The notes under the pieces are model-generated. The model searched no databases and was not told the origin of the DNA. It saw only the letters and a list, made by a program, of their open reading frames with translations. Below are positions 1 to 64,000 of a stretch of 64,000 nt of DNA, piece after piece. The stretch lies in assembly GCF_016134045.1 (NCBI RefSeq), contig NZ_CP065915.1:3290501-3354500 (forward strand). Direction: 5' to 3'. The position numbers and the translations under genes are program-made. This DNA comes from Pelagovum pacificum (GTDB lineage: Bacteria; Pseudomonadota; Alphaproteobacteria; Rhodobacterales; Rhodobacteraceae). How positions within the stretch are numbered: position 1 is the first letter of the stretch; each line of letters begins with the position of its first letter.

Positions 1-702
1 GATCAGGTCGCGAACCCGCTCGAAGAAATCGTCGAACCTCGCGTCCTTGGCGACGTACTCGTCAACCGGACCGTCCCGCCCGGTGAGCCCGCGCAGCGAC
101 GGCTCCCAGTGCGGATTGCGCAGGAAGCGACAGTCGAACACGAGGTCGAGGCCGCGCGGCAGACCGCGCTTGTAGCTGAACGAGGTGACGCTCACCCCCA
201 TGCCGGAGCTCTGATCGGTCGCGTACCAGCCTTCGATCTCGTCGCGGAGGTCGTGGGGGCTGAGCGTCGAGGTATCGATGAGCACGTCCGCCCTGCCCCG
301 GATCGGCACCAGCAGGTCCCGCTCACGCAGAATGCCGGTCAACGGGGGATCGTTCGGGGCAAGCGGGTGGCGGCGGCGCGTCTCGGAGTAGCGGCGGACC
401 AGCGTGTCCTCGTCCGCATCGACATAGAGCACCTGCGCGTCGAGATCGGGTCGTCCGAAGAGGTTGTCGATCAGCTCATGGAACGCATCGGTGCTGAAAT
501 CGCGATTGCGCACGTCCACGCCCAGCGCGAGCGGACGCGACAGCGGCGGACCGTCCAGCAGCCGCGGCAGAAGGCCGATCGGCAGGTTGTCGATCACCTC
601 GTAGCCGAGATCCTCGAGAACATTGATACAGGTCGACCGTCCGGCCCCCGAGGGGCCGGTGACGAGGACGAGCCTCTGGATATGTTTCACACTATCGGTC
701 AT
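1..702 (-). CDS. rapZ: RNase adapter protein RapZ (3' end cut by window)
   Basis: P-loop nucleotide-binding protein of the RapZ/YvcJ family. In Enterobacteria RapZ guides RNase E to the GlmZ sRNA; in alphaproteobacteria the gene sits beside PTS-related genes and its target is less clear. The visible 234 codons start at the ATG at 702 and run off the left edge. Residues 16-23 form a Walker A loop GPSGAGRS, with Arg in place of the usual Lys, a substitution I associate with this family. A middle DVRNRDF stretch and the ETRRRHPL and [11 protein letters not shown] motifs are typical of RapZ. The ATG overlaps the stop of hprK by four bases (ATGA), so the two are probably translationally coupled. 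Only the C-terminal RNA-binding part is missing. Confidence 0.93.
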
Positions 703-1127
703 CTGTGTCGTGCGGCCTTCAGGTATTGAAGGATCGCGGGTGCGAAATGTCTGCCTTCCACGCGGAATATCAAGGGGATCTCAACGTCCAGCCACGCTAT
801 TGTGCGTTGTGGTGGCAGGCGCTCCGTCTCCTTCCGGTCGAGATCGACCGCCAGCGCGACCTTCGCCCCTGAAACCGACGCGGCGTAAAGCAGTCCGACA
901 CCGCGGGCCTCGATCAGCCCGCGCACCGGGCCCGCCGGTGCTGCCGTCAGGGTCCGGCCCGTCCGGGTCAGGCGCGTGCTGTCGTCCGCCACCAGCAATG
1001 CGCCGTAGGCCATCAGCTCGAGCGCGGTCGCGGACTTCCCCGATCCCGCGCGCCCGGTCAGGACGACGGCCCGGTTTGCTACCGTGACCGTCGTGGCGTG
1101 GAGGGTTGTGGTTGCCGCTCCCGCCAT
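699..1127 (-). CDS. hprK: HPr kinase/phosphorylase, short alphaproteobacterial form
   Basis: Phosphorylates HPr on serine to report metabolic state. The protein has 142 residues, about half of the Gram-positive enzyme: it lacks the N-terminal domain and keeps only the kinase domain, as is normal for alphaproteobacteria. The P-loop GRAGSGKS lies at residues 25-32, followed by LVADDSTRL and the [11 protein letters not shown] signature, which matches the HprK active-site region. The gene begins 8 bases after chvG stops and ends in an ATGA overlap with rapZ. The order chvI-chvG-hprK-rapZ is a known alphaproteobacterial block linking the ChvG/ChvI system with an incomplete PTS used for regulation instead of sugar uptake; the role here is inferred from that. 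Confidence 0.95.
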
Positions 1128-1135
1128 CGGGCGCG

Positions 1136-2881
1136 TCAGACGGGGAGGCCGACGACGAACCGTGCGCCGAGTGGCTCGGAGGTCGGGTCGGCCTCGGTCG
1201 GGCGAATGTTCTCCGCCCAGATGACGCCGCCGTGCGCTTCGACGATCTGCTTGGAGATCGCGAGGCCAAGGCCTGAGTTGTTGCCGAAGTGCGTCGCCGG
1301 ACGCTCCGAGTAGAAGCGCTTGAAGATCTTGGTCAGCGCACCGTCGGGGATGCCGGGGCCGGTATCCTCGACAACGACCAGCACGCGGTTTTCGCGGCGG
1401 CGGGCCCAGAGCCGGATCGCATCACCATCCTCGCAGAAGGAAATGGCGTTCGTGATGAGGTTGACGAAGACCTGCGCCAGCCGCCCCTCGAGCCCGAGGA
1501 TGTCGATCGAGCCGGACGGCAGGTCCGTGATGAACTCGACCCCCTTGCTGTCCGCCTCGCGCCCCAGATGCTCACTGAGGTTGTTGAGCATGATTACGAG
1601 GTCGAAGCTCTCTTCCTCTTCCTTGACCAGTTCGGCGTCGAGGCGTGAGGCGTTGGAAATGTCGCTGACCAGCCGGTCGAGGCGCCGCACGTCGTGGTCG
1701 ATCACGTCGAGCAGCTTGGTCCGCTGGTCGTCGCGTTTTACCACGCGCAGCGTACCGACTGCGGAACGCAGTGAGGCGAGCGGGTTCTTGATCTCGTGCG
1801 CCACGTCGGCGGCGAATTGTTCGTTCCCTTCGATCCGGCCGTAGAGCGCGGAAACCATGCCGCGCAGCGCGCCGGACAACCGGCCGATTTCATCCGGTCG
1901 TGCGGTAAGATCGGGGATGCGGACCCGTCGGGGTGACATCTTGCGGGCGTTCTTGTCGCGGCCAAGCTCCGCCGCGGCGGCAAGGTCGGCGATCGGGTTG
2001 GCGATGGTCGAGGCGAGCATCAGCGACAGGCCGACGGAGACGACCATGCCGACGATGAACATCTGCAGAAGCTGCTCCCGCTCCCGCCGGACAAGCGCAT
2101 CGATCTCGCCGGCGGCAGAGACGACGGCCAGCACGCCGATGGCCTGCCCACCCTGCATGATCGGGGTCGTGGCGACGTAGGAGGTCCGGCCAGACGGGTC
2201 ATCATGCGCGCCCACGATGGTCTTGCCGGTCAGCGCCTCGTCGAGGTCCTCGCGCGCGACATCTTCCAGCGACTCTGGCGTCGACGTCATGTCCTGCGGC
2301 GACAGGAGGCCCGATATCGCGTTCCAGATGCGCGACAGAGTATCGGTGACGAAGGTGTTGCCGACGCTTTCGTCGAGGCCGACCACTTCCCGCTCTGGCG
2401 GGGGCGGCGTATCGAAGGTCGTCGCGACGAGCGTCTGGTCGGCATCGAAGACCAGAACCTCGACACCGTCGCGGCGGGAAATCGCGACGAGTGTTTCCTG
2501 CGCGTCCTGCCCCTCGTTCGCGGCGAGGTTTGGAATCTGGTCCTGCGGCAGCTGAACCTCAAAGAGGTTCGCCATCAGCTCGACGTCGCTGACGAGGCTC
2601 TGCGAGCGCTGGTAACCGAGGTTGTCGCGGGAGGGGTTCAGATACATCACCCCGGCGACCATGATGATCAGCGCCAGAAGGTTGAACGTGATGATCTTCC
2701 GCGCAAGGGGCGAATCCTTGAGCGCTAGGAAACCGCGCCGACGGCGGCTTTCCTGGAGTTCCTTTTCCGCCGTCGCGTCGGGGACGATCCAGTCATCCCC
2801 GAGCACGACATTCTCGGCCTCCCGCGCCGCACGGCGGACGGAGCCAAGATCGCGGACGTCGACATTCGAAGCCACGGTCAC
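1136..2881 (-). CDS. chvG: sensor histidine kinase ChvG (ExoS family)
   Basis: Membrane sensor kinase of the acid/envelope-stress two-component system ChvG/ChvI. 581 residues. A cytoplasmic N-terminal tail is followed by a first membrane segment (about 62-81), a periplasmic sensing domain, a second membrane segment (about 271-291) and a HAMP region. The phospho-accepting histidine is His362 in VAHEIKNPL. The ATPase part shows the N box (NLITNAISF), DTGPGIPDG, an F box (FKRFYSERP) and GLGLAISKQI. The start is a GTG at 2881, 18 bases after the chvI stop, so the two genes form one transcript. In rhizobia this system controls exopolysaccharide and acid response; its output in this organism cannot be read from the sequence. 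Confidence 0.95.
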   Translation of the reverse strand: MTVASNVDVRDLGSVRRAAREAENVVLGDDWIVPDATAEKELQESRRRRGFLALKDSPLARKIITFNLLALIIMVAGVMYLNPSRDNLGYQRSQSLVSDVELMANLFEVQLPQDQIPNLAANEGQDAQETLVAISRRDGVEVLVFDADQTLVATTFDTPPPPEREVVGLDESVGNTFVTDTLSRIWNAISGLLSPQDMTSTPESLEDVAREDLDEALTGKTIVGAHDDPSGRTSYVATTPIMQGGQAIGVLAVVSAAGEIDALVRREREQLLQMFIVGMVVSVGLSLMLASTIANPIADLAAAAELGRDKNARKMSPRRVRIPDLTARPDEIGRLSGALRGMVSALYGRIEGNEQFAADVAHEIKNPLASLRSAVGTLRVVKRDDQRTKLLDVIDHDVRRLDRLVSDISNASRLDAELVKEEEESFDLVIMLNNLSEHLGREADSKGVEFITDLPSGSIDILGLEGRLAQVFVNLITNAISFCEDGDAIRLWARRRENRVLVVVEDTGPGIPDGALTKIFKRFYSERPATHFGNNSGLGLAISKQIVEAHGGVIWAENIRPTEADPTSEPLGARFVVGLPV

Positions 2882-2899
2882 CGCCAGCTTCCCAAGGAA

Positions 2900-3601
2900 T
2901 TATTCCTCGTTGTAACGATAACCGATGCCGTAGAGCGTCTCGATCGCGGAAAACTCGTCATCCACCATCCGCATCTTCTTGCGAAGGCGCTTGATGTGGC
3001 TGTCGATGGTGCGATCGTCGACATAGACCTGATCGTCGTAGGCCACGTCCATCAGCTGATCGCGGGATTTCACGAAACCGGGGCGCTGTGCGAGAGCCTG
3101 AAGCAGCAGGAATTCCGTCACGGTCAGCGCGACGTCCTTGCCCTTCCACTTCACGGCGTGCCGCAGCGGGTCCATCGTCAGATGGCCGCGGGTCATGATC
3201 TTGTGCTCTTCCGTCTCTTCCGGAATGTCGCCCGAGATCGCGTCCTGACGGCGAAGCAGCGCGCGGATACGCTCGACCAGGAGGCGCTGGCTGAACGGCT
3301 TCTTGACGTAATCGTCGGCGCCCATGCGAAGGCCGAGCACTTCGTCGATCTCGTCATCCTTGGACGTCAGGAAGATGACCGGCATCGCGGACTTCTGGCG
3401 AAGACGCTGCAGCAGGTCCATTCCGTCCATCCGCGGCATCTTGATATCGAGCACGGCCATGTCGGGCATGCGCTTGTTGAAGGCGTCGAGCGCGGACTGG
3501 CCGTCGTTGTAGGTTTCGACCTCGAAGCCTTCAGCCTCGAGCGTCATGGAGACAGACGTCAGGATGTTCCTGTCGTCGTCAACAAGGGCGATTTTGGACA
3601 T
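2900..3601 (-). CDS. chvI: OmpR-type response regulator ChvI
   Basis: DNA-binding partner of ChvG. I chose the ATG at 3601 (233 residues) because the receiver domain begins there directly with the acidic pocket Asp8-Asp9-Asp10; an upstream in-frame start would add 27 polar residues not expected in this family. The phosphorylation site is Asp52 in [12 protein letters not shown], and the conserved Lys occurs in DDYVKKPFS. The C-terminal winged-helix domain contains [15 protein letters not shown]. An AGAGG-type ribosome site lies about a dozen bases upstream. It is divergent from pckA, with a roughly 300-base shared control region. Confidence 0.96.
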
Positions 3602-3904
3602 GTCAGATGCTGCCTCTTCTGCTCTGGATCTGTTTTTGCCTGCTTTTTCGCAAGCTTCTGCTGAAAACCGGGAACGAATCAATCCCTCATGACGAATCTG
3701 ATGCCGCTGCGTGACCCATTTGCGCCGAAAAAGTGTTAATTCCGGCTAAAGCTGGACCGCCCGCAGGCATCGCTTCGCAGCGGTTGCGCTAACATGGCGG
3801 TGGTTGCGCTAACTGTGACAAACCCTCCTGTTCACACACAAATTTGCCATGCTATCGCGTTTGAAGCGGGGCAGTCCCGCGGCGATTTCGGGAGAGGAAG
3901 CGAA
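3602..3904. promoter_or_regulatory. chvI-pckA divergent intergenic region with a tandem 12-bp repeat
   Basis: This 303-base stretch separates two divergently transcribed genes and holds no credible ORF. The 12-mer GGTTGCGCTAAC occurs at 3782-3793 and again at 3802-3813, exactly 20 bases apart (two helical turns), about 95-120 bases before the pckA start. Such same-face tandem repeats are what a regulator binding site often looks like. Which protein binds is unknown. The ribosome site GGAGAGG lies just before the pckA ATG. Confidence 0.45.
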
Positions 3905-5503
3905 ATGGATCAAGGTCGCGTCGTTCCACGCATGACACTGGCAGAACAGGGCATCGCGGGTCTGAGCGAGGTCTATTACAACCTCTCCGAAGACGAACTG
4001 GTGAAGACCGCAGTCTCCCGCGGCGAAGGGACGCTCGGCAAGGGCGGCACGCTGCTGGTCACTACCGGCAAGTACACGGGCCGCTCGCCGCTCGACAAGC
4101 ACGTGGTGCGCAGCGCGACCACGGAAGAGACGATCTGGTGGGACAACAACCGCCCAATGTCCGAAGCCGGGTTCGACGCGCTTCACGCCGACATGATCGC
4201 CCACATGGCCGGGGGGGACTTCTGGGTGCAGGACCTCTACGGCGGTGCCGATCCCGCGCACCGGCTGGATGTCCGCGTGGTGACCGAGCTCGCCTGGCAC
4301 TCGCTGTTCATCCGGCACATGCTGCGCCGCCCGCCCGAGGACGAGCTCGAGGGGTTCACGCCGGACTTCACCATCATCAACTGCCCGTCCTTCAAGGCCG
4401 ACCCCGAGCGGCATGATTGCCGGTCCGACACCGTCATCACGATCAACATCGACAAGAAGCTGATCCTGATCGCTGGCACCGAATACGCCGGCGAGAACAA
4501 GAAGTCGGTCTTCACCCTGCTGAACTACCTTCTGCCCGAGAAGGGCGTGATGGCGATGCACTGCTCCGCCAACCACGCCCGGGGCAACCCGGTCGACAGC
4601 GCCGTGTTCTTCGGCCTGTCGGGAACCGGCAAGACGACGCTCTCCGCCGACCCGGCCCGCACGCTGATCGGCGATGACGAGCACGGCTGGTCCGATCGCG
4701 GTATCTTCAACTTCGAGGGCGGGTGCTACGCCAAGACCATCGGCCTCGACCCCGAGGCCGAGCCGGAAATCTACGCGACCTGCTCGATGCCTGGCACCGT
4801 GATCGAGAATATGGTGTTCGACCCCGAGACGCTCGAGCTCGACTTCGAGGACGACAGCCTGACCGCCAACATGCGTTGCGCTTACCCGCTCGAGGCGATC
4901 CCAAACGCGTCCGAGACGGCGCTCGGCGGGCATCCGAAGAACATCATCATGCTGACCTGCGACGCATTCGGGGTGTTGCCGCCGATCTCGCGCCTCACGC
5001 CGGCGCAGGCGATGTACCACTTCCTGTCGGGGTTCACCGCCAAGGTCGCCGGGACCGAGCGCGGCGTGACCGAACCGACGCCGACCTTCTCCACCTGTTT
5101 CGGTGCGCCCTTCATGCCGCGCCGACCGGAAGTCTACGGCAACCTGCTGCGCGAGAAGATCGCGCGGCACGGCGCGACCTGCTGGCTGGTGAACACTGGC
5201 TGGACAGGCGGAGCCTTCGGCACGGGATCGCGGATGCCGATCCGGGCCACCCGTGCGCTGCTGACTGCCGCACTGGATGGTTCGCTCGCAGAGGGACAGT
5301 TCCGCAAGGATCCGCACTTCGGCTTCGACGTGCCGGTGATGGTCGACGGTGTCGACGAAACCCTGCTGGACCCACGTCAGACGTGGGCCGATCCGGATGC
5401 CTATGACAAGGCCGCGCGGCGGCTCGTGGAAATGTTCGCCGAAAACTTTGCGCAGTATGTTCCGTTCATCGACGAAGATGTGAAGGCGATCGCAATAGGT
5501 TAG
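3905..5503 (+). CDS. pckA: phosphoenolpyruvate carboxykinase (ATP)
   Basis: Converts oxaloacetate plus ATP to phosphoenolpyruvate, the entry step of gluconeogenesis from organic acids. 532 residues, the normal length for the ATP-dependent family. The kinase loop [11 protein letters not shown] lies near residue 240, followed by GDDEHGW (metal and substrate binding); TGKYTGRSP near the N-terminus and [10 protein letters not shown] near the C-terminus are family signatures. The ATG at 3905 is preceded by GGAGAGG; an in-frame start further upstream would add 37 unsupported residues. Its position divergent from chvI/chvG/hprK is conserved in alphaproteobacteria and suggests joint control of gluconeogenesis and envelope stress. 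Confidence 0.97.
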
Positions 5504-5550
5504 AAGCGACCTTTCGAAGACGGCAGATGGTTCCACCAAATCCCGTACTT

Positions 5551-5575
5551 TTTTTGGCGGAACTCCGCCGAAAAA
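5551..5575. terminator. weak hairpin between pckA and the PRC-barrel gene
   Basis: A small GGCGG-AACT-CCGCC hairpin (5557-5570) is flanked by a T run on its left and an A run on its right. For pckA the U-tract is on the wrong side, so intrinsic termination on the plus strand is doubtful; no other terminator candidate is visible after pckA. Confidence 0.3.
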
Positions 5576-5620
5576 CCCGTTGTTGGGCGTTCAGAAGTTC
5601 AACAAATCGGGAGTTTGAAC

Positions 5621-7510
5621 ATGAGTACGTCCGGCAAGGCACTGCGCCTGACCACGGCGACTGCGCTTACCCTCAGCATGGCGTCAGTCGCCTCGGCGCA
5701 GACGACCATCCGTCTCAACGACGACGTGGTCGCAAACCTGTCCTCGGAATGCCAGGACCTCGCGGGAGAGGTTGAAGCAGCCGGGAACACCATCCCCGAA
5801 GATATCGGGCAAGATGTGATCGCTGCGCTGAACGCCGACGACGCTCAGGCCTGTGACAACTTCCGCGTGACGCTGACCGAGGGCGAGAGCACCGGTGGCG
5901 AAGACAGCACCGACCAGGCGAATGCCTCGGACGAGGCCTCCGACGCCACAGCGGAAGAAGGGGCGACCGAAGAAGCTGACGCGTCCGGTGACATGACCGA
6001 CGAAGAGTCGACCGAAGAGGCCGACGCTTCGGGGGACATGGCCGAGCAAGAGCCGACCGAAGAAGCCGACGCTTCTGGCGACATGACCGACGAAGAGGCG
6101 ACCGAAGAAGCCGGCGCGTCTGGTGACATGGTCGAAGAAGAGCCAACCGAAGAAGCCGACGCTTCCGGTGACATGGCCGAAGAAGAGCCGACCGAGGAAG
6201 CCGAAGCGTCCGGTGACATGACCGACGAAGAAGCGACCGAAGAAGCCGACGCTTCCGGCGACATGTCCGACGAAGAAGCGACCGAAGAAGCCGACGCTTC
6301 CGACGACATGACCGACGAAGAGGCGACCGAAGAAGCCGACGCCTCCGGTGACATGACCGAAGAAGAGCCGACCGAAGAGGCCAGCGCTTCCGACACCGAC
6401 ACTGCGACAGACAGCGAGACCGAGTCCGCCGAAGTCACCGAAGAAGTTGAGGTCGCCGAGGAAGCCGTGATCGAAGGCGAAGCCGTCGTCCGCGTGCCCC
6501 AGCCGGAAGTCGACGTTCAGGTGCCGCCGGCAGAGGTCACCGTGTCGACCGAACATCCGTCGGTCAGCGTCAACCAGCAGCCTTCGCAAATCGAGGTTCG
6601 CCAGGAACAGCCGACGATCTCCGTCGAAATCCCCGAACTGATCGTCCGCGTGGAGATCCCCGCTCCGACGATCTACGTTCAGACGCCCGATCCCGAGGTG
6701 AACGTCCAAAGCACACAGCCGAACGTCGAAGTGTCGCAGGGCGAGCCCGAAGTCACCGTGCGCCAGCCGGCGCCCGAGCTTGACGTCGATCTTGGTGTAG
6801 CCGAGGCCGATAACGCCGACGCGACCGAAGAAGAGCAGCCGACTGCCGAAGCGGACGCCTCGGAAAACGGCTCCAGCGCAGCGACCGAAGTTACCGGCGA
6901 TGTCGAGACGCAGGACGACGGCGAAGGCCCGCAGGTGGTGTTCGAGCAGGCCGAGGGCGAGCCGGAGATCGAAATGACCTCCGCCGATCCCGAGGTGACC
7001 TATTCGGGTGCCGAGCCGAACATCAACGTGACCTTCACCGAGGACCCCTCGGTCGAGATCGCCAATGTCGGTGAAGCGAACGTCGTCTACGAAACGGCGG
7101 AAGAGCGTGAGCAGCGCCGTCAGCAGGACGCCAGCGCCACCGGAACCGAAGAGGGTGAAGCCGCGTCCGGCGAGAGCGAGGCTGCCGATGCCGGGTCGGA
7201 GGCTGAAGGTCAGTCCGACGTCACCATCGCCGACCTGATGGGCAAGGAAGTCATGTCGGCCGAAGGCGAAAGCCTCGGCGAGGCGCAGGACTTCGTGGCC
7301 TATGAAGGTCAGGTGCTGATGATCCTCGGCGACGGCGAAGCGCTCGGCATGTCCGGCTCCAACGTCGGCATTCCGCTCGGCTCCGTCATCTACGGCGAGG
7401 AAGAGCTGACGCTCACCGAGCTCGATGAAGAGGCGATGCAGATCGCCGAATCCTACGAGTACGACGAAGCGGATGCGGTCGATCCGTCGACCAGCGTTCA
7501 GCCGCAGTAA
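5621..7510 (+). CDS. secreted acidic-repeat protein with C-terminal PRC-barrel domain
   Basis: 629-residue exported protein of unknown role. The ATG at 5621 has a GGGAG site eight bases upstream; a TTG two codons earlier is less likely. Residues 1 to about 28 form a signal peptide ending ASVASA. A short domain with two cysteines (SSECQDL, DAQACDNF) follows. Residues 117-251 are nine exact-length 15-residue units of the type EEADASGDMTDEEAT, extremely acidic and probably disordered. About 287-393 is a run of short alternating units (PEVDVQV, PSVSVN, PTISVEI, PEVNVQ) that look like a repetitive beta structure. Residues about 533-600 (DLMGKEVMSAEGESLGEAQD, IPLGSVIYGEEE) match a PRC-barrel. It lies behind pckA and ends in a strong terminator, so it is probably monocistronic. 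Confidence 0.85.
   Translation: MSTSGKALRLTTATALTLSMASVASAQTTIRLNDDVVANLSSECQDLAGEVEAAGNTIPEDIGQDVIAALNADDAQACDNFRVTLTEGESTGGEDSTDQANASDEASDATAEEGATEEADASGDMTDEESTEEADASGDMAEQEPTEEADASGDMTDEEATEEAGASGDMVEEEPTEEADASGDMAEEEPTEEAEASGDMTDEEATEEADASGDMSDEEATEEADASDDMTDEEATEEADASGDMTEEEPTEEASASDTDTATDSETESAEVTEEVEVAEEAVIEGEAVVRVPQPEVDVQVPPAEVTVSTEHPSVSVNQQPSQIEVRQEQPTISVEIPELIVRVEIPAPTIYVQTPDPEVNVQSTQPNVEVSQGEPEVTVRQPAPELDVDLGVAEADNADATEEEQPTAEADASENGSSAATEVTGDVETQDDGEGPQVVFEQAEGEPEIEMTSADPEVTYSGAEPNINVTFTEDPSVEIANVGEANVVYETAEEREQRRQQDASATGTEEGEAASGESEAADAGSEAEGQSDVTIADLMGKEVMSAEGESLGEAQDFVAYEGQVLMILGDGEALGMSGSNVGIPLGSVIYGEEELTLTELDEEAMQIAESYEYDEADAVDPSTSVQPQ
5969..6373 (+). repeat. nine tandem 45-bp coding repeats
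   Basis: Nine consecutive 45-base units, all in frame and without length variation, encode the 15-residue pattern EEAxASGDMxxEExT. A tenth, broken unit (EEASAS) follows. Units differ at few positions (T/A/V/S after Met; A/P/S before the final T) and partly by synonymous changes, which suggests duplication followed by selection for charge. The count is likely to vary between strains. Confidence 0.95.
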
Positions 7511-7534
7511 TCACGACTGCTTCGAGATGAATAC

Positions 7535-7565
7535 GGGCGGGCGCTTCGGCGCCCGCCCCTTTTTC
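7535..7565 (+). terminator. intrinsic terminator of the PRC-barrel gene
   Basis: A perfect 10-bp stem GGGCGGGCGC / GCGCCCGCCC with a TTCG loop is followed by CTTTTTC, 24 bases after the stop codon. Confidence 0.9.
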
Positions 7566-7680
7566 GTGCGTGCCATTGGCGTTCACTTTCGGCCCGATTT
7601 CCCGAGAGGCGATTGACATGCAGGGCGGGGATGGCAGGCTTCGGCCAGCCGTCCCCGCCCGTCGCATTCCAGAGGTCGCC

Positions 7681-8226
7681 ATGCTCCACCTTCGTGCCCT
7701 GCTTCTTCTGGCGTTGCCGGTGCCTGTGCTTGCGCAGGAAGCGGAGTCACCGCTCACGGTCGGGCCGATGATACGCTCCGCCAAGATCGGCATCTTCTGC
7801 GCGCCGGAAATTTTCGAGACGACCCCTGCACCGGACACGATCGCCGGAACCACGAATGTGGTCGTCGACGAGGTCCCGTTCCTGTCGGACTCCCACATCG
7901 TGCCGGCGGTCCTCGACGTCGGGTTCGGGATCAAGTCCTACGCGAAGGGGGACGTCGAGCTGACCGGTGTGACCGTGATCGTTACCCATCCGCCCGTCGG
8001 ACCCGACGGCGTGCAACGCGAAAGCTACCAGACCACGATCTTCAGCTCCCGCGTCTCGCAGACGCTGTTCCAGTTCGATTATGAGTACGAGCTGGTCACC
8101 GGCCCCTGGACCCTCGAAGCGATCCACCAGGGGGAGACCCTTTTCAGCGCGACGTTTGAGGTGGTGGAGCCCGGGATGGTCCCCGAGCTTGCCGAGGCCT
8201 GCAACTACGCCAGCCTGCTCAGCTGA
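7681..8226 (+). CDS. exported DUF3859-like protein
   Basis: 181-residue protein of unknown function. The ATG at 7681 gives a clean signal peptide (LRALLLLALPVPVLAQ); upstream in-frame starts would place charged residues before it. The mature part is a single beta-rich domain with GIFCAP near its start, KSYAKGDVELTGVTV in the middle and GPWTLEAIHQGETLFSATFEV at the end, a layout resembling immunoglobulin-like folds and the DUF3859 family; the family match is from memory and moderate. A cysteine pair (IFCAP, EACNY) could form a disulfide in the periplasm. The gene is convergent with the TauE/SafE permease, three bases apart. Confidence 0.7.
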   Translation: MLHLRALLLLALPVPVLAQEAESPLTVGPMIRSAKIGIFCAPEIFETTPAPDTIAGTTNVVVDEVPFLSDSHIVPAVLDVGFGIKSYAKGDVELTGVTVIVTHPPVGPDGVQRESYQTTIFSSRVSQTLFQFDYEYELVTGPWTLEAIHQGETLFSATFEVVEPGMVPELAEACNYASLLS

Positions 8227-8229
8227 GGG

Positions 8230-8994
8230 TCAGCCCAGCAGACCGCGGCGGACGAGGTTCAGCCCTGCGACGACGAGCACGACGAGTGTCACCTTGCGAA
8301 AAACGCTCTGATCGACGCGGTCGTGGAGCCTGAGCCCGATCCACATGCCGACCATCGCCGGCACGATCATGAAGAGTGACAGCGGCAGCGTCGCCGCGCT
8401 CAGGATGCCTGACTGCAGATGCGCGCCGAACAGCGCGACCGCGCCGAGACCGTAGATCACGCCCTGCACCCGCATCTGTTCCTGCTTGGGCGTGTCGAGC
8501 GCGGTGAGGTAGGCCACCGTCGGCGGCCCCCAGACGCCGGACATGCCGCCGACGAACCCGGCGAAAGCACCGATCCCGGCCTCCACCCGCATCGAGCGGT
8601 TTGCGAGCTTCGGCGACCACCCCGCCAGCAGCATGATCGCGAAAAGGCTGATCGGCACGCCGATCATCAGGAACAGCACGTGCTGCGGCAGGACGGCAAC
8701 CAGCTGCGCGGACGCCACCAGGAGCACGAACCCGACGCCGAGGAACACCCGATACCGCCGGACGGAGGCCCAGGCCTCGCGCCAGCCTTGCCGCAGCGCC
8801 TGCACGCCGTTCGTCATCAGCGTCGGCAGGATCAGCGCCGCGAGTGCGAGGTCCGGCGCCATCACCGTGGAGAGGCCGGAAATCATGATCATCGGCATCG
8901 CGAAGCCGACCATCCCCTTGATCGTTCCCGCCAGCAGCCCGACGAGAATGGCGAGCGCAAAGGTCGCTGGGGGAAGTGAGACGAGCCAGTCCAT
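8230..8994 (-). CDS. TauE/SafE family permease (anion exporter)
   Basis: 254-residue inner-membrane protein with about eight hydrophobic segments. The family comprises sulfite, sulfoacetate and other organosulfur-anion exporters, as well as uptake members; the substrate here is unknown. The repeated family motif appears as VGLLAGTIKGMVGFAMPM in the first half and GAFAGFVGGMSGVWGPPTVAYL in the second. I chose the ATG at 8994 because translation then begins just before the first membrane segment; an upstream start would add 18 polar residues. No neighbouring sulfur-metabolism genes give further context. Confidence 0.85.
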   Translation of the reverse strand: MDWLVSLPPATFALAILVGLLAGTIKGMVGFAMPMIMISGLSTVMAPDLALAALILPTLMTNGVQALRQGWREAWASVRRYRVFLGVGFVLLVASAQLVAVLPQHVLFLMIGVPISLFAIMLLAGWSPKLANRSMRVEAGIGAFAGFVGGMSGVWGPPTVAYLTALDTPKQEQMRVQGVIYGLGAVALFGAHLQSGILSAATLPLSLFMIVPAMVGMWIGLRLHDRVDQSVFRKVTLVVLVVAGLNLVRRGLLG

Positions 8995-9190
8995 CGCTCT
9001 GCCTTTCGCAAATCGTCCCCACGCGGGACGCCCTGCGTCATGGATCATTCCGCGGCGGGGATCAAACCTCGATCAAGCGGCGTCCGGCGCCAGCATCGTC
9101 GCCGTTCACGAAAAAGAATGCGCCCGGCACCCTGCCGGACGTTGCGAATTCCGGCCCAAGGCTACAGTCTCCGCCGGCGGGAGAACTTTA

Positions 9191-9583
9191 ATGCGTTTCA
9201 TCTTGATACTTTCGATACTTCTCGGGCTGTCGGCCTGCGGGCGACGCGCGGAGCCGATCGCCCCGGTCCAATATTGGCAGCTCGCCAGCATCGGGGGTGT
9301 GCCGTTCGCGGCACCGGCAACGCTCGGTCTCGGCATCGACAGCTATACCGGTCGCGGCCCCTGCAACAGCTTCTCGGGGGCGCTGTCGCGCACGCCCTTC
9401 CCGACGCTCACCTTCTCCCCGCCCGAGACGACCCGCGCGTCCTGCGCGTCGCTGGCGTTGGAGCAGCTTTACCTGGGCCACCTGCAGCAGGTGAATTCGA
9501 CCATTGTCCGGCCGAACGAACTGGTGCTTGTGACGTCGACGGGCGTGCAGCTGCGCTTCGTTCAGGTCGCCGGCGCTCCCTAA
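9191..9583 (+). CDS. META-domain lipoprotein (HslJ-like)
   Basis: 130-residue outer- or inner-membrane lipoprotein. The N-terminus [13 protein letters not shown] is a lipobox, so the mature protein would start at Cys18. The rest resembles the META/HslJ domain: [17 protein letters not shown], and [21 protein letters not shown]. In E. coli HslJ-type proteins are linked to stress and drug resistance; the role here is unknown. A GGGAG site precedes the ATG. The stop overlaps the convergent recO stop by four bases. Confidence 0.8.
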
Positions 9584-10299
9584 CGGGCCAGCAGTCCGAC
9601 CAGTCGTTCACGCACCGCCGGAACGGGCCGGTCGCCCAGCGCCGGCGCCAGCCAATGTTCCAGAAAATGCCCGGTGGTTCTCAGTCCGTCCAGGATCTCG
9701 TCGTCCGGCGCGGGCCCCTCGCCCCGGAGGGCGGCCGGAAGGGGCAGCAACCGCGACTTCCACTCCCCTGCCCCGGCCCGGCTCACCGCCCGGCCCGTGC
9801 GCGGAGACACGAACGCCAGGTCGGTCACCTCTCCCGTCGCCGCACAGCTCGTCAGGTCCAGCCCGAAGCCGAGCTCTTCCAGCAGCGCGAGCTCCCAATG
9901 CAGATAGGCCAGAGGCCATGCATCCGTCCGGCCCAGCAGGTCGAGGAGGGTGATCGAGCGTTCGTAGAGCGGTTCGTGCGCTTCGCGCTCCGGCAGGGCG
10001 AAGGCGAGAAGACCACAGATGGCATTTAGTCCGGCGAGGCTCAGGCGGTCGCCCATCACCATCGCGGCACGGCTGCGGATCGGCTCGACCCGGTAGGCAC
10101 CGAGATGCTCTTCCAGCCGCGCGGTCCATGTCACGTCGATCTGTGCACCCGGTTGCAGAACGGGGGCGAGCTTCTGGCTCACCCCGCCGCGGACCAGCCC
10201 GGCGTGCCGGCCGTGCTCTTCGGTGAAGACTTCGATGATGACGCCGTTCTCGCCGTGGGACCGTCTGGACAGAAGGACGCCGCTGTCACGCCATTGCAT
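9580..10299 (-). CDS. recO: DNA repair protein RecO
   Basis: Loads RecA on SSB-coated DNA together with RecR in the RecFOR recombination pathway. 239 residues, normal for alphaproteobacteria. The N-terminal OB fold starts [24 protein letters not shown], written here only in part as the family opening, with [11 protein letters not shown] after it. The central helical part contains [18 protein letters not shown] followed by [21 protein letters not shown], a strong RecO signature. Of the usual zinc-binding cysteines only one is visible, as in other members of this group. Confidence 0.94.
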
Positions 10300-10397
10300 G
10301 CCGGTTCACCCTTCGCCCTTCGGTGGCGTCCCCTTGTTGTCGACGCCCGCTGAACGGCGAGTGGGGCGATGCCGCAGGCGAGCGCCGAGCGGCGGGC

Positions 10398-11000
10398 TCA
10401 GAGCCGATCCGCGAGGTGCGCATCCAGATCATCAAGCCGGTCGTGTCCCCAGAACCGCTGATCGCTGTCGGTCGCGATATAGAAGGGAGAGCCGAACGCG
10501 CCGGCATTCACCGCATCCTCGAGATTGGCGGCATAGGTCTCCGCACCCGAAAGCAGACCGCTGTCGGCGAGCGACGCCTCGAACCCGGCATCGGTGAGGC
10601 AGGCGCGGATCACCTCGTCCTCCGCGATGTTCTTCTCTTCCGCCCAGCAGGCACGAAGGAGGCCGTGCGCGAGCGCGCCGAGGTCGCCGCCCCCCGCCGA
10701 TTGCGCCGCGATCACCGCATAGGACGCCGGTGCGGCGTTGGTCGGCCAGTGCGCCGGTCGCAGGTTGAACCGCTTGCCCGACTTCTTCGCCGCCCGCTCG
10801 AGGTCCTGCGCCCGGTATTCCAGGCGACTCGGATGACGTTCGCCGACCGGTGTGCCCCCGGTCCTCTGGAACAGTGCCATGATGTCGAGCGGTTTGTAGC
10901 TGACCGTCGCGCCGTGCTTCGCCGCGATCTCCTCCAGCCGGGTCCCGGCGAGGTAGGTGAACGGAGAGATCAAAGAGAAATAGTAGTCGATATGTGCCAT
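10398..11000 (-). CDS. 2-hydroxychromene-2-carboxylate isomerase (DsbA/kappa-GST fold)
   Basis: 200-residue thioredoxin-fold protein of the kappa-class GST/HCCA isomerase group. In naphthalene degraders the enzyme isomerises 2-hydroxychromene-2-carboxylate with glutathione; most chromosomal homologues have no proven substrate. The opening IDYYFSLISPFTYLAG carries the family Ser-Pro pair at the active site; ALFQRTGGTPVGERHP and GSPFYIATDSDQRFWGHDRL are further signatures. The start is the ATG at 11000; the long open frame upstream is antisense to prs and not real. It is divergent from prs, and no aromatic-degradation genes are near, so a general glutathione-dependent role is more likely. Confidence 0.9.
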   Translation of the reverse strand: MAHIDYYFSLISPFTYLAGTRLEEIAAKHGATVSYKPLDIMALFQRTGGTPVGERHPSRLEYRAQDLERAAKKSGKRFNLRPAHWPTNAAPASYAVIAAQSAGGGDLGALAHGLLRACWAEEKNIAEDEVIRACLTDAGFEASLADSGLLSGAETYAANLEDAVNAGAFGSPFYIATDSDQRFWGHDRLDDLDAHLADRL

Positions 11001-11102
11001 CGGATGTCGTTCTCCCTCTCCGTGCTTGCGCAAGCGTAGGTCTGTGCTAGGCGGTGTCAACGTCACAGGACCGTCATGTCTCGCCCCGAGGACCCAGCAG
11101 AT

Positions 11103-12119
11103 ATGCCCAATATCGTCGAGCCGAAACTCATTTCCGGCAACGCCAACCTTCCCCTCGCCAAGGCGGTCGCCCGCCGGATGTCCATGCACCGCGGCATGTC
11201 CGTCGGGCTGGTCGATGCCAGGGTTGAAAGGTTCAACGATGCCGAGATCTTCGTCGAGGTTTACGAGAATGTCCGTGGCGAGGACATGTTCATCATTCAG
11301 CCGACCTCGCGCCCTGCGAACGACAACCTGATGGAGCTGCTCATCATCGCCGACGCGCTCCGACGGTCCTCCGCCGCGCGGATCACGGCGGTGATTCCCT
11401 ACTTCGGCTACGCCCGCCAGGATCGGCGCACCAAGGCGCGCACGCCGATCTCGGCCAAACTGGTCGCGAACCTGATCCACGAGGCGGGAATCGAGCGCGT
11501 TCTGACGATGGACCTGCACGCCGCGCAGATTCAGGGCTTCTTCGACATCCCGGTCGACAACCTCTACGCCGCACCGATCTACGCGCTCGACATCCTGCAC
11601 CACTTCAAGGACGTCTCCGACGTGATGGTCGTCAGCCCCGACGTCGGCGGTGTGACCCGTGCGCGGGAGCTCGCGACCCGGATCAACGCTCCCCTCGCCA
11701 TCGTAGACAAGCGCCGCGAGCGGGCGGGCGAAGTGGCCGAGATGACGGTGATCGGCGACGTCACCGGCAAGCGCTGCATCATCGTCGACGACATCTGCGA
11801 CACGGCCGGCACGCTCTGCAAAGCCGCCGAAGTCCTGATGAGCAAGGGCGCGACCGAGGTCCACGCCTACACGACTCACGGCGTCCTGTCCGGCCCCGCT
11901 GTCGAGCGTGTCTCGAACTCGGTCCTCAAGTCGCTCGTCATCACCGACAGCATAGAGCCGACTGCGGAGATCAAGGCCTGCCCCAACATCCGCATCGTCC
12001 CCACCGCCCCGATGTTCGCGCAGGCCATCCTCAACATCTGGAACGGCACGTCGGTGTCGTCCCTGTTCGAGCGCGAGACGCTCGGCCCGATCTACGAGGG
12101 GATGTACTCGGCCGCGTAG
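11103..12119 (+). CDS. prs: ribose-phosphate pyrophosphokinase
   Basis: Makes PRPP from ribose 5-phosphate and ATP for nucleotide, histidine and tryptophan synthesis. 338 residues from the ATG at 11103 (GAGGA ten bases upstream); another ATG at 11076 would add nine residues and also has an AGGA site, so the start is not certain. Motifs: [28 protein letters not shown] (ATP loop), [12 protein letters not shown], and the PRPP-binding DDICDTAGT. Length and motifs are those of class I enzymes. Confidence 0.96.
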
Positions 12120-12178
12120 GGGGAGGTTAAGGCTGTAGGCGCGCCGCTCGATAGGTCGGGCGGCATTCTCCTTGCGCA

Positions 12179-12958
12179 TCACTCGACAACGAAGCTGTCC
12201 GTCAGGACGGCGAACCTATGCAACAAATCGTTGATGTCGACGCCTTCATGGTCGTACCGTGTCCCCGAGACGCGGTAGCTGTAGCCCCCGTCAATGAATT
12301 TGCAGCTTATGTACGAATCGCTACTCCTGTCGCACTCCGGCGGACGATCCTCCAAGGTCGATGCCGTGATCTCGAACCTGAGATCCTCACCATCGCGGGT
12401 ATCACCGCCCGGTGTCAGACCATGTACCGATGATTTGATGACGAAACCGGTCCCTCCGGGAGCCTGCTCTCCGTCTCGAGGATCGTAGCGCCACGGTATC
12501 TCGTATTGCTGGTCACCAATCCAGTAGCTCTGGTGATAATCAAACTGCACGTATCGCGCGCCAAATTGGGCGCATGCGATCAGAATGGGTGAAAGAACAA
12601 GAACGATGGCCACTTTTTCTCGGCGCGAGATGAACGCGAATGCCACCAGCGGAGAAATTATGGCGAGAGCAGCGAATACGTATGAGTACCGGCAGCCGAC
12701 AGTCGCCATGCAGAAGTTGGGGGCGTAGAAGTAAGTGACCGCATTCATAATTACTCGAAAACCAAACCAAAGCGCGGACAGCAGAGCACTCACGATCGCC
12801 GCAGCGACCCACGGAGATGGCTCGTAATACGGTGGTTCGACTGGTTCCGCCGATGGCTTGGCGTCCCTCATCCACGGCGGGTGACGATCCTCGGATCGTC
12901 GTTCAGCGACTGACTTGGCGCCCCTCAGCTGCGCTTCTTCCGGAAATTTTCGGCCCAT
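12179..12958 (-). CDS. hypothetical membrane protein, lower G+C than neighbours
   Basis: 259 residues from the ATG at 12958; a later ATG (12871) is also possible. I do not recognise it. After a charged, Pro-rich N-terminus there are three hydrophobic segments (SPWVAAAIVSALLSALWFGF; YVFAALAIISPLVAFAFI; VAIVLVLSPILIACAQF), then a C-terminal domain of about 120 polar residues with two cysteines (PPECDRS, ISCKF). Three 60-base rows (12541, 12601, 12721) count to about 47-53% G+C against about 68% for a row inside prs, so the gene may be acquired. It stands alone between prs and the symporter. Confidence 0.65.
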   Translation of the reverse strand: MGRKFPEEAQLRGAKSVAERRSEDRHPPWMRDAKPSAEPVEPPYYEPSPWVAAAIVSALLSALWFGFRVIMNAVTYFYAPNFCMATVGCRYSYVFAALAIISPLVAFAFISRREKVAIVLVLSPILIACAQFGARYVQFDYHQSYWIGDQQYEIPWRYDPRDGEQAPGGTGFVIKSSVHGLTPGGDTRDGEDLRFEITASTLEDRPPECDRSSDSYISCKFIDGGYSYRVSGTRYDHEGVDINDLLHRFAVLTDSFVVE

Positions 12959-13002
12959 CACGCCTCTACTCGTCAATCCGCGACAACGTACACCTGCACA
13001 AC

Positions 13003-13029
13003 AAAAAGGGCGCCGCGAAGGCGCCCTTT
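13003..13029 (-). terminator. intrinsic terminator of the AGCS symporter gene
   Basis: Read on the minus strand, AGGGCGCC-TTCGC-GGCGCCCT is followed by a T run. It lies about 20 bases after the symporter stop. Confidence 0.88.
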
Positions 13030-13049
13030 CCATACTTGCTATCCCGATT

Positions 13050-14492
13050 CTACTCCGCAGCCGTCGCTTTCGGCGCATCCGGCCATGCGGTCGGGTCGGT
13101 ATCGAGGTCGGGGAACTTCGCCGGGTCGAAGACCGGCTTCTCGATCCCTGCGGCAAGCTGGGAACGGAAGTCCTGGATGATCCTCAGCGCGATCGGGAAC
13201 AGCATCATCAGCGCCAGCAGGTTCACCACCGCGAGGATCCCCATCATCGGGTCGGAGAAGTTGAAGACCGCCGTCGCGCCCGGCGCCACCGCGCCGAGGA
13301 ACACGATACCGATGATGACGATCCGCAGGATGTGGAACGCCATCGGCGAGTCGGTCATGAAGCTCAGTGCGTTCTCGCCGAGGTAGTAGTTGTACATGAT
13401 CGACGAGAAGCTGAAGAGCAGGATCGCAACGGTCAGGAAGTACTGCGCCCAGCCACCGACGTGGTCCACCATGCTCTGCTGGGTGAGCGCCACGCCGTCC
13501 ACGCCTTCCGCGCCGGGCTGGTAGACATCGCCGAGCAGGATGACGAAGGCCGTGCAGGAGCAGATCAGGATCGTGTCGATGAAGACGGAGAAGCTCTGCG
13601 TGATACCCTGGCTCACCGGGTGCTTCACGTAGGCCGTGGCCGCCACGTTCGGAGCGGAGCCGAGGCCCGCCTCGTTCGAGAACAGCCCGCGCCGCAGACC
13701 CTGTGCGATGGCCGCGCCCATGCCGCCGGCGACCGCCTCGCGGAAGCCGAAGGCGTTGGCGAAGATGTCCCACAGGACACCGGGGAGACCGGTGATGTTG
13801 AGCAGGATGATCAGCAGCGCCATCCCGATATAGCCGAAGGCCATCACGGGGATGATGATGTCCGCCGCCTTGGCGATCCGGTGAATACCGCCGTAGACAA
13901 TGAAGCCCGTGGCGATGGCGAGGACCGCGCCGGTCCAGACCCGCTGGATGCCCATCGAGTCGAGCGCCGCCCCGGCAACAGTATTGCCCTGGAACGCGTT
14001 GAAGCCGATGGCGAAGGAGGCAATGAGGCACACCGCGTAGACGATGGCGAGCCAGCGGTAGTTTGCGCCGAGCCCGTGGATGATCGCCCGCGCCGGGCCG
14101 CCGCGATAGTTTCCGTCGGGCTCCGTGCGCTTGTAGAGCTGGGCCAGCGTCGCCTCGACCAGCGCCGAGCACATGCCGATCAGCGCGATCGCCCACATCC
14201 AGAAGACCGCGCCCGGACCACCGGCCGTGATCGCAACGGCGACGCCGGCGATATTGCCGCCCCCGACCCGTCCCCCGACGGAGACGAACAGCGCTTCTCG
14301 TGCGCTGATCTTGGTGGGATCGTTATCCTCGTCGGTGCCCGTCAGGACGCCGAACATCCGCTTGAAGAAGCGGAACTGGACGAAGCCGCTGGCGACGGTG
14401 AAGAAGACGCCGAGCACGACGAGGAAGGGGATGAGCGCCCATCCCCAGGTCAGGTCGTTGACCGCGTTGAAGATCGTATCGAAGAAGCCCAC
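13050..14492 (-). CDS. sodium:alanine symporter, AGCS family
   Basis: Inner-membrane Na+-coupled importer of alanine or glycine (DagA/AlsT type). 480 residues, normal for the family, with about eleven hydrophobic segments. Signatures include SVGGRVGGGNIAGVAVAIT, GGPGAVFWMW and the glycine-rich GLGSAPNVAATAY. The start is GTG at 14492 with GAGGG seven bases upstream. The 261 bases between it and hrpB contain no ORF and should hold its promoter. A strong terminator follows. Confidence 0.93.
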   Translation of the reverse strand: MGFFDTIFNAVNDLTWGWALIPFLVVLGVFFTVASGFVQFRFFKRMFGVLTGTDEDNDPTKISAREALFVSVGGRVGGGNIAGVAVAITAGGPGAVFWMWAIALIGMCSALVEATLAQLYKRTEPDGNYRGGPARAIIHGLGANYRWLAIVYAVCLIASFAIGFNAFQGNTVAGAALDSMGIQRVWTGAVLAIATGFIVYGGIHRIAKAADIIIPVMAFGYIGMALLIILLNITGLPGVLWDIFANAFGFREAVAGGMGAAIAQGLRRGLFSNEAGLGSAPNVAATAYVKHPVSQGITQSFSVFIDTILICSCTAFVILLGDVYQPGAEGVDGVALTQQSMVDHVGGWAQYFLTVAILLFSFSSIMYNYYLGENALSFMTDSPMAFHILRIVIIGIVFLGAVAPGATAVFNFSDPMMGILAVVNLLALMMLFPIALRIIQDFRSQLAAGIEKPVFDPAKFPDLDTDPTAWPDAPKATAAE

Positions 14493-14753
14493 GAGATGTC
14501 CCTCTCTTGCTAGTCAGGGGGCGTCGGGCAATGCCCGGATCGCCTTGGCGATCCTCGGACCCGTTCGCTCAGGTCGCTTCTGTCGGCCCCACCATTGGTC
14601 GATCAGGCCCCAAAGCGACATCGAATGCACCCCTTTTTTGCCATGCCCGTTGAGAAAATGAGATTTATCAACCTGATGGGGATTTCATGTGCAGGCCGCC
14701 CACGGGCGGTCCTGCGGTTGTCTCCGCCGCTGGAAAAGCTCCGCGCGTGCGCA

Positions 14754-17165
14754 TCAGGTGCCGCGCGGCTTGGCACGCAGTGTCGGGTCCGCCTTGGTCG
14801 GGTCTTCTGGCCAGGGGTGTTTCGGGTACTGCCCGCGCATGTCCTTGCGCACGTCGGCGTAGGAGGTCGCCCAGAATCCCGGCAGGTCGGTCGTCACCTG
14901 TACCGGCCGGCGCGCCGGGGACAGAAGCGTGATCCGCAGCGCCCGCCCGGCGACGACAGGGTGTGAGGTCTGGCCGAACAGTTCCTGAAGCCGGACTTCG
15001 ATCGAGGGGTGGTCACCGGCGTAGTCGATCGGGATCTCCCGGCCGAGCGGGGTCCGGAACTTGCCGGGGGCGAGGCGGTCGAGACGCTGGACCTGGTCCC
15101 AGTCCAGCATGGCGCGGAGCACGGGCAGCGCGTCGAACCCCTTCCATTGGTCGACGGTCACCACGCCGGCGAGGTATGGCGCCAGCCACGTCTCGAGGCT
15201 GCCGTAGAGGACCTCGTCCGTCATTTCAGGCATGTCTTCCCCTGCGCTGCGGAGAAGTTCGACACGTGTCCGGAACCGGTCAGCCGCAGCGCCGAAGCCG
15301 AGGCCCAGATCGCGGATACCGTCGCACATCGCGCGCGACAGCTGTTCGGGATCGGCATCGCGCCAGGGCCGGTCGTCGAGCACCAGCGCGCCGAGCCGCT
15401 CCTGCTGGCGGGCCAGAACGCGGCGGTCGCGGCGCGACCATGTGCAAAGGGTCTCAAGCGTGATGCGCTCCGCCGCGATCTCGCGGAGCTCGTCCTCGCT
15501 CAGAGGCAGGGCCAGCCGAATCTTCGCCTCCCGCGTGTCGCCGTCGAGGTCGAGCGCGACGAGGAACCGCTGCCCGGCAAGGGGGTCCACGTCGCCCATC
15601 ACGGCGCCCTTCCCGCCCGAGAGCACGTAGCGCGGGGCCTCACCGGGCCGGCGCATGGCGATCCGGTCGGGATAGGCCAGCGCGGCCATCTGGCCGTCGC
15701 TCAGGTCACCGGCGGGCGGCGCGAGCTTCGCCAGCCGCTTCGACTCGCGTCTGATCCGGTCGAGCACCGCCTTGTTCGCCCGACTGTCGCGATCCCCGCC
15801 GCGCAGTGCGGCAAGACGGATCGTGGCATCGGATGAGGTGCCACGCATCGGGTCGCGCTCCGACAGCAGCGCGGCCAGCGGCGCGGCGCTTCGCCCGGCC
15901 TTCAGCAGCATGTGCGCGATCCTCGGGTGCGCGGGGAGCGCGGTCATCTCTCGGCCATGCGGCGTGATCCGCCCTTCGGCGTCGAGCGCGCCGAGATCGG
16001 TCAGCAACGCGCGGGCCTCGGCCAGCGGGCCGGGCGGTGGCAGCGTCAGGAACGACAGGTCGTCCGAGCCCCACGCCGCGAGCTCCAGCGCCAGACCGGC
16101 GAGATCGGCGGCCTCGATCTCTGCCGGGGCGTGGGCCCGCATCGCCCCCTCCGCCGCCTTCGGCCAGAGCCGGTAGCAGACGCCCGGCGCCACGCGACCG
16201 GCGCGGCCAGCGCGCTGCGTCGCCTCCGCGCGGGTTGCGCGTTCAGTGACAAGGCGGGACATCCCCGAGTTCGGATCGAAGCGGGACCGGCGCGCGCGAC
16301 CGGAATCGACCACGACGCGGATGTCCTCGATGGTGAGCGACGTCTCGGCGATCGACGTGGCGAGCACGATCTTGCGGCCAGACGGCTCCGGCCGGATCGC
16401 CGCGCGCTGCTCGGCGAAGGGCATCGCTCCGAAGAGCGGACGGAGATGGCAGCTCTTCGGGAGGCGCCCCTCCAGACGCGCGGCAACGCGGCGGATCTCA
16501 CCCTCGCCGGGCAGAAAGACGAGCACGCCGCCCTCCGTCTCGGCGACCGCCTCCTCGACCAGCGCCGCGACCGAAGCCTCGAGGCGCAGCGACGGGTCGG
16601 GGCCCCGCGCGAGCCAGCGCAGATCGACCGGAAAGCTCCGCCCGTCGGATGTGATGACCGGCGCGTCGTCGAGCATCTCGGACACTGGGCCAGCGTCGAG
16701 CGTGGCGGACATGACAAGCAGCCAGAGGTCGTCGCGCAGCGCACCGCGCACCTCCCACGTGAGGGCAAGGCCGAGGTCCGCGTCGAGCGAGCGCTCGTGA
16801 AATTCGTCGAAGATGATCGCCGAGATGCCGGGCAGGCTCGGGTCGGATTGCAGCATTCGGGTCAGGATGCCTTCGGTAACGACTTCGATCCGGCGGCCCG
16901 GCACCGACTCTCCGCGCATTCGGTAGCCCACGCGCTGGCCCGTCGTCTCGCCGAGCCCTTCGGCCAGCCGCTCGGCCGCGGCGCGGACAGCGAGGCGGCG
17001 CGGCTCCAGCATCAGGATCAGGCCGGGCACCTCGTCGAGCAGCGCCAGCGGCACGCGCGTCGTCTTGCCCGCGCCCGGCGGCGCCTGCAGCACAGCCCGG
17101 CCCTTCTCGCGCAGCGCGGCGACAAGCGAGGGCAGCACCTCGTCGATGGGCAGGGACCGGTCCAT
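14754..17165 (-). CDS. hrpB: ATP-dependent helicase HrpB
   Basis: DEAH-box RNA helicase-like protein; its cellular role is still poorly defined. 803 residues, normal for HrpB. Helicase motifs are visible in order: APPGAGKTT (I), LEPRRLAVRAAAERLA (Ia), DEFHERS (II, DEFH variant), MSATLD (III), TSIAETSLTI (V), QRAGRAGRVAPG (VI). The C-terminal HrpB-specific region ends with PARRPVQVTTDLPGFW and YPKHPWPEDP, the usual HrpB tail. It is divergent from meaB across 75 bases. Confidence 0.95.
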   Translation of the reverse strand: MDRSLPIDEVLPSLVAALREKGRAVLQAPPGAGKTTRVPLALLDEVPGLILMLEPRRLAVRAAAERLAEGLGETTGQRVGYRMRGESVPGRRIEVVTEGILTRMLQSDPSLPGISAIIFDEFHERSLDADLGLALTWEVRGALRDDLWLLVMSATLDAGPVSEMLDDAPVITSDGRSFPVDLRWLARGPDPSLRLEASVAALVEEAVAETEGGVLVFLPGEGEIRRVAARLEGRLPKSCHLRPLFGAMPFAEQRAAIRPEPSGRKIVLATSIAETSLTIEDIRVVVDSGRARRSRFDPNSGMSRLVTERATRAEATQRAGRAGRVAPGVCYRLWPKAAEGAMRAHAPAEIEAADLAGLALELAAWGSDDLSFLTLPPPGPLAEARALLTDLGALDAEGRITPHGREMTALPAHPRIAHMLLKAGRSAAPLAALLSERDPMRGTSSDATIRLAALRGGDRDSRANKAVLDRIRRESKRLAKLAPPAGDLSDGQMAALAYPDRIAMRRPGEAPRYVLSGGKGAVMGDVDPLAGQRFLVALDLDGDTREAKIRLALPLSEDELREIAAERITLETLCTWSRRDRRVLARQQERLGALVLDDRPWRDADPEQLSRAMCDGIRDLGLGFGAAADRFRTRVELLRSAGEDMPEMTDEVLYGSLETWLAPYLAGVVTVDQWKGFDALPVLRAMLDWDQVQRLDRLAPGKFRTPLGREIPIDYAGDHPSIEVRLQELFGQTSHPVVAGRALRITLLSPARRPVQVTTDLPGFWATSYADVRKDMRGQYPKHPWPEDPTKADPTLRAKPRGT

Positions 17166-17240
17166 CCCGTCTGGTCTCCCGACACCGCCGTGCCGTCAAG
17201 GGCTCTGGACAGGAGCGGCGAACCCGGCGATCCCTCGGAC

Positions 17241-18224
17241 ATGACCGGGACCGACCTCCTCCAGCGCCTTGCCTCGGGCGACCGCCGTGCGCTTGCCCGC
17301 GCGATCACGCTGGTCGAGAGCGGCCGCGCCGACCACCGGGCGGAGGCGGAAGCACTGCTCGATGCGCTGCCGCCGAAGCCGGATACGCTGCGGATCGGGC
17401 TGTCCGGCACGCCCGGCGTCGGCAAGTCGACCTTCATCGAGACATTCGGGCTGATGCTCACCGGCCTTGGCCACAAGGTCGCGGTGCTGGCGGTGGATCC
17501 GTCGTCGTCCCGGTCCGGCGGTTCGATCCTTGGCGACAAGACCCGGATGGAGCGGCTGGCCCGCGATCCGAACGCTTACATCCGACCCTCACCCGCGCAG
17601 ACGCAGCTCGGCGGGGTGGCCCGGCGCACGCGCGAGGCGATGGTGCTGTGCGAGGCGGCGGGCTTCGACATCGTGCTGGTGGAGACGGTCGGCGTCGGCC
17701 AGTCGGAGACCGAAGTCGCGTGGATGACCGACCTCTTCCTGTTGCTGCTCGCGCCCGCCGGCGGGGATGAGCTTCAGGGAGTGAAGCGCGGCATCATGGA
17801 GATCGCTGACCTCGTGCTTGTGAACAAGGCGGACGGGGATCTGGCGGCGCAGGCTACCCGGACATGCGCGGACTACGCAGGGGCGCTGCGCCTGCTGCGA
17901 CGGCGCCCGCAGGATCCGGACGGCTTTCCCAAGGCGATGACCGTTTCGGCGCTCGAATCGACGGGTGTCGCCGAGGCTTGGGAGCAGATTCGCACGCTGT
18001 CCGGCTGGCGGCGGGAGGCCGGCATCCTCGAAGGGCGCCGCGCCGAGCAGGCCCGCCACTGGTTCGAGGAGGAAGTGCGGCGTGCGCTGCTGTCCCGGCT
18101 CGACCGGGAACCGGCCAAGGGGTTGATGCGTCAGCTTGCTGAGCGGGTCGGGGCGGGCGATCTGTCCCCCGCCGGCGCCGCGTCGGACCTTCTCGACGCG
18201 CTGCTCGGCAATCGGCCGGGTTGA
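17241..18224 (+). CDS. meaB: methylmalonyl-CoA mutase-associated GTPase MeaB
   Basis: G3E-type GTPase that protects and reloads adenosylcobalamin-dependent methylmalonyl-CoA mutase. 327 residues. Walker A is GTPGVGKST near residue 57; then VDPSSSRSGGSILGDKTRM (switch/metal region), ETVGVGQSE (Walker B region) and NKADGD (guanine specificity). The ATG at 17241 opens a normal-length family N-terminus; the open frame that continues upstream is antisense to hrpB. The mutase itself is not in this window. The gene suggests an active propionate or ethylmalonyl-CoA pathway elsewhere. Confidence 0.95.
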   Translation: MTGTDLLQRLASGDRRALARAITLVESGRADHRAEAEALLDALPPKPDTLRIGLSGTPGVGKSTFIETFGLMLTGLGHKVAVLAVDPSSSRSGGSILGDKTRMERLARDPNAYIRPSPAQTQLGGVARRTREAMVLCEAAGFDIVLVETVGVGQSETEVAWMTDLFLLLLAPAGGDELQGVKRGIMEIADLVLVNKADGDLAAQATRTCADYAGALRLLRRRPQDPDGFPKAMTVSALESTGVAEAWEQIRTLSGWRREAGILEGRRAEQARHWFEEEVRRALLSRLDREPAKGLMRQLAERVGAGDLSPAGAASDLLDALLGNRPG

Positions 18225-18237
18225 GCCGCCGGGGCCC

Positions 18238-18266
18238 TTGACGCAACAGGGCGATCCGCCTATGGA
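18238..18266 (+). promoter_or_regulatory. sigma70-type promoter before rpmB
   Basis: TTGACG (18238-18243) and TATGGA (18261-18266) are separated by exactly 17 bases, in the gap between meaB and rpmB. This leaves an untranslated leader of about 80 bases. Confidence 0.6.
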
Positions 18267-18354
18267 CAGCCGACCAGATTTCGGGCGCCGCAGCCGCGGT
18301 GCCTTTCTACATTGGCGAAACCGTCATTTCGCCCGAATCGAATGAGGATGAACC

Positions 18355-18642
18355 ATGTCGCGTAAATGCGAACTGACCGGAAAAGGGCCGATGACGGGCA
18401 ATAACGTCAGCCACGCCCACAACAAGACCCGCCGCCGCTTCCTGCCGAACCTGCAGGACGTGACGCTCCAGTCCGAGACTCTCGGCCGTTCCTTCAAATT
18501 CCGCGTATCCAGTGCTGCCCTGCGTACTGTCGACCACCGCGGTGGCCTCGACGCCTTCATGGCGCGCGCCAAGGAAGCGGACCTTTCGGCCGACGCGCTG
18601 AAAGTGAAGAAAGAGATCGCGAAGGCCGCCGCCTCCGCCTGA
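18355..18642 (+). CDS. rpmB: 50S ribosomal protein L28
   Basis: 95-residue component of the large ribosomal subunit. It begins [20 protein letters not shown] with the family [13 protein letters not shown] motif and a C-terminal basic/alanine tail. Length is that of alphaproteobacterial L28. Only one cysteine is left of the zinc-ribbon set, so it is the zinc-free form. It has its own promoter and terminator and so is probably a single-gene unit. Confidence 0.97.
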
Positions 18643-18667
18643 TCCGTCTTCACGGACAAATTTCGAA

Positions 18668-18695
18668 AAGCCCGGCCCCTGTGGCCGGGCTTTTT
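18668..18695 (+). terminator. intrinsic terminator of rpmB
   Basis: A 10-bp stem AAGCCCGGCC / GGCCGGGCTT with loop CCTGT ends in a T run, 25 bases after the stop. Confidence 0.92.
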
Positions 18696-18737
18696 CGTTG
18701 CGGCGTCCCCTCCACTTGCAATCGTCGCAATGGGCGG

Positions 18738-18762
18738 TATTGGTCAAAGAGCTTTACCAATA
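18738..18762. promoter_or_regulatory. inverted repeat upstream of lldD, candidate operator
   Basis: TATTGGT (18738-18744) and ACCAATA (18756-18762) form a perfect 7-bp inverted repeat with 11 bases between. It ends 19 bases before the lldD ATG and would overlap the -10 region of a TTGCAA/TATTGG promoter (18716-18743). TTGGT/ACCAA half sites are known for GntR-family regulators such as LldR; the regulator is not in this window, so the identity is inferred. Confidence 0.5.
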
Positions 18763-18781
18763 TCGACCCGGAGGACCGCTC

Positions 18782-19948
18782 ATGCCTGTCATCACCTCGA
18801 TCGCGGACCTCAAGCGACTTCACCGCCGCCGCACGCCGAAGATGTTCTACGACTACGCCGAGTCGGGCAGTTGGACGGAGCAGACCTTTCGCGAGAACAC
18901 GACCGACTTCGAACAGATCCGGCTGCGCCAGCGCGTGGCGGTCGACATGACCAACCGCACCCTGCGCACGCAGATGGTGGGAGAGGACGTGGCGATGCCG
19001 GTGGCGCTCGCGCCCGTGGGTATGACGGGGATGCAGGCCGCCGACGGCGAGATCAAGGCAGCCAAGGCGGCCGAGGCTTTCGGTGTGCCCTTCACGCTGT
19101 CGACGATGTCGATCTGCTCGATCGAGGACGTGGCCGAGAACACGACGAAACCGTTCTGGTTCCAGCTCTACGTGATGAAGGACGAGGAGTTCGTCGACAA
19201 CCTGATCGAGCGTGCCCGCGCCGCCGGCTGTTCGGCACTGGTGCTGACGCTGGACCTGCAGATTCTCGGGCAGCGGCACAAGGATCTGAAGAACGGCCTG
19301 TCCGCGCCGCCCAAGCCGACGCCGCGCACGGTGGCCGACCTCGCCTTCCGCTGGCGCTGGGGGCTCGAGATGCTTCAGACGCAGCGGCGCACGTTCCGCA
19401 ATATCGTCGGTCACGCCAAGAACGTCGGCGACGTGCGCTCGCTCATGTCGTGGACGGCGGAACAGTTCGATCCGAAGCTCGACTGGGAGAAGGTCCGACG
19501 CATCAAGGACAAGTGGGGCGGGAAATTGATCCTGAAGGGCATTCTCGACGCGGAAGACGCGAAGAAAGCCGTCGAAGTCGGCGCCGACGCGATCATCGTG
19601 TCCAACCACGGCGGGCGCCAGCTCGACGGGGCGCTGTCCTCCATCCGTGTGCTGCCGTCGGTAGTGCGTGCGGTCGGCGATCAGATCGAGGTTTGGGTCG
19701 ACGGTGGCATCCGCTCCGGTCAGGACGTGCTGAAGGCCGTCGCGATGGGTGCGAAGGGGACCATGATCGGCAGGTCCTACATCTATGGCCTCGGCGCGAT
19801 GGGACAGGCTGGCGTCACCAAGTCGCTCGAGATCATCCACAAGGAGATGGACATCTCGATGGCTTTCTGCGGCAAGCGGGACATCAAGGATGTCGACCGG
19901 AACATCCTGCTGATCCCCGAGGATTTCGAAGGACGTTGGCAGGCCTGA
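18782..19948 (+). CDS. lldD: FMN-dependent L-lactate dehydrogenase (alpha-hydroxy acid oxidase family)
   Basis: Oxidises L-lactate to pyruvate, passing electrons via FMN to the quinone pool at the inner membrane. 388 residues, normal for LldD. Evidence: MFYDYAESGSWTEQT, LAPVGMTGM, LSTMSICSIEDVA, FQLYVMKD (FMN binding), LTLDLQILGQRHKD, and the active-site SNHGGRQLDGA with the catalytic His. GGAGG lies nine bases before the ATG. A related alpha-hydroxy acid (glycolate, mandelate) cannot be excluded, but the motif set fits lactate best. A palindrome upstream suggests substrate-dependent control. Confidence 0.92.
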   Translation: MPVITSIADLKRLHRRRTPKMFYDYAESGSWTEQTFRENTTDFEQIRLRQRVAVDMTNRTLRTQMVGEDVAMPVALAPVGMTGMQAADGEIKAAKAAEAFGVPFTLSTMSICSIEDVAENTTKPFWFQLYVMKDEEFVDNLIERARAAGCSALVLTLDLQILGQRHKDLKNGLSAPPKPTPRTVADLAFRWRWGLEMLQTQRRTFRNIVGHAKNVGDVRSLMSWTAEQFDPKLDWEKVRRIKDKWGGKLILKGILDAEDAKKAVEVGADAIIVSNHGGRQLDGALSSIRVLPSVVRAVGDQIEVWVDGGIRSGQDVLKAVAMGAKGTMIGRSYIYGLGAMGQAGVTKSLEIIHKEMDISMAFCGKRDIKDVDRNILLIPEDFEGRWQA

Positions 19949-20092
19949 TTTCCAGGCCATTTCCCCTTCCCAAACACGTAGAATCCCGCTAAGGGCACGG
20001 CTTCTGAACCGGGCGCACCTGTCGGCTGCGTCCATGTCGAAAAGTAGGCCCCGAACAGAACACGGGGTGTGCGAACTAGAAGGACTACCGAA

Positions 20093-20740
20093 ATGGCTGG
20101 AGAGATCCCCGATCTCGTCGCTGAAGCGCGTGAGCGCACCGGCAAGGGCGGCGCCCGCGAAGCTCGTCGCAACGGCATGGTGCCGGGCATCGTCTACGGT
20201 GGCGGCGTCGATCCGCTTCCGATCAACCTCGAGTTCAACGCGCTGCTGACCCGCCTGCGCAAGGGCCGGTTCCTGTCGACGCTCTTCAACCTGAAGGTCG
20301 AAGGCCAGGAAGACGTCCGCATCATCTGCCGTAACGTGCAGCGTGACGTGGTGAAGGACCTGCCGACGCACGTCGACTTCATGCGCCTGCGCCGGACCTC
20401 GAAGATCAACCTCTTCATCCCGGTCGAGTTCGTGAACCACGAAGCCGCTCCGGGCATCAAGCGCGGCGGCGTGCTGACCGTCATCCGGAACGAAGTTGAA
20501 CTCATCGTCACCGCCGGCGACATCCCCGAGAAGATCGTCGTCGACCTGACCGGGCTCGAGATCAACGACACCGTCACGATCTCGTCCGTCACGCTGCCGG
20601 AAGGCGCGAAGCCGACGATCGACCGCGACTTCGTCATCGCCAACATCTCCGCTCCGTCCGGGCTGCGCGCCTCCGACGACGAGGATGAAGGCGGCGAAGG
20701 TGAAGACGGCGAAACGACCGAAGAGACCACCGAAGAGTGA
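20093..20740 (+). CDS. rplY: 50S ribosomal protein L25/general stress protein Ctc
   Basis: Binds 5S rRNA in the large subunit. 215 residues, the long TL5/Ctc form with an N-terminal L25 domain ([27 protein letters not shown]) shown by its opening motif and a C-terminal beta domain ([21 protein letters not shown] in part, [20 protein letters not shown] in part). It ends in an acidic tail of about 25 residues ([13 protein letters not shown]), as in relatives. The ATG at 20093 has AAGGA upstream. It precedes pth, a common pairing in bacteria, though a terminator separates them here. Confidence 0.96.
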
Positions 20741-20764
20741 TCTCCTTCGCGATCTGACGGATCA

Positions 20765-20787
20765 GGGGCCCCTCGCGGGTCCCTTTT
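20765..20787 (+). terminator. intrinsic terminator of rplY
   Basis: GGGGCCC and GGGTCCC pair over seven bases (one G-U) around CTCGC, then TTTT. Confidence 0.75.
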
Positions 20788-20840
20788 CATTTGGCGTGCC
20801 GCCCCTTCCCCCGGCTCGCATCCCGCGCTAACTGACGGGC

Positions 20841-21557
20841 ATGCAGCTTTTTGTCGGCCTCGGAAATCCCGGCGCGAAATACGCGCACAACCGCCACAAC
20901 ATCGGCTTCATGGCGCTCGACCGGATTGCCGCCGATCATGGCTTCCCACCGTTTCGCGCCAAGTTTCAGGGCGAGGTGAGCGAGGGGCGGCTTGGCTCGG
21001 AACGGGTCGTGCTGTTGAAGCCGACGACGTTCATGAACCTCTCCGGCCAGTCGGTGGGCGAGGCGATGCGCTTCTACAAGCTCGAGTCGACCGATGTCAC
21101 CGTCTTCCACGACGAGATCGACCTCGCGCCAGGCAAGTTGCGGCTGAAGGCCGGCGGCGGGCATGCCGGTCACAATGGCCTGCGCTCCATCCATCAGCAC
21201 ATCGGGCCGCATTACGACCGTGTTCGCCTCGGCGTCGGTCATCCGGGCCGCAAGGAAGCAGTGCCCGGCTACGTGCTGCACGACTTCCCGAAAGCGGATG
21301 AGGCGTGGCTCGACGACATGATGCGGGGCATCTCCGACGGTGCCGCCGATCTCGCCGCCGGGGACGGAGGCCGGTTCCAGAATGCCGTCGCACTTCGGCT
21401 GAACCCGCCCCGACCGTCGACGGGCAAGCAGCCCCGACCGGCCGCTGACCCTGCGCCGCAGGAGAAGCCTGAAGCCGGGACCTCAGAGCCGGACAAGCCC
21501 GCCGAAGTAGAGGACACCCGCAGCCCACTCCAGAAGCTGAAGGACCGGTTCAGTTGA
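20841..21557 (+). CDS. pth: peptidyl-tRNA hydrolase
   Basis: Releases tRNA from peptidyl-tRNA that drops off ribosomes. 238 residues; the catalytic domain covers about 1-190. [18 protein letters not shown] holds the catalytic His (HNRHN region), with [16 protein letters not shown] and [11 protein letters not shown] after it. The last 45 or so residues are a Pro/Glu-rich, probably flexible extension ending [11 protein letters not shown], common in Rhodobacteraceae. Its stop overlaps the start of the next gene by four bases (TTGA). Confidence 0.96.
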
Positions 21558-22588
21558 TCGAGGACGACGGGCGGCTGCGCACCGCGTTCGAGATGCAGTC
21601 GAAGGCTTGTCACGCGCTTGGCTCGCCCTTCATGGGCCGGCTGATGTCCCTCTTCGCGGAACGCTACCAGCCGGGCACACCGATCGCTGACCGGCTTTTC
21701 GCATGGCCCGGCGTTGTGCACTACGGCGCGGCGTCCCTGCCTTTGCGACTGGCCGGGGCTCTGCACACGCTGAAACGACGGGGCAATCCGACACTCGAAG
21801 CAGTCTATCCGCCGCACGAGGTGGACGACGACACGCTTTGGACCGCCGTGACCTCCGTCCTCGTCGACCATGCGGGTGAGATAGACCCGATCCTCGACAG
21901 TTCGCCCCAGACCAACGAAGTGCGCCGCTCGACCGCGCTGCTGGCCGCGGCGCACTGGCTCACCGGGCGCTACGACATGCCGTTCACGCTCAGCGAGCTT
22001 GGCGCGAGCGCTGGCCTGAACCTGATGTTCGACCGGTTCGCGATGGAGACGCCTGCCCGGCAACTCGGGGCGTCGGACCCTGCCCTCGTGCTGACCCCCG
22101 AGTGGACCGGCGATGTGCCGGACGGCCCTGCCCCGAGAGTTGTGGAGCGACGTGGTGTTGATCTGCGCCCCGTCGATCTGGAGACGGAGACGTGGCGGCT
22201 GCTCGCGTATCTGTGGCCCGACCAACACGACCGGCTGGCGCGGACCGAAGCCGCGATCGCGATCGCCGAAGGGATCGTCGACCAGGGTGACGCTGCCGAC
22301 TGGATCGAGGACCGGCTGTCGCGCCCGTGGCGCGGCATCCATATGATCTACCACACGATCGCCTGGCAATATTTCCCGGACGAGACGCAGGCGCGGGCTA
22401 CCGCCGCGATCGAAGCCGCCGGAGCGCGGGCGACGGACGAGGCGCCGCTGTTCTGGCTTTCGGTCGAAAATGACGGCGACGGCGGTGCGCCCATCGTGGC
22501 GCGGCTCTGGCCCGGTGACAGTCATTACATGCTCGGGCGCATGGATGCGCATGGTCGCAAGATCACATGGACCGGCAGCCCGCTTTGA
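21554..22588 (+). CDS. DUF2332 family protein
   Basis: 344-residue cytoplasmic protein of unknown function. The start is probably TTG at 21554, overlapping the pth stop, with AAGGA nine bases upstream; an ATG 13 codons later is the alternative. Family features: [24 protein letters not shown] near the start (given in part), [15 protein letters not shown] in the middle, which looks like a nucleotide or SAM-type glycine turn, and HTIAWQYFP with LFWLSVEND near the end. Coupling to pth may be only operon economy. No catalytic role is known to me. Confidence 0.85.
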
Positions 22589-22632
22589 TCCCCGGACGCC
22601 CCGCGTTAGGTTCGGGGAAGGAGGACAGCGAC

Positions 22633-23013
22633 ATGACACCCGATCCGTCCCTGAACGTTCACGGCGATGCGCTCGCCCCCTGCTCTACTGATCCGCTGAC
22701 CGGCTTTTTCCGCAACGGGTCCTGCGATACCTGCCGCGAAGATCGAGGCAGCCACACGGTCTGTGCCGAGATGACCGCCGAATTCCTCGCCTTCTCGAAG
22801 TACGTCGGGAATGACCTGTCGACCCCGCGCCCGGAGTTCGGGTTCGCCGGTCTGAAGCCCGGCGATCAATGGTGCCTCTGCGCCGCGAGGTTTCTACAGG
22901 CCCATGAAGAGGGCTGTGCGCCCAAGGTGAACCTGTCGGCGACCCACATGGCCGCGCTCGAGATCGTGGCACTGGACATCCTCGAGGAGAACGCCGCCAC
23001 CGGCGCGGGATGA
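22633..23013 (+). CDS. DUF2237 family protein
   Basis: 126-residue small soluble protein. The family is defined by a cysteine-rich opening (GSCDTCREDRGSHTVCAEM), then FLAFSKYVGNDLSTPRPEFGF and GLKPGDQWCLCAARF, all present. Function is unknown; the many conserved Cys suggest metal binding. The ATG at 22633 is preceded by AAGGAGG. It follows DUF2332 by 44 bases on the same strand and is convergent with the EF-hand gene. Confidence 0.9.
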   Translation: MTPDPSLNVHGDALAPCSTDPLTGFFRNGSCDTCREDRGSHTVCAEMTAEFLAFSKYVGNDLSTPRPEFGFAGLKPGDQWCLCAARFLQAHEEGCAPKVNLSATHMAALEIVALDILEENAATGAG

Positions 23014-23020
23014 CGACGTG

Positions 23021-23050
23021 AAAAGGGGACCGACATTTCTGTCGATCCCC
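23021..23050 (-). terminator. intrinsic terminator of the EF-hand gene
   Basis: On the minus strand an 11-bp stem GGGGATCGACA / TGTCGGTCCCC (one G-U) with loop GAAA is followed by TTTT. Confidence 0.88.
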
Positions 23051-23073
23051 TGAAGACTGCGCGTGATGCGCAA

Positions 23074-23454
23074 TCACATGTCGTCGGAGCTTTCCATCAT
23101 GGAATCGCCTTCCATCATGGAGTCGTCCTCCATCATCGTGCCGCTTTCCATGCCGTCCATCGTGTCCATCTCGCTCATGCCGTCCATGGTGTCGGCGTTC
23201 TGAGCGGGCTCGGCCATACCGGGCGCGGGAGCGGCGGTGACCTGCGCCTCGGCGAGCGTGATGGTGCCGTCGTCGTCACCATCCAGCTGATCGATCACGC
23301 TGGCGGCGCCCTCGGGGCCGACAACCGCTGCCAGCTCCTCTTGGGTGAGGATGTCGTCACCGTTGGAGTCGACGTCGGCAAACTGCACGGTCTGGGCGAT
23401 TGCGCCAGCGGCAGCGAAGGACAGGGCGGTGGTCAGTACGAGAGTGCGTTTCAT
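23074..23454 (-). CDS. periplasmic EF-hand protein with Met/Asp-rich tail
   Basis: 126-residue exported protein. The ATG at 23454 has GGAGG upstream and gives a signal peptide ending AAAGAIAQ. Two EF-hand loops are visible: DVDSNGDDILTQEE (Asp, Asp, Asn, Asp and final Glu ligands) and DGDDDGTITLAE, separated by about 23 residues, as in a paired calcium-binding unit. The last 45 or so residues are a low-complexity tail of repeated MxxMD and MMExDS blocks ending SSDDM. Small EF-hand proteins with such tails are common in roseobacters but have no assigned role; calcium or soft-metal binding is inferred. Confidence 0.8.
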   Translation of the reverse strand: MKRTLVLTTALSFAAAGAIAQTVQFADVDSNGDDILTQEELAAVVGPEGAASVIDQLDGDDDGTITLAEAQVTAAPAPGMAEPAQNADTMDGMSEMDTMDGMESGTMMEDDSMMEGDSMMESSDDM

Positions 23455-23763
23455 GAGAAACCTCCGTTTTGGTTTTGGCGGCGGCCGATCTCGCGGCGCG
23501 CCATCCAAGTGCACAATGACCGCTGTGCCCCGATGTTCCATACGGCGCCACGCGCAGCCCTTAAGTGCTCATGTTCCTGCTCAGACGGCCGATTGTCTGA
23601 TCTGATTTTCGCCTAGTATCGGGGGCTTGTCGGTTTGTCGCCGACGCTGTGCACGGCTTTTGCAGGGATGCGCCTGCCGGATGCGACAAGACCCCGCGTT
23701 CCTCACGCGGGGTCTTGAACAAAGTTCGATCCGACCGTCTGGCGGGGCGGTCGACGAGTCGCG
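23455..23763. promoter_or_regulatory. intergenic region between EF-hand gene and trpB, with an inverted repeat
   Basis: No ORF is credible here. TCAGAC (23581-23586) and GTCTGA (23595-23600) form a 6-bp inverted repeat with 8 bases between, about 127 bases upstream of the EF-hand start, and may be a regulator site. The trpB terminator occupies 23687-23717. Confidence 0.3.
23687..23717 (-). terminator. hairpin after trpB
   Basis: A perfect 13-bp stem (CAAGACCCCGCGT on one side) with a 5-base loop lies 46 bases after the trpB stop. The U-tract is short, so termination is likely but not certain. Confidence 0.65.
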
Positions 23764-24987
23764 TTACTCGATGTCCCAGCCAAGGGCACGGGCGACCGTG
23801 AAGATGTCCTTATCGCCCCGGCCGCACATGTTCATGATGATGATGTGGTCCGAGGGCAGTTCCGGCGCGATCTTCATCACGTGGGCCAGTGCGTGCGACG
23901 GTTCGAGTGCGGGGATGATCCCCTCGCATTCGCAGCAGAACTGGAACGCCTCGAGCGCCTCCTTGTCGGTGATGGAAACGTACTCGGCGCGTCCGATGTC
24001 GTGCAGCCAGGCGTGTTCCGGTCCGATCCCGGGGTAATCGAGGCCTGCGGAGATCGAGAACCCTTCAAGGATCTGACCCTCGTCGTCCTGAAGCAGGTAG
24101 GTGCGGTTGCCATGCAGCACACCCGGACGCCCGCCGGTGAGCGAGGCGCAGTGCTCCATCTTCTCATTCACGCCCTTGCCACCGGCCTCGACCCCGATGA
24201 TGTTGACCGACTTGTCGTCGAGGAACGGGAAGAACAGGCCCATCGCGTTCGAGCCGCCGCCGATCGCAGCGATGATCGTATCGGGGAGACGACCTTCGGC
24301 CTCGTTCAGCTGCTCCTTCGCCTCCTTGCCGATGATCGACTGGAAGTCCCGGACCATAGCCGGATAGGGGTGCGGACCGGCCACGGTGCCGATGCAGTAG
24401 AAGGTATCGCGGACGTTGGTCACCCAGTCCCGCAGCGCGTCGTTCATCGCGTCCTTCAGCGTGCCACGACCGGAGGTGACCGGCACGACCTCGGCGCCAA
24501 GCAGCTTCATCCGGAAGACGTTGGGGGCCTGACGCTCGACGTCGTGTGCGCCCATGTAGACGACGCACTTGAGGCCGAACTTGGCGCAGACGGTCGCCGT
24601 CGCGACGCCGTGCTGACCGGCACCGGTTTCGGCGATGATGCGGGTCTTGCCCATGCGCCGGGCGAGAATGATCTGGCCGAGCACGTTGTTGATCTTGTGC
24701 GCGCCGGTGTGGTTCAGCTCGTCCCGCTTCAGATAGATTTTCGCGCCACCGAGACGTTCGGTCATGCGCTCGGCGAGGTAAAGCGGCGAAGGCCGGCCGA
24801 CGTAATGCGTCCAGAGATCATTCATCTCGTCCCAGAAGCTCTGGTCCGTCTTGGCGCGCTCGTATTCCGCCTCGAGTTCGAGGATCAGGGGCATCAGCGT
24901 TTCGGACACGAAACGTCCGCCGAAGTCGCCGAAGCGGCCCTTCTCGTCGGGGCCGGTCATGAAGCTGTTGAGCAGATCGTCTGGCAT
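23764..24987 (-). CDS. trpB: tryptophan synthase beta chain
   Basis: PLP enzyme that condenses indole with serine to give tryptophan. 407 residues, normal for TrpB1. PLP lysine motif [15 protein letters not shown], ammonia-side EAGAGQHG-type motif (here [13 protein letters not shown]), phosphate cradle GGGSNAMG and [15 protein letters not shown] are present. It lies 187 bases downstream of trpF on the same strand; trpA is not in the window, which is common in Rhodobacterales where trpA sits elsewhere. Confidence 0.98.
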
Positions 24988-25174
24988 GGCATCCTCCCCG
25001 GATGAAGATCAGTCTCAGGCCGTATAGCACGGCTTGCGCGTGGTAAAGTGGGTGGGATGACCCCGCGCCGCGAAGCGGTCTCTAAAGCCCTCAGCGCACC
25101 CTTCGCATCGGTCGGTAATGTCCGTTGGAGCGCGCGCGGGCATGGACGATCCTGCCGCTCTCGCAGAGGATGGG

Positions 25175-25816
25175 CTAGGCCTCCACCGCTGCGAGGAAGT
25201 CCCGGATCAGACCGATATCCTTCTCGCCCCGCGACCGCTCCACCGCCGAGGATACATCGACCTGGCGTGCTCCGGTCAGTCGGATGGCCTCACCGACGTT
25301 CTCTGCGGTCAGCCCACCGGCGAGCATCCAGGGCACGGACCAGCGACGACCCGACAAAAGGCTCCAATCGAAGGACGTGCCGTTGCCGCCGGGCAAGGCG
25401 CCCTTGGGGGCCTTGGCCTCGACCAGCAACTGGTCGGCGACCTGGCTGTACGCGTCGAGACTGGCGAGGTCGCCTTCGGACTCGATCCCCACCGACTTCA
25501 TCACGGGCAACCCGGTCCGGCTGCGGACCTCCGCGATCCGCTCGGCCGTCTCCTTGCCGTGCAGCTGGATCATGTCGAGCGGTACGCCCTCCACGATCTC
25601 GTCAAGCAGCGCGTCGTCGGGGTCCACGACAAGCGCGACCTTCGCCACGCCGGGCGGTGCGGCCAGCGCGGCCTTCTGCGCTTCGGCGATCGACACGGCA
25701 CGCGGGGACTTCGGAAAGAACACGAAGCCGACATAGCGCGCGCCGGCCTCTGCGGCCGCCTCGACCATCTCCGGCGTCTTCAGACCGCAGATCTTGGTTC
25801 TGATGCCCGAGGGCAT
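25175..25816 (-). CDS. trpF: phosphoribosylanthranilate isomerase
   Basis: Third step of tryptophan synthesis. 213 residues from the ATG at 25816, four bases after the lapA stop; a TTG at 25828 is an alternative that would overlap lapA. TIM-barrel motifs: KICGLKTPE with the catalytic Cys, [21 protein letters not shown] with the catalytic Asp, QLHGKE, and the phosphate site [10 protein letters not shown] ... VDVSSAVE. The last two enzymes' partner trpB follows downstream. Confidence 0.96.
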
Positions 25817-25820
25817 GCCG

Positions 25821-26162
25821 CTACTCAAGGAGCGCGAGGACCTCGTCCTTGCCCTCGTGCTTTTCGGCTTTCAGGCGGTCGACCTCGCGCTGAAGCGCCT
25901 TGGCCTCGCGGTCCTTGCGGCTGACGGCGGCGCGGTGCTTGTACTCGCGGATCCACTCCCAGATCAGGCCGATCACGAGGCCAAGCGCGACACCCAGCAG
26001 GATCGCGACGAAGAGCGGGATTTGAACCGTCGGCGAAACGCCGGCCAGATCGGCGAGAGCGGACGGCAGAGCCTGCAGTTCCACCAGCTCGCGGTTGGCG
26101 AGGCTGAGGACGATGAGGCAGAGACCGACGATGGCCCAGAAGGCGTAACGGATATAGCGCAT
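25821..26162 (-). CDS. LapA-like (DUF1049) membrane protein
   Basis: 113 residues with two hydrophobic segments (about 6-22 and 47-69) and a basic C-terminal coiled-coil ([19 protein letters not shown]). In E. coli LapA/LapB help assemble lipopolysaccharide, but alphaproteobacterial members are commonly found between ihfB and trpF without lapB, so the same role is uncertain. It starts 9 bases after the ihfB stop and precedes trpF by four bases, forming one operon. Confidence 0.85.
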
Positions 26163-26171
26163 GTGGAAGTT

Positions 26172-26453
26172 CTACTTCCCGTTCAGCCGGTCCCGCAAGA
26201 GCTTGCCGGTCTTGAAAAATGGAACGTGCTTCTCTTCCACCTCAACGCTTTCGCCAGTGCGTGGATTTCGACCGACGCGCGCATCGCGTTTCTTGACGGA
26301 AAAGGCACCAAATCCGCGCAATTCGACACGATCGCCGCGGGACATGGCTGCGGTGATCTCTTCAAAGACCGTATTCACGATTTTTTCGACGTCGCGCTGG
26401 TACAGGTGCGGGTTCTCATCGGCGATCTTCTGGATGAGTTCAGACCGGATCAT
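26172..26453 (-). CDS. ihfB: integration host factor subunit beta
   Basis: DNA-bending nucleoid protein; forms a heterodimer with IHF-alpha. 93 residues, normal length. It opens [19 protein letters not shown] and contains the signature [25 protein letters not shown] with the Pro that intercalates DNA in the beta arm. First gene of the ihfB-lapA-trpF operon. The start codon is preceded by GGAGGAATAT-type sequence, a strong ribosome site. Confidence 0.96.
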
Positions 26454-26771
26454 TCATATTCCTCCCCAGGGTCACGACGCTGTTATCTCTGACGAAGTCA
26501 CCCTGAAGACTATAGGCGAAGTTCGCCAGAACTGGATAGCAACTTTCCCAAAATTACGGGGAATTTCGGGGCTTTGCAGGTGCAGAACCGGCTGGAAGCT
26601 GCCCGATCCGGGGCTCTCGCGGGGTCAAGGCAGTCGGCAAGTGCATCGAATTGTCAACGCAACCCGTCACTGTTTCGACGCGGCGCCGGTGCGATTCGCA
26701 GCCGCTTAAGCGCTGCCTGCCCGGTCTTGCCCGCCTCCATCCCGACGACTGACGACAGCAAACAGGCAAAG
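26454..26771. promoter_or_regulatory. intergenic region upstream of ihfB
   Basis: 318 bases without a credible gene between the rpsA terminator and ihfB. The half nearer ihfB is A/T-richer, with TATAGT on the minus strand near 26510 as a likely -10 element; I could not place a good -35 at 17 bases. Nothing else stands out. Confidence 0.35.
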
Positions 26772-26803
26772 AAAAAGCGCCCCCGCCGTGAGGCGGGAGC
26801 GCT
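26772..26803 (-). terminator. intrinsic terminator of rpsA
   Basis: On the minus strand a 12-bp stem beginning AGCGCTCCCGCC, loop TCAC, ends in TTTTT. It lies 27 bases after the rpsA stop. Confidence 0.92.
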
Positions 26804-26829
26804 GTCATTCCGTCCGAAGACAGAAGTCT

Positions 26830-28515
26830 TTATTCGTCGTCGCCGCCCTTCAGGGCTGCGCCGAGAATGTCGCCGAGCGACGCACCGGAGTCGGACGACC
26901 CGTACTGCTGCACGGCTTCCTTCTCTTCGGCGATCTCGCGGGCCTTGATCGACAGGCCGAGGCGACGGGTCTTCTGGTCCACGTTGGTGACGCGAACATC
27001 GACGTGGTCGCCCGGCTGGAAGCGCTCGGGGCGCTGCTCGGAGCGGTCACGCGACAGGTCGGAGCGACGGATGAAGGACTTCATGCCCTCATACTCGACC
27101 TCGATGCCGCCGTCCTCGATCTTGGTGACCGTGACGGTGATGATCGAGCCGCGCTTCACGCCGCCGACGGCTTCCGCGAACGGATCGCTGTCGAGCGCCT
27201 TGATGGAGAGCGAGATGCGCTCCTTCTCGGTGTCGACCTCGAGGACCTTGGCCTTGACCATGTCACCCTTGCGATAGTCGCCGATCACGTCCTCGCCACG
27301 ACCTTCCCAGGTCAGGTCGGAGAGGTGAACCATGCCGTCGATGTCGCCGTCGAGACCAACGAACAGACCGAACTCGGTGATGTTCTTGACCTCGCCCTCG
27401 ACCTCGGTGCCTTCCGGATGGGTCTCGGCGAAGACTTCCCACGGGTTGCGCATGGTCTGCTTGAGACCCAGCGAAACGCGTCGCTTGGCTTCGTCGATCT
27501 CCAGCACCATGACGTCGACCTCTTGCGAGGTGGAGACGATCTTGCCGGGGTGAACGTTCTTCTTGGTCCAGGACATCTCGGACACGTGGACGAGACCTTC
27601 GACACCCGGCTCCAGTTCGACGAACGCACCGTAGTCGGTGATGTTGGTCACGCGGCCCTGATGCACGGAGCCCAGCGGGAACTTCGCGGTCACCGTATCC
27701 CACGGATCGTCCTGCAGCTGCTTCATGCCGAGGGAGATACGATGGGTCTCCTTGTTGATCTTGATGACCTGGACCTTCACGGTCTCGCCGATCGACAGGA
27801 TCTCGGAGGGGTGGTTCACGCGACGCCATGCCATGTCGGTGACGTGCAGCAGACCGTCCACACCGCCGAGGTCGACGAACGCGCCGTACTCGGTGATGTT
27901 CTTGACCACGCCGTCGACCGCCTGGCCTTCGGTGAGGTTGCCGATGACTTCGGCACGCTGTTCGGCACGGCTCTCTTCAAGGATGGCACGGCGGGAGACG
28001 ACGATGTTGCCCCGGCGGCGGTCCATCTTGAGGATCTGGAACGGCTGCTTGAGACCCATGAGCGGGCCCGCATCCCGGACGGGACGCACATCGACCTGCG
28101 AGCCGGGCAGGAACGCCACGGCGCCGCCGAGGTCGACGGTGAAGCCGCCCTTGACGCGGCCGAAGATGGCACCTTCGACGCGCTCTTCGTCGGCATAGGC
28201 CTTCTCCAGGCGGTCCCACGCCTCTTCACGGCGGGCCATCTCGCGGGAGATGACGGCTTCGCCACGGGCGTTCTCGACGTTGCGGAGATAGACTTCGACC
28301 TCGTCGCCAACGCCGATTTCGGGCGCTTCGCCGGGGTTCGCGAATTCTTTCAGATCAACGCGGCCTTCCATCTTGTAGCCGACGTCGATGATGGCTTGTC
28401 CCGCCTCGACGGCGATGACACGGCCTTTGACAACCGAACCTTCGTTCGGCGTGTCCATTTCGAGGCTTTCATTAAGGAGGGCCTCGAATTCCTCCATGGA
28501 TGCGTTTTGCGCCAT
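26830..28515 (-). CDS. rpsA: 30S ribosomal protein S1
   Basis: Binds mRNA at the ribosome entry and helps translate structured leaders. 561 residues with six consecutive S1/OB domains; repeats are clear from phrases such as NITEYGAFVDLGGVDGLLHVTDM, NITDYGAFVELEPGVEGLVHVSEM and NITEFGLFVGLDGDIDGMVHL, each given in part. It follows cmk on the same strand, the classic cmk-rpsA order, but a terminator lies between them here. Ends with a Gly/Asp tail (LKGGDDE). Confidence 0.97.
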   Translation of the reverse strand: MAQNASMEEFEALLNESLEMDTPNEGSVVKGRVIAVEAGQAIIDVGYKMEGRVDLKEFANPGEAPEIGVGDEVEVYLRNVENARGEAVISREMARREEAWDRLEKAYADEERVEGAIFGRVKGGFTVDLGGAVAFLPGSQVDVRPVRDAGPLMGLKQPFQILKMDRRRGNIVVSRRAILEESRAEQRAEVIGNLTEGQAVDGVVKNITEYGAFVDLGGVDGLLHVTDMAWRRVNHPSEILSIGETVKVQVIKINKETHRISLGMKQLQDDPWDTVTAKFPLGSVHQGRVTNITDYGAFVELEPGVEGLVHVSEMSWTKKNVHPGKIVSTSQEVDVMVLEIDEAKRRVSLGLKQTMRNPWEVFAETHPEGTEVEGEVKNITEFGLFVGLDGDIDGMVHLSDLTWEGRGEDVIGDYRKGDMVKAKVLEVDTEKERISLSIKALDSDPFAEAVGGVKRGSIITVTVTKIEDGGIEVEYEGMKSFIRRSDLSRDRSEQRPERFQPGDHVDVRVTNVDQKTRRLGLSIKAREIAEEKEAVQQYGSSDSGASLGDILGAALKGGDDE

Positions 28516-28616
28516 GTGGCTATGGGTGTCCTTTATTGGTCGCTATTCTGGCCGGGCGGTTGTCTCCGCCGGTCTTGAACGGAAAATTGGTCACGGTGTC
28601 CGAACAGCAGTTCCGG

Positions 28617-28646
28617 GAAAACAAAGAGGGCCGGTTGACCGGCCCT
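28617..28646 (-). terminator. intrinsic terminator of cmk
   Basis: Minus-strand stem AGGGCCGG-TCAA-CCGGCCCT followed by CTTTGTTTT. It separates cmk from rpsA and suggests rpsA has its own promoter within 28516-28616. Confidence 0.82.
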
Positions 28647-28729
28647 GCTCAATGATCTCGGTCGTGGCTGTTCCGCCACTTCGACGCGCGCGATATACGA
28701 AACGACAGGCCGGCAATCAAGGTGTTTCC

Positions 28730-29344
28730 TCAGGCGTGCCGGGCCTCCACTGCCCGGACGGCCTGTGCGATCGCCTCTTCGATGGACATCTCGGTCGTGT
28801 CGATCACGACCGCATCCTCCGCCGGACGCAGTGGCGCGACCGCCCGTTCGCTGTCGCGCGCATCCCGCGCCCGCACGTCGGCGAGGACCGATCCGCGATC
28901 GACGTCGAAGCCCCGCTCCGCCAGTTCGAGATAGCGCCGCTCGGCCCGGCATTCGGCACTCGCGGTAACGAACAGCTTGGCCTCGGCATCCGGGCAGATC
29001 ACCGTTCCGATGTCGCGCCCGTCGAGAACGGCGCCGCCGGCACGTCGCGCGAAGGCGCGCTGGAAATCGACCAGTGCGGCACGAACCTCTTTGATAACAG
29101 CGACTTTGCTGGCGGCCTCGGCGACCTCCGCGGTGCGCAGGCGGTTCTCGTCGATCTCCTCGGCACGCAAGGCCAGCGCGGCTTCCACAGCGTCCTCACC
29201 GGACAGCAGCCGGGCGCCGACCGCGCGGTAGAGCAGGCCTGTGTCGAGATGCGCGAATCCGAAATGACGTGCGACGGCCTTGCTGATCGTGCCCTTGCCC
29301 GCGGCGGCGGGTCCGTCGATCGCGATCGTGAACGATTGCGCCAT
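28730..29344 (-). CDS. cmk: cytidylate kinase
   Basis: Phosphorylates CMP and dCMP. 204 residues from the ATG at 29344, which has GGAGGGG just upstream; an upstream in-frame start would add 15 residues that overlap the small membrane gene. Motifs: [16 protein letters not shown] (P-loop), [22 protein letters not shown] and [13 protein letters not shown]. Last gene of the aroA-microprotein-cmk operon. Confidence 0.96.
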
Positions 29345-29354
29345 CGTCCCCTCC

Positions 29355-29468
29355 TCAGAACCGGGGGCCGGTGCCGACCCACATTTCAAACAGCCGGATC
29401 GCCGCGAGAAGCGCGAAGACCGCGATGACGATCCTCGCGCGCCAGGGCGATTTCGGCTGATCCGCCAT
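29355..29468 (-). CDS. 37-residue membrane microprotein between aroA and cmk
   Basis: A short gene whose start and stop fit the operon exactly. Its ATG shares one base with the aroA stop (TGATG), and its TGA is directly followed by the GGAGGGG ribosome site of cmk. The product starts [12 protein letters not shown], has one hydrophobic segment ([15 protein letters not shown]) and ends [10 protein letters not shown], so it is a predicted N-in single-pass inner-membrane peptide by the positive-inside rule. Codons end mostly in G or C like those of neighbours. I do not recognise a family. It could be a conserved roseobacter microprotein or only a coupling device for cmk. Confidence 0.7.
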
Positions 29469-30811
29469 CACACGCGCTCCAGCTTGGCGCCGAGCGTTGC
29501 CATCAGCGATTCGAAAATCGGGAAGGACGTCGCGATCGGCGAGGCATCGTCGATCCGCACCGGCTGTTCCGTGGCGAAACCCAGCACCGCGAAGGACATG
29601 GCGATCCGGTGGTCGAGCCGGCTTTCCACCGTCACGCCGCCCGGCACGTCACCGAAACCGCGACCTTCGACGATCCACCAGTCCTCGCCTTCCTCGACCG
29701 TGACGCCGGCGGCGCGAAGCCCCTGCGCCATCGCGTCGATCCGGTCGCTTTCCTTCACGCGGAGCTCCTTCACGCCGCGCATGATCGTGCGACCCCGCGC
29801 GAAGGCGGCCACGACGGACAGAACCGGGTATTCGTCGATCATCGAGGCTGCACGCTCCGGCGGGACCTCGATCCCCTCGAGATCGGGAGAGAACTTTGCC
29901 CGAAGGTCCGCGACAGGTTCACCGCCTTCGTCGCGCGGGTTCTCATAAGACAGGTCCGCCCCCATGTCGCGCAGCGTCTCGAAGAGCCCGGCACGAGTGG
30001 GGTTGAGGCCGATGTTCGGTACGAGAACGTCCGAGCCTTCGGTGATCAGCGCAGCGCAAACCGGGAAGGCGGCACTGGACGGATCGCGCGGCACGACAAT
30101 GGTCTGCGGCTTCAGCTCCGGCCGGCCTTTCAGGGTGATGACGCGCCCCTCGTTGGTCTGCTCGGCCGAGACCTCGGCGCCGAAACCGGTCAGCATGCGC
30201 TCGGTATGATCGCGCGTGGGCTCGGGCTCGATCACGACGGTTTCGCCCGGCGCGTTCAGTCCGGCGAGCAGAACGGCGGATTTCACCTGGGCGGAGGGCA
30301 TCGGCAGAAGATACCTAACCGGTACCGGATCGGCGGCACCGACCAGCGTGAGCGGCAACCGCCCGCCCGTCCGGCCATAGGCGCGTGCCCCGAATTCGGC
30401 CAGCGGATCGGTGATCCGTCCCATGGGGCGCGAGCGCAGCGAGGCATCCCCGGTAAAGGTTGCCGTCACGGGCGACGTCCCCATCGCACCCATGATCAGC
30501 CGGACGCCCGTGCCGGAGTTGCCGCAGTCGATGACATTGTCCGGCTCGGCGAACCCGCCCACGCCAACACCGTGGACGGACCAGGTGCCGTCGACTTCGG
30601 TCACTTCCGCGCCGAAAGCACGCATCGCCTTCGCGGTGTCCAGAACGTCTTCGCCGGCGAGCAGACCGGTGATCTTCGTCTCGCCGATCGCCAATGCGCC
30701 GAGGATCAGCGACCGGTGCGAGATCGACTTGTCCCCGGGCACGTTCGCCTCGCCGGTCAGCGGGCCGCTCTTGCTGGAGACCATGGGAACTGGTGTGCCG
30801 TGTCCGGACAT
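29468..30811 (-). CDS. aroA: 3-phosphoshikimate 1-carboxyvinyltransferase (EPSP synthase)
   Basis: Sixth step of the shikimate pathway. 447 residues. Motifs: [45 protein letters not shown], and [13 protein letters not shown]. The glyphosate-site loop (GNSGTG and the following RPM) is of class II-like alphaproteobacterial type, with Ala/Gly differences from E. coli; resistance cannot be judged by eye. Translation of the microprotein and cmk probably follows by coupling. The 221 bases upstream contain no gene. Confidence 0.96.
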
Positions 30812-31032
30812 GCGCGGCCTTTCTGCGAAACGTCGGGGCCTGATAGCGCGACTTCGGAGGACAATCCAGAAGGCCGGAGCAGCAACCGCTTCGGCGTCAT
30901 CTGGCCGGAAATACCTCTCGGGGGTGAACGGGCCGCAGGCCTGGAGGGGGCAGACAGCCCCCTGACCCGTCCGCCCGTAGGGCGGGCAGGACCTGCGCGT
31001 GCGTCAGCACGCCCCGCGAGGTCAGGCCCGGA

Positions 31033-31977
31033 TCAGCCGGGGCGACGCCGCTCGATCGCGTCCCATATCAGGCCCGCGCCGTTGGTGCCGTCAAACCTTT
31101 CGAGCTCCTGCAGACCGGTCGGCGAGGTCACGTTGATCTCGGTCAGCCATTCACCGATCACGTCGATGCCGACGAAGATCTGTCCCTTCTCCCGCAGGAG
31201 TGGGCCGATCGCGGCGCAAATCTCGCGGTCGCGGTCGGTCAGTTCGACCTTCTCGGCGCGCCCGCCGACATGCATGTTCGACCGGGTCTCGCCCTTCTGG
31301 GGGACGCGGTTGATGGCGCCGATCGGCTCGCCATCGACGAGGATCACGCGCTTGTCGCCCTTGCTCACCGCGGGCAGGAATTTCTGGGCGATCAGCGGCT
31401 CGCGGCTGAAGGTCGAGAAGAGCTCGTGCAGCGAGGCGAGGTTGCCGTCGTCCTTGTTCAGCTTGAATACCCCGGCGCCGCCGTTGCCGTAGAGCGGCTT
31501 GAGGATGATGTCGCCGTGCCGCTCGCGGAAGCGCCGAAGTTCGGCGAGGTCGCGGGCGATCATCGTCGGCGGCGTGAGGTCCGGGAAGTTCAGCACCAGC
31601 AGCTTCTCGGGGTAGTTGCGCACCCAGAAAGGGTCGTTGACGACCAATGTCGTCTCCGCCAGTCGATCGAGCAGGTGCGTCGTCGTGATATAGCTCATGT
31701 CGAACGGCGGATCCTGCCGTAGCCAGACCACATCGAAGTCGGAGAGATCGACGAGCTGTTCTTCGCCGGCCGTGAAGTGGTTGCCCACTTCGCGCCGAAG
31801 CACGAGCGGCCAGCCCCGCGCGACAATCCGGCCCTCATCGAAGGTGAGCCGGCCGGGGGTGTAGTAGAACAGTTCATGCCCGCGATCCTGCGCCTCGATC
31901 GCGATGCGGAACGTGCTGTCGGCTTTGATGTCGATGGGTCCGAGCGGATCCATCTGGATGGCTACTTTGAGCGGCAT
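31033..31977 (-). CDS. gshB: glutathione synthetase
   Basis: ATP-grasp enzyme joining gamma-glutamylcysteine and glycine. 314 residues, normal for the bacterial GshB family. Opening [19 protein letters not shown], the substrate-binding [20 protein letters not shown]-grasp [14 protein letters not shown], and [14 protein letters not shown] (metal and product site) are all present. Between it and aroA (30812-31032) there are two GC-rich hairpins (GGGGGC-AGACA-GCCCCC near 30956 and CCGCCC-GTA-GGGCGG near 30971) without U-tracts and no ORF. Confidence 0.96.
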
Positions 31978-32106
31978 GTTCCGTCCCTGTGTCTGCTTGC
32001 GACCCTAGATGGCGCAGCAAGTGGGCCGAGACAATGGGGCGTCCGGTGCATCAGGGCGAACGACACCCGCCTCTGACGCGCAGGACCTTAGCGGACGATA
32101 GGCCGA

Positions 32107-32490
32107 TCAGTACCCGGCAAACGCGTTTTCGACGATCCGGACTTCACCGTGCGCATCGACCGTCGCGATGTCGAACCGCATCGCGGTGAGCAGGCCCTTC
32201 GGCATGGCACCGACGAACTCCGTCGCGGCATCCATGATACGTTGCGCCTGTCGCCGGGTGACCCGCCAGAGCGCGGCATCGTGGGTTTGCGCCTTCTTCA
32301 CCTCGACGAAGACCAGCCCGTCGCCATCCGCGGCAATCAGGTCGATTTCACCGCCCCGGCCGCGCCAGCGACGTCCGACCACCGGGAGTCCGTTTCGACC
32401 GTAGTGACGTTCGACGGCCGTTTCGGCGGACAGGCCCGCCATGTAGTTTGTTCGTCCACGCTCGCGTCGCTGGTCTGTCGGCATTGGCAT
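32107..32490 (-). CDS. yraN: UPF0102/YraN family endonuclease-fold protein
   Basis: 127 residues with the small PD-(D/E)XK-like core of the YraN family: GLSAETAVERHYGRNGLPVVGRRWRGRGGEIDLIA (given in part: core GGEIDLIAADG) and FVEVKKAQT supply the Asp, Glu and Lys expected at the active site. Its function is unproven; a Holliday-junction or repair nuclease role has been suggested. It follows rsmI on the same strand after 47 bases, matching the widespread rsmI/lpoA/yraN cluster. Start is ATG at 32490 or 32484. Confidence 0.9.
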   Translation of the reverse strand: MPMPTDQRRERGRTNYMAGLSAETAVERHYGRNGLPVVGRRWRGRGGEIDLIAADGDGLVFVEVKKAQTHDAALWRVTRRQAQRIMDAATEFVGAMPKGLLTAMRFDIATVDAHGEVRIVENAFAGY

Positions 32491-32537
32491 CCCTCGGCAT
32501 CATCACCTCGTTCTGCCACCGAACTACCAACACTTTC

Positions 32538-33392
32538 CTAATCCCGCTTCATCTCCAGCGCCTTTTGGTAAACGTCGCGTCTGGGCAGACCCAGCGCTCC
32601 GGCGACGGCCGTCGCGGCATCCTTGATCCGCATCGTCTCCATCGCTTTCCTGAGCGCCCCCTCGACATCCACCTCGTCCGCCTCGCCCGCGACGGGCGGA
32701 CCGACCAGCATCACGATCTCGCCCTTCAGGACGGCGCTTTCCAGCCGCACGGACATCTCCCCCAAGGGTGCCTCGATGACTTCCTCGAACTTCTTCGTCA
32801 GCTCACGGCAGACGGCGGCAGGGCGTGCGGGGCCGAGGACTTCGGCAAGGTCGGCGACCAGCGCTTCGATCCGCTTCGGGCTTTCGTAGAAGACGAGGGT
32901 CGCAGGGACGGAGCCGAGCTCGGCGATGGCAGTCCGGCGCGCACTCTGCGCCGGCGGCAGGAAACCGGCGAACAGGAAACGGTCGGTCGGCATACCGCCG
33001 ACGGCGAGCGCGGAGAGCAGCGCGGAGGCCCCCGGAACGGCCGTCACCACGCCCCCTTCCGCACGGACGTCGCGGGCGAGCCGGAAGCCCGGATCGGCAA
33101 GCAGCGGCGTCCCGGCCTCGGAGACGTAGGCGACCGAGCCGGCAAGCGCCGCATCAACGAGCCGGGACCGGTCCGCGGGGCCGCTGTGATCGTGGTAGGC
33201 CACCACGTGCCGGCCGTTGAGCGGGACGCCGTGGATCTCGAGCAGGCGGCGCGCCGTCCGCGTGTCCTCGGCAGCAATCGTCGTGGCCGCGGCCAGCACG
33301 TCGAGCGCCCGCAGCGTGATGTCGCGCGCGTTCCCGATCGGCGTGGAGACAAGGTACAGGCCGGGGTCGAGGGGACGTGCTTCGAAATTCAT
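32538..33392 (-). CDS. rsmI: 16S rRNA (cytidine-1402-2'-O)-methyltransferase
   Basis: SAM-dependent methylation of 16S rRNA C1402 ribose. 284 residues. The tetrapyrrole-methylase fold is clear: LYLVSTPIGNARDITLRAL, AAEDTRTARRLL, VSEAGTPLLADPG and VPGASALLSALAVGG. KKFEEVIEAPLGEM and the C-terminal helical tail are RsmI-specific. Divergent from the LpoA-like gene with about 100 bases between, the same relation as in E. coli. Confidence 0.96.
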   Translation of the reverse strand: MNFEARPLDPGLYLVSTPIGNARDITLRALDVLAAATTIAAEDTRTARRLLEIHGVPLNGRHVVAYHDHSGPADRSRLVDAALAGSVAYVSEAGTPLLADPGFRLARDVRAEGGVVTAVPGASALLSALAVGGMPTDRFLFAGFLPPAQSARRTAIAELGSVPATLVFYESPKRIEALVADLAEVLGPARPAAVCRELTKKFEEVIEAPLGEMSVRLESAVLKGEIVMLVGPPVAGEADEVDVEGALRKAMETMRIKDAATAVAGALGLPRRDVYQKALEMKRD

Positions 33393-33490
33393 CCCTAGAT
33401 CCTCCGGCTTCGGCCACTATGATGCCGGCGTTTACGAGGGTTCGTTTGAACAGCCTCACACCGACATATCAAGAGGGGGTCCCCAGTCCC

Positions 33491-34666
33491 ATGTCCAGCC
33501 CGGTCCGCTTCGCGGCGCGCCTGTTCGCGCTTCTGTCGCTCGTCGTCCTGTCCGCCTGCGGGAACCTCCCCGTGCCGGGCGGCGCGTCCGGCGGTCCCCG
33601 AATCGATCCGTCGCAACCGGTTCAGGTGGCGCTGCTCGTTCCCGGCGGCTCGCAGATCGGCGGCGACGACCTGATCGCCCGCGATCTCGAGAACGCCGCG
33701 CGCATGGCGGTCTCCGACCTGCAGGGCGCCCAGATCGACCTCCGCGTCTATAACACCGGTGCGTCGCCGCAACAGGCGTCGACCGTGACCAGCCAGGCCG
33801 TGGCGGACGGTGCGAAGATCATCCTCGGGCCGCTCCGGGCCGATGCCGCCGTCGCCGCAAGCGCCGCCGCGGCAGCCCAGAACGTGAACGTGCTGGCCTT
33901 CACCAACACGACCTCCGTCGCGGGCGGTAACCTCTTCATCCTCGGGCCGACCTTCGAGAACACGGCGCGCCGTCTTGTCGGGTTCGGCCGGAACCAGGGC
34001 CTCGACCGCTATCTCGTCGTCTATGGCGACGATGCGCAGGGCACTGCCGGGCGCGATGCGATTTCCCGCGCCGTGCAGACCTTCGGCGGCACGCTGCTGG
34101 GCATGGAATCCTACCCGATGACGTCGCAGCAGTCGGTGATGGAAGCCGCGCCGCGCATCGCGTCGGCCGCACAGGCCAACGGCGCGCAGGCGATCTTCCT
34201 GACGGGCGGCGTGAATGCCGACCTTCCGATCATCGCCACCGCCCTGCCCGAGGCCGGCCTCTCCAACTCCGACGCGACCTTCATGGGGCTGACCCGCTGG
34301 GATGCCGTCCCCGAGGCGCTCAGCCTCGGTGGGCTTCAGGGTGGCTACTTCGCCCGCCCCGACACTGACGCCCTCGCCGCCTTCGAAGCCCGTTACAGCG
34401 CGACCTACGGGTCCGATCCGCACCCGCTTGCCGGGCTCGCCTATGACGGTGTCGCGGCGGTCGGCGCCCTCGTCGCCGCCGGCAATGCCAACGCCCTCAC
34501 CGGCGGTGCCCTGACGCAGCGCTCCGGCTTCCAGGGCACGTCGGGTATCTTCCGTTTCCGGTCCGACGGCACGAACGAACGTGCCCTCTCGGTCGCCCAG
34601 ATCCGCAACAATCAGGTGGTCATCGTTGACCCAGCCCCATCCAGCTTCGCCGCTGCAGGCCTCTGA
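33491..34666 (+). CDS. penicillin-binding protein activator LpoA-like lipoprotein
   Basis: 391-residue lipoprotein with a periplasmic binding-protein fold. The ATG at 33491 gives a signal peptide and a lipobox (LVVLSACGN). QVALLVPGGSQIGG starts the domain, with IILGPLRADAAVAAS, LAFTNTTSVAGGNLF and GGYFARPDTDA following, a type I periplasmic binding pattern. In E. coli LpoA stimulates PBP1A; alphaproteobacterial relatives are annotated as PBP activators by this synteny (divergent from rsmI), but lack proof. The last 41 bases overlap glnD. Confidence 0.82.
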   Translation: MSSPVRFAARLFALLSLVVLSACGNLPVPGGASGGPRIDPSQPVQVALLVPGGSQIGGDDLIARDLENAARMAVSDLQGAQIDLRVYNTGASPQQASTVTSQAVADGAKIILGPLRADAAVAASAAAAAQNVNVLAFTNTTSVAGGNLFILGPTFENTARRLVGFGRNQGLDRYLVVYGDDAQGTAGRDAISRAVQTFGGTLLGMESYPMTSQQSVMEAAPRIASAAQANGAQAIFLTGGVNADLPIIATALPEAGLSNSDATFMGLTRWDAVPEALSLGGLQGGYFARPDTDALAAFEARYSATYGSDPHPLAGLAYDGVAAVGALVAAGNANALTGGALTQRSGFQGTSGIFRFRSDGTNERALSVAQIRNNQVVIVDPAPSSFAAAGL

Positions 34667-37451
34667 GGCCGGCTCTCCCGGCGAAGACGTCAAGACCCCG
34701 CTTCCTGAAGCGCTGATCTGCCCGGCCGGGGATATCCTCGACCGGGCAGAGCTCGAATCCCGGATCTCCGCGCTGCTCGACGCGGCGGAGGACGTCCGTG
34801 CCGCGCGGCCCGAAATCGTCGCCGCGCTGAACGCCGCACGCACGCACGGGATGGAAGTGATCGCCGCCGCGTTCACCGAGAAACCCTTCGAGTCGCGCAA
34901 GGCGAAGCACTCCTACACCTGGCTGGTCGATCAGCTGGTCACGATCATCTTCGACATCGCCTCGCGCCGGATGCATCCGCTCGCCAACCCGACCGGGGCC
35001 GAGCGGCTCTCCCTGATCGCCGTCGGCGGTTACGGTCGGGGCGAGATGGCTGCGTTCTCGGACGTCGACCTTCTGTTCCTGACTCCATGGAAGATCACGC
35101 CGTGGGCGGAGAGCGTCATCGAATCGATGCTCTACATGATGTGGGACCTGAAGCTGAAAGTCGGCCATTCCAGCCGGACGGTGAAGGACTGCATCCGGCT
35201 GTCGAAGCAGGATTTCACGATCCGCACCTCGCTGGTGGAGTTCCGGCATCTCGACGGAGACCGCAAGCTAGCGGAAGAGCTCGGCACGCGGCTCTGGAAG
35301 GAGCTGTTCCAGAACTCGGCCTCGGAATTCATTGAAGCCAAGCTGAACGAGCGCGCCGACCGGCACCAGAAGCAGGGCGGGCAGCGCTACGTCGTCGAAC
35401 CCAACGTCAAGGAGGGCAAGGGAGGTCTGCGGGACCTCCAGTCTCTCTTCTGGATCGGCAAGTACATCTATGGCGTTCGCGACGCGGCCGAACTGGTCGA
35501 TTTGGGTCTCTTCACCGCCGAGGAGTACGCGACCTTCCTGAAGGCCGAGGATTTCCTCTGGGCGGTGCGCATACACCTCCACCTGATCGCCAACCGCGCC
35601 GCCGACCTCCTGACCTTCGACGTGCAGATCGAGGTGGCAGAGCGGATGGGCTACAAGGACCGCGCCGGCCGGCGCGGGGTCGAGTGGTTCATGCAGCGCT
35701 ACTTCCGCGAGGCGACCCGTGTGGGTGAGCTGACGCGCATCTTCCTGACCGCGCTCGAGGCCAGTCACACCAAGGCGGAGCCGATGCTGACGCGCATCCT
35801 GTCGCGCCGTCGGACAGCGCGCCCGCCCTACGCGATCAAGCAGAACCGCCTGACGGTCGCCGACGAGGCAGCGTTCCTGTCGGACAAGCTGAACATGCTG
35901 CGGATATTCGAGGAATCGATCCGGACCGGCAACCTGCTGCACCCCGATGCGATGCGCCTGCTGTCGAGCAACCTGAAACTGATCGACGACGAGGTCCGCA
36001 AGAGCCCGGTCGCCGCGAAGGTCTTCTTCGACACGCTGCTGAAGCATGCCAACCCCGAGCGCGCGTTGCGCCGGATGAACGAACTTGGCGTGCTGGCCGC
36101 CTACATCCCCGAGTTCGAGCCGATCGTCGCGATGATGCAGTTCAACATGTATCACAGCTACACGGTGGACGAGCACACCATCCAGTGCATCTCGGCCCTC
36201 GCCCAGATCGAGCGGGGCGAGCTTCAGGAAGAGCTGCCGGTCGCGAGTTCGATCCTGAAGGACGGCGTGAACCGGAAGGTTCTCTATACCGCGATGCTGC
36301 TGCACGACATCGGCAAGGGCCGCGAAGAGGATCACGCCGTGCTCGGCGCGCGGATGGCGCGGACGATCTGCCCCCGCCTCGGTCTCAAGAAGAAGGAGAC
36401 GGAGACGGTCGAGTGGCTGATCCGCTACCACCTCCTGATGTCGGACATGGCGCAGAAGCGCGACATCGCCGACCCGCAGACGGTCAACGATTTCGCCAAG
36501 GCGGTGAAGACCCGCGAACGGCTGGATCTGCTATGCGTCCTGACGGTCTGCGACATCCGCGGCGTCGGGCCGAACGTCTGGAACAACTGGAAAGCCGCGC
36601 TGCTGCGCGCGCTCTATCGCCAGACCCGGCGCGGGCTCGAGGACGGGCTGGAAGCGCTGAACCGCGAGGAGCGCGAAGTGCAGGCCCGCAAGAACCTGCG
36701 CGAGGCGCTGTCGGACTGGGACGAGCGCGCCCTCCGCGCGGAGACGGGCCGGCATTACGCGCCGTATTGGCAGGGTCTGCACGTCACTGCGCATGTCGAT
36801 TTCGCCAACCTGCTGAAAGGCGGGATCGAGGCCGACGAGGTTCGGTTCGAGATCACTCCGGACCGGGAACGCGACGCGACGCGGATCTGCCTCGTCATGC
36901 AGGACCACCCCGGCGCGTTCAGCCGCATGTGCGGCGCGCTGTCGCTCGCGCAGGCCAACGTCAAGGATGGCCGGACCTTCATCACCAAGGACGGCTACGC
37001 CACCGCCGCCTTCTGGATTCAGGACAACGAAGGCCACCCCTACGATACTGATCGCCTGCCAAAGCTCAGGGCGATGATCGGCAAGACGCTTCGTGGTGAA
37101 GTCGTGGCGCGGGATGCCTTCAAGGACCGCGACCGGCTCAAGAAGCGGGAAGCCGCGTTCCGGGTGCCCACATCGATCACTTTCGACAACGATGGTTCGG
37201 AAATCTACACGATCATCGAAGTCGACACGCGCGACCGCCCCGGACTGCTCTACGACCTGACACGGACGCTGGCGGGCCTAAACGTCTACATCGCCTCCGC
37301 GGTGATCGCGACCTATGGCGAGCAGGTGGTGGACGCCTTCTATGTGAAGGACATGTTCGGGCTGAAGTTCTACTCCGAATCCAAGCGCAAGTCGCTGGAA
37401 GCGAAGCTGCGCGAGGCGATCGACCGGGGTGCGGAACGGGCGCGGCAGTAG
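34626..37451 (+). CDS. glnD: [protein-PII] uridylyltransferase/uridylyl-removing enzyme
   Basis: Nitrogen sensor that adds or removes UMP on PII proteins according to glutamine. 941 residues from the TTG at 34626, preceded by AGGTGG six bases upstream; this start lies inside the previous gene. Nucleotidyltransferase motif GGYGRGEMAAFSDVDLLF near residue 120, GlnE/GlnD linker, HD phosphohydrolase LLHDIGKGREEDH near 560, and two C-terminal ACT domains (CLVMQDHPGAFSRMCGAL; IIEVDTRDRPGLLYDLTRTL, in part) that bind glutamine. All catalytic motifs look intact. Confidence 0.96.
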   Translation: MTQPHPASPLQASEAGSPGEDVKTPLPEALICPAGDILDRAELESRISALLDAAEDVRAARPEIVAALNAARTHGMEVIAAAFTEKPFESRKAKHSYTWLVDQLVTIIFDIASRRMHPLANPTGAERLSLIAVGGYGRGEMAAFSDVDLLFLTPWKITPWAESVIESMLYMMWDLKLKVGHSSRTVKDCIRLSKQDFTIRTSLVEFRHLDGDRKLAEELGTRLWKELFQNSASEFIEAKLNERADRHQKQGGQRYVVEPNVKEGKGGLRDLQSLFWIGKYIYGVRDAAELVDLGLFTAEEYATFLKAEDFLWAVRIHLHLIANRAADLLTFDVQIEVAERMGYKDRAGRRGVEWFMQRYFREATRVGELTRIFLTALEASHTKAEPMLTRILSRRRTARPPYAIKQNRLTVADEAAFLSDKLNMLRIFEESIRTGNLLHPDAMRLLSSNLKLIDDEVRKSPVAAKVFFDTLLKHANPERALRRMNELGVLAAYIPEFEPIVAMMQFNMYHSYTVDEHTIQCISALAQIERGELQEELPVASSILKDGVNRKVLYTAMLLHDIGKGREEDHAVLGARMARTICPRLGLKKKETETVEWLIRYHLLMSDMAQKRDIADPQTVNDFAKAVKTRERLDLLCVLTVCDIRGVGPNVWNNWKAALLRALYRQTRRGLEDGLEALNREEREVQARKNLREALSDWDERALRAETGRHYAPYWQGLHVTAHVDFANLLKGGIEADEVRFEITPDRERDATRICLVMQDHPGAFSRMCGALSLAQANVKDGRTFITKDGYATAAFWIQDNEGHPYDTDRLPKLRAMIGKTLRGEVVARDAFKDRDRLKKREAAFRVPTSITFDNDGSEIYTIIEVDTRDRPGLLYDLTRTLAGLNVYIASAVIATYGEQVVDAFYVKDMFGLKFYSESKRKSLEAKLREAIDRGAERARQ

Positions 37452-37473
37452 GCCGCCGCGCTCCTCGGTTTCC

Positions 37474-37875
37474 TCAGCGCACCGGATCGGTGAGGGCGAA
37501 CCCTTCGTCGATCCAGCCGGTCACGCCGCCGATCATCTCCTTCACCGGCCGGCCCATCCGGGCCAGCCGCACCGCCGCCTTGTTGGCGCCGTTGCAATGC
37601 GGCCCGGCGCAGTAGACGACGAAGAGCGTATCTTCGGACCACTTCGCCATCCGCCGCTCGGTCATCTTGCCGTGCGGCAGGTTGATCGCGCCCGGAACGT
37701 GGCCGGCTTCGAACAGCGCGGGCGCGCGAACGTCGAGCAGCACGAAATCGTCCGCCCCGTTCGACAGCGACTCGTGGGTGTCCCAGCAATCCGTCTCGAA
37801 CCGCAGCCGGGCTTCGAAGTGGGCCAGCGCCTCGTCGGACGGGGCGGCGGCAATGGCGGCGACGGCACTGGGCAT
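37474..37875 (-). CDS. single-domain rhodanese-like sulfurtransferase
   Basis: 133-residue cytoplasmic protein. The rhodanese core is seen as FVLLDVRAPALFEAGHVPGAINLPHGKMT and the active-site loop YCAGPHCNGANKAA, in which the first Cys is the expected persulfide carrier. It ends KEMIGGVTGWIDEGF, a normal rhodanese end. The ATG at 37875 is chosen because the domain begins soon after; upstream in-frame starts overlap the divergent regulator. The pair rhodanese/GlxA-type regulator is divergent, 67 bases apart. Confidence 0.88.
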   Translation of the reverse strand: MPSAVAAIAAAPSDEALAHFEARLRFETDCWDTHESLSNGADDFVLLDVRAPALFEAGHVPGAINLPHGKMTERRMAKWSEDTLFVVYCAGPHCNGANKAAVRLARMGRPVKEMIGGVTGWIDEGFALTDPVR

Positions 37876-37942
37876 GGACGGCTCCGTATGTTGGGTCACC
37901 GGGGCATCTTGGCAAAATCGTCCTGTGAGCCATACTGGCAGG

Positions 37943-38926
37943 ATGGACAACCTCCGGTCAGAAACCGCCAAAGCGCCACTCGTCTGCATCCTCGCCTACG
38001 ACGGGCTCGCGATGTTCGAGTTCGGCATCGCGCTCGAGATCTTCGCCCTGCCCCGGCCCGAGTTTCCCGCGTGGTATCGCCACAAGGTCATCGCAGCGGA
38101 GCCCGGCCCGATGCGAGCGACCGGCGGGATCGACGTCGTCGCCGAGCATGACCTTGCTGCCTTGTCGCAGGCGGACCTGATCCTCGTGCCCGGCTGGCGC
38201 GGCATGGACGCGCCGGTGCTGCAGCCGCTGATCGACGCGCTACAGGCGGCGAGCGGGAACGGCGCACGTATCGCGTCGATCTGTTCGGGCGTCTTCGTGC
38301 TTGCCGCCGCCGGCCTGTTGAACGGTCGGCGGGCGACGACGCACTGGCGCTACACCGACGTGCTGGCGAAGCGGTTTCCCGAGGTCGACGTACAACCGGA
38401 CGTGCTGTTCATCGACAACGGGCCGGTGCTGACCTCGGCAGGCTCCGCCGCCGGGATCGACCTTTGCCTGCACCTTGTCCGGCAGGATTTCGGCGCGGCC
38501 CACGCCAATATCGTGGCCAAACGCCTCGTCATGGCCCCGATGCGGGAAGGCGGTCAGTCGCAGTTCATCCCCGCGCCCGTGCCGCGCGAGCGCGGCGGCA
38601 CCATCGCGCCGCTGCTCGATCGTGTGCGCTCGTCGATCGATCGGCCCTGGACCGTCGGCGACATGGCTCGCGAGGCGGGCATGAGCGAGCGCACTCTGAT
38701 GCGCCGGATGGTGGAGGCGACAGGCGAGACGCCGCAGAAGTGGCTCGCCCGCCAGCGCGTCGCCTACGCCGCCGATCTGCTGGAGACGACGACCGCGAGC
38801 CTCGACGACATCGCCGCGACCGCCGGCTTCCAGAGCCCGGAGACCTTCCGCCGCCTGTTCCGGACGATCCGGGGCATCTCCCCGTCCCAGCACCGGAAAT
38901 CCTTCGCGGCGACCGAGCGCGTATAA
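37943..38926 (+). CDS. GlxA/FtrA-type AraC-family transcriptional regulator
   Basis: 327 residues. The N-terminal half is a DJ-1/PfpI-like domain: CILAYDGLAMFEFGIALEIF, LILVPGWRG and SICSGVFVLAAAGLLNGRRATTHW with the nucleophile-elbow Cys. The C-terminal half has two AraC helix-turn-helix units (WTVGDMAREAGMSERTLMRRM and SLDDIAATAGFQSPETFRRLF, in part). The group includes FtrA (E. coli, rhodanese-linked) and GlxA. FtrA in E. coli is associated with rhodanese activity, and here the gene is divergent from a rhodanese, so control of that gene is a reasonable inference. Confidence 0.9.
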   Translation: MDNLRSETAKAPLVCILAYDGLAMFEFGIALEIFALPRPEFPAWYRHKVIAAEPGPMRATGGIDVVAEHDLAALSQADLILVPGWRGMDAPVLQPLIDALQAASGNGARIASICSGVFVLAAAGLLNGRRATTHWRYTDVLAKRFPEVDVQPDVLFIDNGPVLTSAGSAAGIDLCLHLVRQDFGAAHANIVAKRLVMAPMREGGQSQFIPAPVPRERGGTIAPLLDRVRSSIDRPWTVGDMAREAGMSERTLMRRMVEATGETPQKWLARQRVAYAADLLETTTASLDDIAATAGFQSPETFRRLFRTIRGISPSQHRKSFAATERV

Positions 38927-39016
38927 GCAAGAGCTGCGAAAGAGCCCTCCTTCCCACGCGTTCGTGAACCGGCTAGATCCGGCGCAATAACAAACCCCGG
39001 GGCGCAGTTTTCCGAC

Positions 39017-40567
39017 ATGAAACCGATCAAGCTCATCACCGGCTTCCTGACTGTCGGAGTCTGGACCCTGCTCAGCCGCGTTCTCGGCTTCGTGCGTGAC
39101 ATCATGATCGCGTCGAGTCTCGGCGCAGGGCCCGTGGCCGAAGCCTTCCTCGTCGCGTTCTCGCTGCCCAACATGTTCCGCCGCTTCTTCGCGGAGGGGG
39201 CCTTCAACATGGCCTTCATCCCCATCTTCTCGAAGAAGCTGGAAAACGACGAGGACGCCCGGACCTTCGCCAACGACGCCTTCACCGGCCTTGCCACCGT
39301 GCTGATCGCCTTCTCGACGCTGGCGATCGCGCTGATGCCCTGGCTGGTCTTTGCGATGGCGAGCGGCTTCGTCGGGGACGAGCGTTTCGAACTGTCGGTC
39401 GCCTATGGCCGGGTTGCCTTCCCCTACATCCTTTTCATCTCGCTCGCTGCGTTACTGTCGGGTGTCCTGAACTCCACCGGGCGCTTCGTGGCCGCTGCCG
39501 CGGCGCCGGTCGTGCTGAACGTGATGTTCGTCGGCGCACTGATCCTTGCGGAAACGCTCGGCTGGGCGCCCGGTGACACGTTGGTCTGGACCGTGCCGCT
39601 TGCCGGCATCGCGCAACTTGTCCTCGTCTGGGTCGCCGCAGCCCGCGCCGGGTTCCGGCTGCGCTTCAGGATGCCGCGCCTGACTCCGGACCTGAAACGC
39701 CTGGCCCGGATCGCCGGGCCCGCGATGCTGGCCGGTGGCGTCGTGCAGATCAACCTGCTGATCGGCAGGCAGGTCGGCAGCTTCTTCGACGGCGCGATCG
39801 CCTGGCTGTCCTATGCCGACCGGCTCTACCAATTGCCGCTCGGCGTGGTCGGGATCGCGGTCGGCGTCGTCCTGCTGCCGGAGCTGTCCCGCCGTCTTGC
39901 TGCAGGTGACGAGACCGGGGGCCGCGAGGCCTTCAACCGCGCCTGCGAGTTCTCGCTTGCGATGACCGTGCCTGCCGCCATCGCGCTGATCGCGATCCCC
40001 ATGCCGCTCGTCTCCGTGCTGTTCGGGCGCGGCGCGTTCGAACAGAGCGACGTCGTTGCCACCGCCATCGCCGTCGCGATCTATGGCGCGGGGCTGCCGG
40101 CCTTCGTACTGCAGAAGACGCTTCAGCCGCTCTACTTCGCGCGGGAGGACACGCGCAGCCCGTTCCGCTTCGCCGTCTGGTCGATGGTGGTGAACGCCGC
40201 GGTCGCCATCGGGCTGGCACCGTTCATCGGCTTCGCCGCCGCGGCGCTCGGCACCACGCTCGCCGGCTGGTCGATGGTCTGGCAGCTGTGGAGCGGTGTT
40301 CGCGGCATGGGCGCCGCGGCGAGTGTCGATGACCGCTTCCGCCGCCGGGGCTGGCGTATCCTTGCCGCCGCGCTCAGCATGGGGGTGGTGCTTTGGGTCG
40401 CGGCGCAGTTGCTGTCCGGCGCGCTCGAAACGCCGACGCTGCGCTACATTGCACTCATGGGCCTCGTCGCGCTCGGCATCGTCAGCTACTTCGGTATCGG
40501 ACACCTGATCGGTGCCTTCCGGCTGTCCGAATTCTCGCGCGCGATGAAGCGGAGCAACGCGACCTAG
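39017..40567 (+). CDS. murJ: lipid II flippase MurJ
   Basis: Flips lipid II across the inner membrane for peptidoglycan synthesis. 516 residues with about 14 hydrophobic segments. SRVLGFVRDIMIASSLGAGPVAEAFLVAFSLPNMFRRFFAEGAFN (in part) contains the conserved Arg residues of MurJ; YADRLYQLPLGVVGIAVG is the second signature. In many alphaproteobacteria murJ is next to glnD and trpS, as here. Its stop overlaps the convergent rhomboid-like gene by four bases. Confidence 0.96.
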   Translation: MKPIKLITGFLTVGVWTLLSRVLGFVRDIMIASSLGAGPVAEAFLVAFSLPNMFRRFFAEGAFNMAFIPIFSKKLENDEDARTFANDAFTGLATVLIAFSTLAIALMPWLVFAMASGFVGDERFELSVAYGRVAFPYILFISLAALLSGVLNSTGRFVAAAAAPVVLNVMFVGALILAETLGWAPGDTLVWTVPLAGIAQLVLVWVAAARAGFRLRFRMPRLTPDLKRLARIAGPAMLAGGVVQINLLIGRQVGSFFDGAIAWLSYADRLYQLPLGVVGIAVGVVLLPELSRRLAAGDETGGREAFNRACEFSLAMTVPAAIALIAIPMPLVSVLFGRGAFEQSDVVATAIAVAIYGAGLPAFVLQKTLQPLYFAREDTRSPFRFAVWSMVVNAAVAIGLAPFIGFAAAALGTTLAGWSMVWQLWSGVRGMGAAASVDDRFRRRGWRILAAALSMGVVLWVAAQLLSGALETPTLRYIALMGLVALGIVSYFGIGHLIGAFRLSEFSRAMKRSNAT

Positions 40568-41241
40568 CGGGTTCGCAGCTTCGCCAGCAACGCCGACCAG
40601 CCGCCGGGCAACAGGATCGGGGTGACGCAGAAGCCGACGATGAAGCCCGGCACCTCGGCGATCCAGCGGCTGCTTGCACCGAAAATAGCGGTGTAGACGA
40701 TCTGCAGCGCCAGCAGGAAACCGATCAGCCGGAACGCCGCAATCTGCCGCTCCCCCCTCCTGCGCAGGTAGATCCAGAGGATGTAGGTGTAAGCCCCGAT
40801 GAGCCCGTAGGCCGGCGCGTAGCCGCTGAAGAGCCAGGCCCCGTCGGGCGCGACGAGCCCGAAGATGATCGCCGGCAGGATCGTGCAGGCAATGTAGAGG
40901 ATCGCCATGGCGGAATCCCGCATCACTTCACCCACGAATTTGCCGATCGCCAGCGTGATGACGATCGCGAAAGCCGCATCGGTGAAGGAGGCGTGGATGA
41001 AAGCGTAAGTCACGAACCGCTTGAGCACGTCGAACTGGTCGACGCCCGGCGCGAATAGGAACGGCATGAAAGCGGGAGAGAAGCCGTAATCCTCCCACGC
41101 CGCGATACGCCAGCCGATGCCTTCACGGCCACCGATCAGGGCCTGGCCGGAGAGCGAGAGCACGACCTCGACCGCGAACATGATGCCCGTGACGATCAGG
41201 ATCACCGGCGGAATGGTGTTGAACGGCGACTCTTCCTGCAC
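40564..41241 (-). CDS. rhomboid-family membrane protein lacking the catalytic dyad
   Basis: 225 residues, about six membrane segments in the rhomboid order. RFVTYAFIHASFTDAAFAIV resembles the segment-2 region. In segment 4 the family GxSG...GLLGA motif reads FSGYAPAYGLIGAYTY, so no Ser stands at the nucleophile position. In segment 6 the usual AHxxGFxxG reads AEVPGFIVG, so the His is Glu. The protein should therefore be a pseudoprotease (inactive rhomboid). It lies between murJ and trpS and is convergent with murJ. I believe this variant is shared by roseobacters, but cannot check. Confidence 0.8.
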   Translation of the reverse strand: MQEESPFNTIPPVILIVTGIMFAVEVVLSLSGQALIGGREGIGWRIAAWEDYGFSPAFMPFLFAPGVDQFDVLKRFVTYAFIHASFTDAAFAIVITLAIGKFVGEVMRDSAMAILYIACTILPAIIFGLVAPDGAWLFSGYAPAYGLIGAYTYILWIYLRRRGERQIAAFRLIGFLLALQIVYTAIFGASSRWIAEVPGFIVGFCVTPILLPGGWSALLAKLRTR

Positions 41242-41317
41242 GTGCTGGTCTCCTTGACGCTGTCAGGGCGCATGGGTAAGCGAGGAAGTCCTTGAAAACC
41301 AGACCCGCGGGTGTCCC

Positions 41318-42337
41318 ATGTCCGAGACCAAATTCGCTCCCCGTGTCTTCTCCGGCATCAAGCCGTCCGGGGGACTGACGCTTGGCAATTACCTTGGTGC
41401 CATCAAGCGTTGGGTTGAGATGCAGGGCGAGAGTTACGAGACGATCTATTGCGTCGTCGACCTGCACGCGATCACGGTCTGGCAGGACCCGAAGGAGCTC
41501 GCCCGTGCGACGCGCGAAGTCGCGGCGGGGATGCTGGCCAGCGGCATCGACCCGGAGAAGTCGGTCCTCTTCAACCAGAGCCAGGTCGCGCAGCACGCCG
41601 AGCTTGCGTGGATCTTCAATTGCGTCGCCCGCGTCGGCTGGATGGACCGGATGACCCAGTTCAAGGAGAAGGCCGGCAAGAACGCCGAGAAGTCGTCGCT
41701 CGGCCTCTACGCCTATCCGTCCCTCATGGCGGCGGACATCCTGCTCTACCACGCCACCCATGTGCCGGTGGGCGAGGACCAGAAGCAGCATGTCGAGCTG
41801 ACGCGCGACATCGCGACGAAGTTCAACCATGACTTCGGCGAGGAGTTCTTCCCGCTGACCGAGCCGGTCATTGAAGGCCCCGCGATGCGCGTAATGAACC
41901 TGCGCGACGGGTCGAAGAAGATGTCGAAGTCGGGTGAGTCGGACATGGAGCGGATCAACATGACCGACGATGCCGACACGATCGCCAAGAAGTTCAAGAA
42001 GGCGCGCACGGACCCCGAGCCCCTGCCCGAGACGCTCGACGGGCTGAAGGATCGCGCCGAAGCGAGGAACCTCGTCGACATCTACGCATCGCTGTCGAAC
42101 CAGAGCTCCGAGGCGGTCATCGCCGAATATGCCGGTGCGGGTTGGGGCAAGTTCAAGCCCGCGCTCGCCGACCTTGCGGTCGAGAAGCTGTCGCCGATCG
42201 CCACCGACATGAAACGCCTGATGGACGACCCGGCCGAGATCGACCGGCTGCTCGGGCGCGGTGCGGAACGCGCGCGGGAAATCGCGAGCCCGATCCTCGA
42301 CCGGACACACGAGATCGTCGGCCTTATCCGTAGCTGA
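41318..42337 (+). CDS. trpS: tryptophanyl-tRNA synthetase
   Basis: Class I aminoacyl-tRNA synthetase. 339 residues. The HIGH-like motif is [17 protein letters not shown], the KMSKS motif is literal in [13 protein letters not shown], and [17 protein letters not shown] is the family signature for the active site. Length normal for bacterial TrpRS. It is divergent from the rhomboid-like gene with a 76-base gap. Confidence 0.97.
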
Positions 42338-42429
42338 CTTCGCTTTTCCGCACAGGATCTGCGATTTTTGGAGCCTTCTGCGCGGCTTTCCACGCGACTA
42401 TCTAAAGTTGCGAAAAGGAGAGCCGCGCC

Positions 42430-42912
42430 ATGACATACGTCGCACCAGCTGCCACCAAGGTGGGCCACATCCACCTCAAGGTCTCCGACCTGGAGAAATC
42501 CATCGCCTTCTACTCCGGCGTCCTCGGCTTCGAGGTCATGCAGTACTATGGCAAGCAGGCCGCGTTCCTGTCGGCGGGCGGCTATCACCACCACATCGGT
42601 CTGAATACCTGGGAGAGCCTCGGCGCCACGCCACCTCCTGCCGGACACACCGGACTTTATCACACCGCGTTTCTCTACCCGGACCGCGCGTCGCTGGCCC
42701 GCGTGCTGAAGCAGGTTGTCGATGCCGGTATCCCGTTGGACGGCGCGGCGGACCACGGAGTGAGCGAAGCGCTCTACTTGCGCGATCCGGACCAGAACGG
42801 GGTCGAGCTGTATCGCGACCGTGCAGAGTCAGAGTGGCCGCGCGATGCGGACGGCAAGCTGAAGATGGTCAATGCGCCGATCGACTTGCGAGAACTGCTG
42901 ACGCACGCCTGA
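42430..42912 (+). CDS. VOC superfamily (glyoxalase/extradiol dioxygenase-like) protein
   Basis: 160 residues, single or fused pair of beta-alpha-beta-beta-beta units. VGHIHLKVSDLEKSIAFYSGVLGF has the first metal His; GGYHHHIGLNTWES provides the second, and DPDQNGVELYRDR the Glu ligand. YHTAFLYPDRASLARVL is typical of CatE/YfiE catechol 2,3-dioxygenase-like proteins. AAGGAG lies before the ATG. Substrate unknown; monocistronic with a strong terminator. Confidence 0.88.
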   Translation: MTYVAPAATKVGHIHLKVSDLEKSIAFYSGVLGFEVMQYYGKQAAFLSAGGYHHHIGLNTWESLGATPPPAGHTGLYHTAFLYPDRASLARVLKQVVDAGIPLDGAADHGVSEALYLRDPDQNGVELYRDRAESEWPRDADGKLKMVNAPIDLRELLTHA

Positions 42913-43033
42913 CCGTCACAAATCGGAATCCGAATCCCGTCACGCTGATCGTGCCGGGGCAGGATTGTCCGTCCTCCACTCCGGTCACCCGGCCATAGCC
43001 GGGCCATCGGCCCGTCCCTGCCGATGCTCCCCT

Positions 43034-43067
43034 GGCGCCCGGGCCGCCCCGCCCGGGCGCCATTTTG
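43034..43067 (+). terminator. intrinsic terminator of the VOC gene
   Basis: An 11-bp perfect stem GGCGCCCGGGC / GCCCGGGCGCC with a 6-base loop is followed by ATTTTG. It lies about 120 bases after the stop. Confidence 0.7.
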
Positions 43068-43131
43068 TTCGGGCGTTCCCATGTATGCGGCCACCGCCCC
43101 GCGATCGGGCAACTAATTGACAGCACTCGAC

Positions 43132-43161
43132 AAAAGAAAACCCCCGGAGAAACTCCGGGGG
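43132..43161 (-). terminator. intrinsic terminator of groESL
   Basis: Minus-strand stem CCCCCGGAG-TTT-CTCCGGGGG followed by TTTTCTTTT, 65 bases after the groEL stop. Confidence 0.93.
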
Positions 43162-43225
43162 CTGTCCGACCTTGTGGGTCGTGCGGAGGGCAGATGCCCT
43201 CCGCTGTTCCGGTTGGAACGGCTGA

Positions 43226-44893
<1,668 letters not shown>

Positions 44894-44939
44894 TTAATGT
44901 TGTCAGGCGTAGGATGGGTCACCGGGACCCATCGCGGGC

Positions 44940-45251
44940 TCAGGCAGCCTTGGCAGTGGCGGAATCCCCTATGATGCCGAGGATGTCGCTCTCTTTCATG
45001 ATCAGCAGCTCTTCGCCGTCGACCGAGATCTCGGTGCCGGACCACTTGCCGAAGAGGATGCGGTCGCCTTCCTTGACGTCCATGGCGATACGTTCGCCGT
45101 CCTCGTCACGCGCACCGGCGCCGACGGCGACGATCATGCCCTCTGCGGGCTTTTCCTTGGCGCTGTCGGGGATGATCAGGCCACCTTTGGTCTTCTCGTC
45201 AGATTCGACGCGGCGGACCAGGACACGGTCGTGAAGCGGTGTGAAAGCCAT
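44940..45251 (-). CDS. groES: co-chaperonin GroES (10 kDa)
   Basis: Lid of the GroEL chamber. 103 residues. [33 protein letters not shown] (in part) contains the mobile loop, and [36 protein letters not shown] (in part) the roof of the dome. First gene of groESL. GAGGAG ribosome site lies before the ATG. Confidence 0.98.
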
Positions 45252-45278
45252 CTGTCGTAGCTCCTCAGTTGAACAGGT

Positions 45279-45305
45279 TTAGCACTCACCCCTCGTGAGT
45301 GCTAA
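45279..45305. promoter_or_regulatory. CIRCE element (HrcA operator)
   Basis: TTAGCACTC-N9-GAGTGCTAA, a perfect match to the CIRCE consensus, lies 27 bases before the groES start. HrcA represses groESL through it in many bacteria, including alphaproteobacteria. Confidence 0.97.
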
Positions 45306-45312
45306 TGACGCC

Positions 45313-45341
45313 GAACTAGGTACAGAAAGAAGGCCTGTCAA
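45313..45341 (-). promoter_or_regulatory. groESL promoter, sigma70-like
   Basis: Minus strand: TTGACA (45341-45336), 17-base spacer, TAGTTC (45318-45313). Transcription would start right at the upstream edge of CIRCE, the expected geometry for HrcA repression. Confidence 0.8.
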
Positions 45342-45598
45342 CACGAGCCGGTGGAGATTTTTGCGGTCGCGCCCAACGCCAGAGTGCAAATGGGCAACAA
45401 GCCGCACAGGCCGGCAGGAAAGCCTTGCCAGACTCGGTCCGCCCGTCTATCCGGTCGGCACCTGTTCTTCAAGCGGGGAGGTTTACACATGCTTCGGATC
45501 AGTCGTTTTAAGGCCTGAGAGGCCCTTCCGAACCGCCCGGCGGACCACGTCTGCGGGCAACTCCTCCTACATCGCCGATTTTCCTGAACAGGTGCCCC

Positions 45599-45877
45599 AT
45601 GCATATTCTGTTGACCCCGGTCCCTGAGCGGACCGTGCCGCACGATCCCCGTCCCATGCCCGCCCGTTCGGCCATGGTCCGATCCCATCCGACCCGGCTG
45701 TCTTTCGACCGCCGCGCCATCGGACAGACACCTGTCCGACTGGCGGCCACCGACGACACCCGTCGCATCCACGCTGTCCTGGCCGGCCTTGCCGGCTTCG
45801 CAGCGCGATGTGGCGCACATGCGTTCGGCAACGGCGGTTGGCGAGGCCTGCGCCTCATCGGGGCGCGGACGGCCTGA
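45599..45877 (+). CDS. possible small ORF, 92 residues
   Basis: Unrecognised. Begins MHILLTPVPERTV; Arg- and Pro-rich, and ends GGWRGLRLIGARTA. Codon third positions are mostly G/C, as in real genes of this genome, but the composition would also fit chance in GC-rich DNA. No strong ribosome site: AGGTG lies just upstream. Treat as a weak candidate. Confidence 0.3.
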   Translation: MHILLTPVPERTVPHDPRPMPARSAMVRSHPTRLSFDRRAIGQTPVRLAATDDTRRIHAVLAGLAGFAARCGAHAFGNGGWRGLRLIGARTA

Positions 45878-45955
45878 CGGGCCCACGCGACCCAGCAAGA
45901 CCGGTCTCTTTGCGGCGACCAAATCCATTTCAATCAAGCAAAACAGGTGCCCGAA

Positions 45956-46219
45956 ATGCATCCTCCATTCCATGTGCCGCCATCGCGGCCTTCACCATAC
46001 GACCACAGACCCAAACCCGCCCGGCAGGTCCGGCAGCGCAATGCGCCGGAGCGTCTGGACTTCGTTCTTGCCCCCATGCCGGTGCCTTTGTTGCCGGAGC
46101 CCCCGGCATGGCCGCTCGAACCCAAGGTGACACCACGCCGGTACTCCGTCCGTTCGCGTGTCGGCCACTTCCTGATCCGGATCGGCGAAATGCTCGTCGA
46201 TCCGCCCCGTCCGGCCTGA
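45956..46219 (+). CDS. possible small Pro/Arg-rich ORF, 87 residues
   Basis: Unrecognised. It opens MHPPFHVPPSRPSPYDHRP, a proline-rich half, and ends with a more protein-like amphipathic stretch, RSRVGHFLIRIGEMLVDPPRPA-type (last 22 residues). AGGTG lies seven bases before the ATG; a GTG three codons earlier is possible. Its end, resembling membrane-surface helices in small roseobacter proteins, makes it the better of the two candidates here. Confidence 0.4.
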   Translation: MHPPFHVPPSRPSPYDHRPKPARQVRQRNAPERLDFVLAPMPVPLLPEPPAWPLEPKVTPRRYSVRSRVGHFLIRIGEMLVDPPRPA

Positions 46220-46306
46220 TGGCCGGGCGGTTCACGGCTTTGCTTGTTGAGCGCGGCGGCTGCCGGGGCTAGGTTCCGGCAGCCTGACCGAACGCGCGGA
46301 GCCCCC

Positions 46307-47296
46307 ATGCGCCAGACATTCGCCGCCCTCGCACTCGCCGGTCTCACAGCCGGCGCAGCCGATGCGCAATGCGGCGGGACCAGCCTGTTCGACACCCTGA
46401 CCGCCGAAGAGGCGGCCTACCTCACCGATGCTGCCGCGAAGACGCCGCACGCCAACGGGCTGTACTGGTCCGCGCAGGACGGCGACACCACGGCAATCAT
46501 CGTTGGCACGATCCATGTCGCCGATCCGCGCCTCGACCCGATGATCGCGGCGATCGGGCCGCTCGTGTCGGAGGTCGATGAACTCTACCTCGAAGCGACG
46601 CCGGTCGAAGAAAACGAGATGGAGCAGGCGCTGATCGCCGATCCCGGCCAGTTGCTGATAACCGAGGGCCCCACCCTGCCCGAAATGCTGGACGAGGAGA
46701 CCTGGCAGACCCTCGCCGCCGCGGCTTCCGCCCGGCAGGTGCCGCCATTCATGGCCTCGCAGATGAAGCCCTGGTACCTGTCGATGGCGCTTGGCACACC
46801 GTCCTGCATGATCGAGCTTCTGGCGAGCGGGGAGCGCGGGCTCGACCACATGCTGATGGCCGAAGCCGAGGCTGCCGGCACGCCGATGCGCGCGCTAGAG
46901 CCCTGGAACACGCTGATCCGCCTCTTCGACGAGAGCCCGATCGACGTGCAGCTCGATCTGCTGCGCTTCAGCACGGTGCCCGACGACCTCGCCGAGCAAT
47001 CCATGGTTGCGATGATGGACGGTTACTTCGAGGGCCGGACCGCCGAGATCTGGGAACTGTCGGCCATCGTCTCGAAGCGCCTCAATCAAGGCGACGACGC
47101 GGAGGCAAAGGCGATCTTCGATCTCTACGAGACGGAGCTCCTCGAGACGCGCAACCGCAACTGGGTCGACGTCTTGGAAAAGGCCGGTCCCGGCAACATC
47201 ATGGTCGCCGTGGGCGCTGGACACCTGCCTGGCGACACTGGCCTGCTGCGTTTGCTCGAACAGGCTGGCTGGACCGTGGAGCCTTACGAGGGCTGA
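46307..47296 (+). CDS. TraB/GumN family exported protein
   Basis: 329 residues. The ATG at 46307 (GGAG five bases before) gives a signal peptide ending GAADAQ. IVGTIHVADPRLDPM and VAVGAGHLPGDTGLL are the two GTxH/GxGH family motifs, which place two histidines and suggest a metal-dependent (Tiki-like) hydrolase or peptidase; GLDHMLMAEAEAAGTPM is a further family phrase. A role in the periplasm is likely, substrate unknown. Its end overlaps the convergent DUF2161 gene by 13 bases. Confidence 0.88.
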   Translation: MRQTFAALALAGLTAGAADAQCGGTSLFDTLTAEEAAYLTDAAAKTPHANGLYWSAQDGDTTAIIVGTIHVADPRLDPMIAAIGPLVSEVDELYLEATPVEENEMEQALIADPGQLLITEGPTLPEMLDEETWQTLAAAASARQVPPFMASQMKPWYLSMALGTPSCMIELLASGERGLDHMLMAEAEAAGTPMRALEPWNTLIRLFDESPIDVQLDLLRFSTVPDDLAEQSMVAMMDGYFEGRTAEIWELSAIVSKRLNQGDDAEAKAIFDLYETELLETRNRNWVDVLEKAGPGNIMVAVGAGHLPGDTGLLRLLEQAGWTVEPYEG

Positions 47297-47940
47297 TCGT
47301 CGCCATAGTCGGCGAGGCCGCGCCGCCCCGCTTCCGTCAGGCCGTAGGTGCCGTGCGCGACCCGCTCGAACCAGCCGTAGTGATTGTCCGACATGATGCG
47401 CCGCGCGGCCGGAACTTCGGCCCATTCCGCGACGCGCGCGCCGCGCGATGGACCGTGGACCGCAAGGAAGCGCGCGCAGGCAAGCGCATCCTGCCGGTAG
47501 CCGGTGACGATGCCGTGCCGCGTCGCACCGCCGGAGTTGGGGTCGCCACGCAGACGCTCGAACGCCCGCAGCAGGCGGTCAGCCTTCTTCGGTGACTTGC
47601 GCGGCTGGAACGGTCCGGGGTCGCAGTGCACCTCCACCAGCTCGTCCCGGTCGCGCACCGTGATGACGCCGAGCCCCAACCTCCGGGCTAGCGCGAGGTT
47701 GCGCTTCAGCCCGTCGCGCTTGGGTCGGGCGACGGCGATATAGACCTCGTCCGTGATCGCCTGCCGCGCGATCGCCTGATGGAACAGGGCGAGCGAGAAG
47801 CCCAGTTTCAACTCGACCACGACCGGCGGCTCGTCGCCGCGACGGGCGACGACATCCGCGGGCCCCACTTCGCCCTTCACCTCGTAGCCCAGCGCTTCGA
47901 GGTGGCGTTTGATCGGTGGATAGAGGTCGGCTTCGCGCAT
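47284..47940 (-). CDS. DUF2161 family protein (PD-(D/E)XK nuclease-like)
   Basis: 218 residues. It opens MREADLYPPIKRHLEALGYEV and contains GPADVVARR and PPVVVELKLGFS, which supply the Asp and Glu-x-Lys of a PD-(D/E)XK core, the usual reading of DUF2161 proteins. The C-terminal third resembles a winged helix (HGTYGLTEAGRRGL). Likely a DNA-binding or nuclease-fold protein of unknown role. A 13-bp hairpin lies 14 bases before its ATG. Confidence 0.85.
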   Translation of the reverse strand: MREADLYPPIKRHLEALGYEVKGEVGPADVVARRGDEPPVVVELKLGFSLALFHQAIARQAITDEVYIAVARPKRDGLKRNLALARRLGLGVITVRDRDELVEVHCDPGPFQPRKSPKKADRLLRAFERLRGDPNSGGATRHGIVTGYRQDALACARFLAVHGPSRGARVAEWAEVPAARRIMSDNHYGWFERVAHGTYGLTEAGRRGLADYGDDQPS

Positions 47941-47953
47941 GATCGTCCCGGGT

Positions 47954-47987
47954 GGTGCCCGGCCGGAGTAGGCCCCGGCCGGGCACC
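47954..47987. terminator. 13-bp hairpin between the 59-residue gene and DUF2161
   Basis: GGTGCCCGGCCGG and CCGGCCGGGCACC pair perfectly around an 8-base loop. There is no U-tract on either strand. It could attenuate transcription from the small upstream gene into DUF2161 or mask the DUF2161 ribosome site. Confidence 0.5.
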
Positions 47988-47997
47988 CGGTTTCAAG

Positions 47998-48177
47998 TCA
48001 CCGCTGGCCGGGCCGGCGCGGGATCTTTCCCGGCTTCATCTGCGCGGTGATGCGGGATGGCCATCCCTGGCCCTTGCGCGGCACCGGCTTCTTATGCGGC
48101 GCGACACGCGGTTTCGTCTCTCCAGACAGGGCGGCACGCCCCTCCGGCAGAAAGGGTGGAATGGATTTCTTCGGCAT
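47998..48177 (-). CDS. small basic protein, 59 residues
   Basis: Begins MPKKSIPPFLPEGRAALSG and ends KPGKIPRRPGQR; about 15 Lys/Arg and 10 Pro, almost no acidic residues and one Trp pair region (GQGWPSRIT). An AAAGG site lies nine bases before the ATG, and third codon positions are mostly G/C. No family recognised. It is 58 bases upstream of DUF2161 on the same strand, so the two may be cotranscribed; a basic extended peptide could bind nucleic acid or ribosomes, which is only inference. Confidence 0.6.
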   Translation of the reverse strand: MPKKSIPPFLPEGRAALSGETKPRVAPHKKPVPRKGQGWPSRITAQMKPGKIPRRPGQR

Positions 48178-48482
48178 GAGACTGCCTTTCGTCGAGCATG
48201 GAGACAGACCGCTCGGGCGGTCGCGATTGCCCGCAGGAAACGGGCGCTCAGACGTGAAGGATCATAGGCAGGGTACTCCCCGGCAGGTGTATCTTTCAGG
48301 ACGGGCGGTGGCTCAGGCCGTCTGACGGATCATTGCCAAGATACTCCTCTTGTTGCCGACCAGCATATCACCGGGGCTCGAAGCTGTCCAATCCGGTGGC
48401 GACAGGCGCGGGTGACAAGGCGGAGCCGCGCCCCTATAACGCCCGCGATTCAAACCCACGTGACACACAGGTTTCCCGACAC

Positions 48483-49403
48483 ATGACCACGCTCGTTTTC
48501 GGCCACAAGGCACCCGACACCGACTCCACCGGCGCGCCCCTCATCTGGGCCTGGTACCTGACCGAACATCATGGCGAAGCTGCCGAGGCGCGGCTTCTCG
48601 GCGAACCGAACACCGAGGCGAAGTTCGTCGCAGACCGCTGGGGCTTCGAGCTGCCGCCGGTTTTGGACGATGTCGAGGACGGCCAGCCGGTCGTGATCGT
48701 CGACACCAACAACCCCGCTGAGCTGCCCGCCAATATCAACGGCGCGGACATCAAGGCGATCATCGACCACCACAAGCTGACCGGCGGGATCGAGACGACG
48801 AGCCCGATCGACATCACGATCCGCCCGCTCGCCTGCACGGTCACCGTCATGCACCAGATCATGGGCGAGCGCGCCGAGACGATGCCCGACGGGATCAAGG
48901 GCCTCATGCTGTCCTGCATCCTGTCCGACACGCTGGAATTCCGCTCCCCCACCACGACCGAGACCGACAAGGCGCTCGCCGTGAAACTCGCCGGTGACCT
49001 CGGCGTCTCCATCCCCGAGTTCGCGGCCGAGATGTTCGCCGCGAAGTCCGACGTCTCCGCCTTCTCAGATGCGGAGCTGCTGCGGATGGACTCCAAGGAA
49101 TATGCCACCGGCGGCACCAAGTTCCGGGTCTCCGTGCTCGAGACGACCGCGCCGCAGATGGTCCTCGACCGGAAGGCATCGCTGATGGAAACCATGTCGA
49201 CCGTCGCCGCCGAAGACGGTGTCGACCAGGTGCTGCTGTTCGTCGTCGACATCCTGAAGGAAGAGGCCACGCTGCTGGTCCCGAACGACCTGACCAAGAC
49301 GGTCGCCGAGAAGAGCTTTGGCGCGACAGTCACCGGTGACAGCGTCGTCCTCCCCGGCATCATGAGCCGGAAGAAACAGATCATTCCCGCGCTCGCGGTC
49401 TGA
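48483..49403 (+). CDS. ppaC: manganese-dependent inorganic pyrophosphatase
   Basis: Family II pyrophosphatase (DHH superfamily), hydrolyses PPi to phosphate. 306 residues, normal. Active-site motifs: VFGHKAPDTDSTGAP, VDTNNPAEL, IDHHKLTG, CILSDTLEFRSPT and the C-terminal SRKKQIIPAL that closes on PPi. The ATG at 48483 starts right at the domain. Its stop directly abuts the stop of the convergent Hint gene. Confidence 0.95.
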   Translation: MTTLVFGHKAPDTDSTGAPLIWAWYLTEHHGEAAEARLLGEPNTEAKFVADRWGFELPPVLDDVEDGQPVVIVDTNNPAELPANINGADIKAIIDHHKLTGGIETTSPIDITIRPLACTVTVMHQIMGERAETMPDGIKGLMLSCILSDTLEFRSPTTTETDKALAVKLAGDLGVSIPEFAAEMFAAKSDVSAFSDAELLRMDSKEYATGGTKFRVSVLETTAPQMVLDRKASLMETMSTVAAEDGVDQVLLFVVDILKEEATLLVPNDLTKTVAEKSFGATVTGDSVVLPGIMSRKKQIIPALAV

Positions 49404-50444
49404 TCAGGGCTGAAGCACCCGGACTTCGTGCTCGTTGAGGCAGCGTCGCGCGGTATCGCCGTAGCTGCCGACATTGGTGCGGAGTTCGGGAAACAGGCGG
49501 AAGAGCTCTTCCCGCGCGGCGGCCTCGATCGAGGTCACGGCGACCTGACCTGGATGAAAGCTCTCCGCCGCCGCGCCCTCGGCGTAGACGATCTCGTGCT
49601 CGTCGAACATGATGTGATGGTAGGTCACCTCGGGCCGCGTCTCCTCCAGCACCTGGGTGCCATCGACGAGATGGCGCGCCGTCACCAGCACTTCGCTGTC
49701 GCCGTAGAGAAGTTCGGCCCGGTATCCGTGGATCAGCATCCGGTGCTGCGGCGACACCACGATGTCCTCCGACTGTCCGACAAGCGTGCCCGTACGAAAC
49801 CGGATTGGGGCCAGAGCGCCGATTCCGGGCACTGTGCGCGAGCCGACCCAGCGGATCGGGCGCAAGCCGTGGTCGCTTGTGATGACGAGGTCACCGGGGC
49901 AGAGATCTTCGATCGGCCGGGCGCCGCGTGCCGTCGCGATCCTTGTCCCGGCGGCGAAACAGATCACCGACTCGATTTCCGGAAATTCCAGGAGCGTTCC
50001 GTCGTCCAGCCGGATCAGGCCGGTCTCGTCCCCCGGATAGGACAGGGAGGAGAGGTCGGCGATGCGGTCCGCCCCGAGGTCCGTCCAGTCCCGAAGGCGG
50101 ACCGGGGACCGCTCCGGCTCTTGCTGAGGCGCAGCTACGGGCGGACGCGCTTCGTCATCGCACACCCACTCTTCCCCGTCGCCGCCGGTCAGCATGTGAA
50201 ACTGATCGAAGGACGCGCCGTCGCCAAGGCAGGCATCCTGAAGCGGTCGGGCCGACATGCCGCCAACGTAGAACTTGGAACCGCCGTCGGAGAGGTAGAG
50301 GCAGTCCGCCTGGGGATCGAGCGCAACGAAGAACTCCGGTCCGAGCGCCGAGAAATCGAGGACATGGCCGGTCCCGATCGGGCAGACAGTCGACCAGAAG
50401 GTCGGGGAGTTCCAGTTCGAGGCGTCGATCCAGTAGGTCGTCAT
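49404..50444 (-). CDS. Hint-domain protein (Hint_2)
   Basis: 346 residues from ATG at 50444 (or 50447), with GGAAGGG directly upstream. The first 170 residues are unrecognised. The Hint domain begins ICFAAGTRIATARGARPIEDLCPGDLVIT, with Cys as nucleophile, then HGLRPIRWVGSRTV and VSPQHRMLIHGYRAELL. There is no clear C-terminal His-Asn of inteins, so this is a bacterial Hint_2 unit, common in roseobacter secreted RTX-type proteins; autoproteolysis or self-cleavage is possible but unproved. No signal peptide; type I secretion is typical of the group. Confidence 0.85.
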   Translation of the reverse strand: MTTYWIDASNWNSPTFWSTVCPIGTGHVLDFSALGPEFFVALDPQADCLYLSDGGSKFYVGGMSARPLQDACLGDGASFDQFHMLTGGDGEEWVCDDEARPPVAAPQQEPERSPVRLRDWTDLGADRIADLSSLSYPGDETGLIRLDDGTLLEFPEIESVICFAAGTRIATARGARPIEDLCPGDLVITSDHGLRPIRWVGSRTVPGIGALAPIRFRTGTLVGQSEDIVVSPQHRMLIHGYRAELLYGDSEVLVTARHLVDGTQVLEETRPEVTYHHIMFDEHEIVYAEGAAAESFHPGQVAVTSIEAAAREELFRLFPELRTNVGSYGDTARRCLNEHEVRVLQP

Positions 50445-50695
50445 CATCCCTTCCCGGCACCGCCAGTCGGGGCAAGGCGGCACGTCTCATTCTGCTGTCA
50501 TACACGTGCGGAAGACCCAGAATGGGGTCCCAATAGGGTAAAACAGTGAAATTCCATTAAGTGAACACCGGGAATGTCACGCCGAATGCATTGAATTGTT
50601 GGCAAATTTCTCGAAATCTGCTTGTTGAAAAATCAACTCGAGATTTTCCGATCCTAACTCTTTTCAAACTGTTCGCGGCGATTATAGTGCCCGCC
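50445..50695. promoter_or_regulatory. AT-richer control region upstream of the leu leader
   Basis: No gene. The stretch 50560-50690 is clearly richer in A/T than coding DNA. It has a GTTGA-AAAA-TCAAC inverted repeat (50624-50637) and TATAGT near 50684, a likely -10 element just before the leader ATG. No GG-rich ribosome site precedes that ATG. Confidence 0.45.
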
Positions 50696-50779
50696 ATGAA
50701 GTCCGAGCGTCATATCCTTCCCGCAGCCATCCTTGGCCTGCCGCGCCTCGGCCTTCGCCTGCTCCTTAGTCGCCTCTGA
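50696..50779 (+). CDS. candidate leucine-rich leader peptide of leuA
   Basis: 27 codons: MKSERHILPAAILGLPRLG then LRLLLSRL. Nine of 27 residues are Leu, three in a row (CTG CTC CTT). The stop is 72 bases before leuA. A stem CTGAGCG / CGCTCAG (50776-50782 with 50801-50807) overlaps the stop codon, and CTCCTT in the triple-Leu run can pair with AAGGAC, the leuA ribosome site (50841-50846). This is the pattern of leucine-responsive attenuation, in which a ribosome stalled at Leu codons exposes leuA. No U-tract terminator was found, so control may be translational. Confidence 0.6.
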   Translation: MKSERHILPAAILGLPRLGLRLLLSRL

Positions 50780-50851
50780 GCGTGCCCTCATCGGCGCGAC
50801 CGCTCAGGGGAGGACCAGCGCCGAAGAGACATAGCAGACGAAGGACCAGAC

Positions 50852-52420
50852 ATGACCACCGATCCCAACCGAGTATTGATCTTCGACACCACCCTGCGTG
50901 ACGGAGAGCAGTCCCCCGGCGCCACCATGACCCATGCCGAGAAGCTGGAAATCGCCCAGCTGCTCGACGAGATGGGCGTCGACATCATCGAAGCCGGCTT
51001 CCCGATCGCCTCCGAGGGCGACTTCCGCGCGGTGAAGGAGATCTCAGAACGCGCGCAGAATGCGACGATCTGCGGCCTCGCCCGCGCGAACTTCAAGGAC
51101 ATCGACCGGGCGTGGGAGGCCGTGCGCCCCGCCAAGAGCCCGCGCATCCACACCTTCATCGGCACCTCGCCGCTGCACCGGGCCATTCCGAACCTCGACA
51201 TGGACCAGATGGCGGAGCGGATCCACGATACGGTGACCCATGCCCGCAACCTCTGCGACAACATCCAGTGGTCGCCGATGGACGCGACCCGGACGGAGTG
51301 GGATTACCTCTGCCGAGTTATCGAGATCGCCATCAAGGCCGGTGCGACGACGATCAACATCCCCGACACGGTTGGCTATACCGCGCCGGGTGAAAGCGCC
51401 GACCTGATCCGCCGCCTGATCGCGACCGTTCCCGGCGCCGACGAGGTGGTGTTCGCGACGCACTGTCACAACGACCTCGGCATGGCGACGGCGAACTCGC
51501 TGGCGGCGGTCGAGGGCGGCGCCCGCCAGATCGAATGCACGATCAACGGTCTGGGCGAGCGGGCCGGCAACACGGCGCTGGAAGAAGTCGTGATGGCGCT
51601 CAGGGTGCGCAATGACATCATGCCGTACTCGACCAGCATCGACACGACGAAGATCATGAATATCTCTCGCCGCGTCGCGACCGTTTCGGGCTTCGCCGTG
51701 CAGTTCAACAAGGCGATCGTCGGCAAGAACGCCTTCGCCCACGAGAGCGGCATTCACCAGGACGGGATGCTCAAGAACGCCGAGACGTTCGAGATCATGC
51801 GCCCCGCCGACGTCGGCCTGTCCGAGACCTCGCTGGTCATGGGCAAACACTCTGGCCGGGCCGCGCTGCGGGCGAAGCTGAAGGACCTCGGCTTGGAACT
51901 GGCCGACAACCAGCTGAACGACGTGTTCGTCCGGTTCAAGGACCTCGCCGACCGCAAGAAGGAAGTCTACGACGAGGACATCGTCGCGCTGGTTCGCCAG
52001 AACGAGGGCGCCGAGGATCACCTGAAGCTCGTCTCACTGCGTGTCGTCTGCGGCACCGCCGGCCCGGCGGAGGCTGAAATGGCGATCAGCGTCGATGGCG
52101 CGGAGCAGACGGTCTCCGCGACGGGTGACGGCCCGGTCGATTCCGCCTTCAACGCCGTGAAGTCGGTGTTCCCCCATGGCGCGCGGCTGGCGCTCTACCA
52201 GGTGCATGCGGTGACCGAAGGCACGGACGCGCAGGCGACCGTGACCGTCCGGCTCGAGGAAGAGGGGCGCATCGCGACCGGCATGTCGGCGGACACCGAC
52301 ACGGTCGTCGCCTCGACGAAGGCCTACATCAACGCGCTGAACCGGCTGATCGTGCGCCGCCAGAAGACGGCGCCCGGCGTGGACACGAAGGAAGTGTCCT
52401 ACAAGGACGCTGGCGAGTGA
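50852..52420 (+). CDS. leuA: 2-isopropylmalate synthase
   Basis: First committed step of leucine synthesis: acetyl-CoA plus 2-ketoisovalerate. 522 residues, normal for LeuA type 1. [42 protein letters not shown] (metal His pair), [15 protein letters not shown] and the C-terminal regulatory domain (from about 390) that binds leucine are all visible. AAGGAC lies five bases before the ATG. Likely controlled by the leader peptide. Confidence 0.97.
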
Positions 52421-53759
<1,339 letters not shown>

Positions 53760-53793
53760 CACCGGCCTGGCCGGACCCTGGGACAGAGTTAAC

Positions 53794-54744
53794 TTGGCCA
53801 AGGAGAAACAGACCACCGACTTCGTGGGACCGATCCGGCGCTTGCTGATCGGTGTGCTCGTTGTTGTGCTCTTTGGCCTGTTTCTCTTCTGGCGCATCGA
53901 CTCGCCGCGGGTGGAGCGCTACCGCGCTATGGTCATCGACCGCGTCGTGCCGTCCTTCGACTGGGCGCTGGCGCCTGTGACGGGTGTCATCAACCTCGTC
54001 CACGACTTCCAGTCCTACCAGCGGCTCGCCCAGCAGAACACGGAGCTGCGTCGCGAACTCCAGCAGATGAAGGCGTGGCGCGAGGCCGCGCTTCAGCTGG
54101 AACAGGAGAACGCGAAGCTGCGCGACCTCAACCAGGTGAACCTCGACCCCGAGCTCACCTGGATCACCGGTGTCGTGCTGGCCGACAGCGGCTCGCCCTT
54201 CCGGCAGTCGGTGCTGCTGAACGTCGGAAGCCGCGACGGCATACTCGACGGCTGGCCGGTCATGGACGGCATTGGCCTTGTCGGACGGATCAGCGGCGTC
54301 GGGCGCGACACGTCGCGCGTCATGCTGCTGACCGACACCTCGAGCCGCATCCCGATCACCATTCAGCCCTCCGGGCAGAAGGCGGTTCTGGTGGGCGACA
54401 ACTCCATGAACCCGCCGATCGAGTTCCTCGAGAACGACGAGGTCGTCCGACCGGGCGACCGCGTGATCTCGTCCGGCGACGGCGGCGTGTTCCCGGCCGA
54501 CCTGCTGCTCGGCCAAGTCGCGCTCGGCACCGACCGGCGCCTTCGGGTGCGGCTCGCTGCCGACTATGAGCGGCTCGAATTCCTGCGTGTCATGCGCTCC
54601 CAGCCGGCAGAGCGGATCACCGAATCCGGCGCGTTGATCGCGCCGGTCGAAGTACCGGATCCCGACGCGATCGAAGAACCGGACCCGCTGGTCGTGCAGG
54701 ACCCGGAAGAGGAGCTCGCCAGTTCGGAGGGCGCCGATGGCTGA
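53794..54744 (+). CDS. mreC: rod shape-determining protein MreC
   Basis: Periplasmic scaffold anchored in the inner membrane; links MreB with PBP2/RodA. 316 residues. Start is TTG at 53794. Membrane segment about 20-38 (LLIGVLVVVLFGLFLFW), then a coiled coil (about 75-110, QQNTELRRELQQMKAWREAA in part), and a beta domain (DGWPVMDGIGLVGRISGVG). The acidic C-terminal end is likely flexible. Overlaps mreD by eight bases. Confidence 0.95.
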   Translation: MAKEKQTTDFVGPIRRLLIGVLVVVLFGLFLFWRIDSPRVERYRAMVIDRVVPSFDWALAPVTGVINLVHDFQSYQRLAQQNTELRRELQQMKAWREAALQLEQENAKLRDLNQVNLDPELTWITGVVLADSGSPFRQSVLLNVGSRDGILDGWPVMDGIGLVGRISGVGRDTSRVMLLTDTSSRIPITIQPSGQKAVLVGDNSMNPPIEFLENDEVVRPGDRVISSGDGGVFPADLLLGQVALGTDRRLRVRLAADYERLEFLRVMRSQPAERITESGALIAPVEVPDPDAIEEPDPLVVQDPEEELASSEGADG

Positions 54745-55279
54745 AGCCAACCCTGTTGCCCAGACATGGATCGGCCGTGGCATCTACGTCGCGATCGTCT
54801 TGTTCCTGATCTTCGTCCACCTGCTGCCGCTCGACACGATGACCCGTACGTGGGCGCCGCCGGACATGATGCTGGCCGTCACCTTCGCGTGGGCCGCGCG
54901 ACGGCCGGACTACGTTCCGGCACTGCTGATCGCGTCCGCTTTCGTCCTGACGGACATCCTGTTTCACCGCCCGCCGGGCCTCTGGGCCGGGATCGTGCTG
55001 ATCGGGTCGGAAGTGCTGCGGCACCGCTCTCCCGACCTGCGCGCCGTCGCGTTCCCGCTGGAATGGCTGACCGTCTCGCTGGTCGTCGTCGGCGCGGTGA
55101 TGGCGAACCGGCTGGCGCTCGCGCTCGCCATGGCGCCGCAGGCACCGCTGCCGCTGGTCATGTTTCAAATGGTTGCGACCGTGATGGTCTATCCTGTCGT
55201 GACCCTGCTCTCCTATTATATCGCTGGCGTCGACCGCCCCGCGCCGGGGGCCGTCGATTCTCTGGGGCACCGCATATGA
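54737..55279 (+). CDS. mreD: rod shape-determining protein MreD
   Basis: Small inner-membrane partner of MreC. 180 residues, four to five hydrophobic segments (for example GIYVAIVLFLIFVHLLPLD and LEWLTVSLVVVGAVMANRLALALAM, in part). Sequence conservation in this family is low; the call rests on topology, size and the exact operon position between mreC and mrdA. Its TGA overlaps the ATG of mrdA (ATGA). Confidence 0.9.
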   Translation: MAEANPVAQTWIGRGIYVAIVLFLIFVHLLPLDTMTRTWAPPDMMLAVTFAWAARRPDYVPALLIASAFVLTDILFHRPPGLWAGIVLIGSEVLRHRSPDLRAVAFPLEWLTVSLVVVGAVMANRLALALAMAPQAPLPLVMFQMVATVMVYPVVTLLSYYIAGVDRPAPGAVDSLGHRI

Positions 55280-57219
55280 AGCGTCCGACGAAGGATATTC
55301 AGCGCAGCGCGCGCACCGTAACCCGCCGGGGTCTCGTCCTCGGCGCGGCACAGCTCGGCCTGATGAGTGTGCTGGGCTGGCGGATGCATTCGATGCAGGT
55401 GGATCAGGCGGACGAATTCCGGCTGCTCGCCGAGGAAAACCGGGTGAACCTGCGCCTCGTTCCGCCGGCCCGCGGCCTGATCTTCGATCGCAACGGTCAG
55501 AAGCTGGCAGAGAACGAGCAGAACTATCGCATCGTCATCGTCCGCGAGGATGCCGGCGACGTGGATGAGGCGCTCGCCCGGCTCGCCCGGATCATCCCGC
55601 TGGAGCAGGATGCCATCGACCGCGCTAAAGAAGAGATGGCCCGCCGCTCGCCCTTCGTTCCGGTGACCATCATGGAACGCGTTCCGTGGGAAGACGTGGC
55701 CCGTGTCACCGTCAACACCCCTGCCCTGCCCGGCATCAGTGCCGAGGTCGGCCTGTCGCGCTTCTACGGGCGCGGCGGCGACATGGCGCATGTGGTGGGC
55801 TACGTCGGCCCGGTATCGGACTACGACCTGACGCGCGGCTACCTTGCCGAGGACGAGGATCCGCTGCTCGAGATCCCGCGCTTCCAGGTCGGCAAGACCG
55901 GCGTCGAGGCCAGACTCGAGCATACGTTGCGCGGCACCGCCGGCACCAAGCGGATCGAGGTGAACGCCGTCGGCCGCGTGATGCGCGAGCTGGGCCGTCA
56001 GGACGGCGACAAGGGCAAGGACATCCAGCTCACCATCGACGCGAACCTGCAGGAATACCTGCACGCGCGGCTCGACGGTGAAAGCGCGAGCGCCGTCGTG
56101 CTCGACCTCGAGGACGGCGACATCCGGGCGATCGGCTCGACCCCGTCGTTCGATCCGAACCTGTTCGTGCGCGGCATCTCCGTCGCCGACTGGTCCGCGC
56201 TGAACGAGGATACGTACCGCCCTCTCGCCTCCAAGGCGGTGCAGGACGCCTATCCGCCCGGGTCCACCTTCAAGATGGTCACCGCGCTCGCCGCCCTCGA
56301 AGCGGGCGAGATCGATACCGAGGAGACGGTCTACTGCCCCGGGCACCTCGACGTCAGCGACGTGCGCTTCCACTGCTGGCGGCGCGGCGGGCACGGCAAC
56401 ATCAACCTCCACGAGAGCCTGAAGCAATCCTGCGACGTCTATTACTACGATGTCGGCCAGCGGGTCGGCATCGACAAGATCGCGGAGATGGCGAAGAAGC
56501 TCGGCCTCGGCATGCGCCACGAGATCCCGATGTCCGCCGTGACCGAGGGGATCGCTCCGAACAAGGAATGGAAACGCGGCTTCAACGGTGAGGAATGGCG
56601 GATCGGCGACACGGTCAACGCCTCCATCGGGCAGGGCTATGTCCTGACCTCTCCGGTGCAACTCGCCGTCATGGTCGGCCGCATCGCGACGGGCCGCGCA
56701 CTTACCCCGCGCCTGATCCGCACCATCGACGGCGTGCCGCAACCCTCGGGCGCGGGTGAACCGCTCGGCCTGAACGAGAACAACCTCCGCCGCGTTCGGG
56801 AGTCGATGAATGCCGTCGTAAACCACTCGCGCGGGACGGCCTACAGCAGCCGCATCCTCGCCGACGAGTTCCAGATGTCGGGCAAGACCGGCACCAGTCA
56901 GGTCCGCCGCATCACGGCCGAAGAACGCGCCGCCGGGGTCACGAGCAACGCCGACCTGCCGTGGGAGCGTCGGGACCACGGGCTGTTCGTCTGCTTCGCC
57001 CCGGCCAACAATCCGAAATACGCCGTGGCCGTTGTCGTCGAACACGGCGGCGGTGGTGGCGCGGCCTCGCCGCTCGCGCGGGACATCATGCTTCAGGCGC
57101 TCTACAACGGCACGCCGCCGCTGGAGGCCTACCCCTCCGCCGTGCGCGGTCGCATTCATGAGCAGCAGGAGCAGATGGAACAGCGGGCCGCCGCGCGTAA
57201 CGGCAACGACAGGGCGTAA
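55276..57219 (+). CDS. mrdA: penicillin-binding protein 2 (peptidoglycan transpeptidase)
   Basis: Class B PBP that crosslinks wall for elongation. 647 residues. One N-terminal membrane segment (VLGAAQLGLMSVLGWRM). PBP dimerisation domain PARGLIFDRNGQKLAENEQNYR. Transpeptidase motifs: YPPGSTFKMV (SxxK), SCDVYYYDVGQ (SxN-type, here SCD), SGKTGTSQV (KTG). All catalytic motifs look intact. Lies between mreD and rodA. Confidence 0.96.
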   Translation: MKRPTKDIQRSARTVTRRGLVLGAAQLGLMSVLGWRMHSMQVDQADEFRLLAEENRVNLRLVPPARGLIFDRNGQKLAENEQNYRIVIVREDAGDVDEALARLARIIPLEQDAIDRAKEEMARRSPFVPVTIMERVPWEDVARVTVNTPALPGISAEVGLSRFYGRGGDMAHVVGYVGPVSDYDLTRGYLAEDEDPLLEIPRFQVGKTGVEARLEHTLRGTAGTKRIEVNAVGRVMRELGRQDGDKGKDIQLTIDANLQEYLHARLDGESASAVVLDLEDGDIRAIGSTPSFDPNLFVRGISVADWSALNEDTYRPLASKAVQDAYPPGSTFKMVTALAALEAGEIDTEETVYCPGHLDVSDVRFHCWRRGGHGNINLHESLKQSCDVYYYDVGQRVGIDKIAEMAKKLGLGMRHEIPMSAVTEGIAPNKEWKRGFNGEEWRIGDTVNASIGQGYVLTSPVQLAVMVGRIATGRALTPRLIRTIDGVPQPSGAGEPLGLNENNLRRVRESMNAVVNHSRGTAYSSRILADEFQMSGKTGTSQVRRITAEERAAGVTSNADLPWERRDHGLFVCFAPANNPKYAVAVVVEHGGGGGAASPLARDIMLQALYNGTPPLEAYPSAVRGRIHEQQEQMEQRAAARNGNDRA

Positions 57220-57225
57220 CGCGGG

Positions 57226-58365
57226 ATGAGTTACCTAGAGTATCAGGTCAAATATACGCCCTCCGGCTTCCGGAAGCTGCTGTATCTCAACTGGCCGATC
57301 ATCTTCCTTCTGACTGCCGTCGCCTGTGCCGGGTTCCTGATGCTCTACTCCGTGGCCGGCGGGAACCTGTCGATCTGGGCGGAGCCGCAGATGAAGCGCT
57401 TCGGCGTCGGGCTCGTGCTTATGATCGGCGCGGCCATGATCCCGATCTGGTTCTGGCGCAACGTCGCGGGGGTGGCCTATGCGGGCTCCCTGTTCCTGCT
57501 GATCCTCGTCGAGTTCTTCGGGACGGAAGGTAAAGGCGCGGTCCGCTGGATCGACATCGGCTTCATGCAGCTCCAGCCGTCCGAGCTGATGAAGATCGCG
57601 CTCGTGATGGCGCTCGCCGCCTATTACGACTGGCTGCCGATGAACCGCACCTCGCGGCCGCTCTGGCTGATCCCGCCGCTGATCCTGATCTTCGTGCCGA
57701 CCTACCTCGTGCTGCGCCAGCCGGACCTCGGCACGTCGATCCTGCTGGTCGCGGGCGGTGGCACCATGATGTTCCTGGCGGGAGTCCACTGGGCCTATTT
57801 CGCGACGATCATCGCGGGCATCGGTGGCGCGGTCTTCGCCGTGTTCGAGAGCCGCGGCACACCGTGGCAGCTGCTCGAAAACTACCAGTACGCGCGGATC
57901 GACACATTCCTCGATCCGGCGGCGGACCCGCTCGGCGCAGGCTATCACATCACGCAGGCCAAGATCGCCTTCGGCTCCGGCGGGCTAACGGGCAAGGGGT
58001 TCATGCAGGGCACGCAGTCGCGCCTGAACTTCCTGCCAGAGAAGCAAACCGACTTCATCTTCAACACGCTGGCGGAGGAGTTCGGCTTCATGGGGGCGTT
58101 CACGCTTCTCGTGCTCTACGGGCTGATCATCTTCTTCTGTGTGGCCTCTGCGATCCAGAACACGAACCGCTTCGCATCGCTGCTCACCTTCGGTGTCGCG
58201 ATGACGTTCTTCCTGTTCTTCGCGGTGAACATGTCGATGGTTATGGGCCTCGCCCCGGTTGTCGGTGTGCCGCTGCCGCTGGTCAGCTACGGCGGGTCGG
58301 CGATGCTCGTGTTGCTGCTGGCCTTCGGCCTTGTACAATCCGCCCACGTCCACCGTCCGCGCTAG
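57226..58365 (+). CDS. rodA: rod shape-determining glycosyltransferase RodA
   Basis: SEDS-family peptidoglycan glycosyltransferase working with PBP2. 379 residues, ten hydrophobic segments. GAVRWIDIGFMQLQPSELMKIAL, LRQPDLGTSILL and the signature GVPLPLVSYGGSAMLVLLLAFG are present; the Asp of the catalytic region occurs in QTDFIFNTLAEEFGF. Starts six bases after the mrdA stop. Completes the elongasome operon. Confidence 0.96.
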   Translation: MSYLEYQVKYTPSGFRKLLYLNWPIIFLLTAVACAGFLMLYSVAGGNLSIWAEPQMKRFGVGLVLMIGAAMIPIWFWRNVAGVAYAGSLFLLILVEFFGTEGKGAVRWIDIGFMQLQPSELMKIALVMALAAYYDWLPMNRTSRPLWLIPPLILIFVPTYLVLRQPDLGTSILLVAGGGTMMFLAGVHWAYFATIIAGIGGAVFAVFESRGTPWQLLENYQYARIDTFLDPAADPLGAGYHITQAKIAFGSGGLTGKGFMQGTQSRLNFLPEKQTDFIFNTLAEEFGFMGAFTLLVLYGLIIFFCVASAIQNTNRFASLLTFGVAMTFFLFFAVNMSMVMGLAPVVGVPLPLVSYGGSAMLVLLLAFGLVQSAHVHRPR

Positions 58366-58366
58366 G

Positions 58367-59299
58367 ATGGGTTTGAAGGTCCTCTTCTCCGCGCCGCGCA
58401 GCCGGTGGGACGAGTGGCGCACGCCGCTGACCGACGCCTTCTCGGCGGAAGGGCTGGAGGTCGATCTTGCCACCGACCACCCGCCTGAGGACGTCGACTA
58501 TATCGTCTACGCGCCGAACGGCTTCCTATCGGACTTCACGCCATACCAGCGCTGCAGGGCCGTATTCAGCCTATGGGCCGGGGTCGAGGCAATCGTCGGC
58601 AATGAGACCCTGACGATGCCGCTGACCCGGATGGTCGATCCGGGACTCGAACGCGGCATGGTCGAGTACGTTGCGGGCCATGTCCTGCGCCACCACCTCG
58701 GGATCGACCGGTTTCTCGGCACGCCGCAGGGCGAGTGGGAGCCGGTCGTGCCGCCGCTCGCCTCGGATCGGAAGATCACCGTTCTTGGCCTCGGAGCGCT
58801 CGGCGCGGCCTGTGCCACGACGCTGGCCGGCCTCGGCTTTGACGTGACTGGCTGGGCCCGGACGCAGAAGGACCTGCCCGACGTGCGCTGTCTTGGCGGG
58901 GCGGAGACGCTGGATCAGGCACTCACTGGGGCGGAAGGCGTGGTGCTGCTGCTGCCACTGACCGCCGAGACGGAGAACCTGCTCGACGCGCGGCGGCTGG
59001 CGTTGCTGGCGGACGGGGCCTTCGTCGTGAACCCCGGACGGGGGCCGTTGATCGACGATGACGCGCTGCTGGCGGCACTCGACTCGGGTGTACTCTCGCA
59101 TGCGACGCTCGACGTGTTCCGTGAAGAACCGCTGCCGAAACCGCACCCCTTCTGGACCAACCCGAAGGTCACCGTGACGCCGCACATCGCGTCGGAGACC
59201 CGGCCGTCATCAGCCGCGAAAGTCGTGGCGGAGAATTTGCGCCGCGCCGAGGCGGGGGAGCCGCTGCTCTACCTCGTCGACCGGACGCTCGGCTACTAG
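58367..59299 (+). CDS. ghrA: glyoxylate/hydroxypyruvate reductase A
   Basis: NAD(P)H-dependent 2-hydroxyacid dehydrogenase. 310 residues. Rossmann GLGALGAACATTLAGLGFDVTGW, FVVNPGRGPLIDDDALLAALDSG, and the catalytic NPKVTVTPHIASETRPSSAA (His) are of the GhrA group; the N-terminal part (VLFSAPRSRWDEWRTPLTDAF) also fits GhrA. The ATG is one base after the rodA stop, so it is probably translated from the mre transcript, an odd functional pairing. Convergent with the SseB-like gene. Confidence 0.93.
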   Translation: MGLKVLFSAPRSRWDEWRTPLTDAFSAEGLEVDLATDHPPEDVDYIVYAPNGFLSDFTPYQRCRAVFSLWAGVEAIVGNETLTMPLTRMVDPGLERGMVEYVAGHVLRHHLGIDRFLGTPQGEWEPVVPPLASDRKITVLGLGALGAACATTLAGLGFDVTGWARTQKDLPDVRCLGGAETLDQALTGAEGVVLLLPLTAETENLLDARRLALLADGAFVVNPGRGPLIDDDALLAALDSGVLSHATLDVFREEPLPKPHPFWTNPKVTVTPHIASETRPSSAAKVVAENLRRAEAGEPLLYLVDRTLGY

Positions 59300-60078
59300 C
59301 GCAGGCGCGGCGGCGCGTCGGGGTCGCTGCCCGGCGCCTTGCGTTCGGCCGGGCGCGCGCGCTCCGGGAGATCGAACCGCAGGCCCTGCCGCGCGAGTGC
59401 CTCGGTCATCGGATGGCCGGAGGCGAAGAAGGCGACGTCGAGCTCCCCCGCTTCGATGCCGGAGAACGACAGCGCCTCTCCGACGGCACCTGCAAGCGCG
59501 CCTTCCGCACCGGGGACAGCGTCGACGAAGCCGAGCAGATGGCCCTTGGTCCCACCGTCATACTCGACTGAGACAAGGTAGGCGTAGGGTGCCAGGCCGG
59601 TCGCCGTGGCGAGCTTGCGGTCGAGCGCAGGCAGCAGGACTTCCGGCAGCCCCGTCGGTGGAGAGATCGAGCGGATCCGCCCCTCGGCGGCCTCCGGAGC
59701 GCGGGCTGTGGTCCCGGCGAGCCAATCGACGGCCTCGGGCGGCAACAGCGAGGCCGCCGGTCCCATGTCGAGGTTGAGGCCGATCCCGATTCCCTGCCCT
59801 GCCAGCATCGCGGCAAGCGCCCGCCCGGACAGCGAGACATAGGGCGTCACATCACCGGCGAAGCCGGACAGCCGTTCGATCCTGTCGAAGACCAGGACGA
59901 AACCCTGCTCCTCGACCTCGAAGATGCGTGGCTCCACGTTGTCGCCGTCGGCTTCCTTCTCCAGCAGCATGAAGAGTTCGCCGTCGGCGAGCCGTTCGAA
60001 GAAGGCGAGGCGCAGGACATCGTCGTCCGGCGCGGCTTCCATCGCGGCATGGGCGCGGTCGAGATCGGTTTCGGTCAC
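59296..60078 (-). CDS. SseB family protein
   Basis: 260 residues from the GTG at 60078, which overlaps the stop of the UDG-like gene by four bases (GTGA), with AGAGGTG upstream. SseB N-terminal domain: LDRAHAAMEAAPDDDVLRLAFFERL and GFVLVFDRIERLSGFAG; C-terminal domain: GLAPYAYLVSVEYDGGTKGHLLGFV (all in part). E. coli SseB was named for serine sensitivity; its biochemical role is unclear. Probably translationally coupled to UDG. Confidence 0.85.
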   Translation of the reverse strand: MTETDLDRAHAAMEAAPDDDVLRLAFFERLADGELFMLLEKEADGDNVEPRIFEVEEQGFVLVFDRIERLSGFAGDVTPYVSLSGRALAAMLAGQGIGIGLNLDMGPAASLLPPEAVDWLAGTTARAPEAAEGRIRSISPPTGLPEVLLPALDRKLATATGLAPYAYLVSVEYDGGTKGHLLGFVDAVPGAEGALAGAVGEALSFSGIEAGELDVAFFASGHPMTEALARQGLRFDLPERARPAERKAPGSDPDAPPRLR

Positions 60079-60659
60079 GTCATCACCTCTCGGACCCGCC
60101 GCTTCAGGACGGGCAACAGTTCCTCGGCGAACCATGGGTTCTTCTTCAGCCAGCCGGTATTGCGCCACGACGGGTGAGGCAAGGGGAACAGGCCGGGCGC
60201 GTGATCGCGCCAGTTCGCGACGGTCTCCGTCACCGAGCCACGCGCGCCGAGGTGCCACCGATGCGCATGAGCGCCGATGAGCAACCGCAGCCGGACCGCG
60301 CCGAGATCCTGCATCACCGCGTCATGCCAGGTTTCGGAGCAGACTTTCGGCGGCGGCAGGTCGCTGCCCCGCGCATCGTAGCCGGGAAAGCAGAAGGCCA
60401 TCGGCACGATGGCCACCCGGTCCATGTCGTAGAATTCGGACCGGTCGAGGCCGAGCCAGTCGCGCAGACGGTCGCCGGAGGCATCGTCGAACGGCACGCC
60501 GCTTTCATGCACCCGCAACCCCGGCGCCTGCCCCGCGATCAGCAGCCGCGCGCCCGGCCGGAACCACGCCACTGGTCGAGGCCGGTGCGCCGTGGCCGTC
60601 AGCGCGAAGCGGTCGACGCATATACGGCAGGCGCGGATGCGGTCGGGAAGATCAGGCAT
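60075..60659 (-). CDS. uracil-DNA glycosylase superfamily protein
   Basis: 194 residues. The UDG fold is indicated by LLIAGQAPGLRVHESGVPFDDASGDRLRDWLG (in part), the motif 1 equivalent GQAPG with the following Asp region, and PHPSWRN (motif 3-like, HPS). IVPMAFCFPGYDARGSDLPPP and RLRLLIGAHAHRWHLG are seen in the family of short UDG-like proteins common in proteobacteria. Two Cys (CRICVD) near the start could bind metal, but only a pair is there. Uracil excision is not proved. Confidence 0.82.
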   Translation of the reverse strand: MPDLPDRIRACRICVDRFALTATAHRPRPVAWFRPGARLLIAGQAPGLRVHESGVPFDDASGDRLRDWLGLDRSEFYDMDRVAIVPMAFCFPGYDARGSDLPPPKVCSETWHDAVMQDLGAVRLRLLIGAHAHRWHLGARGSVTETVANWRDHAPGLFPLPHPSWRNTGWLKKNPWFAEELLPVLKRRVREVMT

Positions 60660-60776
60660 GACGGGAAGTTAGGCACTGGCAGCCGCTTGGCAAACCGGTG
60701 GGCGAAATCATCGCTCCGCTGTTGCCCTGCGGGATGTGAAACATTAACCCCGTCGTGACCTCAAACGGAGTTAGTG

Positions 60777-62042
60777 ATGTATCGCGTCTGGAACTTCCTG
60801 TCGGCCTATTCCCTTCTGCTGATCTTCGGCGCCATTGCCGCGCTGATCTGGGCCAATGTCGACGCCGACAGCTACCATCACTTCGTCGAATTCGTGATCT
60901 GGGACCACGCGCCGATCGGGCACCTGCACGCGGCGGAAGAGGGGCACGAGGCCTATCGGACGCTGACACTGCACTACCTCGTCAACGACCTGCTGATGGC
61001 GCTGTTCTTCGCGATGGCCGCCAAGGAGGTCTGGGAAGCGATCATCCTCGAGAACGGCTCGCTGCGCGGCAAGAAGGCCGCGACGCCGCTGGTCGCGACC
61101 GCGGGCGGCATGTTCGGCCCGATCGCCGTCTATCTCGGCCTTGCCGCGTTCCTCGGGTCGGAAACCTACAGCGCCGTGGCGAACGGCTGGGCGATCCCGA
61201 CGGCGACCGACATCGCCTTCAGCTATCTTGTCGGGCGGCTTGTGTTCGGTGCAGGGCACCCGGCGGTGCGCTTCCTGCTGCTGCTTGCCATCGCCGACGA
61301 TGCCGCGGGGCTGATCATCCTCGCGGTGTTCTACCCGAGCGGCGAACTCGCGCCGGAATGGCTGCTGCTGTCCGTCTTCGCGGCGGCCGCGGTGTTCTTG
61401 CTGGCGAACTGGCTGCCCCGCAAGCTCGACCGGGGCAATCAGGACCGGCCGACGTCGACCTGGGTCCGCCGCACGCTCAGCTTCTGGCCCTACCTCCTCG
61501 CCGCCTGCTTCAGCTGGTACGGCTTCATGATGGCGGGCATTCACCCGGCGCTCGGCCTGCTGCCGATCGTACCGACGATCCCGCACGCCGACCGCGCGTT
61601 CGGCATCTTCTCCGAGGCGGAGCAGTACCTCACCGACCTGCTCAACCAGATCGAGCACGGGCTGAAGTACCCGGTCGAAGTCATCCTGTTCTTCTTCGGC
61701 CTGCTCAACGCGGGGGTGGAATTCGGCTCCATCGGCAACGCCACTTGGCTGGTCCTCGCCGGCCTGCTGATCGGCAAGCCGTTCGGCATTCTCCTGTTCG
61801 GCTGGATCGCAGCGAAACCTCTGAAGCTCGGCCTGCCGCAGGGGATGCGGATCATCGACCTGTTCGCGATCGGCTGCGTCGCGGCGATCGGCTTTACCGT
61901 ATCGCTGTTCATCGCGTCGGTGGCCTTCGATCCGGGCCCGGTACAGGACGCGGCGAAGATGGGTGCGCTGTTCAGCTTCTTCGCGGCTGCGCTGTCCTTC
62001 ATCGTGGGCCGCCTGATCAAGGTGCAGAAGATCGAGAACTGA
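60777..62042 (+). CDS. nhaA: Na+/H+ antiporter NhaA
   Basis: Exchanges Na+ for H+ at the inner membrane. 421 residues, about 12 hydrophobic segments. YLVNDLLMALFFAMAAKEV, GWAIPTATDIAFSY, LAIADDAAGLIILAVFY (with the two transport Asp residues) and GKPFGILLF are NhaA features. Start ATG at 60777 (GGAG six bases before); a GTG one codon earlier is possible. In marine bacteria such antiporters serve salt balance. Confidence 0.95.
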   Translation: MYRVWNFLSAYSLLLIFGAIAALIWANVDADSYHHFVEFVIWDHAPIGHLHAAEEGHEAYRTLTLHYLVNDLLMALFFAMAAKEVWEAIILENGSLRGKKAATPLVATAGGMFGPIAVYLGLAAFLGSETYSAVANGWAIPTATDIAFSYLVGRLVFGAGHPAVRFLLLLAIADDAAGLIILAVFYPSGELAPEWLLLSVFAAAAVFLLANWLPRKLDRGNQDRPTSTWVRRTLSFWPYLLAACFSWYGFMMAGIHPALGLLPIVPTIPHADRAFGIFSEAEQYLTDLLNQIEHGLKYPVEVILFFFGLLNAGVEFGSIGNATWLVLAGLLIGKPFGILLFGWIAAKPLKLGLPQGMRIIDLFAIGCVAAIGFTVSLFIASVAFDPGPVQDAAKMGALFSFFAAALSFIVGRLIKVQKIEN

Positions 62043-62069
62043 AGGGCCACAGGCTCACGCGGATGGCAT

Positions 62070-62088
62070 CGGATTTCAGTGAAATCCG
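62070..62088. promoter_or_regulatory. 19-bp perfect palindrome between nhaA and the capsule operon
   Basis: CGGATTTCA-G-TGAAATCCG, nine matching bases on each side of one central base. It lies 28 bases after the nhaA stop and about 135 bases before the kpsT-like ATG. No U-tract follows. It may be an operator for the capsule-export operon or a processing hairpin at the nhaA 3' end. Confidence 0.35.
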
Positions 62089-62223
62089 TTGTCATGCCGC
62101 GCACATCTCAGACATAATGCCGGCAAATTCGCCCCGTAGAAGGGGGCCTTAACGATCATCCGTCACTCTCGCAGGCGGAGGAAACCGCAAGGCGCCTCGG
62201 GGCCGAAGAGCAGACATGTCGAG

Positions 62224-62877
62224 ATGATTGAGTTCAACAAGGTCAGCAAGTCCTTCTGGACGGGCAAGCAGCGCAAGGTCATCCTCGACCGGGCCAGCTT
62301 CCGCGTGGACATCGGCCAATCCCTCGGCATCCTCGCGCCCAACGGCACCGGCAAGACGACCCTCATCAACATGATGGCCGGGCTCGAGAAGCCCGATGAG
62401 GGCGAGATCAGGCGCACCAGCCGCATCTCCTTCCCGCTCGGCTTCATGGGCGGCGTTGTGAACAAGCACACCGCCAAGGAAAACAGCCGCTACATCGCCC
62501 GGCTCTATTCACTCGATCCCGACTACGTGGAGGCGTTCTGCCGCTGGATGTCGGGCATCAAGGAATATTTCGACATGCCCGTCGGCACCTACTCCGCCGG
62601 GATGCGGGCGCGCTTTACCTTTTCGCTCCTGCTTTCACTTGATTTCGACATCTACCTGATCGACGAAGGCATGCCGCAGACGACCGATGCGGAGTTCAAC
62701 CGCAAGGCAGGCGCCATCCTCCGCGAACGGCTGGAAAAAGCAACGATCGTGGTCGTCTCGCACCAGGCGGAAACGCTGAAGGCATTCTGCCAGAGAGCCG
62801 CGGTCCTGCGGCACGGGCAGCTCACAATGTTCGATACGCTGGAAGAGGCGAAGCAGCTCTATGACTACGAAGCCTAA
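62224..62877 (+). CDS. capsular polysaccharide ABC exporter, ATPase subunit (KpsT-like)
   Basis: 217 residues. Walker A LAPNGTGKTTLINMMAG; signature GTYSAGMRARFTFSL (in place of LSGGQ, typical of the KpsT/CtrD polysaccharide-export group); Walker B FDIYLIDEGMP; H-loop VVVSHQAETL. FMGGVVNKHTAKENSRYIARLY is a KpsT-group phrase. It overlaps the following gene by 17 bases. The permease (kpsM-like) would be expected beyond the right edge. Confidence 0.93.
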   Translation: MIEFNKVSKSFWTGKQRKVILDRASFRVDIGQSLGILAPNGTGKTTLINMMAGLEKPDEGEIRRTSRISFPLGFMGGVVNKHTAKENSRYIARLYSLDPDYVEAFCRWMSGIKEYFDMPVGTYSAGMRARFTFSLLLSLDFDIYLIDEGMPQTTDAEFNRKAGAILRERLEKATIVVVSHQAETLKAFCQRAAVLRHGQLTMFDTLEEAKQLYDYEA

Positions 62878-64000
62878 GGCCCGCAAGTTCCGCATCCGCC
62901 GTGGTGTCGGACCGGGTGCCGGGGCCGCTGCCGCAGCACCCGCCGCCGATCCTGTCGACGAAACCGATGAGTCACCGGAGCAGGCCGCGCGTCAACAGCA
63001 GGCCAATCGCCAGCGTCCCCGCGTCGTCGCACAGAGCGAGGAGACCGGCGGCGACGTCGTCGATCAGGAGCCCACGCGGCAAGAGCAGCCTGCCCGCCAG
63101 CAGCCGCCCGCCCGACAGAACGCCGCCCAGAACCCCGGACAGGGGCGCGAGGTGAAGACGGACGAAACGCCGAACCGCACGCTCGAAGGTGCGGTCGACA
63201 GCGCGAACCAGACCGCCGCCGAAGACGACATCGACGCGATCCGCCGTGAAGGGCTGACCGGTCGCCAGCTTCGGATGGCGCGGCGTGTCGCCCAGAAGCA
63301 GGGAATGGCCGTCACCTCGGACTTCGATGCTGTCCGCCAGCTTCGGAAGGCCGGGATCGACCCGTTCCAACGGTCGAGCGTTCTCGAGCTCGTCGTGCCC
63401 GACGGCGCCCAGCTTGCCGACGGGGCGGGGGGCGGCAATCCGAACCACCAGCTGCCGCAAACGGTGCCCGCCGGTCGGAACACCCTGCCCGCACGCGCCA
63501 AGAAGGCACAGCTTCCATCGACCGATGTCGGCAACCCGAGCGCCATGCAGGCCGGGATGCTCGAAGTCGCGAAGATCCAGAAGCAGCTCGCCGCCCGCCG
63601 CCGCCGCAAGATCGCCTTCATGCTCGTCCGGCTGCTGCTGTTCATCGGCGTGCCGACCTTCGCCGCGGGCTGGTATTTCTACAACGTGGCGACTCCGATG
63701 TACGCCACCAACTCCGAGGTCGTGATCCAGCAGGCGGAAGCCAGCGGCGCGGCCGGCGGCCTCGGCAGCCTGTTCCAGGGCACCTCGATGGCGACGCAGC
63801 AGGACTCGATCGCGGTCCAGTCCTACCTCGCCTCGCGTGAGGCGATGCTTCGCCTCGATGAAGAGCACGGCTTCCGGGAAGCCTTCAGCGAAGAACATGT
63901 CGACCCGCTCCAGAGCCTGCCGGTCGACGCGACGAACGAAGAGACCTACGACGTCTACCAGAAGCGCGTGAAGGTCAGCTACGACCCGACCGAGGGCATC
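62861..64000 (+). CDS. capsule polysaccharide export inner-membrane protein (KpsE/Wzz-like), truncated by window
   Basis: The first 380 codons are visible. A long polar N-terminal extension (residues 1-245, rich in Gln, Ala, Arg and Pro: ARQQPPARQNAAQNPGQ) precedes a basic stretch (AARRRRKIAF) and a membrane segment (about 248-268, MLVRLLLFIGVPTFAAGW). Then a periplasmic domain begins ATPMYATNSEVVIQQAEASG, typical of polysaccharide co-polymerase/KpsE proteins, with SYLASREAMLRLDEEHGF. The long N-terminal tail is unusual for E. coli KpsE but seen in roseobacters to my knowledge. Starts inside the kpsT-like gene. Confidence 0.88.
   Translation, partial: MTTKPKARKFRIRRGVGPGAGAAAAAPAADPVDETDESPEQAARQQQANRQRPRVVAQSEETGGDVVDQEPTRQEQPARQQPPARQNAAQNPGQGREVKTDETPNRTLEGAVDSANQTAAEDDIDAIRREGLTGRQLRMARRVAQKQGMAVTSDFDAVRQLRKAGIDPFQRSSVLELVVPDGAQLADGAGGGNPNHQLPQTVPAGRNTLPARAKKAQLPSTDVGNPSAMQAGMLEVAKIQKQLAARRRRKIAFMLVRLLLFIGVPTFAAGWYFYNVATPMYATNSEVVIQQAEASGAAGGLGSLFQGTSMATQQDSIAVQSYLASREAMLRLDEEHGFREAFSEEHVDPLQSLPVDATNEETYDVYQKRVKVSYDPTEGI

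Follow-up and report, generated by a model that had tools for sequence, protein, structure and literature searches.

The leuA gene of Pelagovum pacificum is preceded by a short leucine-rich reading frame that, judged by sequence comparison, is real and conserved, and we think it rather probable that this frame belongs to a leucine-responsive leader-peptide attenuator acting mainly on translation of the next gene, leuA. Comparison establishes, at the level of sequence, the frame, its codon positions and the helices, which covary, and likewise that a U-tract is lacking. In the window (the whole 64,000-nt stretch analysed, to whose forward strand all coordinates refer), the frame MKSERHILPAAILGLPRLGLRLLLSRL (50696–50779) encodes 27 residues, nine of them Leu, and is probably leaderless; its TGA stop codon occupies 50777–50779, and the ATG of leuA lies at 50852, 72 nt downstream. 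The product of leuA (50852–52420, 522 aa) is identified as a 2-isopropylmalate synthase by its profile scores (NF002087, 848.1 bits against a cut-off of 729; TIGR00973, 658.1 bits against 598.7), and a Shine-Dalgarno (SD) sequence, GAAGGA, was read from the sequence at 50840–50845. Among the best 80 of 578 LeuA matches, in which the organism's own genome is possibly absent, the top matches are from Rhodobacterales, the closest named one being from Rubellimicrobium mesophilum (83% identity in the best segment). An initial annotation had described a 27-residue frame with nine Leu lying 72 nt upstream of leuA and containing three adjacent Leu codons, CTG CTC CTT; both observations hold, the codon block occupying 50759–50767, where CTT, at −12 from the stop codon, is the most conserved control codon.

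Conservation was assessed in a panel of 186 distinct leuA upstream regions, including that of the window. The LeuA loci came from named genomes (80, the best 80 of 578 matches) and from same-family genomes, the panel being drawn from the window, same-family genomes, L004–L051 and L066; 115 same-family regions, a subset of the listed places, were taken besides 30 plus four further loci. L018 (too short), eight duplicates and L047 and L151 (no LeuA motif) had been left out and 31 loci from other Alphaproteobacteria set apart, and a few rows of the panel (two Neomegalonema and some other Alphaproteobacteria) may fall outside Rhodobacterales. With a leader defined as an ATG frame carrying at least three Leu within six residues near its C-terminus, 171 of the 186 real regions contained one. 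Reverse complements gave one in 4 of 186 and dinucleotide shuffles in 61 of 930. Chance may account for a few of the 171 frames, four having neither CTT nor CTA at −12. Twelve of the 15 regions missed proved to have a leader when rechecked with more upstream sequence, with an extra gene in between, farther up or in weaker form, which takes the total up to 183 of 186. In ten of the 15, the element stands directly before a gene of 117–124 residues placed between it and leuA; in L154 the leader has fewer Leu and in L188 it ends 323 nt upstream of leuA. No leader was found in L019, L046 or L218 even with extended upstream sequence. L019 has a co-directional frame before leuA; in L188, with its distant leader, no co-directional frame of at least 80 residues was found to end near leuA.

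The putative control codon is conserved at one fixed place. Four codons before the stop (−12), 111 of the 171 leaders have CTT and 56 have CTA, 167 together; the leuA sequence of these loci, for many of them the start of the gene only, has 2,691 Leu codons, of which these two supply 199. The hexamer CATATC (50711–50716, codons His6–Ile7) is likewise conserved among leaders at the nucleotide level, His6 being encoded by CAT in 90 of 96 leaders, against 476 CAT and 571 CAC in the leuA sequence of the panel loci; a search for an RNA partner of this hexamer found none, GATATG being present downstream of 2 of 82 leaders. The peptide most often ends in SRL (63 of 171 leaders). The middle of the peptide varies widely and conservation near the stop is at the nucleotide and codon level, which argues against a peptide acting elsewhere in the cell, in trans, as reported for peTrpL; an alphaproteobacterial leader peptide acting in this way is reported in the part of PMC7298713 covered here, and we consider a trans-acting peptide very unlikely at this locus.

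The leader start has features of its own. A −10-like box, TATAGT (50683–50688), ends 7 nt before the leader ATG and is separated by a 16-nt spacer from a −35-like box, TTTTCA (50661–50666), the two boxes together giving nine of 12 consensus matches. With the leader ATGs superimposed, the panel regions share a box resembling TTTTCA, a −10-like box and, in most cases, a C at −1. Leader ATGs were assigned by the His-Ile motif where present and otherwise as the last ATG, a choice fixed before spacing was measured; 114 of 171 leaders then have a −10-like hexamer no more than 30 nt from the ATG, and in 101 of these it ends 6–8 nt upstream of the ATG. A −35-like box accompanies the −10 in 99 of the 171. 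The identical −10 test before leuA gave 33 matches at scattered distances. SD-like 4-mers precede five of the 171 leader ATGs versus 67 of the 171 leuA ATGs. Because the promoter-to-ATG spacing is conserved and SD-like sequence is rare before the leader, a leaderless start is likely, and transcription would probably begin at or next to the leader ATG. The initial annotation had likewise remarked on an ATG near TATAGT without a clear ribosome site and suggested that the mRNA may be nearly leaderless, an idea that the conserved spacing and the scarcity of SD-like sequence favour indirectly.

The Leu run itself is tied to the sequence in front of leuA. In the window, the strand CCTTCGCCTGCT (50752–50763, codons Leu20 to Leu23) can pair with AGCAGACGAAGG (50833–50844), which covers most of the leuA SD; this helix, P1, has 11 pairs and one mismatch and covers GAAGG of the SD. 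It had been proposed that the Leu-codon block pairs with the leuA ribosome site; TCCTT can indeed pair with AAGGA, and the better helix is P1, which is longer and lies more 5′. Across the panel, the complement of a leader's own 6-mer at offset −13 occurs downstream in 51 of 171 cases, versus 11.4 with shuffled labels, and own complements are in excess at every offset from −20 to −10, that is, over the Leu run and the next codon (z 3.2–13.9), with a smaller excess at −25 (z 3.1). GCTAAG lies downstream of 43 of the 82 leaders with CTTAGC and of three of the 89 others, GCTTAG downstream of 6 of 14 with CTAAGC and CGTAAG downstream of 3 of 7 with CTTACG; rarer types mostly show little or no own complement (CTAATC, 1 of 13; CTTACC, 0 of 7). 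With the CTTAGC type removed, own complements remain in 12 of 89 leaders versus 2.5 with shuffled labels (highest value 8 in 2,000 shuffles), these shuffles leaving the relatedness of the sequences in place.

Nine of the 171 leaders were left out for distance in the helix, duplex-energy and blocking tests, leaving 162. Contiguous helices scoring at least 20 were found for 34% of own partners, 7.6% of swapped and 2.5% of shuffled ones. Good P1 helices occur in 84 of the 162, with the 3′ strand at a median of −26 to −19 from the leuA ATG; it reaches −15 or beyond in 21 of the 84 and usually ends upstream of the SD. Broad duplex energies, computed between up to 38 nt of leader and the 58 nt before leuA in the 162 sequences, were the same for real sequences (−19.45) as for dinucleotide shuffles (−19.45), with −17.88 for swapped partners, and the own partner was among the best 5% in 8% of the 162; since these energies show no gain, the claim for P1 is carried by the contiguous-helix and k-mer covariation tests. 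The fold of the window is of ordinary stability (z −0.72 and −1.21), and because the window alone is not unusually stable, the evidence for structure is comparative. An ordinary single-sequence fold is also what a chance frame would give; relatives, however, conserve both the frame and its Leu codons, and this, together with the covariation, makes chance a negligible explanation.

Blocking the Leu run in silico raised mean accessibility of leuA positions −16 to −8 from 0.531 to 0.618 in the 162 sequences, with increases above 0.05 in 76 and decreases above 0.05 in 27; in the window, accessibility of the SD did not rise (0.446 to 0.423). Blocks elsewhere also lifted the −16 to −8 mean, to 0.589 at the stop codon and 0.565 in the early leader (124 sequences), and over −35 to −17 the stop-codon block (0.544) exceeded the Leu-run block (0.521). 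The effect of blocking is thus modest and not specific to the Leu run.

Between the two strands of P1, the leader stop codon sits in a hairpin that covaries and includes a strand capable, on sequence, of forming a pseudoknot. The 5′ strand of P2, CCTCTGAGCG (50773–50782), contains the stop codon and forms 10 bp with CGCTCAGGGG (50801–50810) in the window. Within it, GTGCC (50782–50786), whose first base can pair in either P2 or P3, faces TCGGCGC (50791–50797), of which GGCGC (50793–50797) pairs with GTGCC to form P3, or the whole pairs with GCGCCGA (50818–50824) to form P4, the outermost pair of P4 being read from the sequence. P3 and P4 are mutually exclusive because one strand is common to both; P2 and P4 both covary and could together form a pseudoknot, with P3 competing for the strand of P4. 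The initial annotation had placed a 7-bp stem over the leader stop: the stop does lie inside a stem, the length of which is 10 bp (CCTCTGAGCG with CGCTCAGGGG), and the alternating helix P3/P4 exists besides the stems it named. The check it proposed, for a conserved frame, Leu codons and stems in Rhodobacteraceae relatives, turned out in its favour, the frame recurring in 171 of 186 regions and the stems as conserved and covarying elements.

Structures were aligned for 70 of the 171 leader regions, in which RNAalifold recovered a hairpin enclosing the leader stop codon. Of the P2 cells, 97.9% are paired, and three of the nine pairs show double changes; P3 (GUGCC with GGCGC) is paired in 97.1%, and P4 (GGCGC with the downstream GCGCC) in 97.9%, a C-G pair being replaced by U-A in six sequences. 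For P2 and P4 together, 38 cells changed on both sides versus 8.7 in column shuffles (reached by 0 of 500), five pairs showed double changes versus 3.0 (24 of 500 shuffles reached five) and 20 pair types were seen versus 16.4 (eight of 500 reached 20), so that two of the five measures were reached by some shuffles; these shuffles, too, leave the relatedness of the sequences in place. Sliding the P2 and P4 registers by 1–3 columns left 32–52% of cells paired. A further covarying pair joins the base preceding P4, located in the P3 loop, to the one that follows the partner strand (C-G 26, G-C 10, U-A 4, U-G 3), 27 of the 70 regions being unpaired there. Three leaders, L036, L039 and L040, end in LR or LH and have an altered hairpin tip (GGGTC..GGGCC); they were scored as unpaired in the P4 register, and inspection by eye suggests that a shifted register would let CCGGGC and GCCCGG pair.

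No terminator-like site was found in the window, and U-runs are scarce in the panel: a run of five T between leader and leuA occurs in 1 of 171 leaders, as do at least six T in the 12 nt after P2. The absence of a U-tract terminator claimed by the initial annotation thus extends to relatives, and classical attenuation is unlikely because there is no terminator-like site in the window and U-runs are rare in the panel. We infer a leaderless start, stalling, the direction of the response and translation as the controlled step, which would combine as follows. A ribosome would start at the leader ATG without an SD site. With ample Leu-tRNA, it would pass the Leu run and end at the stop codon inside P2; on its departure, the Leu-codon strand could pair with sequence at or immediately 5′ of the leuA ribosome site (P1), while P2 with P4 or P3 would compact the space between the P1 strands, and translation of leuA would be held down. 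With scarce Leu-tRNA, the ribosome would stall in the Leu run and cover the 5′ strand of P1, freeing the leuA ribosome site.

The scarcity of U-runs also suits the main rival, Rho-dependent transcriptional attenuation, in which completion of the leader would leave untranslated RNA before leuA on which Rho could terminate, a stalled ribosome or the P1/P2 state preventing this. The stop codon and hairpins are fixed although no terminator-like site is seen, and where a second gene precedes leuA the element is kept in front of the pair, an arrangement that control of the operon as a whole would account for; in the part of PMC1262725 considered here, Rho-dependent control is named as a possibility for actinobacterial cys leaders. 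The covariation, however, ties the Leu codons to a strand near the ribosome site of the first gene, for which Rho control has no need, and we regard Rho-dependent control as a possibility of some weight, though not a probable one.

The ten two-gene loci bear on translational control as well. In them, the element lies directly before the inserted gene, and L009 has GGCTAAGGA 7 nt before the ATG of that gene; element and P1 strand stay together in front of the inserted gene, which fits control of whichever gene follows. Placed between the leader element and leuA, the inserted gene of 117–124 residues is probably under the same control as leuA. It is present in L009 (578–934), L027, L103, L104, L113, L121, L138, L148, L165 and L185; the L009 product, the only one searched, is a cupin (PF07883), and the other nine begin alike.

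Outside the panel, we recorded Leu-rich frames whose stop codon lies in a helix of at least seven pairs. Such frames were found in 169 of the 186 panel regions (9 of 558 shuffles), in 42 of 64 regions from other Alphaproteobacteria (9 of 192 shuffles) and in 3 of 18 from other Pseudomonadota (4 of 54 shuffles), the last showing no clear excess. The 64 combine the 31 loci set apart with 33 best-scoring LeuA matches (three duplicates dropped), and because the 33 were chosen by score, LeuAs close to that of the window are over-represented among them; a LeuA search of 124 genomes of the class gave no match at E 1e-100 in 57. From other Alphaproteobacteria, 49 leaders were selected by hairpin, Leu content and a last residue of P, L or F, and these three features are therefore not independent evidence; CTT at −12, which was not a selection criterion, is present in 48 of the 49. 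A run of five T occurs in two of the 49 and the 6–8 nt −10 spacing in one, and the P1 signal is weaker in the other Alphaproteobacteria (z at most 4.5). Many of them have the hairpin as CCCCTGAG with CTCAGGGG, with a different apical part.

These leaders help to weigh a further explanation, in which the P2/P4 structure is the receptor for a regulatory protein or a small molecule, the Leu-rich peptide being of lesser importance. The strong sequence conservation of TGAGCGTGCC and GGCGC would suit a binding site, and the authors of PMC1262725, in the part of that article considered here, favour a protein for the actinobacterial LEU element. Against it, a Leu codon rare in leuA is fixed at one place in 167 of 171 panel leaders, and CTT is present in 48 of 49 others; in other Alphaproteobacteria the codon and the stop hairpin stay while the apical part differs; a binding structure is accordingly an unlikely account. 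An RNA model, R1, built from the 70 Rhodobacterales-type regions (E-values rough) gave matches at E 0.01 in 10 of the 241 class genomes, four in the family of the window, its own genome included, and six elsewhere; in its own genome it gave one match at E up to 1. Given these ten matches, it is the leader frame and the stop hairpin, not R1, that carry the claims for the class as a whole.

Attenuation of translation by a leader peptide therefore remains our preferred reading, and we put forward more tentatively, as something that may well prove too broad, that it represents an ancient, class-wide leucine switch of Alphaproteobacteria. In such a switch, the Leu control codons would double as the strand that closes off the ribosome site of the gene behind them. 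The sensor frame would be leaderless in Rhodobacterales, and the stop codon of the frame, four places after a fixed Leu codon, would be part of a switching hairpin. The system would be the translational equivalent, so far undescribed, of the leu attenuator, and either kin to the actinobacterial LEU element or a product of convergence with it. If so, Alphaproteobacteria would gain a terminator-free form of leucine sensing of about 150 nt, recognisable over much of the class, and a clean test case for translational amino acid attenuation, a matter left unsettled for actinobacteria in the relevant part of PMC1262725. The small gene behind the leader in ten loci, a cupin in the one case searched, may by its position belong to leucine metabolism.

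A search of openly accessible papers returned no account of such a leuA leader for Alphaproteobacteria. Vitreschak et al. in 2004 and later comparative work on attenuators may list leuA of some members of the class. The classical leu attenuator is leuL of enteric bacteria, which encodes a Leu leader peptide; both place a run of Leu codons in a leader peptide upstream of leuA, and the present element differs in having no U-tract terminator and no Rfam match, neither in the whole window at the gathering score nor in 50500–51000 at E up to 5. Translational attenuators of erm genes expose the downstream ribosome site when a ribosome stalls on the leader; the present element would do the same, with leucine shortage rather than an antibiotic as the signal.

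The portions of PMC2965389 and PMC4833913 covered here hold no alphaproteobacterial account. In Sinorhizobium meliloti, trpL is, according to the part of PMC10117765 considered, a leaderless leader gene and tryptophan attenuator that yields the sRNA rnTrpL; the present frame, probably leaderless too, likewise encodes a leader peptide ahead of a gene for amino acid biosynthesis in a member of this class. The difference lies in the tryptophan attenuation and the sRNA of trpL, no terminator having been found in the window.

In the LEU element described before actinobacterial leuA (Seliverstov et al. 2005, PMC1262725; as far as the sections considered go), the leuA SD is paired to a run of Leu codons, and the enclosed region holds a pseudoknot. 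This element is reported there not to behave as attenuation when its Leu codons were changed, and its authors hold a protein to be more likely than attenuation. Both systems have a Leu-rich leader frame with a Leu-codon run before leuA and, in those sections, no terminator described. In the window, P1 covers the SD as the LEU base stem does; over the panel, the strand covaries and usually ends upstream of the SD. A counterpart of the LEU pseudoknot could form here from P2 and P4, with P3 as a competitor. The two differ in phylum, in the bacterial-type LeuA found here (TIGR00973), in the probably leaderless leader and in the stop codon lying in a long hairpin. Likened in this way from the published description, the actinobacterial LEU element is, among the described systems found, the one closest to the alphaproteobacterial leuA leader.
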